From contig NZ_MTSD02000002.1 in the NCBI RefSeq assembly GCF_001995095.2, forward strand, positions 186,001-250,000: 64,000 bases of DNA. The letters are read 5' to 3'. The translations under genes were made by a program, and so were the position numbers. The DNA is from Oceanospirillum linum. GTDB taxonomy: Bacteria; Pseudomonadota; Gammaproteobacteria; Pseudomonadales; Halomonadaceae. The notes beneath the pieces were generated by a model. It made no database searches. It was given only the letters and a program-made list of their open reading frames with translations, and had not been told where the DNA came from. Numbering within the stretch: the first letter of the stretch is position 1; every line of letters starts with the position of its first letter. Of this stretch, positions 1 through 64,000 are shown in pieces.

Positions 1-146
1 TGCGCCCCAACAGATTGCTCCAAGGTCTTAATACGACGACTGAAGGCAGGCTGGGTAACATGGCGCAAACGGGCAGCCTGGGAAAAACTCTGGGTTTTCG
101 CCAACGCCAGAAAGTCTTCCAGCCACTTTGTTTCTATATTGTGCAT
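1..146 (-). CDS. LysR-family transcriptional regulator, N-terminal fragment (cut by window edge)
   Basis: Reading the minus strand from an ATG at 146 gives 48 residues starting MHNIETKWLEDFLALAK and running into the helix-turn-helix with the LysR hallmark TQPAFSRRIKTLEQ. The rest of the gene lies outside the window. The N-terminus METKWLEDF...LRHVTQPAFSRRI is like that of the hypochlorite-responsive LysR regulator HypT/YjiE of E. coli; that subfamily assignment is a recollection-based inference from only 48 residues. It is followed at a distance by NO- and redox-stress genes, which would fit a stress regulator. Confidence 0.8.
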   Translation of the reverse strand, partial: MHNIETKWLEDFLALAKTQSFSQAARLRHVTQPAFSRRIKTLEQSVGA

Positions 147-283
147 GTTTTAACGCTAAGGCCTCCGATCAAGGAGAGCTATTGGATTCAATTTCGACCT
201 ACAATTCAACCGTTACCGAAGTTTATTATCAAAAAAATAGCAAATACCGGCAAATAGCCCTTCATTCCCTGAAAAACAGACCA

Positions 284-487
284 TTAAAGCGCCATCATAC
301 TGCCGATATAAACCTTAGCGCCGATACCGAATAACGCCAGCCCACTGATTAAACCCAGAAAAATCATTTTTCCCTCTCGGTTTGCTTTAGCCTTAATCGA
401 CACATGCCATACCGTCCATAGTTTTAACACGATCATTAAGCCCACTACAGAAAACACCGCTATTTCACCCGGGCTCCAGACAATCAT
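284..487 (-). CDS. small two-helix membrane protein, unknown function
   Basis: A 67-residue protein starting MIVWSPGEIAVFSVVG. The ATG at 487 is preferred over upstream in-frame codons because AGAGGT sits just ahead of it and because the upstream codons fall in the operator. Two hydrophobic segments (about residues 8-25 and 42-62) are joined by a basic loop (KAKANREGK), so it is probably an inner-membrane hairpin protein. I do not recognise the family. It is transcribed divergently from the hemerythrin-like gene, and the NsrR-like palindrome at 502-528 lies directly upstream of both, so a role in the NO response is a reasonable inference. Confidence 0.6.
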   Translation of the reverse strand: MIVWSPGEIAVFSVVGLMIVLKLWTVWHVSIKAKANREGKMIFLGLISGLALFGIGAKVYIGSMMAL

Positions 488-501
488 GATACACCTCTGT
501 C

Positions 502-528
502 TTAATTTGCATTTGATATGCAAATTAA
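502..528. promoter_or_regulatory. NsrR-like operator between divergent genes
   Basis: A 27-base inverted repeat: left arm TTAATTTGCATTT, central G at 515, right arm ATATGCAAATTAA; 12 of 13 positions pair. The 11-1-11 form with TGCAT/ATGCA resembles the known NsrR consensus. A further half site ATGCAAATTA lies at 552-561, between the promoter and the hemerythrin-like gene. nsrR itself is encoded about 0.6 kb downstream, so it is the obvious ligand. The assignment rests on motif shape and context. Confidence 0.75.
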
Positions 529-540
529 AGCACATATAAT
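513..540 (+). promoter_or_regulatory. sigma-70 promoter of the hemerythrin-like gene
   Basis: TTGATA (513-518) and TATAAT (535-540) are separated by 16 bases. The -35 box lies inside the NsrR-like palindrome, so regulator binding would block RNA polymerase. The coding start is at 586, about 40 bases downstream of the expected transcription start. Confidence 0.7.
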
Positions 541-585
541 AGGTAAATCAAATGCAAATTATAAATATCAAGCGGAGCCGATGCG

Positions 586-1002
586 ATGAAACGCCACCCA
601 GCTTTAATTAACTTAAGCCAAGAACATCACAGCGCTTTAGTGATCGGTAAAAAGCTAAAAACAGCCGCCCAAGCCAGCAATCAATCGGCTCTCACTCTTT
701 GGCAAAATAATCGACTTATTTTTCTACAGGAGCTGCTGCCGCACTTTATGGAAGAGGAAGCGCGCTTTGGCACTTTGCTTGAAGGCGAGCTAAAACAAGA
801 ATTTGAGTCAGACCATGCTTTTCTTCTGCATTGTTTGCAATCCGACGCGCAACTTATCAATATCGACGCTGGCTCAGCGCAAGAAGTCACACAGCGGATT
901 ACTGCTTTTGCGGATCGGCTTATTCAGCATGTAAGATTTGAAGAGCGAACACTTTTTCCATGGCTAGAACAGCATCATACCCAAGCACTGAAGCACTTAT
1001 AA
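586..1002 (+). CDS. hemerythrin-like (HHE domain) protein
   Basis: A 138-residue all-helical single-domain protein of the hemerythrin HHE cation-binding family. Candidate di-iron ligands are visible in order: H14/H15 (QEHHSAL), H53 with E57 (PHFMEEE), H77 (SDHAFL) and a last HVRFEERTLFP segment near residue 115. The ATG at 586 has GGAG eight bases upstream. It lacks the N-terminal ScdA-type domain of the larger YtfE/RIC iron-sulfur repair proteins. Such small HHE proteins bind oxygen or NO, or protect iron centres. An NsrR-like operator over its promoter and nsrR directly downstream point to a nitrosative-stress role. Confidence 0.85.
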   Translation: MKRHPALINLSQEHHSALVIGKKLKTAAQASNQSALTLWQNNRLIFLQELLPHFMEEEARFGTLLEGELKQEFESDHAFLLHCLQSDAQLINIDAGSAQEVTQRITAFADRLIQHVRFEERTLFPWLEQHHTQALKHL

Positions 1003-1106
1003 AACGCACTGGAACGCACTGGAACGCTCACAAATAGCCAACCTTATACAGTATAAAGAAACGTATAAAGTACAAAGACCCGACATAGAGACGTAGGATA
1101 TCCTTA

Positions 1107-1559
1107 ATGCGCATTACCACCTTCACCGACTTCGGCTTACGCACACTGATCTACCTGGCCAGTTTACCGCCGGAGACGCTAACGAACGTGCAGGAAGTCT
1201 CTAAGGTTTATAATGTATCACAAAATCATTTGGTAAAAGTTGTCGGCCAACTACGAAAGCTCGGCTACATCCATGCATTACGCGGGAAAAATGGCGGCAT
1301 TCATCTGGCAAAGCCACCGGAAGAGATCAATATTGGAGACGTGATAGAGCAGCTAGAGAACCATTTAGACGGTGTTGACTGCGCCTCTCCAGCCTGCCAG
1401 CTAACCCCTTGCTGCAAGTTGCGCCACGCCTTAAAAGACGCCATGCAAGCCTTTATCGCCAGCATGAAGCAGTTCACCCTTGCCGACATGATGATCAACC
1501 AGGATGAACTTGCTCCCTTACTTTTTATAGACCGCCCGGATTCTCATCTGGGCGCTTAA
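1107..1559 (+). CDS. nsrR: NsrR, nitric-oxide-sensing Rrf2-family repressor
   Basis: A 150-residue Rrf2-type winged-helix regulator. It begins MRITTFTDFGLRTLIYLASLP and keeps the RGKNGGIHL wing. Three cysteines with NsrR spacing (C92, C97, C103 in DCASPACQLTPCC) would hold the NO-sensitive iron-sulfur cluster, which distinguishes it from IscR. NsrR normally represses NO detoxification genes and releases DNA when its cluster is nitrosylated. It starts about 105 bases after the hemerythrin-like gene on the same strand and converges with gcvT. An A/T-rich stretch at about 1045-1075 could carry its own promoter; no NsrR-like site is seen there. Confidence 0.92.
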   Translation: MRITTFTDFGLRTLIYLASLPPETLTNVQEVSKVYNVSQNHLVKVVGQLRKLGYIHALRGKNGGIHLAKPPEEINIGDVIEQLENHLDGVDCASPACQLTPCCKLRHALKDAMQAFIASMKQFTLADMMINQDELAPLLFIDRPDSHLGA

Positions 1560-1562
1560 CCC

Positions 1563-2690
1563 CTAACCTCTATAATAACGCTGTTCGACCAATGGCATTT
1601 TCACAACCGTCATGGGCAGTTTTTTACCACGCACACTGGCAAAAACCTGAGTTTCCAGTGCAGAGAATTCAGTCGCCACATATCCCATTGCCACCGGTTT
1701 CTCAGCGGTCGGGCCAAAGGTGCCACTGGTCACAACGCCTATCTTGTTGTCATCGGCATCAAACAGCTCTGCACCTTCACGGATCGGCGCACGCCCCTCA
1801 GCAACCAGCCCCACACGCTTACGGGTCCAATCTTTGTTCGCAATCTGACCCAAAATAACATCAGCACCGGGGAAACCACCGGCACGCTCACCATCTGCCC
1901 GACGAACTTTAGAGATCGCCCAGATCAGGCTGGCCTCCAGAGGCGTGGTCGTGGTGTCGATATCGTGACCGTACAAGCAGAGACCTGCCTCCAGGCGCAG
2001 AGAATCGCGGGCACCCAGGCCAATCGCCTCCACTTCCGGTTCATTCAGCAGCAGGCGGCAGATACGTTCAGCATCAGCAGACGGAATGGAAATTTCGAAG
2101 CCATCCTCACCGGTGTAACCGGAGCGGGACACCAGGCACTCAACGCCATCGACTTTAACGGCACGGGCATCCATAAACACCATGTCCGTTGTTTCAGGTG
2201 CGAAACGGGCCATCACAGCAGCCGCTTCAGGACCTTGCAGGGCAACCAGCGCCGCATCATCCATCACTTCCAATTCAACATCAGCACTCAGGTTGGCGCG
2301 CAGGTGGGCAATATCCTGCTCTTTACAAGCAGCATTAACCACAACGTAGATATAATCGCCATAATTGGTCACCATAAGGTCATCCATAACACCGCCCTGC
2401 TCGTTGGTAAACAACGCATAACGCTGCTTACCCACGGGCAGATCGATAATATCCACAGGAACCAGATCCTCCAGCGCCTTAGCTGCATTGGCACCAAAAA
2501 GCTTCACCTGACCCATATGAGACACATCAAAAAGACCCGCCTTCTCACGGGTATGAATATGCTCTTTCTTAACACCCAATGGATACTGAACCGGCATCTC
2601 GAAGCCTGCAAAAGGCACCATACGAGCACCTAATTCATTATGAAGAGCAAATAAAGGCGTTTTTTTCAGAGCACCCTGCGCGTCTGTCAT
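1563..2690 (-). CDS. gcvT: GcvT, aminomethyltransferase (glycine cleavage T protein)
   Basis: A 375-residue full-length T protein of the glycine cleavage complex. It transfers the methylene group from the aminomethyl-lipoyl arm of GcvH to tetrahydrofolate and releases ammonia. Recognisable blocks are TPLFALHNELGARMVPFAGFEMPVQY at the N-terminus (folate-binding fold), FDVSHMGQ, SRSGYTGEDGFEI and the C-terminal GYV and barrel domain. The gene is on the strand opposite to sdaA-gcvH-gcvP. The XRE-cupin gene lies just upstream on the same strand, and the palindrome at 2797-2816 lies in the gap between them. Confidence 0.96.
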   Translation of the reverse strand: MTDAQGALKKTPLFALHNELGARMVPFAGFEMPVQYPLGVKKEHIHTREKAGLFDVSHMGQVKLFGANAAKALEDLVPVDIIDLPVGKQRYALFTNEQGGVMDDLMVTNYGDYIYVVVNAACKEQDIAHLRANLSADVELEVMDDAALVALQGPEAAAVMARFAPETTDMVFMDARAVKVDGVECLVSRSGYTGEDGFEISIPSADAERICRLLLNEPEVEAIGLGARDSLRLEAGLCLYGHDIDTTTTPLEASLIWAISKVRRADGERAGGFPGADVILGQIANKDWTRKRVGLVAEGRAPIREGAELFDADDNKIGVVTSGTFGPTAEKPVAMGYVATEFSALETQVFASVRGKKLPMTVVKMPLVEQRYYRG

Positions 2691-2796
2691 CGTAAACCTC
2701 GTTTCAAAGACAAAACCTCTGAACAGATCAAGCTATTTTCTAGCTGCAGTTCAAAGGGAAGTTGTGGGCAGGCGGTTGTAGCAACCAACCTAGTCA

Positions 2797-2816
2797 TTGT
2801 TTCCTATTGGAAACAA
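2797..2816. promoter_or_regulatory. palindromic operator upstream of gcvT
   Basis: TTGTTTCCTATTGGAAACAA, a 20-base palindrome with 9 of 10 positions paired, in the 189-base gap between the XRE-cupin gene and gcvT. The same core recurs at 3668-3687 in front of sdaA. A 9-mer CTAGGTTGG follows both copies on the transcribed strand (minus strand 2785-2793; plus strand 3734-3742). The likely ligand is the adjacent XRE-cupin regulator. Confidence 0.65.
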
Positions 2817-2879
2817 AGCTAACGAAATAGAAAACCTGATGCAAGAAAAGATTACGCCACCGCCCCGTCAAAACGGCGA

Positions 2880-3527
2880 TCAGGCTGTCACCCAAAGCAC
2901 AACCGCATCATCAGCGCTGGTGGAAACCAAAGAGTGCCCCATAGCACAATCATAGTAGGCAGAATCCCCTGCCATCAACTCAATCGGCTCGTAAAACTCT
3001 GTATAAAGCAGCACGGAACCGGACAGCACATAAAGCAGTTCCTCACCTTCATGACGCACCCATTCAGGGTACTCATCAAAGGATCTGGCGCGCACCACAG
3101 TGCGGTACGGAATCATCTTCTTATTGGTCAACTGAGTACTGAGCAGTTCATGTTCATAGGTCGGTGTTGGGTGGGGTTTACCTTCACCCAGACGGGTAAT
3201 ATCCCGACGCCCTGTCGCAGCCACAGCCTCTTTAGGCCGGGTAAAAAGCTGCGGCATATCGATCCCCAGCCCCTTGGCAAGCTTCGTCACCACAGAAAAA
3301 GTCGGCGAGATCTGGTCATTTTCTATCTTTGATAACGTGGAACGAGCCAACCCGGTCAGTTTACTGGCCTCCTCAAGGGTCAGGCTCTGACTCAACCGAA
3401 TCTCACGCACCCGCTTACCCAGCTCTAAAGGCTCGACATAAGACTCCGCATTGACTTCAGCGCGGGTAACACGGATCTTTTCTTCACGCTGTTTTTCTTC
3501 GATCAGAAAATGCGGTTCTTCTGGCAT
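2880..3527 (-). CDS. XRE-family regulator with cupin sensor domain
   Basis: A 215-residue protein. Residues about 35-90 form an XRE helix-turn-helix (GKRVREIRLSQSLTLEEASK...ARSTLSKIENDQISP). Residues about 140-215 form a cupin barrel (HEGEELLYVLSGSVLLY...MAGDSAYYDCAMGHSL) that would bind a small ligand. An AGGGAA box precedes the ATG. It sits between the two arms of a glycine/serine catabolic cluster, so it probably senses serine, glycine or a related metabolite. The shared palindrome in both flanking regions suggests it controls gcvT, sdaA and its own promoter. Whether it activates or represses cannot be read from sequence. Confidence 0.9.
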   Translation of the reverse strand: MPEEPHFLIEEKQREEKIRVTRAEVNAESYVEPLELGKRVREIRLSQSLTLEEASKLTGLARSTLSKIENDQISPTFSVVTKLAKGLGIDMPQLFTRPKEAVAATGRRDITRLGEGKPHPTPTYEHELLSTQLTNKKMIPYRTVVRARSFDEYPEWVRHEGEELLYVLSGSVLLYTEFYEPIELMAGDSAYYDCAMGHSLVSTSADDAVVLWVTA

Positions 3528-3667
3528 TGTAATTCCCTATATGGTTTTTCTGCAGTCACAAACGGCAGCAACAGCCCCACCCATAACAGCACAACAGACA
3601 ACGCATGTTACACAAGGGCTTTGCGCTTTTAAAGCAAGCAGGGGGCAATTCCCGCCTGAAGAAACCC

Positions 3668-3687
3668 TTGTTTCCAATTGGAAATTT
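3668..3687. promoter_or_regulatory. palindromic operator between XRE-cupin gene and sdaA
   Basis: Contains the perfect 14-base palindrome TTTCCAATTGGAAA at 3671-3684, the same core as at 2797-2816. It lies between the divergent XRE-cupin and sdaA genes, so it could serve both autoregulation and control of the serine/glycine operon. Confidence 0.65.
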
Positions 3688-3785
3688 TTATTGCACTGCC
3701 TCAAGCCAATTTGATAATCTGACGCCCGCTAGGCTAGGTTGGCTTAACTTAAGGCATATAAGGCCGGGCCAAGGTTAACCTAAGA

Positions 3786-3808
3786 GTGCAGAACGTCATT
3801 TTCTGCAC
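3786..3808. promoter_or_regulatory. hairpin in the sdaA leader region
   Basis: GTGCAGAA (3786-3793) and TTCTGCAC (3801-3808) form a perfect 8-base stem with a 7-base loop about 130 bases before the sdaA start. No run of T follows, so it is not a typical terminator. The rest of 3528-3939 holds the operator at 3668 and no credible gene. No glycine riboswitch could be recognised. Confidence 0.35.
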
Positions 3809-3939
3809 CAGACTTCTGAACAAAAACAAGAACAACAAAAAAGACCACCAAACAGGCTAAGCTGTTTTTATATCACACAGGTTAAGCAGCTCAGATACAA
3901 AACATTGACCTGATTTGGATGGAAGACGAGGAGAAGGCT

Positions 3940-5394
3940 ATGTCACTGAGCATCTTTGATCTTTTTAAAATAGGTATAGGTCCTTCAAGCTCTCATACTG
4001 TCGGCCCTATGATTGCCGCAAACCGCTTTATCGATCAGCTGAAGAGCCAGATGAAAGATAACAACAGCCTGGACCGAATCAGTCGGGTAAAAACTGAGCT
4101 TTTTGGCTCTCTGGCACTCACCGGCAAAGGGCATGCGACGGATACGGCCGTGTTGTTGGGGTTATTGGGTGAACGGCCAGATACAGTAAACACCTCCCGC
4201 GTCGATCAGATGATCAGCTCCATTCGCCATGGGCATCAGATTTTACTGGGCGGCGAACACAGGATTGAGTTTAACGAAGCGCAGGACCTGGTGTTCCATT
4301 TTCAGGATTCACTCCCTGAGCACCCCAACGGCATGCGCTTCAGTGCTTTCGATCAGGCGGGCATGATCTGTTGCCAGGGTATTTATTACTCCATAGGTGG
4401 TGGATTTGTTCTCAGCGAAGACGAGATCAGAGCCAGACCGGAACTCAGCGCTGCATCGCAACTGCCTAAAGAAGTACAACAGGATACGACCGAACTACGC
4501 CCCTACCCGTTCAAAAGTGGTAAAGAGTTATTGGCCAGAGGTAAGGCCTCCGGCAAGACCATCGCCCGGATGATGCTGGACAACGAGATCGCCCTGAGGG
4601 CACCAGCAGCTGCCGATGAACGCCAATGCGAAACCGCGATACGACAGCAGCTGATGAATATCTGGCAAGTAATGGATAACTGTGTCCGCAAAGGCTGTCA
4701 AGAAACCGGTGAGTTGCCGGGGGGGCTTAACATTAAGCGCCGGGCACCAGAGCTTTATAAAGAGCTGACGGCAAAACCCGAAAATGCCCTGAAAGATCAA
4801 CTGACCGTGATGGACTGGGTGAACCTGTTTGCCATGGCTGTTAATGAAGAGAACGCTGCCGGTGGCCGTGTCGTTACCGCTCCAACCAATGGAGCGGCCG
4901 GCGTTATACCGGCAGTTCTGAGCTATTACGTACGCTTTCTGCCCAATGCGAATGAAGCGGGCATTATCGAGTTTTTAGCCACCGCCAGCGCCATCGGCAT
5001 GCTCTATAAAGAGAATGCATCGATCTCTGCGGCCGAGGTCGGCTGCCAGGGAGAGATCGGCGTCGCCTGCTCCATGGCTGCCGGTGCGCTATGCACGGTG
5101 ATGGGCGGCAGTAACGAACAGATTGAGAATGCCGCTGAGATCGGCATGGAGCACAATTTAGGCTTAACCTGCGACCCCATTGGCGGCTTAGTTCAGGTGC
5201 CCTGCATCGAGCGCAATACCATGGGGGCAGTCAAAGCGATTAACGCAGCACGCCTGGCAATACGAGGTGATGGCTATCATCAGGTTTCACTGGATAGCGT
5301 CATTGAAACCATGCGCCAGACCGGATTGGATATGCAGGACAAGTACAAAGAAACCTCAAGGGGCGGCCTTGCAGTTAATGTGGTCAACTGCTAA
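3940..5394 (+). CDS. sdaA: L-serine ammonia-lyase, iron-sulfur single-chain type
   Basis: A 484-residue enzyme converting L-serine to pyruvate and ammonia. It starts [24 protein letters not shown], the family signature. The ATG at 3940 is preferred to the one at 3919 because GAGGAGAAGG lies at the right distance. Cysteines for the [4Fe-4S] cluster are in [17 protein letters not shown] and in [15 protein letters not shown]. Both alpha and beta domains are fused, as in E. coli SdaA. Placing it ahead of gcvH and gcvP links serine breakdown with glycine cleavage, since serine and glycine interconvert through GlyA. Confidence 0.95.
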
Positions 5395-5436
5395 CCCTTC
5401 TTTAGAGCGTAAGAATCCTGAAAACGAACAAAATAA

Positions 5437-5470
5437 ACGGGAAATATCCCTCCTGGGCTTTGTTTCCCGT
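5437..5470. promoter_or_regulatory. inverted repeat between sdaA and gcvH
   Basis: ACGGGAAA (5437-5444) and TTTCCCGT (5463-5470) form an 8-base stem around an 18-base loop that holds a smaller CCC/GGG pairing. The right side includes GTTTCCC, a weak echo of the regulator half site. No T-run follows. It may adjust read-through from sdaA into gcvHP or mark a gcvH promoter region. Confidence 0.35.
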
Positions 5471-5570
5471 GCGCATTTAAAGATAATCACGGCCAGCACC
5501 GGATGACCATTCCGGCTGCTGCCATTTACCTATTCACTAGATCTATTAGATAAAGACTGAGGAATCGAAC

Positions 5571-5963
5571 ATGAGCAATATTCCGGGCAACCTGAAGTAC
5601 ACCGCCTCTCACGAGTGGGTTCTGGATAATGGTGACGGTACGGTTACTGTTGGTATTACCGATCACGCACAGGACCAACTGGGTGATGTGGTATTTGTTG
5701 AGCTGCCAGAAGTTGGCCGCGCAGTGGATGCCGGTGAAGAGTTCTCACTGGTTGAGTCTGTAAAAGCAGCATCGGATATCTATGCACCGGTAAGCGGTGA
5801 AGTTATTGAAGCGAATGAAGAGCTTGAAAGCGCTCCTGAAACCATCAACGAGCACGCATTTGAAGATGGCTGGATCGCAAAAATCAAACTGGCAGATGTT
5901 TCTGATCTTGAAGGCCTGTTAGACGCAGAAGCATACGCAGAGCGCGTAGCAGAAGACGACTAA
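5571..5963 (+). CDS. gcvH: GcvH, glycine cleavage H (lipoyl carrier) protein
   Basis: A 130-residue acidic carrier protein. K65 in [20 protein letters not shown] is the lipoylated lysine that shuttles the aminomethyl group between GcvP, GcvT and lipoamide dehydrogenase. Length and motifs are normal. A GAGGAA box precedes the ATG. It is followed by a strong terminator-like hairpin before gcvP, so H protein may be made in excess of P protein. Confidence 0.97.
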
Positions 5964-5977
5964 CTCTACGTCTGATC

Positions 5978-6005
5978 AATAAAGCCGGCCTTTGCCGGTT
6001 TTATT
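5978..6005 (+). terminator. intrinsic terminator or attenuator between gcvH and gcvP
   Basis: AATAAAGCCGGC pairs with GCCGGTTTTATT over 12 positions (one G-T) around a CTTT loop, ending in a T-rich stretch. It is symmetric enough to act in both directions. The gcvP start lies about 90 bases later, so partial read-through or a separate gcvP promoter is needed. Confidence 0.8.
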
Positions 6006-6095
6006 GGCCTTGAATATCGCTGGTCTGCTGACCGGAGTCCCTTTGATCGCCTCGCTTCTGAGCCGATTCACTATTTTGACTATAGGTTGATAAAA

Positions 6096-9002
6096 ATGGC
6101 AGTTGATACGCGCACATTGAGCGAACTTCAACAACATAATGAGTTCACTCATCGTCACGTAGGTCCTGACGCAGCAGAGCAAAATGCTATGCTGTCTGCG
6201 CTGGGTTCCTCTTCCCTGGATAACCTGATCACAGATACTGTTCCGGGTACTATCCTGCAGAAAGACGCGCTGGCAATGGATACCGGCATCAGCGAAGTAG
6301 CCGCTTTAGCTGAGCTGAAAACACTGGCCGACCAGAACCAAGTCAACAAGTCTTATATTGGCATGGGTTACCACGGAACCCACGTACCCAATGTCATCCT
6401 GCGCAATGTGCTGCAGAATCCGGGCTGGTACACTGCCTATACGCCTTATCAACCTGAAATATCCCAGGGTCGCCTGGAATCCCTGCTGAACTACCAGCAG
6501 ATGGTCATGGATCTGACCGGTATGGATCTGGCGAACGCCTCTCTGCTGGATGAAGCCACTGCTGCGGCAGAAGCGATGACTCTGTGCAAGCGTTCTAACC
6601 GCAAGAAGAGCGATCAGTTCTTTGTTGCTTCCGATGTACACCCGCAGACTCTGGATGTGATCAACACCCGCGCGGAATACTTCGGCTTTGACGTTGTCGT
6701 GGATGACGCCGAAAATTTAAGCAACTACGATGTATTTGGCGCTCTGATCCAGTATCCGGGCACCTACGGCGACATCACGGATATCAAAGCAGTGATTGAT
6801 GCTGCTAAAGCACAGCAAGCGATGGTAGCGGTTGCTGCTGACCTGCTGTCTCTGGTGGTTCTGAAATCCCCTGGCGAGCTGGGTGCTGATGTTGTTCTGG
6901 GTTCTACCCAGCGTTTTGGTGTCCCTATGGGTTTTGGTGGCCCACACGCCGCCTACTTTGCCGCCAGTGAAAAACTGAAGCGCTCGGTACCGGGCCGTAT
7001 CATCGGTGTATCGGTGGACGTTAAGGGCAATCAGGCCCTGCGTATGGCGATGCAAACCCGTGAGCAGCACATCCGTCGTGAGAAAGCGACCTCTAACATC
7101 TGTACCGCACAGGCACTGCTGGCTAACATGGCGGCGTTCTACGCGGTATATCACGGCCCTGAAGGCCTGAAGCGCATTGCTGAGCGCACCCACCGTCTGA
7201 CCGCAATTCTGGCCAACGGCCTGAATGCGAAAGGCGTTGAAACCAACAGCACCTACTTTGACACACTGACCTTCAACAGCCCGTCTTTTGACGCAGGTAA
7301 AACGGTTTACCAGCGTGCACTGGATAGCGGCTGCAACCTGCGCCTGATCCAGAGCGACGAAGGTGACAAGCTGGGTGTCAGTCTCGATGAAACCACGACG
7401 CCTGCTGATGTTGCTCAACTATTCGACATCATTCTGGGTGAAGGTCACGGTCTGGATGTAGCTGAGCTGGATGCCGCCATTGTCAAAGGTGCCGCCACCG
7501 GCATCACCGCTGAGATGCGCCGTGATGATGCGATCCTGTCTCACCCGGTATTCAACACGCACCACTCAGAAACTGAGATGCTGCGTTACATGAAGTCTCT
7601 GGAAAACAAAGACTACTCACTGGTTCATGGCATGATCCCACTGGGCTCCTGCACCATGAAACTGAACGCCACCGCCGAGATGATTCCCATCACCTGGCCG
7701 GAGTTTGCTGACATCCACCCGTTTGCGCCGAAGGACCAGGTAACGGGTTACTTCGAAATGATCCGTCAGCTGGAAGAGCAGCTGGAAGAGATCACCGGCT
7801 ACGATAAAATCTCCATGCAGCCAAACTCAGGTGCATCCGGTGAATATGCGGGTATCCTTGCGATCCGCAAATACCAGGAGTCTATCGGTGAAGGCCATCG
7901 TGATATCTGTCTGATCCCTTCTTCTGCCCACGGTACTAACCCGGCAACAGCAGCGATGATGGGTATGAAAATCATCGTGACCAAATGTGATGACAACGGT
8001 AACGTTGATATCGCAGATCTGGCAGCGAAAGCAGAAGAGCACGCCGATCGCTTGTCTGCCCTGATGGTAACCTATCCGTCAACACATGGTGTTTACGAGG
8101 AAGATATCGTAGAGATCTGCGACATTATCCATAAGTTTGGCGGTCAGGTTTATATGGATGGCGCGAATATGAACGCCCAGGTTGGTATCGCCAAGCCGGG
8201 CCATATCGGCTCTGACGTATCACACCTGAATCTGCATAAAACCTTCGCTATTCCACACGGTGGTGGCGGTCCGGGTATGGGCCCTATCGGTGTTAAAGCG
8301 CACCTGGCCCCTTTCCTGTCCAACCATAGCGTAAGTAGTGTTGAAGGCATCGAAGGTAAAGGCATTGGTGCGGTTTCCGCGGCACCTTACGGTTCTGCAG
8401 CGATTCTGCCGATCACCTGGATGTACAACCGTATGCTGGGTAAAGGTGGCCTGAAACGCTCCACCGAAGTCGCGATTCTGAATGCGAACTACGTGGCAGA
8501 GAAGCTGTCTGCGCACTATCCGGTTCTGTTCCGTGGTCGCAACGACAAAGTAGCCCACGAGTGCATTATCGATATCCGCCCCCTGAAAGCAGAGTCCGGT
8601 ATCTCTGAAGAAGATATCGCCAAGCGTCTGATGGACTACGGTTTCCACGCACCGACCATGTCCTTCCCGGTAGCCGGTACCCTGATGATCGAGCCGACGG
8701 AATCTGAGTCTCAGGTTGAGCTGGATCGCTTTATCGAAGCGATGGTTAAGATCAAAGCGGAAGTGGCTAAGGTACAGAGCGGCGAATGGCCTCTGGAGAA
8801 CAACCCACTGGTGAACGCGCCTCACTCTCAGGTTGACCTGATTGAAGAGTGGGATCGCCCGTACAGCCGTGAAGAAGCGGTATTCCCAAGCGCACACACC
8901 CGTGCCAGCAAGTTCTGGCCAGCGGTAAACCGCGTCGATAACGTTTACGGTGACCGTAACTTTATCTGCTCATGCCCGGGTATTGAAAACTACGAAGACT
9001 AA
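6096..9002 (+). CDS. gcvP: GcvP, glycine dehydrogenase (decarboxylating)
   Basis: A 968-residue single-chain P protein that decarboxylates glycine using pyridoxal phosphate and loads the aminomethyl group on GcvH. The N-terminal half resembles GcvPA ([17 protein letters not shown]...[12 protein letters not shown]) and the C-terminal half GcvPB. The PLP lysine is in [17 protein letters not shown], near residue 715. The ATG at 6096 is chosen over an in-frame TTG at 6087. Codon use is regular and rich in CTG, suggesting high expression. REP palindromes and a strong terminator follow the stop codon. Confidence 0.97.
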
Positions 9003-9025
9003 ACATCTGAGCGAGGTTTAGGGGA

Positions 9026-9058
9026 CTCGTCCCCACGCTCCGCGTGGGAATGCGTACC
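9026..9058 (+). repeat. REP palindrome, copy 1
   Basis: CTCGTCCCCACGC, TCC, GCGTGGGAATGCGTACC: a 7-base stem CCCACGC/GCGTGGG (9032-9048) with the trailing AATGC motif shared by copy 3. It lies 24 bases after the gcvP stop codon. Confidence 0.8.
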
Positions 9059-9068
9059 TACGCCAAGC

Positions 9069-9087
9069 TACCACGCAGAGCGTGGGA
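9069..9087 (-). repeat. REP palindrome, copy 2 (inverted)
   Basis: TACCACGCAGAGCGTGGGA with stem CCACGC/GCGTGG around AGA. It is in inverted orientation to copy 1, forming a BIME-like pair between gcvP and its terminator. Confidence 0.75.
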
Positions 9088-9092
9088 TCTAG

Positions 9093-9123
9093 AAAAAAGC
9101 GAGCTGATATGGCTCGCTTTTTT
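9093..9123 (+). terminator. intrinsic terminator of gcvP
   Basis: AAAAAAGCGAGC (9093-9104) pairs perfectly with GCTCGCTTTTTT (9112-9123) around a 7-base loop: a 12-base stem with its own T-run. It can work on both strands. The REP pair at 9026-9087 separates it from the gcvP stop codon. Confidence 0.85.
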
Positions 9124-9175
9124 ATGCATGCTTATCGCAGTAAGCTCACTCTACATGCTTATTGCTACCACTCTA

Positions 9176-9208
9176 CTCGTTCCCACGCTCTGCGTGGTAA
9201 TGCATACC
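9176..9208 (+). repeat. REP palindrome, copy 3
   Basis: CTCGTTCCCACGC, TCT, GCGTGGTAATGCATACC. It ends four bases before the 3' end of the RAYT gene and forms one side of the REP pair that brackets it. Confidence 0.8.
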
Positions 9209-9211
9209 GGC

Positions 9212-9742
9212 CTACCAATGCCGTTCAATGTCCAACAATCCGTTCACCCCCTGATAATCACGCGCACTGGAGTAACGCCAATGTTCCGCACAATCCACAA
9301 AACCGCGCTCAACAGGATTCTGATGCACATACTGAATCTTCTGCACCATCATCGCCTCACCCTGAATCAGCTCAGGATGCACTCCTTCCTGCCAGAACTG
9401 AAAATCCCGGTCTGCTTTATGGGCCTTCTTATAAAACGCCAACTGATCCAGAATCGTTTTAACCCGCCTCTCCTGCAAATAGTTAATAAGCTGACGAGCG
9501 GTATATGATTTAAAACGCGCAATATCTTTATCCAGCTGCGGACTTTGAGCGACAAGATGAAGGTGATTCTCAAGAATCACATAGGCGTAGATTTTTAAGC
9601 CTTCTTGCTGAAGAAACCGAAAAGCATCTAAGAGAATTTCAACGGTGTCAGGCCGGGTAAAAACCGGAATCCAGTGCAGAACGGTCAGGGTAAGAAAATG
9701 TGGTTCAGCAGGAGATAAAAACTGATAACGGCTTCTACCCAT
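9212..9742 (-). mobile_element. REP-associated tyrosine transposase (RAYT), Y1/IS200-like
   Basis: A 176-residue protein of the Y1 transposase superfamily. The HUH metal-binding motif is ENHLHLV (H60, H62), preceded by the usual YAYVILENH strand. A tyrosine in RFKSYTARQL (about Y80) is the candidate nucleophile. The C-terminus HQNPVERGFVDCAEHWRYSSARDY is typical for RAYTs. RAYTs are usually single-copy, domesticated enzymes that recognise REP hairpins. REP copies 3 and 4 flank it in opposite orientation, making a REPtron-like unit. The reading frame is intact, so the enzyme may be active. Confidence 0.9.
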
Positions 9743-9780
9743 AGTGAAATCCTTTTCGGGGCGAATGAGAGTCCATTAGA

Positions 9781-9805
9781 TTACCACGCAGAGCGTGGGA
9801 ACCAG
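9781..9805 (-). repeat. REP palindrome, copy 4 (inverted)
   Basis: TTACCACGC, AGA, GCGTGGGAACCAG: stem CCACGC/GCGTGG, inverted relative to copy 3, about 40 bases upstream of the RAYT start. Confidence 0.75.
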
Positions 9806-9898
9806 ATTTTTTCCTGAGTTTGTGCGGGATTCAACCACTAACACAGGGCACGATAGCCAGTTGAAGAAGCTTAGCATGAATACTTTCACAGTCTCTTC

Positions 9899-9916
9899 AC
9901 GTGGGAATGCGCACCT
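9899..9916 (+). repeat. REP remnant
   Basis: CACGTGGGAATGCGCACC resembles only the right half of copy 1 (GCGTGGGAATGCGTACC). The left stem is missing, so it looks like a decayed or truncated copy. Confidence 0.5.
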
Positions 9917-9965
9917 GTCATGAGCATATTGCCATTTAGCGAACCATTCCCAACGCCTATCCGTA

Positions 9966-9994
9966 TTGACTCAGCAGGCAAGACAACTTAATGT
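9966..9994 (+). promoter_or_regulatory. predicted sigma-70 promoter of metNIQQ
   Basis: TTGACT (9966-9971) and TAATGT (9989-9994) are spaced by 17 bases, about 150 bases before metN. No MetJ box (AGACGTCT repeats) and no SAM riboswitch were recognised in the leader. The rest of 9743-10146 holds only the REP copies. Confidence 0.5.
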
Positions 9995-10146
9995 ACGCTC
10001 TTTTTTGTAGCGGGCCAGAGACAAACAAGTTTAACAAGCCTGATTCATAGATATTTATCCCTCTGTTGCGAAGAAAAGCAGTGCATTTTTTCGCCAATCT
10101 CAGCAAATCTAGGCCACTTAAGAGTATATTATTTTCAGGAATCTCA

Positions 10147-11181
10147 ATGATTGAAATTAGAAGTTTAAATAAGGTATTTCATCAGGGAAAGCGCGCTATA
10201 AAAGCCCTTGATGATATCAACCTTAGCGTCTCTGAAGGGGCGATTTACGGTGTCATTGGGTCTTCGGGGGCAGGAAAAAGTACGCTTATTCGTTGCGTCA
10301 ATCTATTGGAGCGTCCTACAGAAGGCAGCGTTGTGGTTGACGGCGTTGATCTTAACACGCTTCCCAGTAACCAACTGACCTTAACACGTCGCAAAATAGG
10401 CATGATCTTTCAGCACTTTAACCTGCTGGCCTCGCGCAATGTCTTTGATAACATCGGCTTGCCGCTAGAGTTAGCCGGTGTCAATAAGCAAGCCATTAAA
10501 ACCAAAGTGGACAGCCTGCTGGAACTCGTCGGTTTAAGCGATAAAAAAGAGAGCTACCCTGCCAATTTAAGTGGCGGGCAAAAGCAGCGTGTCGCGATTG
10601 CCCGTGCCCTGGCCTCAGACCCTAAAGTTCTGCTGTGTGATGAAGCAACAAGCGCCCTGGATCCAGCCACGACCCAATCTATTCTTGAGTTGTTACGCAA
10701 GATCAATAAAGAGTTCAATCTGACAATTTTGCTTATCACCCATGAGATGGCCGTTGTTAAAAGCATCTGCTCCCATGTGGCGATCATTGGCGATGGCAAA
10801 CTGGTTGAGCAAGGTGCCGTGGGCGATATTTTTGCCCACCCTAAGACAGAGCTTGCCCGTCAGTTTATTCGCTCCACATTAGACCTTTCGATTCCTGCAG
10901 ATTATTCGGCCCGCTTGTCAGACACCAAGACTGAAAACAGCTACCCTCTGGTACGCTTGGAATTTACGGGTGCGTCGGTCGATGCTCCTATTATCAGTCA
11001 GGTTGCCAGAGAGTTTAATCTCGATATCAGCATTCTTAGCTCCAACATGGATTATGTCGGTGGTATTAAGTTTGGCCTAATGCTGGCAGAGTTTTTTGGC
11101 ACGCCGGAGTCCACAGAGCAAGCGATCAGCTTTCTGAAAGAGAACAAAATTGAAGTAGAGGTGCTCGGCTATGTCGCTTGA
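10147..11181 (+). CDS. metN: MetN, methionine ABC transporter ATP-binding protein
   Basis: A 344-residue ATPase. It has Walker [10 protein letters not shown], signature LSGGQKQR, Walker [14 protein letters not shown] and an H-loop (ITHEM). A C-terminal NIL regulatory domain (about residues 260-344, [23 protein letters not shown]) binds methionine and mediates trans-inhibition in E. coli MetN. The ATG at 10147 is chosen because MIEIRSLNK starts the conserved domain; the in-frame extension to 10066 lacks similarity. It overlaps metI by 11 bases. Confidence 0.94.
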
Positions 11182-11857
11182 TATGATGCTTGAATGGTGG
11201 GTTAACAACGACCGTCTCATCGACCTGCTGATAACCGCACTGGGACAAACGCTTGCGATGGTTGCTATCGCAGGTTTAATCGGCTTTATCTTTGGTATCC
11301 CTTTAGGTGTCTTGCTCCATCTGACAAAAGAAACGGGGTTATTAGCGAATAAAGCGACCAACAAAGTTTTAGGGACCTTCATTAATATTGGCCGTTCGAT
11401 CCCATTTATTATTTTACTGGTCGCTATAATCCCTTTTACACGCATCATTGTAGGCAGCTCTATCGGGACTGCAGCCGCTATTGTGCCGCTGACCATCGCA
11501 GCGATCCCTTTTATTGCCCGGCTTGTTGAAGGTGCTTTATTAGAAGTTCCTGCAGGATTAGTTGAGGCCGCCCAAGCGATGGGTGCTAAACCCAAACAGA
11601 TCATATTAAAAGTGCTTCTGCCAGAAGCGTTACCCGGCATTATAAACTCAGCAACCATTACACTTGTCACCCTGGTGGGTTATTCCGCTATGGCAGGTAC
11701 TGTTGGCGGCGGCGGTTTAGGTGATGTGGGGATTCGCTATGGCTACCAGCGTTTTGATGCTGTCGTTATGATGATCACCATCGTCATTTTGGTTGTACTG
11801 GTACAAGCTATTCAATCATTAGGTGATTATTTAGTGAAACGTGTTGATCACCGCTAA
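11171..11857 (+). CDS. metI: MetI, methionine ABC transporter permease
   Basis: A 228-residue inner-membrane protein with five predicted helices and the ABC-permease EAA-like loop ([29 protein letters not shown]). Length and the C-terminal [26 protein letters not shown] block match the MetI family. It is translationally coupled to metN by overlap. Confidence 0.94.
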
Positions 11858-11947
11858 CATTAAATACAATTAAATAATCAGAGAGTATCTGCCAGCAACT
11901 ATATTTTGAACAGATGTTTGGTAGATATTTTTGATATAGGAGTAAAT

Positions 11948-12763
11948 ATGCTGAGTAAAATTAAAAGTCTTCTTACCGTCACGGGTCTAACCTTAACTGT
12001 ACTGCTTGCCGGTTGTAATGACAAAGATACTGACGTGGACATGAGCAAGGTTAAGGTTGGCGTAATAGCAGGCTCTGAAGCCCAAGTAGCAGAAGCTGCG
12101 GCTAAAGTTGCCAAGGAAAAATACAATTTAGATGTTGAACTGATCATCTTTTCTGATTACGTAACACCCAATGCCGCATTGGAAGAAGGTTCTATTGATG
12201 CTAACGCCTTCCAGCATAAGCCTTATCTTGACCAGCAAATAAAAGACCGGGGCTATCAGTTTGCCATCGCAGGAAACTCCTTTGTTTACCCTATTGCAGG
12301 TTATTCCAATAAGGTGACATCTATCGATGAGCTTAGTGACGGTGACCAGATCGCTGTCCCTAACGACCCGACAAACCTAGCTCGCTCTCTATTGTTACTT
12401 GAGCAGCAAGGTCTGATTCAGCTAAAGGAAGGTGCTGGTCTAACAGCAACAGTATTGGATATTGTCAGCAGTCCTAAAAACTTAGAAATTGTTGAGCTTG
12501 AAGCACCTCAGCTGGTTCGCTCTTTAGATGATGTGACACTTGCGATTATTAATACAACATATGCAAGTAATATCAATCTTTCACCAGAGAAAGACGGTGT
12601 CTTTGTAGAGGATAAAAATTCACCTTATGTGAACTTGATTGTCGCTCGCAAAGACAATGTTAATGCAGAAAATGTACAAAAATTCGTTCAGGCATATCAG
12701 TCTGAAGAAGTGTACCAAGTGGCGATGGACGAGTTCAAAGATGGTGTTGTTAAAGGCTGGTAA
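11948..12763 (+). CDS. metQ: MetQ-type substrate-binding lipoprotein, copy 1
   Basis: A 271-residue NlpA/MetQ family lipoprotein. The signal peptide ends in LLAGC, the lipobox, giving an acylated cysteine. The block VELIIFSDYVTPNAALEEGSIDANAFQHKPYLD is family-specific. The ATG at 11948 follows AGGAG; the in-frame upstream start is unsupported. It would capture methionine or a related amino acid in the periplasm for MetNI. Confidence 0.92.
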   Translation: MLSKIKSLLTVTGLTLTVLLAGCNDKDTDVDMSKVKVGVIAGSEAQVAEAAAKVAKEKYNLDVELIIFSDYVTPNAALEEGSIDANAFQHKPYLDQQIKDRGYQFAIAGNSFVYPIAGYSNKVTSIDELSDGDQIAVPNDPTNLARSLLLLEQQGLIQLKEGAGLTATVLDIVSSPKNLEIVELEAPQLVRSLDDVTLAIINTTYASNINLSPEKDGVFVEDKNSPYVNLIVARKDNVNAENVQKFVQAYQSEEVYQVAMDEFKDGVVKGW

Positions 12764-12847
12764 TAAACAGACCGGCTAATAAACATAGTTTTATTCAGAC
12801 AACATCGCCCTTATTCATATAGCGCCACTATTGACCAGGAAACAGGT

Positions 12848-13648
12848 ATGCTAAGTAAAAAAATTGTAAAACTATTATGTGCACTTCCCTTATTATTAGG
12901 GTTAGCCGCATGTAATAATGATGAAGCTAAAACGATAAAAATTGGTGCCACCGTTGGCCCCCATGCTGAAGTAGTGGAAGCTGTTGCGGTAGAAGCAGAA
13001 AAGCAGGGATTGAATGTTGAAGTTGTTATCTTTTCTGACTACATCACACCCAATGCGGCATTAGCCGATGGCAGTCTGGATATGAACAGCTATCAGCACC
13101 AGCCGTTCCTCGATAACTTCAATACCAATAGCGAGCAGAAGCTGGTATCAGTGGGTCAGTCTATCCTAATGCGCATGGGTATTTATTCATCTAAATACTC
13201 GTCTATTGCAGACCTACCTGATCAGGCTCGTATCTCTATTCCGAATGATCCAACCAATGGTAGCCGAGCATTAATTCTACTCGCTGATGCAGGGTTGATT
13301 ACCCTCAACGAAAATACTGCGGCTAAAGCGACACCTTATGATATCGCTGAAAATCCAAAGCAGTTTGAGTTTCTAGAAGTTGAAGCGGCACAGCTACCGC
13401 GTACTTTAGATGACGTTGACGCATCGGTTATCACCATGAATTACGTGATGTCTTCCGGCTTAAACCCTGCTGAACAGGGCATCTACCTGGAGTCAGAAGA
13501 TGCTGAGTTCGCCGTTATGCAAATTGCGGCTCGCGCGGAAGACAAAGACAATGAAACCTATAAAAAAGTTGTCGAGATTTTCCAGTCACAAGCGATCCAG
13601 GACTTTGTAAGCAAAACCTACAACGGCACCATCGAAGTAGCGCGCTAA
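12848..13648 (+). CDS. metQ: MetQ-type substrate-binding lipoprotein, copy 2
   Basis: A 266-residue second NlpA/MetQ lipoprotein with lipobox GLAAC. It shares the FSDYITPNAALADGSLDMNSYQHQPFLD block with copy 1 but is clearly diverged overall. AGGAAACAGGT precedes the ATG. Two binding proteins in one operon may widen the substrate range (D- and L-methionine, sulfoxide or other amino acids); the sequence alone does not tell which. Confidence 0.92.
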   Translation: MLSKKIVKLLCALPLLLGLAACNNDEAKTIKIGATVGPHAEVVEAVAVEAEKQGLNVEVVIFSDYITPNAALADGSLDMNSYQHQPFLDNFNTNSEQKLVSVGQSILMRMGIYSSKYSSIADLPDQARISIPNDPTNGSRALILLADAGLITLNENTAAKATPYDIAENPKQFEFLEVEAAQLPRTLDDVDASVITMNYVMSSGLNPAEQGIYLESEDAEFAVMQIAARAEDKDNETYKKVVEIFQSQAIQDFVSKTYNGTIEVAR

Positions 13649-13720
13649 TCAATACCCAGTCAAACCGGCTCATTCGATGCGGTTGATTTAAAAATCACTG
13701 ACTGAAAAATGAGTGATACA

Positions 13721-13761
13721 AAAAATGCCCAGCCTATAACGTTTATAGACTGGGCATTTTT
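13721..13761 (+). terminator. intrinsic terminator of metNIQQ, possibly bidirectional
   Basis: AAAAATGCCCAG (13721-13732) pairs with CTGGGCATTTTT (13750-13761), and an inner CTATAA/TTATAG stem continues after a one-base mismatch. It is symmetric, so it may also stop transcription of the convergent AEC gene. Confidence 0.88.
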
Positions 13762-13811
13762 ATTGCCATAAGGAGGCATCTTTAGCCTGCTATGCTAGAT
13801 GAACCCCTCTT

Positions 13812-14732
13812 TCACCGGAGAAAACTCAACAAGAGGGTTAATGTAAAGAAAGAAGTTAGCGTCGTAATCAGCAGAGTCGCGGCACACTGACGGCGAAAAC
13901 CATAGTTACCACCAATAATCGGATAGATACTGAACATAGGTACGGCACAGAGCAACAGAATCGTAATACGGGATACCTCATCCAGTCCCGGTACACACAT
14001 GAGAACAAGAAAGGCCAGTGCTGGTTGCAAAATAAGTTTGCCTCCAGAAACCAGCAGTGTATCAGTGCCCACCTCTCTTACCGTCATGCCCACCAGTGCC
14101 CCGCCGATAACAAACAGCGCCAATGCCCCTGCAGCTTGTGCCAGCATGGTAAGCATCTTGTCTAAAATAACCGGAACCGTCACACCTGATAAGGCAACCA
14201 CAACACCGGCCAGAATTGACAGTATAAGTGGACTTTTAAGCACCCGGCCCCCTACAGCCCGCCAGTTGACGCCTGACGTTCCATCGTTGGCAGCCCGCTC
14301 CATCAGAATTAAAGCGGTTGGAACCACCAACAGATTTTCTACCATCACCGCCATCGTGAATACCGTAGGGACCTCACCAAAAACCTGCACCAAAACCGGC
14401 AAACCGATAAACAAACTGTTGGGCGTAGCAATACCGACCGCTAACACAGCGCTGTGTAAGCTTTTACGTTTCATTCCCCAATGTGCCAGCCCAAACCCCA
14501 GAAAAAGGCTTCCCAAAGTGGCAGAGGCATAAACACCAATAAAGCGGGGATCAAACAGAGTTGTAAAATCCATTCTGATAACATTGCTGAAGATCACCGC
14601 AGGAATAGCAAAATAAAGTACAAAGGAGGCCATACCAGGGATGGCCTCAGGAGGCGTAAAGCCTTTTCTGACAGCGAAAAAACCAAGCCCGATCAATAAA
14701 AAGATCGGCGCTGTAATTATAAGAACGTCCAA
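13812..14732 (-). CDS. AEC-family (auxin efflux carrier type) transporter
   Basis: A 306-residue membrane protein with about ten hydrophobic helices, starting MDVLIITAPIFLLIGLGFFAVRKG as in AEC/MdcF-like permeases. Bacterial members move malonate, malate or other organic acids; the substrate here is unknown. The start is a TTG at 14732 supported by GGGAGG four bases upstream; no ATG is available before the first helix. The convergent terminator at 13721-13761 lies at its 3' end. Confidence 0.88.
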   Translation of the reverse strand: MDVLIITAPIFLLIGLGFFAVRKGFTPPEAIPGMASFVLYFAIPAVIFSNVIRMDFTTLFDPRFIGVYASATLGSLFLGFGLAHWGMKRKSLHSAVLAVGIATPNSLFIGLPVLVQVFGEVPTVFTMAVMVENLLVVPTALILMERAANDGTSGVNWRAVGGRVLKSPLILSILAGVVVALSGVTVPVILDKMLTMLAQAAGALALFVIGGALVGMTVREVGTDTLLVSGGKLILQPALAFLVLMCVPGLDEVSRITILLLCAVPMFSIYPIIGGNYGFRRQCAATLLITTLTSFFTLTLLLSFLR

Positions 14733-14759
14733 GGAACCTCCCTGGTTAGAGATTTAGCA

Positions 14760-15233
14760 TCAGATCCAGCGACGAACTTTCTGGCTGTAGGCTGGAAAGA
14801 TTTCAGGAAAAAGTGCATACAGCGCCAGCTCTTCAGGCTTAATCTGGAACATCGTCAGATAAGCCACAAAAACCGGCATCAGAAAAATAGCCAAAACCGA
14901 CTGCAGGAAAAATGCCCACGCCAGCAACAAAAGTGCAAAGCCCAAATACATAGGGTTACGGCTAATACGGTAAACGCCACTTTGCACCAGTGACGAGACT
15001 TTTTGCGGGTCCAACGGGTTTGAGCTGGTCTTTGCTAACCGAAAACTCACCACACCAGACAGCGCAAAAGCAGCGCCCAGCAACAAACAGGCTCCAGTCA
15101 GAGCCATCGCCGCCTTAGGTGAGATGGGCAGAATAAGCAGCGTACCCTTTACCGGATAAGTGACCGCCCACATCAGAAAACCAAACAAAAAGGTGACAAC
15201 AACCGGTGGGATTTTCAGTTCCAGCCATTTCAT
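14760..15233 (-). CDS. isoprenylcysteine carboxyl methyltransferase-like membrane protein, copy 1
   Basis: A 157-residue protein with four to five helices and the ICMT/PEMT-type motif GVYRISRNPMYLGFALLLLAWA followed by KPEELALYALFPEIFPAYSQKVRRWI. Bacterial family members are SAM-binding membrane methyltransferases of mostly unknown substrate. A GAAGGG box precedes the ATG. A clear paralogue lies immediately upstream (15305-15766), so the pair arose by tandem duplication. Confidence 0.85.
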   Translation of the reverse strand: MKWLELKIPPVVVTFLFGFLMWAVTYPVKGTLLILPISPKAAMALTGACLLLGAAFALSGVVSFRLAKTSSNPLDPQKVSSLVQSGVYRISRNPMYLGFALLLLAWAFFLQSVLAIFLMPVFVAYLTMFQIKPEELALYALFPEIFPAYSQKVRRWI

Positions 15234-15304
15234 TCTTTAAACCCTTCACTTTTCTCGATAGAAACTCTTTTCCTGATAACAACACCGCCTGCCTAAAGCA
15301 CAAA

Positions 15305-15766
15305 TCAGAACCAACGGCGTACCTGCTGACAATAGGCCGGAAACTGATCCGGAAACTTCTCAAGTAAAACCCGCTCTTCGGGCTTAATCTGAAACAAGGT
15401 GATATAGACGATAAACAGAGGCAGATCGATCAGTACGGCAGAAGACGCCCAATAACAGCTCCAGGCCAGCAGCAAAAATGCCAACCCAAGATACATAGGA
15501 TTGCGGGTAAACCGGTAGATACCCCGGGTCACCAGTACCGATGATTTTTTAGGTGCTAACGGGTTGATAGTGGTATGAGCTTTATGAAAACCATATAGCC
15601 CCGCCAGATCACAACTGAACCCGATACCCGCAAAGAGCCCGGCCAGAATCAGCCGCCAGTCATCATTCAGCGGTAACGCCGGAAAAACAGGCGCTGCGTA
15701 ATAGATAGCCGCCGCCAGTAGCAGAGCAACTATCGGCGGTGGGATTTTTAACTCTAACGCTTTCAT
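15305..15766 (-). CDS. isoprenylcysteine carboxyl methyltransferase-like membrane protein, copy 2
   Basis: A 153-residue paralogue of the downstream gene, sharing the N-terminal LELKIPP block and GIYRFTRNPMYLGLAFLLLAW and ending YCQQVRRWF. It begins with ATG after AGGGAAACACC. The two copies are diverged enough to suggest retained, possibly different, functions. Confidence 0.85.
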   Translation of the reverse strand: MKALELKIPPPIVALLLAAAIYYAAPVFPALPLNDDWRLILAGLFAGIGFSCDLAGLYGFHKAHTTINPLAPKKSSVLVTRGIYRFTRNPMYLGLAFLLLAWSCYWASSAVLIDLPLFIVYITLFQIKPEERVLLEKFPDQFPAYCQQVRRWF

Positions 15767-15794
15767 GGTGTTTCCCTAAGCAGCATGGGAGCTA

Positions 15795-16583
15795 TCACGC
15801 CGGATAAGCATGATAAAAACCGTCCTGAACCATCAGCTTTAAGTTTACACCGTACAGGTCACTCAGGTTATTTGCAGTTAACAGTGACGCTTTATCACCA
15901 TCGGCAACAATCTGACCTGACTTCATAAAGATAATACGTTCAATTTCAGGCACAACTTCCTGCACATGGTGGGTGGCAATCAGCAGATTCGTCCCGGCCT
16001 GAACCAGTTCACGCATTGTCGCGATCAGCTCAAACGATGCCTGAAGATCCAGGCTGTTCGTGGGTTCATCAAAAATCACGGTAGAAGGATTATGAATCAG
16101 AGCACGGGCTAACAACAAGCGGCGCTGCTGGCCGGTGGAAAGCCGTTGAAACATAGTATCATTCAGGTAAGCCAGCCCTAACTTATCAATAACCTCATCT
16201 ACCCGCTCCTGCTGAGCATCGGTCAATTGCAGATGCGTATGCACACCAATGGCCCCTAAAAGACCGGAAGCCACTACATCACGCCCCAGGGTGTAAGGCG
16301 TATAGAGTTCCTGCAGATCCTGAGAAACAACGCCCAGCCACTCACGCAGTTGCATCAGGTTAATATGCTCCTGACCTTTTATCAGAAGGCTGCTGTCGGG
16401 TCTCTGGACATGGTAGATCTCACGGGTAAGTAACTTGAGCAGCGTCGACTTACCGCAGCCATTAGGCCCCAGAATAGCAACACTCTCCCCATCATGCAGG
16501 GTGAGATTAAAGTTTTCGAGAACTTTGCGCTCCCCACGAAAGGCCGTGATATTGTTCAGTTCTGCCAAGGGCATTGAGGGCAT
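15795..16583 (-). CDS. ABC transporter ATP-binding protein (stand-alone)
   Basis: A 262-residue ATPase. Walker A GPNGCGKST, signature LSTGQQRR, Walker B VIFDEPTNSLD and H-loop IATHHVQE are intact. The ATG at 16583 is preferred to the upstream one (16613) because AGGCGG lies eight bases ahead of it. No permease or binding protein gene is adjacent. Its type resembles iron-complex or ModF/YlmA-like soluble ATPases, and the real partner or role is not evident from the context. Confidence 0.88.
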   Translation of the reverse strand: MPSMPLAELNNITAFRGERKVLENFNLTLHDGESVAILGPNGCGKSTLLKLLTREIYHVQRPDSSLLIKGQEHINLMQLREWLGVVSQDLQELYTPYTLGRDVVASGLLGAIGVHTHLQLTDAQQERVDEVIDKLGLAYLNDTMFQRLSTGQQRRLLLARALIHNPSTVIFDEPTNSLDLQASFELIATMRELVQAGTNLLIATHHVQEVVPEIERIIFMKSGQIVADGDKASLLTANNLSDLYGVNLKLMVQDGFYHAYPA

Positions 16584-16748
16584 ATGTACACCGCCTCTGT
16601 CTTTGACCTGCATTCAGGTCAATTTGGTTTGATTTTAATTATCTAAGGGTCTGATATTTATACCGTATTTACGCAGGGAAATCTCTCAGGCCACCGCCTC
16701 TTAATCCTGCTGAGCTGTCAGAAACCCTATTTTCCACAGCTTGCAGGT

Positions 16749-17270
16749 TTATTCAGCTTCCGATGTCCCAAGGGCTGTTAACAGATCTTTCAGACTCTGA
16801 TTCAGATCAGAAAGAGAACCCCCATCCACTCCGGCAATCAGGCTCAGACCGTTCTGCACATGATGGGGCAAAATCGCCTCGATCAGCTCAAAGCCTTTAT
16901 CACTCAGTTTCACCAGCTTACTGCGGGCATCATCGGGATTGGGCACCCGCTCAATAAGGCCTTTCTTTTCCAGCTGCGCCATGCGGTTCGTCATGGTGCC
17001 GGATGTCACCATCAGGGTAGAAAAAAGCTCCGTTGGTGCCAGGCAATAAGGCGCACCGGAACGTCGCAACGTTGCCAGTACATCAAACTCCGGCTGATTT
17101 AAACCGAACTCCAGAAATACCTTCTCTATTTTGGGTGAAAGCATAGCGGAAGCCCGTTTAAGTCGTCCCAAAACCTCCATCGCAGTCAGATCAAACTCAG
17201 GCTTTTCCCGCTGCCACTGGGCCATGATGGCATCGACCGCATCTGTTTCGTTTTTCACTTTTTCACTCAT
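16749..17270 (-). CDS. MarR-family transcriptional regulator
   Basis: A 173-residue winged-helix regulator. The central part FDVLATLRRSGAPYCLAPTELFSTLMVTSGTMTNRMAQLEKKGLIERVPNPDDARSK is the canonical MarR DNA-binding domain with the DxRSK wing. It is divergent from an EamA-type exporter and a nitroreductase. Two palindromes with a TATCTTGA/TCAAGATA core lie between them, so it probably represses the exporter unit and itself and is released by a phenolic or other aromatic ligand. Confidence 0.92.
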   Translation of the reverse strand: MSEKVKNETDAVDAIMAQWQREKPEFDLTAMEVLGRLKRASAMLSPKIEKVFLEFGLNQPEFDVLATLRRSGAPYCLAPTELFSTLMVTSGTMTNRMAQLEKKGLIERVPNPDDARSKLVKLSDKGFELIEAILPHHVQNGLSLIAGVDGGSLSDLNQSLKDLLTALGTSEAE

Positions 17271-17292
17271 TGATCAGCTCACTGGCTTTAAA

Positions 17293-17314
17293 TTTATCTT
17301 GACCTCAAGATAAA
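17293..17314. promoter_or_regulatory. MarR-type operator 1
   Basis: TTTATCTTGA and TCAAGATAAA around CC: a perfect 10+2+10 palindrome 23 bases upstream of the marR-type start codon. This is likely the primary site of the neighbouring regulator. Confidence 0.75.
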
Positions 17315-17332
17315 TCAGGTTCAATCTAAATA

Positions 17333-17350
17333 TATCTCGACATCAAGGTA
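17333..17350. promoter_or_regulatory. MarR-type operator 2 (degenerate)
   Basis: TATCTCGA, CA, TCAAGGTA: six of eight positions pair. Its centre is 38 bases from that of site 1, towards the exporter gene. Confidence 0.55.
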
Positions 17351-17414
17351 AATTGTTTTTCCGTGGATGTCGACACTTACCAGGTAAATACTGGGATTTA
17401 CATTGAGGTATTCC

Positions 17415-18410
17415 ATGAATCCATTCATACAGCTCTTACTCAGCGCTCTCGGTCCTATCAGCTGGGGCAGTACCTATTTGGTGACATCCGAGTTTCTGCC
17501 GGAGGGGATGCCCTTTACCGCCGCTGTAATCCGCTGTTTACCGGCAGGGGTTTTGCTGATTGTGTTAAGTCATATGCTCAGCAAGTCGTCCTTCTCAGAC
17601 AGGGCGTTACCAACCAGGCAGCAATGGCCAGGACTACTGCTGCTATCTGCGCTGAATATCGGCTGTTTTCAGGCGATGCTATTTGTTGCGGCTTACCGTC
17701 TGCCAGGTGGTTTAGCAGCCGTTATCGGCGCAGTACAGCCTCTGATTCTGCTACTGATGGTTTGGGCACTACAGAAACAACCACCGGGTAGAACTGCTTT
17801 TACCGCCTGTATTACGGCGATCATCGGTATGGGGCTACTGATTCTGTCTCCGGTAAAGGGTGCAGTAAGTGGTGAAAAAATCAGCTGGGACCTGATCGGT
17901 ATCGGGGCCGCCACCCTGGGGGCCTTAAGTATGGCACTGGGGGTTTATCTATCCCGCTATGGTCGGATGGACAAAACAGGGCCGGGGCAAGATAAGCCAG
18001 CCCGGAATAAAAGTGCAGAACTTCCGCTGATCACCCTTACCGGCTGGCAGCTGACCTTAGGTGGCCTGATGCTGCTGCCACTGGCTCTGGTTCTGGAACC
18101 GGCCCTGCCAACACTGACCACGCAGAACCTTCTGGGTTATGGCTATCTGTCACTATTTGGCACTCTGATCGCTTATTTGCTCTGGTTTCAGGGCATCCGC
18201 AAGCTGCCTGCGGTAATGATTTCCACACTAGGATTGTTAAGCCCACTTACTGCCGTAGCACTGGGTTGGATATTCCTGGATCAGGCGCTTGAAGGTTGGG
18301 CGATGGCGGGACTGACTTTAGTCATCGCCAGTATTCTGGCGGTTCAGTTTGCTCCCTGGATACCTGAAGCCTGCAAACGCTTAGGGCCTGGCCCCAAGCA
18401 CAACAAATAA
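17415..18410 (+). CDS. EamA/DMT-family transporter
   Basis: A 331-residue protein with about ten helices in two EamA repeats (LLSALGPISWGSTYLVTSEFLPEGMPF in the first; GYLSLFGTLIAYLLWFQGIRKLPA in the second). Such proteins export amino acids, purines or drugs. The ATG at 17415 follows GAGG; the TTG at 17403 is unlikely. The context (divergent MarR regulator, nitroreductase downstream) suggests a detoxification or efflux unit. Confidence 0.88.
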   Translation: MNPFIQLLLSALGPISWGSTYLVTSEFLPEGMPFTAAVIRCLPAGVLLIVLSHMLSKSSFSDRALPTRQQWPGLLLLSALNIGCFQAMLFVAAYRLPGGLAAVIGAVQPLILLLMVWALQKQPPGRTAFTACITAIIGMGLLILSPVKGAVSGEKISWDLIGIGAATLGALSMALGVYLSRYGRMDKTGPGQDKPARNKSAELPLITLTGWQLTLGGLMLLPLALVLEPALPTLTTQNLLGYGYLSLFGTLIAYLLWFQGIRKLPAVMISTLGLLSPLTAVALGWIFLDQALEGWAMAGLTLVIASILAVQFAPWIPEACKRLGPGPKHNK

Positions 18411-18454
18411 ACCCACATCTGATGACATTTATTCAGCACAAAAAGGTAACAACC

Positions 18455-19069
18455 ATGACATCCGTACAGAATGTAATTTTTCAACGCCGCTCCACCAGCA
18501 AGTACCAGCCGGATTATGTGATAGATCAGGAGACATTGGCGCAACTGGTTAGTCTGGCGGGATATTCACCCTCAGCCTATAACCTGCAGAACTGGCGCTT
18601 TATCGCCGTAACCACACCGGAGGCGAAAGCACAGTTAAGAGTGGCTGCCTACGGCCAGCCGCAAGTTGAGGCTGCTTCAGCAACTTTTATTGTTTGCGGT
18701 CAGCTGGCAGCTCATAAAGCATTGGAGCAGCGCCTCAGCAAGTCTGTAAATACCGGAGTTATCCCGCAATCCATTGCGGACAGCTGGGTTGGTGCTGCCA
18801 GCCAGAGCCATGAGGGCAATGATCAGCTGCAGCGGGATGAAGCTATTCGCTCTGCGTCACTGGCTGCAATGACCCTGATGCTCGCCGCCGAAGAGATGGG
18901 ACTGGCCACAGGGGCAATGGGAGGATTTGATGGCGAGCAGCTAAAACAGCACTTCCCACTTAATGAGGACGATCTGCCCGTCATGCTGATTACCATCGGC
19001 AAGGCGGCGAAAGGCAACTGGGCTCAAAAAGCCCGCCGCCCGCTGAAGGAGATTCTGACCGTTATCTGA
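18455..19069 (+). CDS. nitroreductase-family flavoprotein
   Basis: A 204-residue FMN-dependent oxidoreductase. The N-terminal FQRRSTSKYQPDYVIDQETL and SPSAYNLQNWRFIAV blocks form the FMN site of the nitroreductase fold; GLATGAMGGFDGEQL is the second conserved region. The ATG at 18455 is preferred to that at 18422 because AAGGT precedes it and because conservation begins there. It follows the exporter by 44 bases and is probably co-transcribed. The natural substrate (quinone or nitroaromatic) is unknown. Confidence 0.88.
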   Translation: MTSVQNVIFQRRSTSKYQPDYVIDQETLAQLVSLAGYSPSAYNLQNWRFIAVTTPEAKAQLRVAAYGQPQVEAASATFIVCGQLAAHKALEQRLSKSVNTGVIPQSIADSWVGAASQSHEGNDQLQRDEAIRSASLAAMTLMLAAEEMGLATGAMGGFDGEQLKQHFPLNEDDLPVMLITIGKAAKGNWAQKARRPLKEILTVI

Positions 19070-19074
19070 GCAGC

Positions 19075-20259
19075 TTATGGCTCTTCGTCAGATGAACCCG
19101 GCAGTGGAGAGATCCGGTACAATTTACCACTGTCTGTTGCCAGATACAGCAGCCCTTCAGGACTTTGGCTGACATCCCGGATGCGCTCGTTCAAAGAGTC
19201 CAGCATTCGGGTTTCTCCCACAATCACTCCCTTCTCATTCAGGTGAATATGATTAAGATGCTGCTTTACCAGAGCACCGGCAAACAGGTCCCCCTGCCAC
19301 TGGGGAAAGGCCTCTCCGCTGTAAAGCAGCAAACTTGAAGGGGCAATAGAGGGGATATAGACACGCACGGGATCAACCATACCTGCCTTATGCTCCTCAC
19401 CAACGCGGATTGACCCCCAGTACTCTTTACCCTGGGATACTTCCGGCCAGCCATAGTTGTTACCCGGCTCAATCACGTTCAGCTCATCCCCGCCCCTGGG
19501 GCCATGTTCAATCGCCCAAAGACGCTTACGGCCCGGGTCGTAGGCCAAACCCTGAGGGTTTCGGTAGCCAAAACTCCAAATCTCCGGCAAAGCATCATTA
19601 CCCGCATTAAAAAATGGGTTATGACGGGAAGGTTTGCCGGTAAAGGTCACCCTGAGAATGCTACCGGCATGGGTTTTGCGATTCTGGCCATTTGGCCGCT
19701 CACCACGATCTCCGACAGAGAAGTACACATAACGACCCGGATCAAAGGCGATCCTGCTGCCAAAGTGGTAATCCCTGGAGGTTGCTGACCGGGTTTCAAT
19801 CAGTACCTGCCAATCTTCAATACGATAGTGATCATAAGAGTTACCCGCTAGCTTAAAGCGTGCTAATACAGTGACTGGCTGGTTATCATTTTGCTGTACT
19901 GTCTGTAACGGAAGCGCACTGTAAGTCACATAAACCCAGGGCTCCTGTTTAAATTCCGGACTGGGTTTAATATCCAGTAAGCCTCCTTGCCCGTCAAAAT
20001 ATACCTTAGGCACACCGGTCAGATAACGAACATCACTCCGGCTTCGGGAATAAAGCCCGATCCGCCCCGCCCTTTCAGTAAAGATCATCGTCTCTGGATC
20101 AATAAATTCAAATGCCCAGGGAAGCTTTAGCCCCTGCTGAACTAACGTCGTTTGATATACCTCATTACGACTGCTGCCTGTTATCTCATTTGCAAAAGTG
20201 CTGTTCACCGAAAACAGCAGCAACAGTGAAAAAACAGACTGGCCGAGTCTTAAATGCAT
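19075..20259 (-). CDS. PQQ-dependent soluble aldose sugar dehydrogenase
   Basis: A 394-residue protein with a signal peptide (cleavage near TFANE) and a six-bladed propeller of the soluble glucose dehydrogenase/YliI family. Typical blocks are LKLPWAFEFIDPETMIFTERAGRIG, GQGGLLDIKPSPEF, SRIAFDPGRYVYFSVGDRG and IEHGPRGGDELNVIEPGNNYGWP. The enzyme would oxidise aldose sugars in the periplasm using PQQ. No PQQ synthesis genes are in the window. Its 3' end nearly abuts that of the nitroreductase gene. Confidence 0.9.
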   Translation of the reverse strand: MHLRLGQSVFSLLLLFSVNSTFANEITGSSRNEVYQTTLVQQGLKLPWAFEFIDPETMIFTERAGRIGLYSRSRSDVRYLTGVPKVYFDGQGGLLDIKPSPEFKQEPWVYVTYSALPLQTVQQNDNQPVTVLARFKLAGNSYDHYRIEDWQVLIETRSATSRDYHFGSRIAFDPGRYVYFSVGDRGERPNGQNRKTHAGSILRVTFTGKPSRHNPFFNAGNDALPEIWSFGYRNPQGLAYDPGRKRLWAIEHGPRGGDELNVIEPGNNYGWPEVSQGKEYWGSIRVGEEHKAGMVDPVRVYIPSIAPSSLLLYSGEAFPQWQGDLFAGALVKQHLNHIHLNEKGVIVGETRMLDSLNERIRDVSQSPEGLLYLATDSGKLYRISPLPGSSDEEP

Positions 20260-20324
20260 GCCTAAACTCCTCTTATCAATCTACCCGTCAATATCACGTT
20301 ACCGACAATGTCTTGGCTCACCAT

Positions 20325-20346
20325 AGCAGAAGTCCTGCTTTTTTTT
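20325..20346 (+). terminator. terminator-like hairpin in the yitT upstream region
   Basis: AGCAG, AAGTC, CTGCT followed by a run of eight T: a short 5-base stem but a strong T-run on the plus strand. No plus-strand gene lies upstream, so it would act only on a transcript starting in 20260-20325. Confidence 0.4.
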
Positions 20347-20545
20347 CACAGCAACCTGCACACGGTTTCTACGCTGTCCCGACATCACGGCCATCAGCCA
20401 ACATCGCACCAAAACAACGCATAAAAAACCCCGCAAACACCAAAATAGACCACAAAAAACAATATACTCAGCATAAAACCCTAAAAAAACAGGCATAACT
20501 CTTGCATTTTACTACTCACAACGTGACTATCGTTGCTCCTTATTA

Positions 20546-20578
20546 CCCACCCCGGCGATCCCGGTGGTGGGGCTTTTT
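20546..20578 (+). terminator. strong terminator or attenuator upstream of yitT
   Basis: CCCACC-CCGG pairs with CCGG-TGGTGGG (10 base pairs, one bulged T), followed by GCTTTTT. ATTACCC before it can pair with GGGTAAT after it (about 20542-20592). It ends 34 bases before the yitT start. With no gene upstream on this strand, it is either a leader attenuator or the end of a small RNA from 20347-20545. Confidence 0.6.
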
Positions 20579-20612
20579 ACGAGGCGGGTAATCCCTGCTA
20601 AGTGAGGTCATC

Positions 20613-21281
20613 ATGTTATCTGCTTTAATCCGCCCTATTCGACGGACAGACACTCTGTCTGTTGCAAAACGTTATTACAGTTTGTTCGAGGGCTGCTTTC
20701 TGGTCGCTCTCGGTATTTGGTTTCTGAAATCCGCAGGACTTCTGGTCAGCGGAACCGCAGGGTTATCCCTATTGCTCATGCGCTGGATACCGGAACTCAG
20801 CTTTGGCACGCTGTTCTTTATCATCAACCTGCCTTTCTTTGCTCTGGCACTTAAAACCAAGCCTCTTACATTTGCTTTCAGAACCCTGCTTGCGATGCTG
20901 ATGGTATCAACACTCACCGATCTGATGATTTTGCATATACAGCTGGAAACGCTTCCTAAGGTAATCGCTGCTCTTGCTGCGGGCGGGCTTGTAGGTGTAG
21001 GGCTGCTGGTTGTCTTTCGGGAAGAGAGCTCTCTGGGAGGAATTAATATTCTCTCACTCTGGCTGGAAGATAAATTTCAGATACATACCGGAAAGTCTCT
21101 GATGTGGTTTGATATCACACTGTTACTGGTTGCCGCAGTCACAATTACCCTGGAGCAGTTCGGTTACTCTCTGCTTTGTTTTGTCGTCATGAGCTCTGTG
21201 TTGCGCCGCTACCACCAGATGAACCATACCGCCCCGAAACCTGAAAAAAGCAATCTGCCTGAGAAGCGCAGCCAGTGTTAA
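20613..21281 (+). CDS. YitT-family (DUF161) membrane protein
   Basis: A 222-residue protein with five to six helices. The blocks YYSLFEGCFLVALGIWFLKSAGLLVSGTAGLSLLL and EESSLGGINILSLWLEDKFQIHTGK match the YitT family of unknown function. GAGG precedes the ATG. It lacks the C-terminal DUF2179 domain found in many Firmicutes members. The preceding terminator-like structure suggests control by attenuation. Confidence 0.85.
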   Translation: MLSALIRPIRRTDTLSVAKRYYSLFEGCFLVALGIWFLKSAGLLVSGTAGLSLLLMRWIPELSFGTLFFIINLPFFALALKTKPLTFAFRTLLAMLMVSTLTDLMILHIQLETLPKVIAALAAGGLVGVGLLVVFREESSLGGINILSLWLEDKFQIHTGKSLMWFDITLLLVAAVTITLEQFGYSLLCFVVMSSVLRRYHQMNHTAPKPEKSNLPEKRSQC

Positions 21282-21287
21282 TGCCAG

Positions 21288-24200
21288 CTATTTAGCAAGG
21301 ATTTCTTTCAAAGCGGAAACCATACGTTCACTTTCCTGGGCCAACGGAATGGCCAGTGACTTCGCCATATCATATTGGCCTGCCTCAAGATGCTGTTCCA
21401 TACATCCGGCATAAGCAACCAAGCGGTCAGCACCAAAGTTACCTACAATGCCTTTTAATGCATGAACCGCCATCGCCAGTTCCTGCCACTGCTCGGAGCG
21501 CACCGCCTGAAGAAGTTCGCTAATCAGCTTCGGAATTCGCTCAAATAAGTGATCAGATATCGGTGAAATATCACCATCAAACAATTCGTTAAGTGCAGCC
21601 AGAGTCTCGGAGTTAATCACCGGAAAGTCTGAGAAGTCAATTTCCGGCAATAGAGGGCCAGGCTGACCGGATATCCCCTGCGCCTTCTGCTGTTCCTGTG
21701 CCGTTCCATCGCCTGAAGACACCGTCAGCGGTTCAAAGTACCTGCGCAACAATGCGCCAAGCTGTCCGGGTTCAAATGGTTTAGGCAGATGAGCATCCAT
21801 TCCCGCCTCAAGGCAGCGATCTATTTCCGGCCTGGTAACGTAGGCGGTCATGGCAATAATCGGCAGGCGGTCCAGCTCGCCTTTTTTCTCGTGGGCACGG
21901 AAAAGCTGAGTTGCAGCCAGGCCATCCATTACCGGCATCTGGCAGTCCATAAAAACGAGGTCAAAGTTGTTCTCTTTTTTGAGCAGCTCCAGGGCTTCCT
22001 GCCCATTAGTCGCTATGGTCAACTGACAATTAAACTGGTCCAGATTCGCCACTGCAACAATACGATTCACCTCATTATCATCCACCAGAAGGATATGTTT
22101 ATCCGACAGATCCAGTGGTTGCTTTTTATCTGGCTGAACCGCCTTAACCAAAGAGGGAGATTCGGGTTTCAGCAGAGCTTTTTCTAAGGCCCGGTGCAGC
22201 TCATTGCGACTGAAAGGCTTGGGAATCAGGCTAACAAACTCAACATCTTCAGCCTGCTGACTCAGGGCTCTCCCGGTATAAGAGGTCAGCAAAATCATCC
22301 GGGTATCACGCAGAACCGGATGGCGTCGTATCGCCCTGGCCATCTGCACTCCATCCATACCGGGCATCATCATATCGGTCAGCACGATATCAAAAGGACG
22401 CCCTTTATCTGCATGCTGCAGAAGAATATCCAGAGCGCCCTGTCCCTCATCTGCACTCAGGTGAAAAATCCCCCAACTGGCGCAGTACTGCTCCAGAATC
22501 AATCTGTTTGTGGCATTATCATCAACAATGAGAGCTCTTAAGCCCCTAAGATCTTCGTTGGCGGTAAATCTTTCCAGCGCCACAGAGGAAGGTTTAAGCG
22601 GAATGGTAAAATGAAAACAACTACCCTCCCCCTGTTCAGACTGCAGCCAGATCTCCCCTCCCATACTGGCAATAATTTCACGGCTCAGTGTTAAACCCAA
22701 TCCGGTTCCACCATAGTTACGTGTCGTGGAGCCATCTGCCTGACTAAAGCTATCAAAAAATTTATCCTGAGCAGCAGCGGAAACACCAATCCCTGTATCT
22801 TTTACAGTAACATGCAGCTTTATCGTCCCATCATCGTCTAAAGCCTCAAGGTCTGCACGCAGGGTAATTTCCCCCTGTTCAGTAAATTTAATCGCATTTC
22901 CCAGCAAATTAGCCAGCACCTGCCGAAGCCGGGTAGGATCACCCTGAACAGAAGCCGGCAGCTGATCACTGATCATAGCTGAGATCTCCAGTCCCTTGCT
23001 TTGCGCCTGAGGTGCAAACAGTTTGGCGGTATCTTCAAGACTCTCCCGAAGGTCAAAATCAATTTGTTCCAAATCGACTTTGCCCGCTTCGTATTTCGCC
23101 AGATCAAGAATACTGTTCAGTAGGGATAGCAATGTTTTACTGGAGTTTTGCGCAATGCTAAGGAAATTTCTTTGTTCATCATCGACCCGTGTCTGAGCTA
23201 ACAGATCCAGCATTCCCAAAATACCATTCATTGGGGTACGGATTTCATGGCTCATATTGGCAAGGAATTCAGATTTCGCCTGCGCACTTTTCAGTGCATC
23301 CTGACGGGCGCACTCCAGTTCATGGTCATGTTTCTTGCGCTGGGTAATATCCCGGAAAATGGTAATTGAACCTGAAACCTCATCCTGGGTCTGAAACTGA
23401 GCGCTGGTCACCTGTACAGGCACAAGGGTGTTATCGGAGAAACGACGAAAAAACTCATCCTCGCTTTCATAAATTGTTCCTGTCGCCGTCACAAGCCGGA
23501 TAGGGCAATGATCAATATCAACTGGTTTGCCACCACTATCGTAATGGACATGAAAAAGATCGTGGGCCCGCTGCCCCAATGCCTCTTCAGAACGTATGCC
23601 CAAAATTCGCTCGGCGGCCTCATTGATAAAGGTCACATAGCCGTCTTTATCCTGAACAAAAAGCCCCTCCGCCATACGCTCTGTAATTGCTTTCAGGGTT
23701 TCCCGCTCTTTAGCCACGGCTATATTCGCTGTTTTGTGGCGATAATAGCCTGCAGCAAGACTTGCAATGAACGCCAGATAAATCAGCTGAATAATAAGAC
23801 CGGTTCGGTAAATTCCTTCCAGTTCATCAGCCCGGGTAAAGCTAATAATATAAGCCCCGGTTTTACCATCCAGATTATTGACTGGAGTAAAAAGCGCAGC
23901 ATAACGCTGTCCCTCTAACTTATGACTGAGACCAAAAGCACTCCCGGCGTTCATCATCTTTCGGATGTGGACCTTATCTTCCTGCATCACCGATTCAATA
24001 CTTTTCTGCAGCGATGGTACTTCACGGGGAGAGCCAAATTTGGCCCCCACATCTTCGACCAGAAAGTTATCGTTAAGGGCATAGTCTTTATAGATAGAGC
24101 GCTCACTGGGATAAAGCAGCGAAAACACCTGCTCTTTATTAAGAACAAAACCAAAAAGCTCATTGGGAACCAAGGTCTTTAACTGCTGCTCAACAGTATC

Positions 24201-24758
24201 GAAAGAAACGCTACTCTCAACACTACCAATATGCTGACCATCATGAAACAGAGGAAATACAAAGCGAAACCCATGGAATAAACGCCCGGTTTCAAACCCT
24301 TTAACAGCTTTCTGCTCTGTATTGACCCGATAGACAGAAGGGCGGATATCAAACAGTGGGTCGCCATATTTCAGGGGGCGGTGAAAGCGCAGCAGGCTTA
24401 ACCCGTTGGCATGATGAAAATGTAACTGACGCACGCCTCGTTCTTTCAGGCGCAAATATGAGGGGTATAGTTTGCGTAGTAACATGCCCCTTGCAAAGTC
24501 CTGGGCATCACCCTCTGTTACGCCGATTTCATAAACCAGAGCGGTAATTTCCGAGGTGTTGATCGTTTCATCAAACAGTGTCTGAGCAACTTCAGATAGC
24601 CCATTAACGACAGACCGGTAGGCAACCTGCTCCTGCATAAGACGGGCCTGAATCTGACCATCCGCTTCATACCTGATAATGAACTGCAGACCCAGTACAC
24701 CAGCCAATGACAGAAGAATAAAGCCTGAAAGAGCCCTTATAAAGACACTCTGAATCAC
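21288..24758 (-). CDS. hybrid sensor histidine kinase with Cache-like, PAS, HisKA, HATPase, two REC and Hpt domains
   Basis: A 1156-residue membrane kinase. Order: helix 1 (about 8-28), a periplasmic Cache-like sensor to about residue 330 (RQLHFHHANGLSLLRFHRP), helix 2 (about 325-345), PAS (about 360-480), HisKA with SHEIRTPMNGILGMLDLL, HATPase (DTGIGV; GGTGLGLTLSREI), REC1 (DIVLTDMMMPGMDG), REC2 (DLVFMDCQMPVMDG) and C-terminal Hpt (AVHALKGIVGNFGA). The start GTG overlaps the stop of the PhnD-like gene in GTGA, so the two are translationally coupled. It probably senses ligand through that binding protein. The output regulator is not adjacent. Confidence 0.93.
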   Translation of the reverse strand: MIQSVFIRALSGFILLSLAGVLGLQFIIRYEADGQIQARLMQEQVAYRSVVNGLSEVAQTLFDETINTSEITALVYEIGVTEGDAQDFARGMLLRKLYPSYLRLKERGVRQLHFHHANGLSLLRFHRPLKYGDPLFDIRPSVYRVNTEQKAVKGFETGRLFHGFRFVFPLFHDGQHIGSVESSVSFDTVEQQLKTLVPNELFGFVLNKEQVFSLLYPSERSIYKDYALNDNFLVEDVGAKFGSPREVPSLQKSIESVMQEDKVHIRKMMNAGSAFGLSHKLEGQRYAALFTPVNNLDGKTGAYIISFTRADELEGIYRTGLIIQLIYLAFIASLAAGYYRHKTANIAVAKERETLKAITERMAEGLFVQDKDGYVTFINEAAERILGIRSEEALGQRAHDLFHVHYDSGGKPVDIDHCPIRLVTATGTIYESEDEFFRRFSDNTLVPVQVTSAQFQTQDEVSGSITIFRDITQRKKHDHELECARQDALKSAQAKSEFLANMSHEIRTPMNGILGMLDLLAQTRVDDEQRNFLSIAQNSSKTLLSLLNSILDLAKYEAGKVDLEQIDFDLRESLEDTAKLFAPQAQSKGLEISAMISDQLPASVQGDPTRLRQVLANLLGNAIKFTEQGEITLRADLEALDDDGTIKLHVTVKDTGIGVSAAAQDKFFDSFSQADGSTTRNYGGTGLGLTLSREIIASMGGEIWLQSEQGEGSCFHFTIPLKPSSVALERFTANEDLRGLRALIVDDNATNRLILEQYCASWGIFHLSADEGQGALDILLQHADKGRPFDIVLTDMMMPGMDGVQMARAIRRHPVLRDTRMILLTSYTGRALSQQAEDVEFVSLIPKPFSRNELHRALEKALLKPESPSLVKAVQPDKKQPLDLSDKHILLVDDNEVNRIVAVANLDQFNCQLTIATNGQEALELLKKENNFDLVFMDCQMPVMDGLAATQLFRAHEKKGELDRLPIIAMTAYVTRPEIDRCLEAGMDAHLPKPFEPGQLGALLRRYFEPLTVSSGDGTAQEQQKAQGISGQPGPLLPEIDFSDFPVINSETLAALNELFDGDISPISDHLFERIPKLISELLQAVRSEQWQELAMAVHALKGIVGNFGADRLVAYAGCMEQHLEAGQYDMAKSLAIPLAQESERMVSALKEILAK

Positions 24759-25699
24759 TTTGCCGTCCCTATCAGATTGATCTTAAGTTGATACCACTGC
24801 CGACGAATCACATCGTATGCAGAGTCGGCAACGGGCTTTGCGCCATATCGCAGGTTGCGGCTCCAGGTCTGCATCATCTTCTGATGCGCTTTATTATCCT
24901 GCGGTGCAAGACTCAGCATGGCATCACGAATCTGCTCAATTAACTCTGGTGCTAATGTATCGCTATTGGCAACCAGCACAAAACCCGGGACGGGCTGGGT
25001 TTCATCGATAATACGTAACCCCAGGTGATGGTAGCGTCTGGCAATCTGGGTTTTCATACCACCAAACTGATATTTACCCAGAATCACATCAAGTGCGACA
25101 CGCTCATGACTTCCGGTGTAATCATAGCTGAAAGTATTATCTTCCAGACTCATTCCCTGCCGTTGCAGGTAATCTTCTGTTGCCAGATAACCACAGGTTG
25201 ATAGTGGCTGAGTCAGCGCCACATCATAATGCTGATTAGAATCAAGAGGAGCACCGCTGTCAGCAAAGTGCACAATAGCACAGGTATAGTCTGACTGACC
25301 TTTACTGTCCAGCAGCTGTACAACAGGGATAATATGCTGACTTTTCTGAGTAACAGCAACATAGGGCAAAGGCCCAAGATAAGCCATATCCACCTGACCC
25401 GAAGCGATGGATTCAATCAGGGCTTCATAATTCTCATGCCAGGCCAGCTCAAAAGCGTAACCGGTTTCTTTTTCCAGAAAATCAATAAAAGGCAGATATT
25501 CCAGGGTAACCTGCTCAAGGCTTGCCATGGGCAAGGGAGCAAAGCGAATAACAGGGCTGTCTTTCGCGGTTGGGGTTAAGCGATCGTGATTTTGCACGTA
25601 AGCCAGAGATTCATTTGCAGCTACCGGTAAGGCACTCAATATCAGGCACACAAGGCATAAAACAGTCCCATAAACACGACAACGCAAATGCTTCAGCAA
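24755..25699 (-). CDS. PhnD-like periplasmic binding protein coupled to a sensor kinase
   Basis: A 314-residue protein with a signal peptide (cleaved near PVAANE) and the phosphate/phosphite/phosphonate binding fold (FAPLPMASLEQVTLEYLPFIDFLEKETGY, SGQVDMAYLGPLPYVA). The start is a TTG at 25699 with GGGAG seven bases ahead. There is no ABC ATPase or permease; the kinase gene overlaps it by four bases. It therefore more likely presents a periplasmic ligand to the kinase than feeds a transporter. The ligand cannot be deduced. Confidence 0.88.
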   Translation of the reverse strand: MLKHLRCRVYGTVLCLVCLILSALPVAANESLAYVQNHDRLTPTAKDSPVIRFAPLPMASLEQVTLEYLPFIDFLEKETGYAFELAWHENYEALIESIASGQVDMAYLGPLPYVAVTQKSQHIIPVVQLLDSKGQSDYTCAIVHFADSGAPLDSNQHYDVALTQPLSTCGYLATEDYLQRQGMSLEDNTFSYDYTGSHERVALDVILGKYQFGGMKTQIARRYHHLGLRIIDETQPVPGFVLVANSDTLAPELIEQIRDAMLSLAPQDNKAHQKMMQTWSRNLRYGAKPVADSAYDVIRRQWYQLKINLIGTAK

Positions 25700-25804
25700 G
25701 ATATGACTCCCTTATGAATAAGGTACAGCTTAACCATACTGATATTTTATTAAAACATACAAAGCAAAGCTATTTTTATTAATACCCTTTCCTGTCGGCA
25801 ATAA

Positions 25805-25842
25805 TACAAAAAAGCCCATCGCAGATTTCTGCAATGGGCTTT
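25805..25842 (-). terminator. intrinsic terminator of leuA
   Basis: On the minus strand AAAGCCCATTGCAG and CTGCGATGGGCTTT form a 14-position stem with one mismatch and a short loop, followed by more T residues. It lies 38 bases past the leuA stop. Confidence 0.88.
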
Positions 25843-25879
25843 GAAGTATTTGCTTTTCAGGCCACGGGAAGGTTCGTGA

Positions 25880-27550
25880 CTAAGCTGCGATCAGATCCTT
25901 TTCCTGAATCAGGGCACTTGCCGCAGCCAGTACTGCATTCAGGTTCGCCGCTACCGTATCTTCACTGATGGCAACACCGGTATTGACCGCATCCCCCAGC
26001 TTGACCTGCACATAGGTTACCGCTTTCGCATCACTTCCGGCAGACAGAGCATGTTCAGAGTATTCTGCAATCTGCACGGGCTGCTCAATATAAGCAGACA
26101 GCGCTTCGGTCAGAGCGTGAATCGCACCGTTGCCATCACCGCTCAGTTCAATAATCTGATCACCACAGCGAATGGTCGCGTTCAAAAAGTCATTATCACT
26201 GCGCTCCAGTTTGTAGGTCACCAGCTCAAACTGCTGCTCGGTATTCAGATAGTGCTGCTGAAACAGATCAATAATTTCCTGTTGTTTCAATTCGCGTGCC
26301 TGCTCTTCGGTGTACCTCTGTACTTTTCCGGCAAACTCAATCTGCAACCAGCGGGGTAATTTAAGACCCAGTTCAGCCTCCAGAATATAGGCAACACCGC
26401 CTTTACCGGACTGACTGTTGATACGGATGACCGCTTCATAACTACGCCCCAGATCTTTAGGGTCAATCGGCAGATAGGCCACTTCCCATGGCTTGGAAGC
26501 ATCATACTTACTCAGACATTTCTTAATCGCATCCTGATGACTACCAGAAAACGCGGTATAAACCAGTTCACCAATGTATGGGTGACGCGGGTGCACTTCC
26601 AGATTGGTACAGGCTTCATAAACCTGAATAATTTCGGTTACATCCGCCAGATCCAGCTCAGGATCAACACCCTGACTGTACAGGTTCATGGCCATAGTGA
26701 TCACGTCCATATTACCGGTACGTTCACCATTCCCCATCAGAGTGCCCTCAACACGGTCTGCACCCGCCATCACGCCCAACTCTGCGGCAGCAACAGCACA
26801 ACCCCGGTCATTGTGAGTGTGCATACTGATTTCCAGACACTCGCGGTGTTTGATGTTGCGGCAGAACCACTCGATCTGATCTGCAAAGACATTGGGGGTA
26901 GACATCTCTACCGTTGCCGGCAGGTTCAGAATGATCTTCTGCTCCGGATTCGGCCCCCACTCTTCAACAACGGCATCACAGATCTCTACCGCGAAATCCA
27001 GTTCGGTGCCGGTGAAGCTTTCAGGTGAGTACTCTAAGCGCCACTCGGTATCGGTGTGTTTCTCAACACGCTCTTTTACCATACGCACGCCATTTACAGC
27101 GATATCAATAATCTGGTTACGCTCCAGGCAGAAAACCTGCTCGCGTTGTACAGTCGAGGTAGAGTTATAGACATGTACAATCGCTTTCTTTGCGCCTTTC
27201 AGTGCTTCAATGGTGCGATCAATCAGTGCTTCCCGTGCTTGAGTCAGAACCTGAACCGTCACGTCATCGGGAATCATATTTTCTTCAATCAAAGCCCGTA
27301 CAAAATCAAAGTCTGGCTGAGAAGCTGCCGGAAAACCTACTTCGATCTCTTTAAAGCCGAGTTTAACCAGTAGCTGAAACAGTCGTTTTTTCTGGGCAAC
27401 GGTCATCGGGTCGATCAATGCCTGGTTACCATCACGCAGATCAACACTGCACCAGGTCGGCGCTTTGTCGAGCACCTGATTTGGCCACTGGCGATCAGGC
27501 AGATTGATGGTTGGAAAAGGACGATATTTCTTATGGTCAAAACCGCTCAC
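25880..27550 (-). CDS. leuA: LeuA, 2-isopropylmalate synthase (long form)
   Basis: A 556-residue enzyme condensing acetyl-CoA with 2-oxoisovalerate in leucine synthesis. The HMGL-like barrel starts with WCSVDLRDGNQALIDPM; the HTHNDRG metal site and GNGERTGN block follow. The C-terminal LeuA dimer domain (about 430-556) carries the leucine feedback site. The start GTG at 27550 follows AAGGAGCTCACC. The N-terminus MSGFDHKKYRPFPTINLPDRQWP marks the longer LeuA class also seen in actinobacteria and many proteobacteria. Confidence 0.96.
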   Translation of the reverse strand: MSGFDHKKYRPFPTINLPDRQWPNQVLDKAPTWCSVDLRDGNQALIDPMTVAQKKRLFQLLVKLGFKEIEVGFPAASQPDFDFVRALIEENMIPDDVTVQVLTQAREALIDRTIEALKGAKKAIVHVYNSTSTVQREQVFCLERNQIIDIAVNGVRMVKERVEKHTDTEWRLEYSPESFTGTELDFAVEICDAVVEEWGPNPEQKIILNLPATVEMSTPNVFADQIEWFCRNIKHRECLEISMHTHNDRGCAVAAAELGVMAGADRVEGTLMGNGERTGNMDVITMAMNLYSQGVDPELDLADVTEIIQVYEACTNLEVHPRHPYIGELVYTAFSGSHQDAIKKCLSKYDASKPWEVAYLPIDPKDLGRSYEAVIRINSQSGKGGVAYILEAELGLKLPRWLQIEFAGKVQRYTEEQARELKQQEIIDLFQQHYLNTEQQFELVTYKLERSDNDFLNATIRCGDQIIELSGDGNGAIHALTEALSAYIEQPVQIAEYSEHALSAGSDAKAVTYVQVKLGDAVNTGVAISEDTVAANLNAVLAAASALIQEKDLIAA

Positions 27551-28031
27551 GGTGAGCTCCTTACATGTGTTTGCCCTGAACGCTTATGGGTTGAGGCGTC
27601 AGGCCAGTCTTATTCAGTTATCACGCTGTTTATTTGTAATCACTTTTTTTATCGCTATTCCGGGTAAAGAAAGCGTTGGCAGGTGCAATACGCTGCCCTT
27701 AATCAGCTGGCTCTTGTGAAGCGCTGCATTGCACAAAACGGCTTCCCTTTTGGGGTAAGTTCCTGATACGCCGAGCAATAAATGCATAACGATAACAGAA
27801 CGAGGCCCAGTGCTGCCAACGGAAACCAGTATATAAAATTTGCACTGCATCAGGATTGCTAAAATACGTTAAAAAAACCAGATTTAGCAATATTATTCCA
27901 ACCAACAATAAATTTGAGCAATTTTATTTTTATGTAATACTTTATAACAAACCTGAGCATTAATATTAGATGCAATCCGGCAATTTAGTAACACGACATT
28001 TAAGTAGCAACATTTAAGAGGGAACACCCGA
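27551..28031. other. intergenic region between leuA and the Lrp-type gene
   Basis: 481 bases holding the divergent promoters of leuA and the Lrp-type regulator. It is A/T-rich towards 27890-27970. On the leuA strand GTGCAATGC and GTATTGCAC form an inverted repeat in the leader (about 27673-27735). A possible leucine-rich reading frame (MHLLLG...) is not convincing as a leader peptide. No gene is supported. Confidence 0.4.
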
Positions 28032-28508
28032 ATGATCAAACTCGACCGTACTGACCGACGTATTCTGGAAGCCCTGCAGCAGGACAGCCGGATCAGTAAT
28101 CAGGATCTGGCAGAAAAAGTCGGCCTGTCGCCGTCTCCCTGCTCCCGGCGGGTGAAACAGCTGGAAGAAGCCGGTTTTATTGATCGTTACGTGGCTCGAC
28201 TGAACCGATCAAAACTGGATCTTAAGCTGACCGCTTATATTCAGATCGCACTGGATCGCCACACGCCAGATCGCTTTGAAGCCTTTGATAAAGTGGTCAG
28301 CCGCTGCCCAGAAGTGGTGGAGTGTTACCTGGTTACCGGTCAGAGTGCCGACTACACCGTTAAAGTCGTTGTACCTGATATGGAGTACTTTCAGGCATTT
28401 CTTCTGAACACCATCACCCAGATTCCTGGTGTAACCGGTGTTCATTCAAGCTTTGTAATGAAACGGGTCGTGGACACAACTGCAGTTTCTTTACAGCATC
28501 TGGGGTAA
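28032..28508 (+). CDS. Lrp/AsnC-family regulator
   Basis: A 158-residue feast/famine regulator. The N-terminal helix-turn-helix is LDRTDRRILEALQQDSRISNQDLAEKVGLSPSPCSRRVKQLEEAGFI; the C-terminal RAM ligand-binding domain runs from about residue 65. It is shorter than E. coli Lrp and closer to specific Lrp-like regulators. It is divergent from leuA, so leuA and the regulator gene itself are the obvious targets and a branched-chain amino acid the obvious ligand; this is inference. Confidence 0.9.
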   Translation: MIKLDRTDRRILEALQQDSRISNQDLAEKVGLSPSPCSRRVKQLEEAGFIDRYVARLNRSKLDLKLTAYIQIALDRHTPDRFEAFDKVVSRCPEVVECYLVTGQSADYTVKVVVPDMEYFQAFLLNTITQIPGVTGVHSSFVMKRVVDTTAVSLQHLG

Positions 28509-28561
28509 AATACCTTTCAACAGAATCACCATCCATTTTCAGTGCTGTAACGGAACACCTT

Positions 28562-29716
28562 ATGCCTGCATCCAAAAAGAACACCTCACCATCAAAAGCA
28601 AACCCCTGGCAGCAGGCTAAAGCCGCTAAAGAAAAAGCCATCAAAAAACACCAAGCCAAAGCTAATGGTCTGCACCCCCGTAACCCGCACCGGGGTACAG
28701 AAGGTAAAAGCGACAAATATGACTTTGATAAACTCTGCCAGCTGATGCCGGGACTGAAAGAAAAGCTGACCACAACGCCCCGTGGCGATACGTCTATCGA
28801 TTTCAGTGATCCCGACGCGGTCAAAATGCTTAACGCGGGTTTGCTCTACCAGTTTTACGGTATTCAGTTCTGGGATATTCCCCCCGGCTACCTCTGTCCT
28901 GCCGTACCGGGCCGGGCCGACTATATACACAACGTCGCCGACCTTCTGATGGCCTCCGGCCAGCGCAATGAACCGCCCAAAGGTAAAAAAATTACGGTGC
29001 TGGATATTGGTACCGGAGCCAACTGTATCTACCCGATCATCGGAAGTCAGGCCTATGGCTGGTCATTTGTGGCATCCGACAGCAGCGATATCGCCTTTAA
29101 CACCTCGAAACAACTGGTGAAAATGAACCGCAATCTGTCCGGCCGTGTGCGCTGCCGCAAACAGCAGGATGAATCACATATCTTTCACGGTGTGATCAAA
29201 AAGAAAGAGGTATTTGACCTCACCATCTGCAACCCTCCTTTTCACGCCTCTGCCGAAGAAGCTCAGGCCGCCAGCCAACGTAAAGTCGACAATCTGGCCA
29301 AGGATGATGCAGAGCTGAATGAAATCGGTAAAGCCCCGCTGAACTTTGGTGGCCAGCAGCCGGAGTTGTGGTGCAACGGCGGCGAAGTGGGCTTCCTGAA
29401 GACCATGATCGAAGAGAGCAAAGATTTTGCCGGGCAGTGCCTCTGGTTTACCAGTCTGGTATCCCGCAAAGAGAATCTGCCGGAGCTGCAACAGATGTTA
29501 GCCGATGCAGGTGTGGCCCAATCCAAGGTACTGGAGATGGCCCACGGCAATAAGATCAGCCGCATTCTGGCCTGGAGCTTTATGATCCCGGAAGAGCACC
29601 TGGAATGGTCAGAGATCAGCTGGGATGTTCCAGCAGATCAGGCGCAGCTGCTCCGTACCGATACTGAACTGAAAGTAGAAGCAGATCTCCCCGGAGAGGA
29701 AGCTGATGATCGTTGA
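28562..29716 (+). CDS. rlmF: RlmF, 23S rRNA (adenine-1618-N6)-methyltransferase
   Basis: A 384-residue class I SAM methyltransferase. It has a basic N-terminal tail (about 40 residues), NPHRGTEGKSDKYDF, the SAM motif LDIGTGANCIYPIIG and the catalytic NPPF (TICNPPFHAS) for adenine N6 methylation. The length is at the long end for the family because of the C-terminal extension. It overlaps the next gene by 11 bases. Confidence 0.93.
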   Translation: MPASKKNTSPSKANPWQQAKAAKEKAIKKHQAKANGLHPRNPHRGTEGKSDKYDFDKLCQLMPGLKEKLTTTPRGDTSIDFSDPDAVKMLNAGLLYQFYGIQFWDIPPGYLCPAVPGRADYIHNVADLLMASGQRNEPPKGKKITVLDIGTGANCIYPIIGSQAYGWSFVASDSSDIAFNTSKQLVKMNRNLSGRVRCRKQQDESHIFHGVIKKKEVFDLTICNPPFHASAEEAQAASQRKVDNLAKDDAELNEIGKAPLNFGGQQPELWCNGGEVGFLKTMIEESKDFAGQCLWFTSLVSRKENLPELQQMLADAGVAQSKVLEMAHGNKISRILAWSFMIPEEHLEWSEISWDVPADQAQLLRTDTELKVEADLPGEEADDR

Positions 29717-30464
29717 CCCTCTGTTTTATCTGGTTGCTATTCCTGCGGTGCTGATCGTGGGCATCTCAAAAGGGGGTATGGGAGGCGGTCTTGGGATGGT
29801 GGCTGTACCCATTATGTCCCTGGCGATCCCTCCCTTTCAGGCAGCAGCGATCATGCTGCCGATTCTCTGTGTGATGGATCTGATCGGGCTTTGGGGCTTT
29901 CGGGGCCAGTACGACAGGAACAACCTCAGAATTCTGCTGCCCGCTGCGGTACTGGGCATCCTGCTGGGGGCACTGAGCTTCAGCTATCTGACGGAACAGC
30001 ATATCAAGCTGATGATCGGCCTGATCGCCACCCTGTTTACCCTGAACTATGCCTGGCAGAAACTACACCGCAAACCCGAAAAGATCACTCAGGCCGATAC
30101 CGTTAAAGGCTCTTTCTGGGGAACCTTGGCGGGGTTTACCAGCTTCAGTGTTCACGCCGGCGGGCCGCCGATGAATATCTATATGCTGCCACAAAAACTG
30201 GATAAAACCCTGTTTGTCGGCACCACCATTATCTTTTTTGCAGTGGTGAATTTCACCAAACTGATCCCTTATCTCTGGCTGGGGCTGTTTGACAGTACCA
30301 ATCTGATGACGTCACTGGCCCTGCTGATATTTGCACCGATAGGTGTTTATTTTGGTATGTACCTGCACAAAAGGGTCAATGATTTCTGGTTCTACATGGC
30401 GTGCTATGGCTTGCTATTTGTGACCGGTGTGAAGTTGATCTCGGAAAGCCTGTTCTCCGTATAA
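29706..30464 (+). CDS. TauE/SafE-family sulfite exporter-like permease
   Basis: A 252-residue membrane protein with about eight helices. The N-terminal GISKGGMGGGLGMVAVPIMSL and the mid-protein FTSFSVHAGGPPMNIYMLP blocks are diagnostic for the TauE/SafE family, which exports sulfite, sulfoacetate and other anions. It overlaps rlmF and converges with nasR. The substrate is unknown. Confidence 0.9.
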   Translation: MIVDPLFYLVAIPAVLIVGISKGGMGGGLGMVAVPIMSLAIPPFQAAAIMLPILCVMDLIGLWGFRGQYDRNNLRILLPAAVLGILLGALSFSYLTEQHIKLMIGLIATLFTLNYAWQKLHRKPEKITQADTVKGSFWGTLAGFTSFSVHAGGPPMNIYMLPQKLDKTLFVGTTIIFFAVVNFTKLIPYLWLGLFDSTNLMTSLALLIFAPIGVYFGMYLHKRVNDFWFYMACYGLLFVTGVKLISESLFSV

Positions 30465-30491
30465 GGGTTAACAGAGCCTTAAGCCACGCTC

Positions 30492-31724
30492 TCAATCAGA
30501 GAGCGATGCGACGGTTTGCTCAGCGATCTGTATCAGGCTGGTATTTTTATTCATCGCCACCCGTCTCAAGCTCTGATAAGCCTTATCCTCTGACACACCA
30601 TGTTTCTGCATTAACAGGCCTTTTGCCTGTTCAATCACTTTCCGGTCACTCAGCGACTGGCGCACCTCGTTCAGTTCACTGTTCAATTGCTGTAAACGGC
30701 TGGCCTGCTGCTGAATCAACTCGAACAAGCCTCCCAGGGCTCCGGGGTCATTCAGAGCCCGTGTTTCCGTATCTGAAGCCAGGCCACCTTCAGGCTCGCG
30801 CTCAGCTTTACAGTGGATCAGCGCTTCAAGATTGCCATGATTAGCTGCAAACTCCTCTTCAGCTTTCTGCACCTGCTGCTGGGTTAAACCCATAAGATCC
30901 GATAACAGCACGTGCTCCAGCTCCTGCATTTTGTTGATACGGGCCGTGGCCACGTCAAACCAAATTTCAGTTAAAGCTCCAGGAATATTCGCCTTCCCTG
31001 CGGTCTGGGTGATCTGACGCAGTTTCAATAACTCATGGCTGCAATCCAAAGCCTCAATCTCGCGCCACCGGGCAACCTGGGAGCGGTCACTGTGACTGAG
31101 AAAAAGCTCAAAGCAACTTGCCTGGGCATCCCTTAAAAGATCCAGTTGCTCCAACCGCTCAGGGTCAAATTCACCTGCGGCAAAACCTATGGCACCGCAG
31201 GCACGCTCCTGTCCTGCATACTCTTTCCCCTGCAGCAGATTAAACAGTGCGATTAACGCCCGGGCCGTCTCCGGACAGGTGGAGCGGTCTGCAATCTCAA
31301 AAACCACTTGCAGCAACTTAGAGATCACCTGGCTAAAGTGACCGGACGCCTCCGGAGCATTAATCCGATACTGGGTCACAACGGGTCGGATCAATCGCAA
31401 TTGGTCAAGACCATTCAAAGCAAATGCCACCCGGCTGTAAAAAGAAGCTTTATGATGTAAGCCAAAGGAGAAGTTCTTCAGTAAACGTCTTAACGTCCCT
31501 TCAGCCTGAACCGACTCACGAAGCTGCTGCGCTCTTTCCTGTGCAAAACGCTGCCCTTCTGTCACCAGATAGATATTGCTTAGCCCCCGCTCTTTCTGCA
31601 GCTGGTGGATAAGCTCCGTCAGAACGGATACCAGGTGACAGCTCTCACTCAACTCATTGAGCTGCTTAAGTTCGCTTTGGTGGGCCGCAAGAAAGTAATC
31701 GATCGCCAGGGTGTCAGTTGTCAT
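30492..31724 (-). CDS. nasR: NasR, nitrate/nitrite-responsive ANTAR transcription antiterminator
   Basis: A 410-residue protein. Residues about 25-300 form an all-helical NIT (nitrate/nitrite sensing) domain (LIHQLQKERGLSNIYL). The last about 60 residues are an ANTAR RNA-binding domain (LSDRKVIEQAKGLLMQKHGVSEDKAYQSLRRVAMNKN). Klebsiella NasR has the same layout and releases a leader terminator upon binding nitrate or nitrite. The ATG at 31724 is used; the 13-residue upstream extension is unlikely. It is divergent from nrtA, and three candidate leader targets are in the window (32137-32240, 35913-36003, 46233-46342). Confidence 0.93.
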   Translation of the reverse strand: MTTDTLAIDYFLAAHQSELKQLNELSESCHLVSVLTELIHQLQKERGLSNIYLVTEGQRFAQERAQQLRESVQAEGTLRRLLKNFSFGLHHKASFYSRVAFALNGLDQLRLIRPVVTQYRINAPEASGHFSQVISKLLQVVFEIADRSTCPETARALIALFNLLQGKEYAGQERACGAIGFAAGEFDPERLEQLDLLRDAQASCFELFLSHSDRSQVARWREIEALDCSHELLKLRQITQTAGKANIPGALTEIWFDVATARINKMQELEHVLLSDLMGLTQQQVQKAEEEFAANHGNLEALIHCKAEREPEGGLASDTETRALNDPGALGGLFELIQQQASRLQQLNSELNEVRQSLSDRKVIEQAKGLLMQKHGVSEDKAYQSLRRVAMNKNTSLIQIAEQTVASLSD

Positions 31725-31962
31725 AGGGAAGTCCGGTCTGAAGCCATTAACATAAATAACCAAATGAAGTACAACGGCTTTCTTTTATGGCTATAGTGCT
31801 CTGCTGAGTTGTCTTCCAACAGTAAGAGGTAGACAGCAAGAAGCAGACCAAGGCTATAGCCATCACTCTTTTCCACTGGCTTATACCGGCCAAGCCCCCG
31901 CCGAGTGTTGCATCGCGCCGGATAGGCAAAATACGGCTCCTTCCCTATGGCGATCCGCTTTC

Positions 31963-32011
31963 GCACCAGAATTCGCACCAAAGACCGTCAGCCAGGCCTA
32001 ATACTGCACCA
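31963..32011. promoter_or_regulatory. cluster of NtrC-like half sites upstream of nrtA
   Basis: GCACCA occurs at 31963-31968, 31975-31980 and 32006-32011, about 85-135 bases upstream of the sigma-54 promoter, where an enhancer would be expected. The known NtrC site is GCACCA-N3-TGGTGC; only direct half sites are seen here, so the match is partial. The rest of 31725-32096 shows no gene. Confidence 0.45.
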
Positions 32012-32096
32012 TAGCAGCTCAGTCATTAGCTTACTCATCAGCAGCAAAGCAAACAGACCACTTATAACGCTATGATTTATAAGAATTTATCAATAG

Positions 32097-32112
32097 TGGC
32101 ATGGCTGGTGCT
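32097..32112 (+). promoter_or_regulatory. sigma-54 promoter of nrtABD
   Basis: TGGCATGGCTGGTGCT has the invariant GG (32098-32099) and GC (32110-32111) separated by 10 bases, as in the -24/-12 consensus TGGCAC-N5-TTGCA. Transcription would start near 32123, giving a leader of about 135 bases. Confidence 0.75.
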
Positions 32113-32136
32113 TATTTATATTTAAGTAACGATATA

Positions 32137-32240
32137 TTGGCTCAGGCAAATACAGGTTATTTGCGTGCGATTGAGACAAGCAAAGGCGCTTGTACCTCCC
32201 CTTTTTTAAAGGCCGGAGTGTACAAGCGCCTTTTTTTATT
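32137..32240 (+). promoter_or_regulatory. NasR-type antitermination leader of nrtABD
   Basis: Two structures follow the sigma-54 start. First is a hairpin GCAAATA-CAGGT-TATTTGC (32146-32164) enclosed by TTGGCTCA/TGAGACAA (7 of 8 paired). Second is a terminator with AAAGGCGCTTGTAC (32182-32195) pairing perfectly with GTACAAGCGCCTTT (32220-32233), then a T-rich tail. Transcription of nrtA must pass this terminator, as in the Klebsiella nasF leader controlled by NasR. Confidence 0.82.
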
Positions 32241-32258
32241 TTAGCGATTGGAGAACAG

Positions 32259-33698
32259 ATGATGATCCGAAAGAATAAGCCTTTATCTACCGCTGAGCGC
32301 TCATCCGGTACGGTCAGGAAACACCCCAGCGTTAACAGGAAACCCTGGGTACGAACCGCTGTCGCGGTTCTTGGCTCCCTGCTGAGTCTGAGCGCCAGCC
32401 AGGCCGGCACTCTGGATTACCCTGAAAAGGAAGAGCTGAAGTTCGGTTTTATCAAGCTAACGGATATGGCTCCTTTGGCAATCGCCTATGAAAAAGGCTA
32501 CTTCGAAGATGAGGGTCTGTACGTCACTCTGGAGGCTCAGGCTAACTGGAAAGTGCTACTTGACCGGGTTATTGATGGTCAGCTTGATGGTGCTCATATG
32601 CTGGCTGGTCAGCCTCTGGGGGCCACCATTGGCTATGGCACCAAAGCCGATATCATAACCGCCTTCAGTATGGATCTTAATGGCAATGCGATTACGGTTT
32701 CCAACGATGTCTGGGCCGATATGAAAAAGAATATTCCCCATGAAAACGGTAAGCCCGTACATCCCATAAAAGCCGATGCCCTCAAGCCTGTTATTGAGCA
32801 ATATCGCGACGAGGGTAAGGCATTTAATATGGGTATGGTCTTTCCGGTCTCTACCCACAACTATGAATTGCGTTACTGGCTGGCAGCCGGTGGCATACAC
32901 CCTGGCTACTACGCCCCCCACAAAGGGGATACTTCCGGCCAGCTGAATGCAGAAGCGCTCCTATCGGTAACCCCTCCGCCTCAAATGCCGGCCACCATGG
33001 AAGCGGGAACAATTTATGGCTACTGTGTGGGCGAGCCCTGGAATCAGCAGGCTGTATTCAAGGGAATTGGTGTCCCGGTGGTCACCGACTACGAGATCTG
33101 GAAAAACAACCCGGAAAAAGTCTTTGGTGTTTCCCGTCAGTGGGCAGAAGAGAACCCGAACACTCATATCCGCGTGGTGAAAGCGATGATCCGGGCAGCG
33201 CACTGGCTGGATACCAACAATAATGCCAACCGACAGGAAGCCGTGAAAATCCTGGCAAAATCATCCTACGTCGGTGCCGACTATGAGGTTATTGCCAACT
33301 CCATGACAGGCACCTTTGAGTATGAAAAGGGTGATAAACGGGAGGTACCGGATTTCAACGTTTTCTTCCGCTACAACGCCACCTATCCCTACTACTCCGA
33401 TGCGATCTGGTACCTGACCCAGATGCGTCGCTGGGGCCAGATTTCCGATGCCAAGCCGGACAGCTGGTACAAAGATATCGCTAAAAAAGTCTATCGTCCG
33501 GATATCTACAAGCAGGCGGTAGCCGCCCTGATCGACGAAGGTCAGATGAAAGCCTCCGACTTCCCGGACCTGAGCCAGGAAAGCGGCTTCCGCGCACCAC
33601 AGAAACACTTTATCGACAATATCGTCTATGACGGCCAGCAACCGAACGCCTATCTGGAAAAATTCAGCATCGGCCTGAAAGGTCAGGACAAGCTGTAA
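32259..33698 (+). CDS. nrtA: NrtA/NasF-type nitrate/nitrite-binding periplasmic protein
   Basis: A 479-residue substrate-binding protein of the nitrate ABC importer. The N-terminus carries a long basic region then a hydrophobic export signal ending in SASQAG; the RK-rich start has no clear twin-arginine motif. The core [27 protein letters not shown]...[13 protein letters not shown] is typical of NrtA. GGAG is just ahead of two adjacent ATG codons (32259, 32262). It is expressed first in the operon, behind the NasR leader. Confidence 0.92.
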
Positions 33699-33741
33699 CA
33701 GAATCGATAAACCGTTTCAGCACTTAAAAGCGAGTATAGCT

Positions 33742-33766
33742 TCCGGGGGCGCTTCCTCCCCCCGGA
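33742..33766 (+). promoter_or_regulatory. intercistronic GC-rich hairpin between nrtA and nrtB
   Basis: TCCGGGGG (33742-33749) pairs perfectly with CCCCCGGA (33759-33766) around a 9-base loop. It is followed at once by the AGGAGG of nrtB and has no T-run. Such hairpins often protect the upstream message so that the binding protein outnumbers the permease. Confidence 0.6.
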
Positions 33767-33781
33767 CAGGAGGATAGTAAG

Positions 33782-34786
33782 ATGGCCCTATCGATAAACC
33801 ACAACAAACCAACCGGATGGCTTAGAAAAGTCACTCAGGATCGCTCAATGGCTGACCTGCTCAGACAGAGCGCCAAAGATATTATCCTGCCCACCATTGG
33901 TATGCTGGTCTTTCTGATGATCTGGTCGATATCAGCCCCCCGGGTCATCACATCACTGGGAGAATTTCCCGGCCCCGCACAGGTCTGGAGCCAATTTGAG
34001 GGGTTGGTTGAAGAGCATCAGACGTCCCGTATTAAAGAAGATGCCTTCTATGAACGTCAGGAGAAACGTAATGCTGATCGCGTTGCGAAAGACCCGACTT
34101 ACGAGCCTAAAATCCGCAGTTATACAGGAAAGCCCACTTTTTTCGATCAGATTATCACCAGTCTGATCACGGTTCTGGCGGGGTTTGCCGTTGCCACATT
34201 AATCGCGGTTCCGGTGGGCATTATTATCGGCCTCAGCAGCCCGTTATATACAGCGGCCAATCCGTTAATCCAGCTCTTTAAACCCGTATCGCCATTGGCA
34301 TGGCTACCTCTGGTGACCATGGTGGTAAGCGCAGTTTATGTCAGTGATGACCCTCTGGTTTCCAAATCCTTCCTCACCTCCATGATCACCGTGACCCTGT
34401 GCAGTCTCTGGCCAACACTGATCAACACAGCCGTTGGCGTTGCCGCTATTCCGCAGGACCTGAAAAATGTCAGCCATGTCCTGCGTCTTAGCTGGCTGAC
34501 CCATGTGATTAAAATCGTACTGCCCTCTTCCATCCCTATGGTATTTACCGGCCTTCGCCTATCTCTGGGCATCGCCTGGATGGTGCTGATCGCGGCAGAA
34601 ATGCTGGCTCAGAATCCGGGGTTGGGTAAATTCGTCTGGGATGAGTTCCAGAACGGCAGCTCAAGTTCATTGGGGCGCATTATGGTGGCCGTTATTGTGA
34701 TCGGCCTGATCGGTTACCTGCTGGACCGCACCATGCTGCTGATTCAACGCTGGGCCAGCTGGGACAAAACAGCCGTCATGCGCTGA
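33782..34786 (+). CDS. nrtB: NrtB-type nitrate ABC transporter permease
   Basis: A 334-residue permease with six core helices after an N-terminal helix, plus an extended hydrophilic loop (about residues 75-120) usual for NrtB. The EAA-like loop is GVAAIPQDLKNVSHVLRLSWLTHVIKIVLPSSIPMVFTGLRLSLGIAW. A perfect AGGAGG Shine-Dalgarno precedes the ATG. It forms the channel of the importer with NrtA and NrtD. Confidence 0.92.
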   Translation: MALSINHNKPTGWLRKVTQDRSMADLLRQSAKDIILPTIGMLVFLMIWSISAPRVITSLGEFPGPAQVWSQFEGLVEEHQTSRIKEDAFYERQEKRNADRVAKDPTYEPKIRSYTGKPTFFDQIITSLITVLAGFAVATLIAVPVGIIIGLSSPLYTAANPLIQLFKPVSPLAWLPLVTMVVSAVYVSDDPLVSKSFLTSMITVTLCSLWPTLINTAVGVAAIPQDLKNVSHVLRLSWLTHVIKIVLPSSIPMVFTGLRLSLGIAWMVLIAAEMLAQNPGLGKFVWDEFQNGSSSSLGRIMVAVIVIGLIGYLLDRTMLLIQRWASWDKTAVMR

Positions 34787-34837
34787 TCCACCCGAACCGA
34801 CCGATAAGAAACAGGTAAGAATACGGAGAATACCATT

Positions 34838-35695
34838 ATGAACCGCACACATCTTGAGTTGACCGGCGTAGGTATAGAGTTTCCAACCCCTAAAGGTAGT
34901 TTCAGAGCTCTGCAGGGGGTTAATTTAAAAATAGAACGGGGTGAATTTGTCTCTTTGATCGGGCATTCCGGCTGCGGTAAGTCCACTGTACTGAATATTG
35001 TCGCGGGTCTGCATCAGGCCACCGAAGGGGGCGTACTGCTCAATGGCCGTGAAGTGAACGAACCGGGGCCGGAGCGAGCTGTGGTGTTCCAGAACCACTC
35101 GCTACTACCCTGGCTGAGCGCTTATCAGAATGTTGAGCTGGCGGTTAAGCAAGTATTTAAAGGCCGGAAAAGCAAAGCAGAAATGAAAGCCTGGATCGAA
35201 CATAACCTTGAGCTGGTGCATATGACCCACGCCATGCACAAGCGCCCGGATGAGATATCAGGGGGCATGAAACAGCGTGTCGGCATCGCCCGAGCCCTGG
35301 CAATGGAGCCCACGGTTTTGCTGATGGATGAGCCCTTTGGCGCATTGGATGCCCTCACCCGGGCCCATCTGCAGGACTCCCTGATGGAGATTCAAAGTGA
35401 CCTTAACAATACCGTGATGATGATCACCCACGATGTGGATGAAGCCGTATTACTCTCTGACCGGATTGTGATGATGACCAACGGCCCCGCCGCCACCGTC
35501 GGTGAGATCCTTAAGGTAGAGCTTGAACGGCCCCGTGACCGCCTGACGCTGGCAGACGATGCGCAATACAACCACTACCGCAGTCAGGTACTGAGTTTCC
35601 TGTATGAGAAACAGCGCAAGATAGAGCCCATGGGTCAGAAAAAACAGAGTAACGACACCGAAAAATCCAGCCGGAAAGGTGTCGAAGTCGCTTAG
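34838..35695 (+). CDS. nrtD: NrtD-type nitrate ABC transporter ATPase
   Basis: A 285-residue ATPase: Walker A GHSGCGKST, Q-loop VFQNHSLLPWLSAYQNVELA, signature ISGGMKQR, Walker B VLLMDEPFGALD, H-loop ITHDVDEA. The C-terminal tail is short, so it lacks the NrtA-like regulatory fusion of cyanobacterial NrtC. It completes the nitrate importer unit. Confidence 0.92.
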   Translation: MNRTHLELTGVGIEFPTPKGSFRALQGVNLKIERGEFVSLIGHSGCGKSTVLNIVAGLHQATEGGVLLNGREVNEPGPERAVVFQNHSLLPWLSAYQNVELAVKQVFKGRKSKAEMKAWIEHNLELVHMTHAMHKRPDEISGGMKQRVGIARALAMEPTVLLMDEPFGALDALTRAHLQDSLMEIQSDLNNTVMMITHDVDEAVLLSDRIVMMTNGPAATVGEILKVELERPRDRLTLADDAQYNHYRSQVLSFLYEKQRKIEPMGQKKQSNDTEKSSRKGVEVA

Positions 35696-35733
35696 TCTTT
35701 ACGCATCCGCCTTGTTACTGCATCCGTTGTGCC

Positions 35734-35756
35734 GGTAGACAAGACTGCCCTTTTTT
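35734..35756 (+). terminator. weak terminator after nrtD
   Basis: GGTAG and CTGCC pair (one G-T) around a 6-base loop, followed by C and six T. It is short and therefore only a tentative end for nrtABD. Confidence 0.35.
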
Positions 35757-35878
35757 GAATCAACGCCAGTACAGGACGCACCAGCAAGGAACTCCAGTGT
35801 CAGCATCGGGAGGTCAACATTAAGGTAAGGTGCTGCCATAATAAAATAACACACTGTTATTAATAGACTTTTTATAAC

Positions 35879-35894
35879 TGGCATAACATATGCA
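35879..35894 (+). promoter_or_regulatory. sigma-54 promoter of nasC-nasA
   Basis: TGGCATAACATATGCA has GG (35880-35881) and GC (35892-35893) ten bases apart and keeps TGGCA and TGCA. A GCACCA half site lies about 100 bases upstream (35778-35783). Transcription would start near 35905. Confidence 0.82.
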
Positions 35895-35912
35895 AAACAT
35901 GATTAACAAAAA

Positions 35913-36003
35913 GTGATCCCTAACGGTCACGATCTACAAAAAATTATTTTGAGCAATGGCGTTCATTTACGGGTTTAAAACCGGTTAATGAGCGCCTTTT
36001 TTT
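35913..36003 (+). promoter_or_regulatory. NasR-type antitermination leader of nasC-nasA
   Basis: A hairpin GTGATC-CCTAAC-GGTCAC (35913-35930; six pairs, one G-T, six-base loop) is followed by a terminator: GGCGTTCATT (35958-35967) with AATGAGCGCC (35987-35996) and seven T. The hexaloop hairpin plus terminator layout fits ANTAR-protein targets. The terminator stem resembles that of the nirB leader. Confidence 0.82.
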
Positions 36004-36045
36004 ATGCCTGAAGAAAAACCCGAAGGGTAAGAAAGGGTGGCACAG

Positions 36046-37299
36046 ATGAAGCAGAAACTGGTGGTCGTCGGCAACGGTATGGCAGGGATCAAAGCACTGG
36101 AGTCTCTGATGGCCCATCAGGGGGATGCCTTTTTTGATATCACGGTGATCGGTGAAGAAGCCCATCCCAACTACAACCGCATCATGCTGTCACCTTTGCT
36201 GGCGGACGAAACCCATTTCAAAGATATCGTACTTAACCCCCTCAAGTGGTACCGGGAGCACAACATAGACCTGCATCTGTCCGATCCGGCAATCGCCATC
36301 GACCGGGAGCAAAAAAGGGTGATCTGCTATTCCGGCCAGCACGTTGAATACGATCAACTGATTCTGGCCACCGGCTCCAAACCGGCATCATTACGTCTGC
36401 CCAACGAGAGCCTTGACGGCATTATGGGCTTTCGGACGCTGGATGATGTCCACCGGATGCAAGACACCGCTAAAACCTACCATCATGCCGTGATTGTCGG
36501 TGGTGGCCTGCTGGGCCTTGAGGCTGCGGCGGGACTGGCTAAAAAAGGGATGCAAACCACCTTGCTGCACCGGAGTGGCTGGATACTCAATCGCCAGCTG
36601 GACAAGGTATCCGCCGGTTATCTGCAGCGGGAGCTGGAAAAACGGGAGATCCACTTTCGCCTCAACTGTCAGATAAAAGACGTTTATGGGTCAGAGGGGC
36701 GAGTGCATCAGTTGCTGCTGGATGATGGCAGCCTTCTACCCTGCGATCTTCTGATCACCGCAGCCGGTATCACGCCGGAGATCACTCTGGCTAAAACAGC
36801 AGGTCTGGATTATGAACGAGGCATTCTGGTCAATGATCAGCTACAAACCACAGACCGGCATATTTTTGCTTTGGGAGAGTGTTGTCAGCACAGAGGCGAA
36901 TGCTACGGGCTGGTTGCTCCGGTTTGGGAGCAGGCTGAGATTCTGGGGCAGAATCTGGCGAACCAGCATCATCGTCCGGATACGCCTAAATCCATTTATT
37001 CCGGTACCCGGAGTGCCACCCGCCTGAAAATATCCGGTATTGACCTTTTCTCTGCCGGTGACGTCACCCCGCCAAAAGGCGCGGAGGTACTCTGCTGGAA
37101 CGACCCGGCTCAACAACACTATCGCCGCCTGATCATGCGCGACAACCGCATCACAGGGATTTTACTTTACGGTGATATCCGTGAGGGCAACACTCTGTTC
37201 GACCTGATGCAGAACCACACCGACACCTCGGATATTCGTCAGCAACTCCTGTTTGGCACCCTGGATCACCACTTACCGCCGTCCTCGGTGGCGGCTTGA
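36046..37299 (+). CDS. nasC: NasC-type FAD/NADH electron-transfer subunit of assimilatory nitrate reductase
   Basis: A 417-residue pyridine-nucleotide-disulfide-type oxidoreductase related to the front half of NirB. The FAD motif is VVVGNGMAGIKALESL, the NAD site VIVGGGLLGLEAAAGLAKKG, and TDRHIFALGEC lies at the FAD end. It has no [2Fe-2S] BFD module. The partner NasA has one at its C-terminus, so electrons would go NADH to FAD to the NasA iron-sulfur centres. The ATG at 36046 (with GGG upstream) is chosen over a GTG at 36037. Confidence 0.88.
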   Translation: MKQKLVVVGNGMAGIKALESLMAHQGDAFFDITVIGEEAHPNYNRIMLSPLLADETHFKDIVLNPLKWYREHNIDLHLSDPAIAIDREQKRVICYSGQHVEYDQLILATGSKPASLRLPNESLDGIMGFRTLDDVHRMQDTAKTYHHAVIVGGGLLGLEAAAGLAKKGMQTTLLHRSGWILNRQLDKVSAGYLQRELEKREIHFRLNCQIKDVYGSEGRVHQLLLDDGSLLPCDLLITAAGITPEITLAKTAGLDYERGILVNDQLQTTDRHIFALGECCQHRGECYGLVAPVWEQAEILGQNLANQHHRPDTPKSIYSGTRSATRLKISGIDLFSAGDVTPPKGAEVLCWNDPAQQHYRRLIMRDNRITGILLYGDIREGNTLFDLMQNHTDTSDIRQQLLFGTLDHHLPPSSVAA

Positions 37300-37427
37300 A
37301 CGGAAACCCTTTACACCTGACAGACCAGGCCGCCACCCCGTAATCACGGGTCTGTCCGGCTTTTTATTGCTCACCTTATTGATGACCGGAACCCTGACGA
37401 TATCCGGGAAAAACATGGAGAACGGCT

Positions 37428-40225
37428 ATGCGTAAATCGATCCCATCCGTGGATATTACCCCTTCAGCGATAGCGGAAACCGGAGCCGGCCCGTGGCAAA
37501 CCAGTACCACCTGCCCATACTGCGGTGTCGGTTGTGGTGTTGACCTGTCCGGTACAGACGAAAGCATCAACCCTGTTAAGGGGACACAGGACCATCCCGC
37601 CAACCAGGGCCGTCTCTGTGTTAAAGGCTCAGCCCTGCATGAAACATTGGGTATGGAGGGTCGTCTGCAAAGGGCGCTGATCGATCAGCAGCCCGTGGCA
37701 CTGGGTCAGGCACTGGATCGGGTTGCCGATGGCTTCAGACAAACGATAGATGAGCATGGCCCGGACGCCGTGGCCTTTTATGTCTCCGGCCAGTTACTGA
37801 CCGAAGACTACTATGTGGCCAACAAGCTGATGAAGGGCTTTATCGGCAGTGGCAATATCGACACCAACTCCCGGCTCTGCATGTCCTCTGCGGTTGCAGC
37901 CTATAAACGCGCCTTTGGCAGTGACAGTGTGCCCTGCAGTTATGAAGATATTGAGCTGGCGGACCTGGTGATTCTGGTCGGCTCCAACGCCGCCTGGACA
38001 CATCCCGTTGCCTATCAGCGACTGAGCCACGCCAAACAGCAGCGTTCTGGCCTCTTGACCGTTGTTATCGATCCGCGGCAGACCGCCACCTGTGATGAAG
38101 CAGATCTTTATCTGGATATCGACCCCGGAACCGATGCCTTTCTGTTTAACGGCTTACTGGCTTATCTTGCCCAAAACAACGGTCTGGACAAGGATTTTAT
38201 CCGTCACCATACCGAAAACGCAGAACAAACATTGGCACAGGTCTGCCTTGAGTTTCCCGACCCTATTAAGGATACCGCCCGGACAACCGGCGTTGCCGAA
38301 GCGAACATTGCCCGTTTCTTTGAGCTGTACGCCCAGCATCAGCGCACCGTAACCCTCTATTCTCAAGGGGTCAATCAGTCCACCACCGGCGTGGATAAGT
38401 GCAACAGTATAATCAACTGCCATCTGGCAACAGGGCGTATCGGCGCACCGGGTATGGGGCCTTTCTCTATGACCGGCCAGCCCAATGCCATGGGTGGCCG
38501 TGAGGTTGGTGGTTTATCCAATCAGCTGGCAGCCCATATGGATTTCACCCCGGAAAGCATCGACCGGGTGGGACGTTTCTGGAACAGTCGTCGGATGGCA
38601 ACCCAACCGGGTATGAAAGCCGTTGACCTGTTTAAAGCGGTGGAATCCGGCCAGATTAAAGCGATCTGGATTATGGCCACCAACCCTGTTGTGAGTCTGC
38701 CGGATACCGAGCAGATTGAACGGGCGCTAAAAGCCTGCCCACTGGTGGTGGTATCGGAGTGTTTTGAAGATGCCGAGACGCTGGATTATGCCGATGTCGT
38801 ACTTCCCGCTGCAGGCTGGAGTGAAAAAGACGGCACCGTAACCAATTCAGAACGGTGCATCTCCCGCCAGCGGGCTTTTACAAAACCTGAAGGGGATATT
38901 CAGCCGGACTGGTGGCTGATCTCTCAGGTTGCTCAACGTATGGGATATCAAGATGCATTTAACTATGCCTCCCCTGCGGATATTTTCCGGGAACATGCCG
39001 CCTTATCCGGTTTTGAGAATCTTCACGGACAACCGGGGGCACGGGATTTTGATATCAGCCTGCTGGCATCCCTTGATGATGACGCATACAGGGCGTTGAA
39101 GCCGGTGCAGTGGCCGATAAACAGCGCACATCCGCTGGGTACACCACGGCTGTTTACCGACCAGCGTTTTTTACCCCCTCGGGCAAAGCGCGCTTTATCC
39201 GTATCACCCCTCAAAAACCGGCCTTAGCACCCGACAAAGACTACCCCTTTATTCTCAATACCGGCCGGGTGCGGGATCAGTGGCATACCATGACCCGAAC
39301 CGCCCGTAGCCCGCGATTGATGGCCCATATCAGCGAGCCCTTTGTCGAAGTTGAAACGGGAGACGCCCATCGCCTGGGGCTGGAGCAGAACCAGCTGATC
39401 CGCCTGCAGGGGCGTCAGGGAGAGTTTCTGGGACGGGTAAAGATCAGCCATCAACTGAAACAGGGTTCACTGTTTGCACCGATCCACTGGAATAACCGCT
39501 ATACCAAGGCGGGCAAGATCGACAGTCTGGTTAACGCCTTAACCGATCCGGTTTCCGGCCAGCCTGAGTCGAAACATGCTCCGGTTCAGGTTGAGACAAC
39601 CCGCATGCGTAGTTTTGGCTTTATGGTTCTGCAGCATCAAACTGCAGCGACCGGTACAGGTATGAGTACAGCTACGCCATCGCTAAAGACCGGCGAGTTT
39701 CCCCATGAGCTGGATTACTGGAGCAGAATCCCACTGAATCAGGGTGATTGCTTTGAAGTAGCCCACTCATCCGAGTTACAGAATACCCCGCTCTGGCAGC
39801 AGCACCTGCAGACGGAGGGCGACTGGCTGCACTACGAAGACCCGGCTCAGGATATCTACCGTGCCGCCTGCTTTAAGGGCGATATTCTGCAACAGGTGCT
39901 GATCTGCGCCGGTGAAATGAACCACCTGCCGGATCGGGAGTGGATCAATAGCCTGATCGGGCAACCGGTTAACCCGGAGGAACGACTGGCCCTGCTCTCA
40001 GGCCGCCAGAGTGAAGGTAACGCTCAGGGTAAAACCGTATGTGCTTGTTTTCAGGTGGGCGAAAATGCGATCCGCCAGGCAATTACGGAAGGCTGCGACA
40101 GTGCTGAATCACTGGGCAAACAGCTTAAATGCGGCACCAACTGCGGTTCCTGTATTCCCGAGCTTAAGGCGCTAGTGAATGAGCAGAAGGCGACATCAAC
40201 AGAGCAGACAACCGACGCCGCCTGA
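37428..40225 (+). pseudogene. nasA: NasA, assimilatory nitrate reductase catalytic subunit, frameshifted as read
   Basis: Two overlapping frames together make a full nitrate reductase of about 932 residues. The first frame (37428-39227) has the [4Fe-4S] site CPYCGVGC...GRLCVKG and the molybdopterin domain (NSRLCMSSAVAAYKRAFG). The second frame resumes at FFTPSGKARFI and carries the molydopterin-dinucleotide-binding domain and a C-terminal BFD [2Fe-2S] module (VCACFQVGE...CGTNCGSC). The switch is at 39167-39173, T TTT TTA in the first frame. One extra T, or a -1 ribosomal slip on this heptamer, restores the frame. The break is either sequence error, mutation or programmed frameshifting. Confidence 0.88.
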
Positions 40226-40233
40226 CATTGAAA

Positions 40234-41460
40234 TCAGAGCAGGCTGATTTTATTAACCAGCACCCAGGCGTCCTGCCCCTCTCTGAGCTGCATCCTGTGA
40301 ATCTGTTGTTGCGTTAAGCGCAGCAACAGTTTCTGGGCTGGGTACACGAAAGCATCCGTGACAGAGCCTACAGAATCAGGCAGAGAGTCAGAAGCTGAGA
40401 ACGCAAGACTCAGAGTAACGCGGTAACAAGCCCCCGCCTGCTGCAATAACATATCATCCTGCGGTGATTCAACGGCTATTTTATCGATCCGTACCGCCAG
40501 CTGATTCTCACAACTGGTGCCTTCAAGACGATGGTGCGACAGAATCAGATCCCGGGCTTCGATCCGCAACCGGACTTCCTCCCTGATCTCACCCTCTTCT
40601 AGCGGCCAATCCCTGTCCGGGGTAACGCAGAGCAACTGAGAAGTGCCTTTCAGCCTCATCGTGACATGAGGCATCGAACCAGCCTCCAGATCCTGTTGTG
40701 AATCAGGTTGTAGTGCAGATTCTGCCGCCGGTTCAACAACGGCATCTAACAGATTGGGTATCGTCTCTCCCTGCATACCCGGCAGTTCAGTGCGGTGCAA
40801 AAGCTCTGAGATAGCCCCTCTCGCTATGATCTGCCCAGCCTCCATCAGCAACATCTGGTCTCCCAGTACAACGGCTTCTTCAAGAGAGTGAGTCACGTAG
40901 ATAATGGGCAGACTAAAACGACTACACAGTCGGTTCAGATAGGGCAAGATCTCACCTTTACTGGTGTTATCCAACGCCGCCAAGGGTTCATCCATTAACA
41001 GCAGGTCAGGATTGGTCAGCAGCGCAGCAGCAATGGCAATCCGTTGGCGCTGACCGCCGGAAAGCTCTGCCGGATAACGATCAAGCAGAGACTCAAGCTG
41101 CAACAGCGCAATCAGCTCATCCGGTGAAATCCGACGCCTCTGATCTGGTATCCGTTGAAAACCAAACAGGAGGTTTCTGCGCACATTCAGATGGGGGAAA
41201 AGACTCGCTTCCTGAAACACATAGCCCAGGGAGCGATGCTGCACAGGCATCGTCTGCCCGCCATTCAGCCAGGACTGTCCGTTAACACGAATCTCTCCGA
41301 CCGTCTCCGGTTCAAGTCCGGCTATGGCTCTGAGCAGGCTGGTTTTACCGCAGCCGGAACGGCCAAACAAAACCGTAACACCGCTATTCACGGGCAGTTC
41401 AAAGTCTGCCTGCAGACAGAATGCGGCTCGTTGCAGGTTGATCCGACAGGATATCGTCAT
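40234..41460 (-). CDS. modC: ModC, molybdate ABC transporter ATP-binding protein
   Basis: A 408-residue ATPase with Walker A GRSGCGKTS, signature LSGGQRQR, Walker B LLLMDEPLAALD and H-loop THSLEEA. The C-terminal Mop/TOBE domain (about residues 280-408) binds molybdate; it is longer than in E. coli ModC because of an inserted stretch near residues 235-265. It ends the nirBD-modABC unit and is convergent with nasA, eight bases away. Confidence 0.92.
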   Translation of the reverse strand: MTISCRINLQRAAFCLQADFELPVNSGVTVLFGRSGCGKTSLLRAIAGLEPETVGEIRVNGQSWLNGGQTMPVQHRSLGYVFQEASLFPHLNVRRNLLFGFQRIPDQRRRISPDELIALLQLESLLDRYPAELSGGQRQRIAIAAALLTNPDLLLMDEPLAALDNTSKGEILPYLNRLCSRFSLPIIYVTHSLEEAVVLGDQMLLMEAGQIIARGAISELLHRTELPGMQGETIPNLLDAVVEPAAESALQPDSQQDLEAGSMPHVTMRLKGTSQLLCVTPDRDWPLEEGEIREEVRLRIEARDLILSHHRLEGTSCENQLAVRIDKIAVESPQDDMLLQQAGACYRVTLSLAFSASDSLPDSVGSVTDAFVYPAQKLLLRLTQQQIHRMQLREGQDAWVLVNKISLL

Positions 41461-41466
41461 AGAGTT

Positions 41467-42168
41467 TTATCCTGCCATCTGAGGAGTAAAACGGCGATTC
41501 AGTGCAAACACCAACACCAGCAACAGTAACGACAGCAGAATCAGCACCAGTGACAGACTGTGGGCGGCGGCATAATTCATCGATTCCACATGATCATAGA
41601 TGGCAATAGAGGCAACCTGTGTACTGCCGGGTATATTGCCGCCAATCATCAGAATCATGCCAAACTCACCCAGCGTATGGGCAAAGGAGAGCACGCCAGC
41701 GCTGAGAACCCCGCGGCGCGACAGAGGCAGCACTACATGCAGGAAAGCATCCATCCGGCTGGCTCCCAGGGTCGCCGCCAGCTCAAGCATACGACCTCCG
41801 GCGCTGGCAAAAGCATTCTGCATCGGCGGTACCACAAAGGGTAGCGAGAAGATCATCGACGCCAGCACCATACCGCTAAAGCTGAATGCCAGGTGCCCGA
41901 TTCCCCATTGCTCCAGAGCCCGCCCCAACCAGCCCTCCGGCCCTAACAACATCAGAAGATAAAAGCCCATCACCGTCGGAGGTAAAACCATCGGCAGCGT
42001 GACCAGGGCTTCGATCAGTACCTTAAGCCCAGAGCGGCTATGGGCCAGCCACCAGGCCAAAGGCGCCGATAACATCAATAACAGCCCGGTACTGATCACC
42101 GCCAGCTTAATGGTTAGCCACAACGCATTCAGATCCTGGGGGCTCAACACCGTAGCACTCAGAACCAT
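41467..42168 (-). CDS. modB: ModB, molybdate ABC transporter permease
   Basis: A 233-residue permease with five to six helices and the EAA-like loop ELAATLGASRMDAFLHVVLPLSRRGVLSA. LSPQDLNALWLTIKLAVIST at the N-terminus and the family length agree with ModB. The ATG at 42168 follows AGGCGG; an in-frame GTG at 42177 is less likely. It lies six bases before modC. Confidence 0.92.
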   Translation of the reverse strand: MVLSATVLSPQDLNALWLTIKLAVISTGLLLMLSAPLAWWLAHSRSGLKVLIEALVTLPMVLPPTVMGFYLLMLLGPEGWLGRALEQWGIGHLAFSFSGMVLASMIFSLPFVVPPMQNAFASAGGRMLELAATLGASRMDAFLHVVLPLSRRGVLSAGVLSFAHTLGEFGMILMIGGNIPGSTQVASIAIYDHVESMNYAAAHSLSLVLILLSLLLLVLVFALNRRFTPQMAG

Positions 42169-42214
42169 AACAAACACCGCCTCCCGGCACCGCGCTTTTC
42201 AGCAAAAAGCAGCA

Positions 42215-43075
42215 TTACCATGCGGCCTTAGGGAAACCGCCCGCCAGCAACAGGTCTCTCAGACCAACCTGATAGCCTGAAGCCGCGATTAGCGCACGGG
42301 CCTGCTGGCTTTGTAGCCAGTGCATAAAACGGAGGGCCGCTTGAGGCTGCTGACTGCGCGCCAGCACCACCCCCTGCTGAATAATCGGCGGGTAAAGTGA
42401 AGGGTCAGGGACCCAAAGGGAACCCTTACCCGCAATAACCGGATGGTGCGCCTGGGAGAGAGCAATAAAGCCCATAGGCGCAGCCCCTGAGACCACCTGA
42501 AACAGGGTCTGACGGACGTTACCGGTGCGAATAAGCCGCTTTTGAGCCTCCAGCGTCCGCCAGAGCCCCTTCTTGCTCAGCAGCTGCTGGGCCGCCAGAC
42601 CATAAGGAGCATTAACCGGATTGGGTAGCGACAGGTGCTGAAACGTCCCCGAGTGCAGCACGGCACCCTCCCGATCCACCTGTAAAGGATCATCGGACCA
42701 GAGCGCCAGTAGCCCTCTGGCATAGGTACGGCGGGAACCGGGGAGAATAACCCCCTCCTTCTCCAGACGTTCGGGGCGATTCTGATCCGCTGACAGAAAC
42801 AGGTCGTAAGGGGCACCATGACGGATCTGGGCATAAAGGCCACCACTGGAACCACTGATAATCATCAGACGGTCACTCTGTTGATTGTGATAAACCGCTG
42901 CCAGCTGCTGAAGCGTACTGAGAAAATTCGACGCAACCGCAACCCGAACCTCAGCAGCATGGGCTGGCGAGCTAAAAAGCAGCACCAGCGTCGTCAGAAC
43001 ACCCAAGAGAGCGCCGAAGTTATGGAAACGATACGGCAGATCGCGAATACCCTGTTGAGCCAAAATACTGATCAT
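42215..43075 (-). CDS. modA: ModA, molybdate-binding periplasmic protein
   Basis: A 286-residue protein with an export signal ending near SSPAHAAEVRV. SNFLSTLQQLAAVY and ISGSSGGLYAQIRHGAPYDLFLSADQNRPERL form the oxyanion pocket of ModA. AGAGG precedes the ATG. Linking modABC to nirBD supplies molybdenum cofactor metal when nitrate reductase is made. Confidence 0.93.
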   Translation of the reverse strand: MISILAQQGIRDLPYRFHNFGALLGVLTTLVLLFSSPAHAAEVRVAVASNFLSTLQQLAAVYHNQQSDRLMIISGSSGGLYAQIRHGAPYDLFLSADQNRPERLEKEGVILPGSRRTYARGLLALWSDDPLQVDREGAVLHSGTFQHLSLPNPVNAPYGLAAQQLLSKKGLWRTLEAQKRLIRTGNVRQTLFQVVSGAAPMGFIALSQAHHPVIAGKGSLWVPDPSLYPPIIQQGVVLARSQQPQAALRFMHWLQSQQARALIAASGYQVGLRDLLLAGGFPKAAW

Positions 43076-43201
43076 GATGGGCCTCTCTCAATGGAACAGG
43101 GTTGATCTTGTTACAGATGATCAGAAAAGCCGGATCTCTGATCGATACCGGCTCTTGCGGATTATTGCGGGTTATTGTGTTACTCACAGATGTTATCGCA
43201 T

Positions 43202-43564
43202 CTAAACCTTAAGCCGGACCTCTCCGTGCTCAATCTTTGCAGCCCAGGTTTTAAGGCTGATCTTACTATCCTCCAGACAAACGCCGTCGCTTAACCGGTA
43301 ATGATGCTTATAAAGGGGTGTCGCCAAAAAAGGCTCTCCATGGCGGTCTCCAATTAACCCTCTGGCGTTGAGAAAGGTATCGCTCAGGGGGTCATAGTTT
43401 TCCACCGCATAAACCCGGTTCATCGCCGGCAACCAAAACAGGGCGACCTGTATCGCATTGGTACCGCAGGGTGATGGCAGCAAAGCAGCCACCCCGGAGT
43501 TGGCCACCAGGTCACCGGTCTTACAAAGCGTTTGCCATAGAGCACTGTTATGAACTTCAATCAT
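43202..43564 (-). CDS. nirD: NirD, assimilatory nitrite reductase small subunit
   Basis: A 120-residue Rieske-fold protein. VYAVENYDPLSDTFLNARGLIGDRHGEPFLATPLYKHHYRLSDGVCLED is the NirD signature; the usual Rieske cysteine-histidine ligands are absent as in other NirD proteins. Its ATG overlaps the TGA of the restored nirB frame (ATGA at 43561-43564), a sign of translational coupling. The 126-base gap to modA holds an AGCCGG/CCGGCT hairpin (about 43127-43155). Confidence 0.93.
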   Translation of the reverse strand: MIEVHNSALWQTLCKTGDLVANSGVAALLPSPCGTNAIQVALFWLPAMNRVYAVENYDPLSDTFLNARGLIGDRHGEPFLATPLYKHHYRLSDGVCLEDSKISLKTWAAKIEHGEVRLKV

Positions 43565-43639
43565 GATGCAACCTCCTCAACGGGAATTAACCGGGTTACT
43601 TTTTCTTCCGGGCGGGCGGGGCGTATCTGCTGACGCTCC

Positions 43640-46183
43640 TCAACAAACTGAATATGGGGGGTCCGCCACACCACTGTTTACAAACGGGCGGAAACGTTTC
43701 AGTTTTTCCGGATTCTCCAGTGTGCTCTTCCATTCACACTGATAGCGATCCACCACGCGCTGCATATCCGCCTCCAGAGTCTCTGCAATACCCAGACTGT
43801 CCTTCAGAACCACGCTCTGCAGATAGTCCAGACCACCCTCCATATTTTCCATCCAGCGTGCCGTGCGCTGCAGACGGTCAGCTGTGTGTACATAGAACAT
43901 CATCAGGCGATCAATAATACGAATCAGCTCATCATCGCTCAGATCGGTGGCGAACAGGTCTCCATGGCGGGGCTTCATCCCACCGTTACCGCAGGTATAA
44001 AGATTCCAGCCATTTTCCGTGGCGATAACACCAAAATCTTTACTCTGAGCCTCTGCGCACTCCCGTGTACAGCCGGAGACCGCTAACTTGATTTTATGGG
44101 GCGCGCGAAGCCCCTTGTAGCGCTCTTCCAGTAAAATCGCCATACCGACACTATCCTGCACGCCATAACGGCACCAGGTACTACCGACACAGGATTTTAC
44201 GGTGCGCAGAGACTTTCCGTAGGCATGACCGGTTTCAAAGCCCGCGTCCACCAAACGTTTCCAGATCGGGGGCAGCTGTTCCAGACGGGCACCAAACAGG
44301 TCTACCCGCTGACCACCGGTAATCTTGGTGTATAGATTAAAGTCTCGGGCAACTTCACCAATCACAATCAGCTTGTCCGGTGTGATCTCACCACCGGCGA
44401 TACGGGGGACCACAGAATAAGTACCGTCTTTCTGCATATTGGCCATAAAGGCGTCGTTGGTGTCCTGCAGACTGACGTGGGGGGATTCCAGAACATGCTC
44501 GTTCCAGACCGAGGCCAGAATGGAGCCCGCAGTCGGCTTGCAGATCTCACACCCTAAGCCTTTACCGTGTTTTTCCAGCAACTCATCAAAGGTTTTGATA
44601 CCGCCTACCCGGATCAGATGAAACAGTTCCTGACGGGTATAAGCGAAGTGCTCACAAAGATCAGTATTCACCTCGATGCCTTGGTTCGTAAGCTCGGCGT
44701 TTACCACATCTTTCAGCAAGGCCGCACACCCGCCACAACCGGTGCTGGCTTTGGTCGCATCTTTGACTTCCGCTACCGAGCAGCAGCCGGAAGCCACGGC
44801 ATCGGTAATCTGACCTTTGGTCACATTCAGGCAGGAACAGATACTGGCGCTATCCGGCAGCGCATCCACACCCAACATCGGGGCCCCACCGGAGGTCTCC
44901 GGCAGAATCAGCCCAGCGGGTTCCGCCGGTAGTTCGATACCATTCAGGGCGTACTGCAACAGGGTGTCGTAACGACTGTTGTCCCCGACCAGCACAGCAC
45001 CCAACAGCTCTTTTTTGTTCTCAGAAACCACAATTTTGCGATACACCTGAGCATCTTCATCCTGATAACGGTAGGTTTTCGCCCCTGGAGTACGGGCGTG
45101 GGCATCACCAACGGAGCCCACATCCACCCCCAGAAGCTTCAGCTTGGTGCTCATATCCGCACCGGTGAACGTTGGTGCATCCGGCGTCAGCGTACCCGCC
45201 GGTACAAGCTGATCCAGCAGATGGTGAGCCGCGACCTTCGCCATCTGATAGCCTGGCGCAACCAAACCGAAAACCTGGCCGCCCCAGAGTGCACACTCCC
45301 CGATTGCCAGAATCGAAGGATCGGAGGTCAGGCACTCTGAATTGATCTCAATACCGCCGCGCTCCCCCACCGTCAGACCGGAGCTTCGGGCCAGCTCATC
45401 CTGGGGGCGAATACCGGCAGAGAAAACGATCAGATCCGTTTCCAGATGGGATCCATCGGCAAAGTTCATCCGATGGCGGCACACGTCACCAGCCACAATA
45501 TCCTGGGTTTGCATACCGGTATGTACCTGAACCCCCAGGTCCGTAATACGCTGTTTCAGAGCGGCACCCCCTTCAGCATCCAGCTGAACCGGCATCAGCC
45601 GAGGCGCAAACTCCACCACATGGGTTTCCAGGTCAAGTTCACGCAGGGCATTAGCCGCTTCCAGGCCCAAAAGACCTCCGCCGATGACCACCCCTTTACG
45701 CCCATCTCCGGCGTAATCCCGGATCTGATCCAGATCTTCCAGTGTCCGATAAACAAGGCAGGCGTCACGATCGTGACCGGGAATGGGCGGTACAAACGGG
45801 AAGGAGCCCGTTGCCAGCACCAGTGCATCATAGGCGTAGCTACGACCCTTATCTGTGGTCACCTTTTTGCCCGCCCGGTCGATTGTCATCACCTTCTCAC
45901 CGGGATAAAAGTGAACACCCTGCGCCTGATAGAACTCCGGCTCACACAGGGCCAGTGACTCAGCATCTTTACCGGTGAAATACTCGGAGAGATGAACACG
46001 GTCATAGGCACGATGGGGCTCTTCACCGAAAACAGTGAGGTCAAGGTTCTTAACGGCTAACGCCTGGGTCTGCTCCAGCAGGGATTCAACAAAATGGTGG
46101 CCCACCATACCGTTACCCACCACAAGAACCTTAAAAGCCGCTTTCTTTGTCTGATCTGTCGTTGTATGCGCTGTGTTCATCAT
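43640..46183 (-). CDS. nirB: NirB, assimilatory nitrite reductase large subunit (C-terminus frameshifted as read)
   Basis: NADH-dependent siroheme nitrite reductase. Order: FAD/NAD domain (VLVVGNGMVGHHFVESL), BFD [2Fe-2S] module (CSCLNVTKGQITDAVASGCCSVAEVKDATKASTGCGGC), then the siroheme/[4Fe-4S] core (CVGSTWCRYG...SGCTRECAEAQ). As read it stops after FVNSGVADPPYSVC. Skipping one base in the G6 run at 43656-43661 gives the expected tail DPHIQFVEERQQIRPA and moves the stop to 43561, making about 873 residues and an ATGA overlap with nirD. ATG codons at 46183 or 46180 are the likely starts. Confidence 0.93.
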   Translation of the reverse strand: MMNTAHTTTDQTKKAAFKVLVVGNGMVGHHFVESLLEQTQALAVKNLDLTVFGEEPHRAYDRVHLSEYFTGKDAESLALCEPEFYQAQGVHFYPGEKVMTIDRAGKKVTTDKGRSYAYDALVLATGSFPFVPPIPGHDRDACLVYRTLEDLDQIRDYAGDGRKGVVIGGGLLGLEAANALRELDLETHVVEFAPRLMPVQLDAEGGAALKQRITDLGVQVHTGMQTQDIVAGDVCRHRMNFADGSHLETDLIVFSAGIRPQDELARSSGLTVGERGGIEINSECLTSDPSILAIGECALWGGQVFGLVAPGYQMAKVAAHHLLDQLVPAGTLTPDAPTFTGADMSTKLKLLGVDVGSVGDAHARTPGAKTYRYQDEDAQVYRKIVVSENKKELLGAVLVGDNSRYDTLLQYALNGIELPAEPAGLILPETSGGAPMLGVDALPDSASICSCLNVTKGQITDAVASGCCSVAEVKDATKASTGCGGCAALLKDVVNAELTNQGIEVNTDLCEHFAYTRQELFHLIRVGGIKTFDELLEKHGKGLGCEICKPTAGSILASVWNEHVLESPHVSLQDTNDAFMANMQKDGTYSVVPRIAGGEITPDKLIVIGEVARDFNLYTKITGGQRVDLFGARLEQLPPIWKRLVDAGFETGHAYGKSLRTVKSCVGSTWCRYGVQDSVGMAILLEERYKGLRAPHKIKLAVSGCTRECAEAQSKDFGVIATENGWNLYTCGNGGMKPRHGDLFATDLSDDELIRIIDRLMMFYVHTADRLQRTARWMENMEGGLDYLQSVVLKDSLGIAETLEADMQRVVDRYQCEWKSTLENPEKLKRFRPFVNSGVADPPYSVC

Positions 46184-46232
46184 CACGTCCCGCCTTTTTT
46201 CGTGCTGCCAGGTCTAAGACCAAACAGCAGGC

Positions 46233-46342
46233 AAAAAAAAAGCGCTCATCAGCACATGAAACCATGTGAGATGAACGCCTTTGTTCAATAAGGTAGATTC
46301 AGTTTTTATGCGGCCTGTTTCTGTTCAGTCAACTGCACAGAA
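46233..46342 (-). promoter_or_regulatory. NasR-type antitermination leader of nirBD-modABC
   Basis: On the minus strand a hairpin with arms TTCTGT/ACAGAA (46319-46342) and inner CAGT/ACTG bases is followed by a terminator: GCGTTCATC (46278-46270) pairs with GATGAGCGC (46250-46242), with an inner CACATG/CATGTG stem, then nine T. The stem is close in sequence to that of the nasC leader. Confidence 0.8.
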
Positions 46343-46368
46343 GATCGGCTGCTTTTGTCTTACCTAAT

Positions 46369-46384
46369 TGCACGGCTTGTACCA
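46369..46384 (-). promoter_or_regulatory. sigma-54 promoter of nirBD-modABC
   Basis: On the minus strand TGGTACAAGCCGTGCA has GG and GC separated by ten bases, matching the -24/-12 pattern. Transcription would start near 46358, giving a leader of about 175 bases. Confidence 0.75.
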
Positions 46385-46509
46385 GTTTTTGAAAAAGCCT
46401 TTTAAATCAGATAGCTAGATATTATTTTGAGGGTTTCACCCCCCCTCTGAGCCAGCGAAACCGCCCCAGACTGGTGCGCTGCCGCACTATTCTGCCCCGG
46501 TTATGCGTT

Positions 46510-47367
46510 TTAGACTTTGTAACGAGCCCGCAAAAACGCCCGCCAGTCATCATCCAGCGCCTGCATATTGCGGTGACGGCGGGATTCAAGGTGTCCCTGA
46601 CGGTCTTCCGGTGAGGCAAAAGGCCCGGTTTTGCACCAGTTGCAGTAGTGCTCAGATACCGGTTCTCCCACGGGATGCGTTGGCGGCGTGAGCTGTTCCA
46701 TCAGCTGCTGATCCGGGTGGGAAGCCCCAGGCGTTACACTCCAGTAGTAAGTGGTTCCTTTGGTGCCTCGAATCTGTTTATCACGATCCACGTTACGAAT
46801 CCGGTAACCCTCAAAAGCACTTTGCTGAAACGGGCACATGCCCAGCAGTTCAACCGGCTTGCCCTGATACTCCAGTCCAAGATGGATACCGCACTCCAGA
46901 TCCCACTGACTGTAGGGTTTCAGGTCTTTGGAGCTGATCAACGCCAGCTGTGCGCCATCAGGGTCAAGAAAGAAGCTGAAGGCGTGTTGCAGATAGAGGC
47001 GCAGCAGGCGGCGATTCAGCAGATTGGTGGTCAGGCCACCGGCCTGTTCAAACTCTGCTTTACTGGTAAAGGAAGGAATCAGGGGAAACTGAAAAATCAG
47101 CGCATCAAAGCGGCCTTTCAAACTCTCGGGCCAGGTCGCACTGCTGGTGATATCCAGACCAGTGACCACCTCACTACCCTGCTGTTTCAGCTCAAAAAAA
47201 GCACAATCCTGATATTTGGCGAGCAGCTCCCCCTGCTGATCCAATACACTGGCGGTGACCGAGCCCTGACAGCCAGCCGTCTGTGCCTGCATCTGGTTCA
47301 GTGACAGTGAAAAGGAGAGATCGCCATCCCCTACGGTAAGAATGCGCCAGTTTGGATCGAGATACAT
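46510..47367 (-). CDS. BMT5-like (DUF2431) Rossmann-fold methyltransferase with C-terminal zinc finger
   Basis: A 285-residue protein. ILTVGDGDLSFSLSLNQ near the N-terminus is the SAM-binding motif of the BMT5-like family, whose eukaryotic members methylate uridine in large-subunit rRNA. FDALIFQFPLIP matches the family's second conserved strand. The C-terminus YCNWCKTGPFASPEDRQGHLESRRH has C-x2-C-x13-H-x5-H spacing, like matrin/U1-type zinc fingers. The ATG at 47367 with AAGGGC upstream is preferred to a GTG at 47421. The bacterial substrate is unknown; RNA is the natural guess. Confidence 0.75.
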   Translation of the reverse strand: MYLDPNWRILTVGDGDLSFSLSLNQMQAQTAGCQGSVTASVLDQQGELLAKYQDCAFFELKQQGSEVVTGLDITSSATWPESLKGRFDALIFQFPLIPSFTSKAEFEQAGGLTTNLLNRRLLRLYLQHAFSFFLDPDGAQLALISSKDLKPYSQWDLECGIHLGLEYQGKPVELLGMCPFQQSAFEGYRIRNVDRDKQIRGTKGTTYYWSVTPGASHPDQQLMEQLTPPTHPVGEPVSEHYCNWCKTGPFASPEDRQGHLESRRHRNMQALDDDWRAFLRARYKV

Positions 47368-47468
47368 GAAAAGCCCTTGCAGAACAGCCAAGGCATCCGA
47401 TAAAAATGGAGAACCGGACACCTGAAAAAGGCGGGATTCTATCAGTTATCGGATTCGACAACCCCCCC

Positions 47469-50400
47469 CTAATGCGATGAGGTTATCGTTTTTGTGTTTT
47501 TTCGTGAAACAAGTCTGCGGAACAGTCTGAAAACACGGTTCTCCGCAAAGCCATCACCTAACACCAGCATACAAGGGGTCAGTAACAGGGTCAGAACCGT
47601 GGCAAAGGTCAAACCACCGGCAATGGCGCTGGAGAGCTGGGTCCACCATTGGGTCGATGGAGCCCCCCCAACCCAGACTATGCTCCACCAGATTGACATT
47701 CACACCTAACACCATCGGCATCAGGCCCAGCACCGTCGTCAAAGCGGTAAGTAGCACCGGTCGCAAACGCATACACCCGGTTTCCAGCGCCGCTTCAAAT
47801 GCTCCCAGACCTCCGGCACGAATACGGTTATAGGTATCGATCAATACAATATTGTTATTCACCACAATGCCAGCCAGGGCAATAATGCCCATACCTACCA
47901 TCACAACACCGAAAGCCTGACCGTTAATCAAAAGCCCCAGCAGAACACCTGCCGTTGAGAAAATAATGGCAGATAACACCAGCAGGGTCTGATAGATGCT
48001 GTTGAACTGAATAATCAGAATCAGCATCATCAGCAGGATGGCCACTAAAAAAGCCCCCATCAGAAAGACCATAGATTCTTGCTGATCGGCATCTTCACCG
48101 CCAAAGGTCACGGATACGGTATCCGGCAACTCATCCAAGCGTCCCTTCAGGGCAATCAGGCGCTCGTTCACTTGCTCACCTTCAGCCACATCACCGGAGA
48201 TGGTAATCGTACGTTTGCCATCCAGGCGACGCAAAATACCGGTCTTAGGGGCCGGGGTCAGGGTGACAAAGTTACTCAGAGGAACCTGACCGTAGGGGGT
48301 GTTAAGACTCTGTCGATTCAACTGGTCCAGAGTACGGGCATACTCCGGCAGGCGAATACGGATATCCACCTCATCACTGGCATCCTCAGGTCGGTAACTT
48401 GCCAGTTTCAGGCCGTTACTGACCAGCTGAACCGCATTACCCACACTGGATATCGTTGCACCATATTGAGCGGCTTTAGCCCGATCCACTTCAAAGCGCC
48501 ACTCAATACCCGGTAGCGCCCGATCATCGTTCACATCGGCAAAACCACCCAACTCATCCATCATCTGACGGATCTGAGCCACCGCTGCGTTAATCTCCTC
48601 AGGATCATTGCCACTGATACGCAGCTCAACCGGCTTACCGGATGGGGGGCCACCTTCCTGCTTACGGAACTCCAGAATCACGCCGGGAATATCCTGAGTG
48701 CGCTCACGCATCTCATCCAATATCAGGTTCGCCGGTCGCCGTGCCTCCCAGTCGGTAAAGCGGAACTGAATCACACCGATCACATCTTCCGCCAGTTGGC
48801 CACCCGCCGCTGCAAAGGAGCGGGCATACATCGCCTCCACCTCTGGCATACCATACAAACGGTTTTCAATTCGCTGCAGCAGGGCATCTTTCTCATAAAC
48901 AGAAAAATCCCCCAGAGTACGCACCTGAAGCTGGGCCGATTCAGGCTCAACATCAGGGAAAAATTCCATGCCGTGGTTAAACTTGCCGTAGGCCGCATAG
49001 ATTGCGCCCATCAGTACCAGCATCAGCACCAGGGTGCTCGCGGGAAAGCGCAGGCAAAGATTCAGAATACGGCGATAAACCTTACCGCCACCGGACTGAT
49101 TCTGAGCATGATTCATATCGATATCACTAACCGTAGGACGCTTATCCCTATCCAGCGATTCCCGTCTACCGAAGACCTTGCCCATCACCGGCAAAAAGAT
49201 CAGCGCCATCGCCAATGAAGCAAACAGGCAGATCATGACGGTTGCCGGCAGATATTGCATAAACTCTCCCATCACTCCCGGCCAGAAGAGTAAGGGCAGA
49301 AAGACCATAATGGTGGTCAGGGTCGAAGCGATAATCGGCCATGCCATACGGCTGGCGGCATGGGCCCAGGCATCGTTACGTGAAAAACCTTCTTTTTGAT
49401 GACGGTCTGCCAGTTCTGATACCACAATGGCTCCATCCACCAGCATCCCCGCCACCAGGATTAAAGAGAAAAGAACAATAATGTTCATGGTAAAGCCCAG
49501 GGATGACACCACCAGAATCCCGGTCAGGAAGGCTCCGGGAATCGTCAGTCCCACCAGAAAAGCAGCACGGGCACCCATCGCCGCCAGCATAATAATCAGA
49601 ACCAGAATAACAGCGGTCATCACATTATTGAGCAGATCCGATAGCATGCTCTTCACTTCTGAGGACTGATCCATCAGATAGCGCACCTGCAAATCTTTCG
49701 GTAATTGAGGTTCTGCCGCTTTAAATAGCGCCCGCACTTTATCAACGGTATTGATAATATTGGCTCCGGCGCGCTTCTTAATCTCCAGCACGACCCCAGG
49801 CTGACCATTAATTCGGGCAAACCCTTCCGGATCGGTAAAGGTGCGACGGATCGTCGCCACCTCTTTAAAGGTCACCACCGTCTGGCCGGAAACCTTGATC
49901 GGCATATTCATCACATCTTCAAGATGTTCGATCACCCCGGGAATCTTCAGGGTCATGCGGCCAGCACCGGTATCCAGGCTTCCGGCGGCCACCAGCTGAT
50001 TGTTGTTACTCACCAGGGCGTAAAGATCGGCGTAATCCAGGTTATAGCTGTCCATCGCCTGAGGGTCCACCACGATCTCCAGCAGGTCTTCCCGGTCGCC
50101 TGCGATATCAACCTCAAGGATTTCCGGAATACCCTCCAGCTCCTGCTGCAGACGGCGGGCGATATAAATCAGCTGCTTCTGGTTGACGGGGCCGGATAAC
50201 CCCACAGACATCACCGGAAAGAGCGCCACGTTGATCTCATGCACCGTCGCTTCATCCGCTTCTGCAGGAAGTTTTGATTGAGCACTATCAACCTTTTCCC
50301 GGACGTCCTGCAGTGCCGTTTTTGGGTCAAAGCCAGCATCAAACTCCAAAGTGACGGAAGCATGACCTTCTCCTGCGATGGCGGTCATCTTCTTAATGCC

Positions 50401-50628
50401 TTCCAGTGAACGCAGCTCCTGCTCCATGGGGCGGGCCAAAAGGCGCTCGGAATCCGCCGGACTAATGCCACTCAGGGTCATAGAAATATAGATAATGGGA
50501 ATGGTAACGTCAGGATTGGCTTCCTTTGGAATCGTCTGATAGGACGCAATACCACCAACGACCAACATAATCAGAACAAAAAGCGTGGCCCGGCTTCGAT
50601 TCATCGCCGCCCGAATCAGGGTTTCCAT
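47469..50628 (-). pseudogene. RND-family efflux permease, frameshifted near the C-terminus as read
   Basis: An RND inner-membrane pump with twelve expected helices and two large periplasmic loops (PKEANPDVTIPIIYISMTLSG...; GVNVNLVEHSLG near the end). As read the frame runs 50628 to 47554 and ends in a nonsense tail after HSLGWGG. One base fewer in the C7 run at 47663-47669 restores APSTQWWTQLSSAIAGGLTFATVLTLLLTPCMLVL, with the stop at 47469 and about 1052 residues. Without the restored end the last helix is lost. It starts one base after the adaptor stop codon. No outer-membrane channel gene is adjacent. Confidence 0.85.
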
Positions 50629-50629
50629 A

Positions 50630-51778
50630 TCAGTTTGCTCCGCGCGCAATCACAAGCTCAGAATCATCACGGCTGTAGTCGGTGACGGGGGTATCGGTAC
50701 CGGAAATATTCACCACAGAAACCGTCTGGCCATGGTGAACAAAGCCTCCGCCCAGACTGATAACCGACACTTTATCCGGTAGCCCTGTGATCCAGGCTCC
50801 ATCTGTACCGGTACTCAGGAGACTAACCGGGGCAAACACCACTTTATTCTGTGCATCGACCCACTTAACCCCCAGTTCACCTTTTTCATTCAAACTAAGC
50901 AATGCCGGCGATAGTTTATGGGCAGGTACACTTCCCAGATGAATATTCAATGTCGCACTGGCACCTGCGATCCGAAGCTGATCAGGGTTTTCCAGTGCCA
51001 CTTCAATAGGAAAACCTCGGGTTGAGGGGTCCGCAGCGCTGGCCACAAAACTGACAGAACCCTCCAGCTGACGCCCATCTAATAATGCGACTTCAACCCG
51101 CTGGCCTACAGCCACATGAATCACATCCTGCTGCGGCACCTGAGCGGTGACCTTCAGGCGATCAATATTTACCAGCAACCCCCACTCCTCACCTGGTGTC
51201 ATGTATTGCCCAAGCTCTGCATCCAGCTGATCGACGACACCATCAAAAGGGGCTTTTGGTACAACATGATCCAACTGCTGCTGAGCCAGAACCAGGCCTG
51301 AACGCGCACTTTCCAGTTCACTTTCAAGGCTCAGAACGGCAGTCTCAGTTTGCAGGTTGGTTTTATAGAGCTTACGGGCGCCTTTTAACTCAGCTTCTTT
51401 CAGGCGCACACTGGCCTTAGCGCTATGTAACTGAGCCTGATATTCACTCCCGGACAACCGAATAAGAGGCTCCCCCTGTGAGACCCGGGCACCCTGCTGT
51501 ACCAGTAGCGACTCCACAGTTCCCGACACCTGAGCCCTAAGCTGAACACGACGCCACGGTTCAATCTGCCCCTGAAGGACTGTTTCGCGGTCATAGAGGG
51601 AGGCTTCCGAAAGCTGGACCTCTACCTGGGGCAACGTGACCTCAGGCTTGGAGTTCCCTGAAGCTTCAGGGGCTTCAGCCAGTGCCGTATCTATCCGGGC
51701 TGTCAATGCCCAACCTACAAAGCCCACAACAGCAACTGCTGCGGCAACATGCGAAAGTTTAATATTCACTGGGTGCAA
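50630..51778 (-). CDS. RND efflux periplasmic adaptor (membrane fusion protein)
   Basis: A 382-residue adaptor. One N-terminal helix (VAAAVAVVGFVGWAL) anchors it. The lipoyl-like halves (RAQVSGTVESLLVQQGARVSQGEPLIRL; PKAPFDGVVDQL) flank a helical hairpin, with a beta-barrel and membrane-proximal domain after. The start is uncertain: TTG at 51778 or the GTG three codons later. It is directly upstream of, and coupled to, the RND permease gene. Confidence 0.9.
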   Translation of the reverse strand: MHPVNIKLSHVAAAVAVVGFVGWALTARIDTALAEAPEASGNSKPEVTLPQVEVQLSEASLYDRETVLQGQIEPWRRVQLRAQVSGTVESLLVQQGARVSQGEPLIRLSGSEYQAQLHSAKASVRLKEAELKGARKLYKTNLQTETAVLSLESELESARSGLVLAQQQLDHVVPKAPFDGVVDQLDAELGQYMTPGEEWGLLVNIDRLKVTAQVPQQDVIHVAVGQRVEVALLDGRQLEGSVSFVASAADPSTRGFPIEVALENPDQLRIAGASATLNIHLGSVPAHKLSPALLSLNEKGELGVKWVDAQNKVVFAPVSLLSTGTDGAWITGLPDKVSVISLGGGFVHHGQTVSVVNISGTDTPVTDYSRDDSELVIARGAN

Positions 51779-52056
51779 TCGTCCATCGGGATGCAGAGGC
51801 CCAACCCTGAACGGGCTGGCTCAAAAAAGTTTCAGGTGAATCATGACAAACATCTCAGGCTTTATCTCTTTTTTTTGCCCTTTATTGCCATTTTTCTTAT
51901 AACAAGAAAACATACCGGAAAACAAACTCAGACAAAAAATGAATAACCATATTACTTATCAATTAAATCGATTAACAAAATAGATTTAATTCATTTTTCA
52001 GATTTAAAAACGAGCACATAATAACCCTGAATTTTTTGTGACTCAGAGCGTTATTT

Positions 52057-53055
52057 ATGCCTTTTCTATTTCTCATCACATTACTTGCTATCACACTTGC
52101 CAAACACCCTTTTTTAATAGAGCTTGGTCTTGGCAGCTTACCACTCGCTATCCTGCTCGGCATGATCTCAGGGGCTCTTTTCCGCAGCATAGGTTTTAAC
52201 CAGTCAGCCTCACAGCCTTCCAGAGGCAGTCTTTTCTGCCAGCAGAAACTGCTGCGACTGGGGATTATCTTACTGGGTTTTGGCCTGACTTTTCAGCAAG
52301 TTGCCGCTTTGGGTTGGCAAGCGTTTGTGATCGATGTGGTCATCATTAGCTTGGTACTTTTAGTGGGTATTACTGCCGGCATTCGCTTTTTGGGAATGAG
52401 TCGGGAGCTAGCGGTACTGACCAGTGTCGGCAGCGCTGTATGCGGCGCTGCTGCAATTATGGCAACAGAGCCTGTTGTCAAAGGCGGGCACCGTCAGGTT
52501 TCCGTTGCCGTAGCAACCGTAGTGTTGTTTGGCAGCCTGTCCCTGCTTATTTACCCGGTTCTGTTTAACATACTGCATATAGCGCCGGAACAGTTTGGTA
52601 TTTTTATCGGTAGCACCGTGCATGAGGTTGCCCAGGCCGTGGCCGCCGGGCAAACCATAAGCCCTGAAGCCTTGCAAACAGCGATTATGACCAAGCTGAT
52701 TAGGGTTCTCTGCCTTGCCCCTGTGGTGGTTACATTAGGTATGCTGCTATTCAGAGATAAGCAGACCAGCCCCGATAACAATACAAAAAAGCTACCGATC
52801 ACCATTCCCTATTTCATTATTTTTTTCGTACTGGCGGTTATGGCAAACAGCCTGGTTTCTCTACCGGAAACCGCCCATGACGTGATCCACTTCACCAGCC
52901 AGTTCAGCCTGACCATCGCGATGGCCGCCATGGGGTACAACACACACTGGAGTACATTGCGGGAGGCCGGCTTAAAGCCTCTTCTGCTTGCGGCCCTGCT
53001 GTTTGTACTCTTAATAAGTGCAGGTTTAGGCCTGAATCTGGTGCTCTATACCTGA
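52057..53055 (+). CDS. YeiH/UPF0324-family putative sulfate exporter
   Basis: A 332-residue membrane protein with about ten helices. GLGSLPLAILLGMISGALF, LLRLGIILLGFGLTFQQ, SAVCGAAAIMATEPVVKG and GSTVHEVAQAVAAG are the conserved UPF0324 blocks. No adjacent LysR regulator of the YeiE kind is present. The 278-base gap before it (51779-52056) is A/T-rich and holds no gene; no clear Shine-Dalgarno was found. Confidence 0.9.
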   Translation: MPFLFLITLLAITLAKHPFLIELGLGSLPLAILLGMISGALFRSIGFNQSASQPSRGSLFCQQKLLRLGIILLGFGLTFQQVAALGWQAFVIDVVIISLVLLVGITAGIRFLGMSRELAVLTSVGSAVCGAAAIMATEPVVKGGHRQVSVAVATVVLFGSLSLLIYPVLFNILHIAPEQFGIFIGSTVHEVAQAVAAGQTISPEALQTAIMTKLIRVLCLAPVVVTLGMLLFRDKQTSPDNNTKKLPITIPYFIIFFVLAVMANSLVSLPETAHDVIHFTSQFSLTIAMAAMGYNTHWSTLREAGLKPLLLAALLFVLLISAGLGLNLVLYT

Positions 53056-53061
53056 GTATAG

Positions 53062-53976
53062 CTAGCTCAAAATATGCTTAACCGGCTGCAGTGGCACAGG
53101 AGGCTTTTCACCCAGAGCTTCCGCCACTGAGATTTCATTCACTCGACACATCGCTTCCAAAGGCAGATGGTTTGCCCCTTCTTTGGTAAATGGGTATTCA
53201 AGCTCCTCTGACAAGGTGTCCAAACCAAAGAAACAATACGCCACCAGAGTTGTAAAAAATGGCGTCAACCAAAGCGCATTACCCACCAAGCCTAATGGTA
53301 ATAAAAAGCAGTAAATATAAGCCGTGCGATGAGCCAATAACGTAAAAGCAAACGGCATGGGTGTATTTGCTAAACGCTCTAACCCGGCCTGAACTCCAGC
53401 CAGTGCCGTCAGGTGTTGATCCAGCATATTAACGGCTATAGTATCCAGTCGCTTTAACTCGTGTTCTTTAGCAACAATTCGGGCCATCTCTCGTAAAATT
53501 GCATCTGCTGGATTTGCTGACTGCATCAGCTTTGATGTGGTTTTAGCATCCAGCAAACTTGCGATGGCCGGGCCGGAATCAGAGTCCGGGCGCAGGCTTT
53601 GACACATAGCATGAGAAAATGCTGCGGTTAGTTTGAGCAAAGGACGACGGGCACTGTCCGGCATCAGAAGTAACTCCGTAGCCCGGCCAATTGCCCGTGT
53701 TTCATACACCAGGCTGCCCCAAAGTTTCCGACCTTCCCACCAGCGATCATAAGCAGCGTTATTGCGGAACCCCAAAAAAAGCGACAGGGCAATTCCCAGC
53801 AATGTAAAGGGTGTCAGGCTGAACTCCGGTAGCTCAAAGGTGTGGTACTGGTAAATAAAGACGATACCACTTGAAAAAAGAGCCAACAGGATCATCTGTG
53901 GTAAAACACGGGGAACCACAGAACCGCGCACGGTAAATAAGAGAGTAAGAAATCCAGCTCTTTTATGAATGATCAC
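53062..53976 (-). CDS. bestrophin-family anion channel
   Basis: A 304-residue protein of the bestrophin/UPF0187 family. The N-terminal HKRAGFLTLLFTVRGSVVPRVLPQ, LGIALSLFLGFRNNAAYDRWWEGRKLWG and the C-terminal FGLDTLSEELEYPFTKEGANHLPLEAMC blocks are typical. These proteins form pentameric anion or cation channels. The start is a GTG at 53976 with AGGTG upstream. It converges with the YeiH gene. Confidence 0.9.
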   Translation of the reverse strand: MIIHKRAGFLTLLFTVRGSVVPRVLPQMILLALFSSGIVFIYQYHTFELPEFSLTPFTLLGIALSLFLGFRNNAAYDRWWEGRKLWGSLVYETRAIGRATELLLMPDSARRPLLKLTAAFSHAMCQSLRPDSDSGPAIASLLDAKTTSKLMQSANPADAILREMARIVAKEHELKRLDTIAVNMLDQHLTALAGVQAGLERLANTPMPFAFTLLAHRTAYIYCFLLPLGLVGNALWLTPFFTTLVAYCFFGLDTLSEELEYPFTKEGANHLPLEAMCRVNEISVAEALGEKPPVPLQPVKHILS

Positions 53977-54126
53977 AATAACACCTCAGTATAGACAGCA
54001 ACATAAAATGGCAGCAGTTTAGCACTAAACAAGAGGCGGCCCTATGCCATCAAAACAACAGGGTTTAACCGAATGGAAAGATCCTGTACCTTGGCTCTCC
54101 ATACAGATAAAAGCCTAAGGTTGGTC

Positions 54127-54600
54127 ATGTCACGAATCGCGATTTTTGCTGATATTCAGAACATCTATTACACCACCCGCCAGGTATTTGGACGCTCGTT
54201 CAATTATCGCTATTTTTGGCAGCGGATAAGTCAGGAAGGTGATATTGTTAGCGCTACAGCTTATGCCATCAATAGTCAGGACCCAGGCCAACAGAAGTTC
54301 CAGCAAGCCCTGAAACACATCGGCTTTACGGTAAAACTAAAGCCGTTTATCCAAAGGAGCGATGGTTCTGCAAAAGGTGACTGGGATGTGGGGATCACTC
54401 TGGATCTCTATGAGCAGGCACCTGACGTGGATAAGGTGATTCTGCTGTCCGGCGATGGGGACTTTGATCAGCTTCTGGAGCGGGTCAAACAAAAGTTCGG
54501 CACGCAAACCGAAGTTTATGGTGTTTCTTCTCTAACCGCCAACAGCCTGATTCAGAGCTGTGACCATTTTAATGAGATTAGCCAGGAGATGCTGGTTTAG
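54127..54600 (+). CDS. NYN-domain (LabA/DUF88-like) protein
   Basis: A 157-residue PIN-like protein. Acidic residues that would bind metal are in IAIFADIQNIYY, GDWDVGITLDLY and LLSGDGDFDQLLERVK. NYN proteins are predicted RNases. The ATG at 54127 after AAGG is preferred to that at 54073, because homology begins with MSRIAIFADIQN. No operon partner is evident. Confidence 0.88.
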   Translation: MSRIAIFADIQNIYYTTRQVFGRSFNYRYFWQRISQEGDIVSATAYAINSQDPGQQKFQQALKHIGFTVKLKPFIQRSDGSAKGDWDVGITLDLYEQAPDVDKVILLSGDGDFDQLLERVKQKFGTQTEVYGVSSLTANSLIQSCDHFNEISQEMLV

Positions 54601-54684
54601 GTATCTGCCAGGGGGATATCGGCTAACACGAAAGAGACAGGCTGGCGGTCAAACCAGCCAAATCTACAGTTCATCTTAAAGGCG

Positions 54685-55986
54685 CTAGCGTAGCCCATTC
54701 AACTGACGTTCAATATCGGTAAATACCTGATCGTATATGCCTACCAGAGCTTCCCGGTCACTACTATCTTTTGACCAGCGCCCCTCTACAGCCATATCAA
54801 TTGCTTTCTGTTCAATATCAGACAGATTACCGATCTCTATCGGCTTGCCATTCAGAATCGAATTAACATCGGCCCTGGCTTTCTGAGCACTACGCAGGAG
54901 CCTCATAGAGCCCTCCATTACGTCGGCAAGCTTACTGATTTGCCCCGCCTGTTGATCAACTGTGCAGGCGGATTCAGCAGACTCTTTCAATGTTTCGCCA
55001 AACACGCCGGAGGTCTCACGGGCTTCATCAACCGCCTCACGCAATACCTCAAACCGGGATACCATAGAAGATAGCGTATCCATCATAATTTTGATGGATG
55101 ACGAGATCTGCTGAGCCGTTCCCTGGGACTGATCAGCCAGACTTCGCACCTCATCCGCAACAACAGCAAAACCACGGCCAACCTCTCCTGCCCGGGCAGC
55201 TTCAATAGCGGCATTCAGAGCCAAAAGGTTGGTCTGGGAGGCCAGCTCATCAATTTGAGAGCTGCGATTTCGAATATCCGTTGCCGCATCAGTCAATGCC
55301 TGCAGAGCTGCAAAGCTGGATTCAGCTGACTGTCCCGCATCCATCAGAGCCGCAGACATTTTCTCTGCAGCCTGAACCATGTCGCTCGCTGTTTCAGAAA
55401 AACTATGCGAAAAATCTGCAATATGACTCGCTTGCTCATTCACATTTTCCAGCGTCGCATTTGTCGTATCCATTGCCGAAGACATGCCTCGCTCTGAGCG
55501 TAGAAAAATCCTGGACAGCAGAGACTCACGATCAACAATTTCCTGTGTGCGATGAACCTCATCAAGCACCTGCTGAATCTCTTCCAGCACACCACGAAAC
55601 GTTTCATGTAAGCCGGTGACCTGTAATTTACGGAAATACAGGCCATTTCCGGATGCCCGAATTGCACCCAGAATTTCACGAAAAGCCGTCTCAGTCTGAT
55701 CAAGGGCAGAGTTGATACTGATACGAAGCTGATCAAGCTCCGGGTCATTCAGCGTGTTCGGTAATCGCTGCTCCAATCGGCCATCAGCAACCTTCTGAAA
55801 CAGAGACTGAATCTGAGCTACTTCAGGGTTCTGGCGAGGTTTCATAGTCAAGCCCAACAGCCAAACAGCAGCCAGAACACTGCTAACAACAGCTGCAGCT
55901 GGCTGCCAGGCAGAAGCTACCGCGCCCAACAGCAAAAGCAGTACAGGGAGCAAATACTGACTAGATTGTGAGAACCAGTTCTTCAT
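54685..55986 (-). CDS. methyl-accepting chemotaxis transducer (Aer-like signalling half)
   Basis: A 433-residue protein. Two close N-terminal helices (about 11-50) are followed by HAMP-like helices (about 55-160) and the signalling hairpin tip [42 protein letters not shown]. There is no periplasmic sensor and no C-terminal receptor pentapeptide. Its start overlaps the end of the PAS gene by 26 bases. Together they look like an Aer-type redox receptor split into two proteins. Confidence 0.9.
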
Positions 55987-56482
55987 AAGTCTTACCCTCC
56001 TGCTTTAATAGTGTATCGAGAACCTGAAAACCCGCATCCAGAGCATCACGGGACCCAGCCCCTTTCTCCGCTGACAACAGTTGTTCATAAATAGGTATTA
56101 TCGCATCTAAAGCTTCAGGCCGGGGGCAACGCCGAACAGAGGTATAACCCATCGGCTGGCCATTGTTTCCCATATCGGGTGTCATATGAGCCAGTACCCA
56201 GTAGAAACTGCCGTCTTTGCTCATATTCTTCACATAAGCAAAAAACTCTTTACCGGACTGAATAGTGTCCCAGGCCAGCTTAAAAGCTGTCCTTGGCATA
56301 TCAGGATGCCGGATAATATTATGTTGGACGCCCAACAGTTCCTGTTCTGTATAACCGGAAAATTCAAGAAAAATCGGGTTGCAGTAAGTAATTCGTCCTT
56401 TAGCATCGGTTTTGGAAACAATAAAGTCTTCCGGACGCATCTTACGCTCGATCTGTGTCGGCTTGATCGATTTAGGTTTCAA
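55961..56482 (-). CDS. PAS-domain sensor protein, Aer-like
   Basis: A 173-residue protein with one PAS domain (about 15-125). [52 protein letters not shown] and [20 protein letters not shown] match the FAD-binding PAS of Aer. The end [24 protein letters not shown] is the usual linker. The start may be the TTG at 56482 (GAGG upstream) or the internal ATG at MRPEDF. It is the probable input partner of the overlapping chemotaxis transducer. Confidence 0.88.
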
Positions 56483-56536
56483 AGTAACCTCACTTTTTTC
56501 AACACAGTCACAGGACTGAGTTCTGGTTAGCCCCGA

Positions 56537-56794
56537 TTAGATAAGAGGCCTCACAACGTGCCTGGAATGGCAGACCTTCATACAAATATTGTCTGAAAAG
56601 GTAGAACCAAAGCACGCCACCAATATGGCCAGGGCAGCGACCAGGAACGCATAAAGAAGAAAAGCTACAACCCTGTCGTTAAGGGCTACTGGTTTGCTGT
56701 GCAGAGACTGCATGGCCAAAAACCAGCCAACGTCACCACCCATCCGGCCCAGTATTAAACTATTCAGGTCGTCAAGAAGCAACGTTAATGTCAT
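56537..56794 (-). CDS. hypothetical small membrane protein
   Basis: An 85-residue frame with one hydrophobic segment (VVAFLLYAFLVAALAILVACFG) and a polar start. AAGG is close to the ATG. It fills the gap between the PAS gene and the next membrane protein gene on the same strand. No family is recognised, so it may be a chance frame. Confidence 0.4.
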   Translation of the reverse strand: MTLTLLLDDLNSLILGRMGGDVGWFLAMQSLHSKPVALNDRVVAFLLYAFLVAALAILVACFGSTFSDNICMKVCHSRHVVRPLI

Positions 56795-56845
56795 ATTCCT
56801 TAAGTAACTTCAAGTAACTGACGACAAAAATTAGCGCAAATTCAG

Positions 56846-57421
56846 CTAAGATGCTGCTTTTTTATCATCCGGAGTAAAGTTGGCAGTATGAAGCTCACCA
56901 GCATCCGGCCCCGCCGCAGGTGCACCTGTCTGCAGTACCTTTGACTGGTTTTCTACTGCAAGAGCACGGGTGGATTTGTCACTCAGAAAAATAAATACGC
57001 CCAGAGCGATCAGCAAAAAGGCTGTACTGCTGATAATAGCCACCGGGTAATAGAGGTTTCCAGCCAGATCAAACTGGCTATATTTGATGACCATGATCAA
57101 CCCTTCCAGTGACAAGGCGACACATACGGTTCCGATAAAACGAGGAATCGTCCTCCTTAAAGCCGCCACCGGGTCTTCATCTTCTGCTTCTTCTCCGGAA
57201 TACTCCTTATGGATAACCAGAGCTAATTCAAAAACAGCCAGCGCGATAATCCCAGTGTTAATACTCCCCAGAAAAATCTGCATAAACCCTACGCCATCGA
57301 CCAGATCATTAAAGATGTCGAAAATCAGAGAGAAAACAATTGCAAGGGCCAAAACCAAGAAAATAATTGAGAAGAGTTTGGCAAAGGATGTGCGTATCAG
57401 GAGATTCGTTTGTGAGTTCAT
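56846..57421 (-). CDS. hypothetical four-helix inner-membrane protein
   Basis: A 191-residue protein with about four helices (near 13-35, 45-68, 95-112, 125-148) and a polar C-terminal tail of about 40 residues. An acidic cytoplasmic loop (EYSGEEAEDEDPVAALRR) lies between helices two and three. AAGGCG precedes the ATG. I do not recognise the family. The clean start and coding composition suggest a real gene. Confidence 0.7.
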   Translation of the reverse strand: MNSQTNLLIRTSFAKLFSIIFLVLALAIVFSLIFDIFNDLVDGVGFMQIFLGSINTGIIALAVFELALVIHKEYSGEEAEDEDPVAALRRTIPRFIGTVCVALSLEGLIMVIKYSQFDLAGNLYYPVAIISSTAFLLIALGVFIFLSDKSTRALAVENQSKVLQTGAPAAGPDAGELHTANFTPDDKKAAS

Positions 57422-57579
57422 CAGAACGCCTTTTATTAAACTTAAATCTAAAGTACCTTACTATACTCACCGGATGAATGAATTAAAAAATCTCTTTTAT
57501 TGAAATGTTTCCACCGAAAAAGAATCTAACATGCTGATTTATCGAATATTAACAAAGGCTGTATACAAAAAAATTATGC

Positions 57580-58405
57580 TTACATCCGATAGGTTAAGGT
57601 TACATGCAGTGCCTGTTTGTTTTTACCATCAACAATAGGACTGTCGGTAATCGTAGTATCAAAATACTCAAACCGGTAGGAACTATGCACGCCCCACCGT
57701 TGGTCAAAGATATAACTTACATTGACGCTGGCAAACAGGTTCAAAGCGCTATCAGGCTCATAGAAAAACCTGCCTTTATTGGTATCAACATTCCGGCCGG
57801 AGACCCCGTACAGGTGACGGACATAATCCTGACTTTGCCAGTAAAACCCAGTATTCGCTTTTAGGTTCAACCCTAATCCCCGGCCGAACAAAATATGTTC
57901 CACGGCAACTTCTGCAGTAAAGCCGTCAGAATTGCCGGATATATCCTGCTCCATCTTCAGAGTCAGTTGCCGATACCTGAACTGCGCTAAAAAAGTCACA
58001 TCACCACCACCGGATTCATAGCCATCCAGCTCAGGAGCCCTTGACGCTTTAAAGCCAGGAATCCAGTTTGTATGATAACTATCATCCCGATAGCCAACAC
58101 CTAAACCATACTGAGCGTCAGGAAAACGGATTATGTACTGAGCGATACCATACTTTGGACCAATATGCCAGTTACCGACTTCAGCATTAATAAAAGGTAA
58201 AGCCGTGTTTTGTGTCATGCCCCCCCTTCCATGAAGCCCGCTGCACACCAGACATCAGGCCAAACTCCCAGCGCACTTGATCGGAATACTCCTCAGATTC
58301 CCTGTTCATTTGGCCACTAGCCAGGACCACATCAGATACCAGCATAACACCCCAAACAATGCTTAATGAAGCTTTGACATAAGTAGAAGAGAATGGTTTG
58401 AACAT
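57580..58405 (-). pseudogene. MipA/OmpV-family outer-membrane protein, frameshifted as read
   Basis: Two frames together encode about 274 residues. The first has a signal peptide (MFKPFSSTYVKASLSIVWGVMLVSDVVLA) and VRWEFGLMSGVQRASWKGG. The second resumes at MTQNTALPFINAEVGNWHIGPKYGIAQY and ends with beta-strand-rich sequence and a terminal aromatic-containing LTYRM. One base fewer in the C7 run at 58220-58226 joins them. MipA/OmpV proteins are beta-barrels, linked to murein synthesis complexes or to outer-membrane permeability. It is divergent from the DesK-type kinase, with CRP-like sites between. Confidence 0.75.
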
Positions 58406-58496
58406 TCTGCAAGGTAATATCATGACGTAGTATCCTAGTTTTCAACACACGAAAAATAACGAGGAAGCAAGTCTAAGGGGAAACAACATCAGCTGC

Positions 58497-58514
58497 TTGT
58501 GATAAATGTCACAA
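58497..58514. promoter_or_regulatory. CRP/Vfr-like site 1
   Basis: TTGTGATAAATGTCACAA contains TGTGA-N6-TCACA, a full match to the CRP consensus. It lies between divergent mipA and the kinase gene. Confidence 0.7.
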
Positions 58515-58520
58515 TCTAAA

Positions 58521-58538
58521 TCGTGACATTTATCACTT
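58521..58538. promoter_or_regulatory. CRP/Vfr-like site 2
   Basis: TCGTGACATTTATCACTT contains GTGA-N6-TCAC. Its arms mirror site 1, so 58499-58536 is also a 14-base perfect inverted repeat with a 10-base spacer. The centre is 24 bases from that of site 1. Confidence 0.6.
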
Positions 58539-58599
58539 CGCAATAACCATCTAAAAAAGCTAGAGTTTCTACATAATTTTCAGCCGTGAACAGCCTGAC

Positions 58600-59826
58600 A
58601 TGAACCAACCAGACACAGCTCAGTCCTACCTAAGAAAAGCGCTAAGCAATCGGATTGAGCAAATAAAAGACCGTTATGAATTCCTACTGGCATTGTTTAC
58701 ATGGAGCTTCGTAAGTTTATATACCTTTAATAGCTGGCTGGTACCAAGCGTAATTCCGAACCACCTGCCGGAAGTTTCTGCACTAAACATTACCCTACTC
58801 TGCTCAGCTTTTTTCCTATATCTGCTATACATGATCTTCACTGACTTTTACAGATGGCGCTGGCCTCAATGGCAAAAACAGGTACTGATCATCACATTAA
58901 TGATTCAATGTGGTCTGATGCTGTTCTTTAACATTGGGCTAACGGCAATTCTGCTAATTATCTACCTCGTAAGGCTGGTGGATTATGGACTAAAGCCAAA
59001 ACTGATTATCCCTGTGATAGCTCTCCCCCTAGTCATAGCATTGATTAAAGCTGATTCTGGAAACTCCCAGCACACTCTGGTCAATGGGCTGGCCTTTACC
59101 TTGTACAATGCCTTTGCCTATTTATTTGCTATTCGTTTGCACTCAGAACGCCAGGCCCGAGCTCAATCCGCCAATTTATTGAGAGAACTAAAAGCAACCC
59201 AATCTTTGCGTTACAACACCATAGCTCGTGACGAACGTCTTCGGATCGCTAGAGATTTACACGATACACTAGGCCATCACTTAACGGGTCTGAGCATTCA
59301 GCTAGAAGTCGCAAGCCACTGCAAAGCAGAGCGTGCTGCAGAGCATGTTAGCAAAGCACAACAAATCACACGGTTGCTTCTGAGTGATGTCCGAAACTCC
59401 GTCAGCACCTTGCGGGAACAGCGAAAAATCAACCTGACATCAGCATTGCAGGCTCTTTGCAACAACCTACCTCAGCTTGAAGTCAAACTAAGAATATCTC
59501 CTGATTTGGAAATCTGTAATGCGCAGCTGGCCGGAGCTCTATTCAGGGCTGTGCAGGAAGCACTGACCAACTGTATGAAACACAGTACCGCTGAATAAAT
59601 AGAAATACAGCTAAAAAAAGACCTCACCGGTTTAAGCTTAAGCCTGCAAGATAACGGCAATAACTGCTTGCCAAAGAAACGGATGCAATCTCCTCAATCT
59701 GGGAATGGACTAAGAGGAATGGAGGAACGGTTCCTCCCTTTTAACGGTAAAGTCAAAGCGGGCTATAACACGCAAGGATTCTCAGTTCAGATCAATGTGC
59801 CATTTTCTGATAGCGATCAATTTTAA
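58600..59826 (+). pseudogene. DesK/NarX-type sensor histidine kinase with an in-frame stop
   Basis: A membrane kinase with about six N-terminal helices and a HisKA_3 domain (RDERLRIARDLHDTLGHHLTGLSIQLEVA; the first H is the phosphorylation site). The ATPase N-box AVQEALTNCMKHS is present. A TAA at 59596-59598 stops translation there. The same frame continues with IEIQLKKDLTGLSLSLQDNG and GNGLRGMEERFLPF (G-boxes) to a stop at 59826, so a 408-residue protein is interrupted by one stop codon (CAA to TAA would explain it). The truncated product would lack much of the ATP site. Confidence 0.85.
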
Positions 59827-59867
59827 TCTAAATGCCACCGGATCAGATAAAAAGAGGAGCTCTCATC

Positions 59868-60509
59868 ATGATTAATGTCCTTATTGTCGATGACCAAACT
59901 TTACTAAGAGAAGGCCTAAAAAGCTTGCTAGCTTTAAAGAAGAACATTCAGGTTGTGGCAGAAGCCGTCAATGGGCAGGAAGCTTTAGCCATTTTAGAGG
60001 ATAAATCCCGTAATATTGATGTAGTTATGCTGGATATCCGCATGCCTATATTGGACGGAATAGGTGTCTTAAAAGCAATGAGAGAGCAGCACATGCAGCA
60101 GGCAGTACTGGTATTAACCACCTTTGATGATACCGAGCAAGCAATGGAATGCATTCGCCAGGGAGCAAAAGGCTACGCATTAAAAGATATCAACCTAGAG
60201 CGCCTAACCTGTGCCATCGAAGCCCTTGCAAAAGGAGGTACGGCCCTGTCGCCAGGTATTACAGACCGGATACTCACTACTCCTCCCAAAAAAAATGACT
60301 TCTACGAGCCTGTAATAGAAACACTCACAGAAGGCGAGCTGAAAGTACTTAGTTTGATCGCCGCAGGTTACTCTAATATCGAAATCGCTGCAGCTCTTCA
60401 CCGTTCAGAAGGCACAATTCGCAATCAGGTTTCTTTCATTCTTAGGAAACTGGATGTTAGAGATCGCACTAGAGCCGTGCTTAAAGCTATTGACCTCGGA
60501 CTACTCTAA
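59868..60509 (+). CDS. NarL/FixJ-family response regulator
   Basis: A 213-residue regulator. The receiver domain has DDQ near the start, phospho-acceptor DIRMPILDG and K in GYALKDI. The C-terminal LuxR-type helix-turn-helix is LTEGELKVLSLIAAGYSNIEIAAALHRSEGTIRNQVSFILRKLDV. The ATG at 59868 follows GAGGAG. It lies 41 bases behind the restored kinase end and is its evident partner. It remains intact although the kinase is interrupted. Confidence 0.92.
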   Translation: MINVLIVDDQTLLREGLKSLLALKKNIQVVAEAVNGQEALAILEDKSRNIDVVMLDIRMPILDGIGVLKAMREQHMQQAVLVLTTFDDTEQAMECIRQGAKGYALKDINLERLTCAIEALAKGGTALSPGITDRILTTPPKKNDFYEPVIETLTEGELKVLSLIAAGYSNIEIAAALHRSEGTIRNQVSFILRKLDVRDRTRAVLKAIDLGLL

Positions 60510-60712
60510 CACCACTAAAGCAACAGGAATTATCAGGGACAGCTTCAAACCGAGTGTTGCAACACCACTATATTTTGAAAACCTTCTCGGCCGCCCATTG
60601 AAGTTCTGATAGCTGCTCAGAAGCAAATCCGTTATGATGCCCGCGTATTTCAGGGGATAAGTTCAATACTGCGAGTATCACTTATCACCTCATATCAAGT
60701 ATCAGGATTCCA

Positions 60713-61111
60713 ATGAAAAAAACATTTAAGCTTTCCCATTCGAAGATCAAATATCCACGCCTGATCGAAGCGGCCAAAAACGAAGCCAAAAAATACCTTA
60801 AAAGAGAACGCAATAAGGTCTTACCTAAGGGTTTCGATTTTTGGGACTTTGACTGTAAGTTCGGCGCAGATACCGAAAGCGCACAAGAGATTCATGTTAC
60901 ACAGATCAATGAGAAAATAAGCCATGCTGAAGCTGAACAGTGGCAGAGCTTTTATCTGGAGATCATCGCAGTACCGGCAAACCGGGTTTTTGTTGAACGC
61001 GAAGAAGAGCCGGAGCAAATAAACGATGGCACCGAGGACGCTGTAGGTACTGTCCGGCAGCGTGAAGCAACAGATCCATTTGAAGATGATCAGCCCTCCG
61101 AAGATAGCTAG
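60713..61111 (+). CDS. DUF6172-family protein
   Basis: A 132-residue protein. The N-terminal KTFKLSHSKIKYPRLIEAAKNEAKKYLKRERNKVLPKGFDFWDFDCKFG resembles a small conserved proteobacterial family (DUF6172 as I recall it). The C-terminal 40 residues are acidic and likely disordered. AGGATT precedes the ATG. The function is unknown. Confidence 0.7.
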   Translation: MKKTFKLSHSKIKYPRLIEAAKNEAKKYLKRERNKVLPKGFDFWDFDCKFGADTESAQEIHVTQINEKISHAEAEQWQSFYLEIIAVPANRVFVEREEEPEQINDGTEDAVGTVRQREATDPFEDDQPSEDS

Positions 61112-61143
61112 CGCTGCCTTCGCCACCAAAGACTTCAGTATCG

Positions 61144-61170
61144 GGTCTGCGTATTCTATATACGCAGACC
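61144..61170. terminator. perfect hairpin between convergent DUF6172 and gspL genes
   Basis: GGTCTGCGTAT (61144-61154) and ATACGCAGACC (61160-61170) form a perfect 11-base stem with a 5-base loop in the 67-base gap between convergent genes. No T-run follows on either strand, so termination is only a guess. Confidence 0.5.
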
Positions 61171-61178
61171 AAGACCTG

Positions 61179-61928
61179 CTAAAAAACCGACAACCACTGA
61201 TTTAACAGATACAACCCCACCGCGAGCCCTCCCATAGCGAAGACACCAACAAAAGGACTTACCTCACTTTGTTCCGGTGTTATTAAGTTCCATTGATGGG
61301 CTTCCAGCAATAACGGCACACTATCATCCCTATCTGCAGCCTGAAGCTGGTGAGCAGTAGGAATCCGGGGAATTATTTGCCAGAAGTCCGGTCGGGGTTG
61401 AGCCCGAATGGCGTCATCCAATAACGGACAAACGGAACACGGCAAGCACGCTTTCAACCGGATAACATGGGCACTGCTGTTTTCTTTATCAGGCTGCCCT
61501 GGTGCTTTCAGCCTCGCCATGAGAGTTTCAAGGCTTTGACGATCCCAAACTGCCGTATTACACATCATCGTTTCCGGCACGGAACCATCATATTGGACAT
61601 CCACATAATGCACACCAATTTGCTCAATATCCTGAGCCAACTGCTCCTCCAGTAAAACCGGCAGCAGCTTCTGTATACTACGCTTAACCCCTTGGGGTAC
61701 ATCAACCTGATGAAAGCTCAGCAGCTCATCCGCCAAAAAGAGATACAGGTTAACCGTGGGACTTTCCGCAGCTAATGTCCCATGAAAATCTGAGAAATCC
61801 CCCTGCATGCCACTCTGAGCAAACCCACCTCCGTTACCTGATAATGCTAACTGATCCAATGGAAACCAAACCAGAGGGTTTTCAGGGTCTCGATATGGCT
61901 GGTAAATTACAGCCAGATTACGCGGCAT
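61179..61928 (-). CDS. gspL: GspL, type II secretion inner-membrane protein, short form
   Basis: A 249-residue protein. The cytoplasmic actin-like domain of GspL (MPRNLAVIYQPYRD...LPVLLEEQLAQDIEQIGVHYV) is followed by one helix (VGVFAMGGLAVGLYLLNQWL) and a stop. The periplasmic ferredoxin-like domain is missing; normal GspL has about 400 residues. The ATG at 61928 with AAGGAG upstream is chosen over far upstream starts overlapping gspK. No gspM follows; the next gene is convergent. Confidence 0.85.
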   Translation of the reverse strand: MPRNLAVIYQPYRDPENPLVWFPLDQLALSGNGGGFAQSGMQGDFSDFHGTLAAESPTVNLYLFLADELLSFHQVDVPQGVKRSIQKLLPVLLEEQLAQDIEQIGVHYVDVQYDGSVPETMMCNTAVWDRQSLETLMARLKAPGQPDKENSSAHVIRLKACLPCSVCPLLDDAIRAQPRPDFWQIIPRIPTAHQLQAADRDDSVPLLLEAHQWNLITPEQSEVSPFVGVFAMGGLAVGLYLLNQWLSVF

Positions 61929-61974
61929 AGTCCAAACTCCTTGCCTGAACGTTGATGATTCATGGTTGCGGTTA

Positions 61975-63003
61975 TCACTCTTCAGCCTGCCGTATGAAGC
62001 GCTGCCGGGAAACGGGTTGAAAGCGACGCTGCAAGACAGATACATGGCCGGTATCAAGATCCCGTTCCAGCAAGGTGGTCAAAGCAAAGCGCTGTGCCTG
62101 CCAGTCAACCTGGGTAGTAATCATAAAAAACCGGCTGCGTATTGAAAATAGCTCCGCCAATTCCAGAGGTATGGATCGCTCCGTCAGAAACTTTGTCACA
62201 GATTGAATCGGCACATATTCAGCTCCCACCAGCAAGGACCTGGCCTGATCCTCTGTTTGCCCAAGCAGGGCAGCAAGGGCATCAGGGTTCGCAGCGTTAA
62301 GATTGATCTGGGTATGCGACGGAAGCCCCACCAGCATTTCACTCATCCGGAGGCGATCTTCCGGAGACCCCGCCGCCAGCAGCATCAGCTCATCGGTATC
62401 CAAAAGATTCTGGTCTGAGGTCCGATACGCAGGCGTCTGTAACAGGTAGTCATTATCTTCGGCCCCTGTCAGACCTGTCGGTATATTATTCTGGTCGATC
62501 CAGTCCAGAGCCTGATCTGCCAGAGCCTCCGGAACACCGTTGATACTCAGTAGTTGCCGCAAGCTGGTAAGATAGCGCACATCGGAATGGCCACCGTCTT
62601 CTTTCAGTAGGTTGTTGATATTCAGAAAACCATCCATTGGCAAAATACGGATGCGCAGACTGTCGTCTTCAGAACTATCATGACCGGTGTTCAACAGGAA
62701 ATGGTCGAGCTGCCCCCAGGGTTCCGAAGGATGATCGTAAGCCTGCTCTCCTGCCGCCTGATCCTGTCGCCAGTCTTCTTTTAAAAGCGCAATGGCATAA
62801 GTTTCACCACCACGAGCATAGGCTTCAAGCTGCTGTTGCAGCTGGTAAGCTCCGGTTTGCTCTGTCCGGATACCCCCCTGACTCATCATACGCGCAGCCA
62901 GAATCGCCGCGATAGCAAAAATCAGCAGAACACTGATCAAAGCAACTCCAGACTGCCTGCCACCGGCCCAGACAGGTGGATTACGGGTCACAGGTGGTTT
63001 CAT
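61975..63003 (-). CDS. gspK: GspK, type II secretion minor pseudopilin
   Basis: A 342-residue minor pseudopilin. A basic N-terminus is followed by G-VALISVLLIFAIAAILAARM, the prepilin-type helix cleaved by GspO. The large globular insert (residues about 100-280, with DWIDQNN and LNAANPDALAALLG) is typical for GspK, the tip subunit. Its start overlaps the gspJ stop as ATGA. Confidence 0.94.
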   Translation of the reverse strand: MKPPVTRNPPVWAGGRQSGVALISVLLIFAIAAILAARMMSQGGIRTEQTGAYQLQQQLEAYARGGETYAIALLKEDWRQDQAAGEQAYDHPSEPWGQLDHFLLNTGHDSSEDDSLRIRILPMDGFLNINNLLKEDGGHSDVRYLTSLRQLLSINGVPEALADQALDWIDQNNIPTGLTGAEDNDYLLQTPAYRTSDQNLLDTDELMLLAAGSPEDRLRMSEMLVGLPSHTQINLNAANPDALAALLGQTEDQARSLLVGAEYVPIQSVTKFLTERSIPLELAELFSIRSRFFMITTQVDWQAQRFALTTLLERDLDTGHVSVLQRRFQPVSRQRFIRQAEE

Positions 63004-63692
63004 CAGATCCCCGTCCAGGCAAAAACACGACGAATAGCGCCATAAGTTTTATGGTTGAACCGGATTTCAATACCATCCGGTAAACGAAATAAATCCGTCA
63101 CTCCCTGCTGGTTCTCTACTGGCCAGAACACCTGCCATGTGCCCTCAGCTGTCACGCGAATATTGAAATGGGTTACGCCGGTCAGTAACACCTGTATATG
63201 CGGCTTCGTGTCCTGAGCCCGGTCCAATACCGGCCAGAGTAGCCGCTGCAGCTCGCCATCCTGCAAACGATAGCCCACACGCTGTTTAACTCCGGTCAAA
63301 GGAAACCCATTGGATACCTTGGTTCCATCATGGGGTGAAGCTGACACCAGCCAATCGGCACTACGGGTGAACTCCAGAGGCAGTCCTCCACGATAATTCA
63401 CAGCAAAAGCGGGAAAAGGATCACCTAATTCATCACGAATAGGGCGACGGGATAACTGCTTCAGATCTTGACCAATAACGGAAACAGCCTTTTGCAACTG
63501 ACTGAAGCTATCGGAATGTTCCCGGGTGTGCTCATAGGTGCGAATAACACTATTGAGTAACTTATAACCCGCAAGCCCAATCAATGCGAAAATAGCAACA
63601 GCAATCAGCAGCTCCAGTAACGTAAAACCCGACTGCAGACGTCTTCCATCTCTCTTTAAATCAGAGGCAGGCTGATCTGTTATAAAACCCAC
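63003..63692 (-). CDS. gspJ: GspJ, type II secretion minor pseudopilin
   Basis: A 229-residue protein with the prepilin motif SGFTLLELLIAVAIFALIGLAGYKLL after a 20-residue leader. RRPIRDELGDPFPAF and the C-terminal beta sheet (LPDGIEIRFNHKTYGAIRRVFAW) match GspJ. The start is a GTG at 63692 with AGGTC upstream. It is coupled to gspK. Confidence 0.94.
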   Translation of the reverse strand: MGFITDQPASDLKRDGRRLQSGFTLLELLIAVAIFALIGLAGYKLLNSVIRTYEHTREHSDSFSQLQKAVSVIGQDLKQLSRRPIRDELGDPFPAFAVNYRGGLPLEFTRSADWLVSASPHDGTKVSNGFPLTGVKQRVGYRLQDGELQRLLWPVLDRAQDTKPHIQVLLTGVTHFNIRVTAEGTWQVFWPVENQQGVTDLFRLPDGIEIRFNHKTYGAIRRVFAWTGI

Positions 63693-63695
63693 GAC

Positions 63696-64000
63696 CTATA
63701 GCTCCGTTCGCATAAAGCTGGTGAGCCGGGCCAGAGCAAAGCTTTTAGCGGAGGCCGTATCGCCATCTTCATGGCGGTATACCTCCAGCTCAACCCGTAC
63801 TAAGAATGGCGATTCCGTGGAAAATACCTGTGCTTTCACAAGAAAGTGCCGCCCAGCCAGCTCCGCCTCACTGCTGCTTTCACCTATTCCAGGAGGCGTG
63901 CCAGCCAAGCGCAGTTCATTCATTTTGTTTTGGGCAACCCAGTTTGCGATCACCCGCTGCTCCAGTTGACTGCTCTGACGCACATAACCGCTACTGGCGG
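63696..64000 (-). CDS. gspI: GspI, type II secretion minor pseudopilin (partial)
   Basis: The minus-strand frame is open to the window edge and encodes the C-terminal about 100 residues. NWVAQNKMNELRLAG and GRHFLVKAQVFSTESPFLVRVELEVYR are the GspI core. The prepilin N-terminus lies outside the window. It is followed three bases later by gspJ. Confidence 0.9.
   Translation of the reverse strand, partial: ASSGYVRQSSQLEQRVIANWVAQNKMNELRLAGTPPGIGESSSEAELAGRHFLVKAQVFSTESPFLVRVELEVYRHEDGDTASAKSFALARLTSFMRTEL

What the first reader, a model, noticed from the sequence alone, without database searches (positions are those of the whole stretch)
46510..47367. Bacterial BMT5-like methyltransferase with a C2H2-type zinc-finger tail
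The Rossmann motif VGDGDLSFSLSL is that of the BMT5-like rRNA uridine methyltransferases known from eukaryotes, and the tail carries C-x2-C-x13-H-x5-H. Such a combination in a bacterium may mark an undescribed RNA-modifying enzyme or a transfer from eukaryotes.
Basis: partly seen in the sequence, partly recalled or inferred. Interest (0 to 1): 0.6.

Follow-up and report, generated by a model that had tools for sequence, protein, structure and literature searches.

The report
Zinc-finger BMT5-like methyltransferase in gammaproteobacteria
A bacterial gene joins a methyltransferase domain named after a yeast ribosomal-RNA-modifying enzyme to a zinc finger resembling kinds that bind RNA in eukaryotes; it belongs to a well-conserved but uncharacterised family in several groups of bacteria and probably methylates an RNA that is still unknown.

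Summary
ORF 46510-47367 (- strand, 285 aa) matches Pfam BMT5-like (E 2.1e-23) and ends in C-x2-C-x13-H-x5-H. It is not a one-off. Relatives occur in 5 of 6 genomes of its genus, Oceanospirillum, window included, on 13 Pseudoalteromonas records of the plasmid collection and in seven unnamed gammaproteobacterial genera, one of which may be Pseudoalteromonas. The finger pattern is exact in 68 of 69 distinct sequences; the exception loses its tail at a contig end. All four ligands are invariant in a 53-row alignment. The best Pfam finger match among relatives is the RNA-binding JAZ type (11 of 53, best E 1.7e-4); the window protein passes no finger cut-off. No informative neighbour is shared across genera. 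Most likely it is a SAM-dependent RNA methyltransferase, perhaps making m3U, with the finger gripping the RNA. RsmE-family genes are also present, so it does not replace RsmE. Transfer from eukaryotes could not be tested. The full-length structure model failed (pLDDT 36.9), and the tail model had no PDB match. Database records already label relatives DUF2431 or class I methyltransferase. New variant of a known kind, moderate interest.

The parts
46510..47367 (-). whole gene, 285 aa, stop codon included: BMT5-like methyltransferase with C-terminal zinc finger
46795..47340 (-). BMT5-like (PF10354) methyltransferase domain, residues 10-191
   Evidence: E 2.1e-23, same place in the whole genome
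47299..47334 (-). SAM-binding motif I VGDGDLSFSLSL, residues 12-23; G13 D14 G15 D16 F19 invariant in 53 sequences
   Evidence: SAM binding is inferred
47080..47106 (-). DALIFQFPL, residues 88-96, the likely motif IV (catalytic loop); D88 and I91-L96 invariant in 53 sequences
   Evidence: the role is inferred from position
46573..46644 (-). zinc finger C242-x2-C245-x13-H259-x5-H265
46510..46572 (-). C-terminal stretch after the finger, modelled as helix, with near-invariant M268 and W275 (stop codon included)

Best explanation
The protein is a SAM-dependent RNA base methyltransferase. The N-terminal Rossmann domain binds SAM through GDGD, an invariant acid (D43) and a near-invariant acid (D72), and places the target base at the FQFPL loop. 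The C-terminal C2H2 zinc finger, which resembles the JAZ/U1 type, and the helix after it hold a structured (double-stranded) RNA so that one uridine is presented; by analogy with yeast Bmt5 the product would be N3-methyluridine. Shown here: family membership of the domain, conservation of motifs and of the four zinc ligands, purifying selection, lack of a partner gene shared across genera. Inferred: SAM binding, zinc binding, RNA as substrate, uridine N3 as the atom, rRNA as the RNA. My step estimates: methyltransferase 0.93, zinc site 0.9, RNA substrate 0.75, uridine N3 0.45, rRNA 0.4. The confidence below is for an RNA methyltransferase guided by the finger, without fixing the base.
For: PF10354 hit over the full model (53 of 53 members of A2, best E 4.6e-36). 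Invariant G13 D14 G15 D16 F19, D43, D88, F92-Q93-F94-P95-L96, N118 R119, S146 K147, P151 Y152 W155 in 53 sequences. Zinc ligands at exact spacing in 68 of 69 distinct sequences from at least eight genera, the other being L070 at a contig end. 11 of 53 members hit zf-C2H2_jaz, described by Pfam as double-stranded-RNA-binding, best E 1.7e-4. Yeast Bmt5 makes m3U2634 of 25S rRNA (table row in PMC8307265; passage in PMC7694415). Weak and not significant alone: PDB sequence hits of the tail are ZNF622, a 60S biogenesis factor, E 0.19, and U1-C, E 5, and, with the 53-row profile, a protein labelled mS91/ml91, E 0.26, and a designed protein, E 1.7.
Against: No biochemical data. The AlphaFold model of the whole protein failed (mean pLDDT 36.9, 3 sequences). 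The tail model (mean pLDDT 79.2) shows a short and a long helix, not a clear beta-beta-alpha finger, and has no Foldseek match in the PDB. No finger family passes Pfam's gathering score in the window protein, whose only finger hit is zf-C2H2_2, E 0.056. Neighbouring genes give no hint of RNA work. NCBIfam gives no hit for the window protein; 8 of 53 members have weak hits to a generic 'putative methyltransferase' (PRK14968; best E 1.3e-4), beside scattered chance-like hits, and none names a substrate.
Confidence: 0.55

Rival explanations
1. It methylates an RNA, but not uridine N3 of rRNA: a tRNA, a small RNA or mRNA, and perhaps another base. The Pfam name records one yeast enzyme and does not fix the reaction.
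For: Only the domain family is shared. The zinc-finger type is separated from the five other bacterial BMT5-like rows in the tree by a strongly supported long branch (100/99, length 3.78). Two PF04452 genes (that this is the RsmE family is recalled) are present in this genome; RsmE makes the one m3U known in E. coli rRNA (passage), so an m3U gap at that site does not need filling.
Against: The best-scoring finger family among members is one that binds double-stranded RNA, which fits rRNA as well; no tRNA-binding domain was among the 23 Pfam families listed for the 53 members at E up to 1.
Confidence: 0.3
2. The zinc-finger methyltransferase acts on a non-RNA target (protein, small molecule) and the finger is a protein-interaction or stability element.
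For: No RNA-related neighbour shared across genera. In 10 of 11 annotated Pseudoalteromonas records the gene follows a DUF3429 gene with one small gene between, and in the eleventh with two genes between. Of those 11, the stretch shown also holds ahpC in 7, an AMP-binding protein gene in the other 4, and a Gfo/Idh/MocA oxidoreductase gene in 9 (same calls).
Against: The DUF3429 and small-gene neighbours did not recur in another genus in the cluster comparison (most loci there had only about 1.5 kb of flank), so they say little about function. The only characterised member of the domain family that I found named is an rRNA methyltransferase.
Confidence: 0.12
3. The gene reached bacteria from a eukaryote together with its finger (a claim about origin, compatible with any of the functions above).
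For: The domain was named from yeast, JAZ-type fingers are typical of eukaryotes (recalled), and the distribution in Pseudomonadota is patchy: 5 of 398 genomes over the cut-off in a phylum sample, window included; 1 of 244 in the window's own order, the window itself.
Against: Within carriers it looks old: 37-49% identity of the window protein to other genera, 22 of 24 and 9 of 9 genomes in two genera, and four of six multi-row genera on one side of a branch (g1 and g114 need two changes). Nothing eukaryotic could be placed on the tree.
Confidence: 0.2

Closest known systems
Yeast Bmt5, 25S rRNA (uridine2634-N3)-methyltransferase (Pfam PF10354 BMT5-like, also known as DUF2431)
   Same: Methyltransferase domain over the full Pfam model
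   Different: Bacterial host without 25S rRNA; C-terminal C2H2 finger; GDGD and FQFPL instead of the GEGD and FNFPH that I recall for eukaryotes; yeast sequence not compared here
Zinc-finger-free bacterial BMT5-like proteins (L008, L011, L092-L097)
   Same: Same Pfam domain; 26% identity over 64% of the query between L028 (= L008) and two Pseudoalteromonas finger-type members
   Different: GEGN[FL] motif in 6 of 8, N-terminal extension, no finger pattern, and an AlkB-like dioxygenase gene next downstream in 8 of 8 loci
RsmE, 16S rRNA m3U1498 methyltransferase (PF04452, name recalled)
   Same: Bacterial enzyme making m3U, the product proposed here
   Different: Different family; both kinds are present in this genome
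JAZ/U1-type C2H2 zinc fingers (PF12171, PF12874)
   Same: C-x2-C...H-x5-H with a basic S-K-K-H or S-R-R-H end (the comparison of the end is recalled)
   Different: Sits in a bacterial methyltransferase; weak profile scores (best E 1.7e-4 in a relative, none in the window protein), so it is called JAZ-like, not filed as a member

Membership tests
BMT5-like (PF10354) | Profile match above the curated cut-off over the whole domain | tested here: met
   83.9 bits against 24.7, model positions 1-167 of 168
BMT5-like (PF10354) | Conserved SAM-binding motif I and acid at the end of strand 2 | tested here: met
   GDGD and D43 invariant in 53 sequences; the assignment to strands is inferred
BMT5-like (PF10354) | Rossmann fold in a structure model | tested here: inconclusive
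   mean pLDDT 36.9
rRNA uridine-N3 methyltransferase (Bmt5 function) | Makes m3U in large-subunit rRNA | not testable with these tools
   needs RNA mass spectrometry or an in vitro assay
C2H2 zinc finger, JAZ/U1 type | Two Cys and two His at conserved spacing | tested here: met
   68 of 69 distinct sequences, the other cut at a contig end; invariant in 53-row A2
C2H2 zinc finger, JAZ/U1 type | Profile match above the curated cut-off | tested here: not met
   Window protein: only zf-C2H2_2 at E 0.056, 14.1 bits against 26.9; 11 of 53 members hit zf-C2H2_jaz with E up to 1, best 1.7e-4 (cut-offs of the relatives not shown)
C2H2 zinc finger, JAZ/U1 type | Matching fold in solved structures | tested here: inconclusive
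   Tail model pLDDT 79.2 but no Foldseek match
C2H2 zinc finger, JAZ/U1 type | Binds zinc and RNA | not testable with these tools
   needs protein
Replacement for RsmE | RsmE absent from carrier | tested here: not met
   two PF04452 genes in the window's genome, 195.8 and 121.5 bits; other carriers not tested

The most novel reading that the evidence does not exclude
A second writer of N3-methyluridine in bacteria, besides RsmE, that uses a eukaryote-style JAZ/U1-like zinc finger to find a site in ribosomal RNA, and has been kept for long times in whole genera of gammaproteobacteria.
Probability: 0.3. Interest if true: 0.65.

Novelty: new variant of a known kind. Interest (0 to 1): 0.43.

Why it matters
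The review passage that I read names one m3U site in E. coli rRNA, U1498, made by RsmE (PMC7694415). A BMT5-like enzyme conserved through whole genera of gammaproteobacteria could mean an unmapped RNA modification, and C2H2 fingers of the JAZ/U1 kind are regarded as a eukaryotic hallmark (recalled). Oceanospirillum and Pseudoalteromonas include cultured strains (records), so deletion plus nucleoside mass spectrometry would test it directly.

Tried and rejected
Full-length structure prediction from three sequences (window, L006, L007) failed, pLDDT 36.9, and was not used for a fold search. The larger alignments A2 and A4 were not sent to that tool, because its stated rule admits only the window and loci of the search for related loci, the DNA search or the look-up of encoding contigs. 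The tail model had no PDB match by Foldseek, so VIA-align had nothing to align.

RsmE replacement: rejected for this genome, PF04452 genes present. Phage or viral origin: no tblastn match in 50,697 phage records; in viral contigs 31 stretches matched one of two peptide patterns, none a relative by tblastn. Conserved operon partner: none across genera; the cross-genus clusters were the methyltransferase itself, antisense reading frames, or groups shared by two genera only (histidine kinase, ahpF-like reductase, chemotaxis receptor, MerR-like regulator; naming by eye) (most loci had only about 1.5 kb of flank). Solved structures: no relative of the whole protein by sequence or profile. Literature: DUF2431 in 4 papers, BMT5-like in 0, PF10354 in 1, FDXACB1 in 19 (17 listed); two of Bmt5, m3U and 25S rRNA in 34 (20 listed); Bmt5 with bacterial and zinc finger in 5; AlkB with Bmt5 in 4. 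I saw listings for these, and no title named a bacterial BMT5-like protein. The original Bmt5 paper is not held and is cited through PMC8307265 and PMC7694415, of which I saw passages only. PMC7026641 gave a reference-list entry only.

Monophyly of the Oceanospirillum copies: the free tree needs two changes, but the AU test does not reject one clade (p 0.545), so no claim of two acquisitions is made. No promoter-like site was found near the gene (1.0 expected in shuffles); two terminator-like sites, 1.8 expected.

Full report
WHAT IS THERE. The reading frame at 46510-47367 on the minus strand codes for 285 residues. Pfam finds the BMT5-like domain (PF10354) at residues 10-191, E 2.1e-23, 83.9 bits against a cut-off of 24.7. 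It is the only match in the genome. NCBIfam gives nothing for this protein. dN/dS (NG86) against two congeners is about 0.12 and 0.09 (the second with saturated synonymous sites). GC (0.547) and GC3 (0.60) are close to those of the nirB-like gene beside it (0.552, 0.59), so composition gives no sign of recent arrival.

WHOSE GENOME. The two named contigs found with close relatives are from Oceanospirillum sanctuarii (L006) and O. maris (L007), 86% and 77% identical.

DISTRIBUTION. With PF10354: 5 of 58 genomes among relatives, window included, all in the window's genus (5 of its 6 genomes; 0 of the 31 other genomes of the family). In the window's order, 1 of 244, which is the window's genome itself. 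In a phylum sample, window included, 10 of 398 at E <= 0.001, of which 5 pass the cut-off: the window, two finger-type and two without finger. In a class sample, window included, 5 of 369, of which 4 pass: the window and three long proteins without the pattern of this family. In the order of another carrier, 52 of 345, from 7 of 108 genera. Within genus g76 22 of 24 genomes carry it and within g114 9 of 9. The 14 named control genomes have none. tblastn on plasmids finds 13 records, all Pseudoalteromonas and all typed non-mobilizable, 65 kb to 1.3 Mb. Annotators call it 'class I SAM-dependent methyltransferase', 'DUF2431 domain-containing protein' or 'Rossmann-like fold-containing protein'; two of the 13 records have no annotation there. 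So relatives are listed in databases, but without a function. Genera outside Oceanospirillum and Pseudoalteromonas are unnamed in the genome collection, and Pseudoalteromonas may be one of the unnamed genera.

THE FINGER. I collected the finger-type loci from all these searches: 5 Oceanospirillum, 13 plasmid records and all 52 genomes, 70 loci and 69 distinct sequences. C-x2-C-x13-H-x5-H is exact in 68 of the 69 (details). The one failure, L070, loses its tail where its contig ends. In the 53-row alignment A2 all four ligands are invariant. In the tail alone only five of 43 columns are invariant, and four are the ligands. The residues before the last His are S/T/A (53 of 53), K/R (51 of 53) and K/R (51 of 53), as in JAZ/U1-type fingers (recalled). 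Pfam scans of the 53 gave zf-C2H2_2 in 12 (best 0.0032), zf-C2H2_jaz in 11 (best 1.7e-4) and zf-met in 7 (best 0.097), with E up to 1 counted. PDB sequence searches with the tail gave only insignificant hits (ZNF622, E 0.19; U1-C, E 5; mS91/ml91, E 0.26; a designed protein, E 1.7). A three-sequence AlphaFold model of the tail reached mean pLDDT 79.2, with a short helix followed by one long helix; Foldseek found nothing in the PDB. The metal site is therefore supported by conservation, not by structure.

THE ENZYME. Invariant residues in A2 fit a class I methyltransferase: G13 D14 G15 D16 F19 (motif I), D43 (the acid expected at the end of strand 2), near-invariant D72, D88 with I91-F-Q-F-P-L96 (likely motif IV), N118 R119, S146 K147, P151 Y152 W155, Y188, R191 N192 V193. 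The assignment to motifs is inferred from order and spacing; the full-length model failed.

SURROUNDINGS. In the window the gene lies between a nirB-like gene and an RND-type efflux gene (my reading of the translations). O. sanctuarii and O. maris have an extra gene (DUF6920/DUF6544 by the L006 copy) between pump and methyltransferase that tblastn does not find in the window. G001 and G002 of the same genus have other neighbours. In the 11 annotated Pseudoalteromonas records a DUF3429 gene lies upstream, with one small gene between in 10 and two genes between in 1. Across genera the comparison found no shared neighbour apart from broad superfamilies, a MerR-like regulator in two genera and antisense frames (most loci had only about 1.5 kb of flank). 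It works, as far as one can tell, alone.

TREE. In a 58-row tree of the methyltransferase domain (finger left out) the 53 finger-type rows are split from five other bacterial BMT5-like rows with 100/99 support; those five have long branches, so their own order is unsure. In a 53-row tree the labels of seven groups need 7 changes, 6 being the minimum; g76, g503, g509 and Pseudoalteromonas (94/93) each lie on one side of a branch, g1 and g114 need two changes. One Oceanospirillum clade is not rejected (p 0.545). Mostly vertical descent within genera plus rare transfer between them explains this; the presence in one sampled genus of its order makes transfer into an ancestor of Oceanospirillum likely, though repeated loss elsewhere is not excluded.

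WORKING HYPOTHESIS. SAM-dependent methylation of a base, most likely uridine N3, in a structured RNA held by the finger. The passages say that yeast Bmt5 makes m3U2634 of 25S rRNA and that the only known m3U site in E. coli is U1498 of 16S rRNA, by RsmE. This genome has two PF04452 genes (RsmE family by recall), so the new enzyme is not its substitute here.

LIMITS. No eukaryotic sequences were available, so origin from eukaryotes is open. Most genera are unnamed in the genome collection. Function is untested.

Noticed in passing
L008/L028, L011/L029, L092-L097: A second bacterial BMT5-like type without finger. In 8 of 8 loci, from four unnamed families of another class of Pseudomonadota, the next gene downstream on the same strand is an AlkB-like 2OG-Fe(II) oxygenase (PF13532 in the two scanned, whose gaps are 13 and 33 nt; in the other six by blastp, with open frames that overlap or lie within a few nt). 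In L092 and L095 the second gene is cut by a contig end. Such a pair may write and erase, or further modify, the same base.
   Followed up: partly
L017/L030, L018, L019: BMT5-like domains inside longer proteins with low-complexity stretches, in small gammaproteobacterial genomes (1.1-1.9 Mb); no other Pfam domain at E up to 0.01.
   Followed up: partly
window 47469-47699 and 47554-50649: The RND-type pump gene upstream is split between two frames near 47665-47693 compared with O. sanctuarii and O. maris; a real break or a sequencing error.
   Followed up: partly
G000:C220:353875-354360 and G000:C109:799690-800178: Two PF04452 (RsmE family, recalled) genes in the genome, 195.8 and 121.5 bits.
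   Followed up: no
L034 and L045: Pseudoalteromonas sp. CuT4-3 has the same methyltransferase protein and neighbours on a 65 kb and a 792 kb record: a duplication or an assembly artefact.
   Followed up: no
L070: BMT5-like frame whose tail changes into unrelated sequence at the contig end; probably an assembly artefact.
   Followed up: partly
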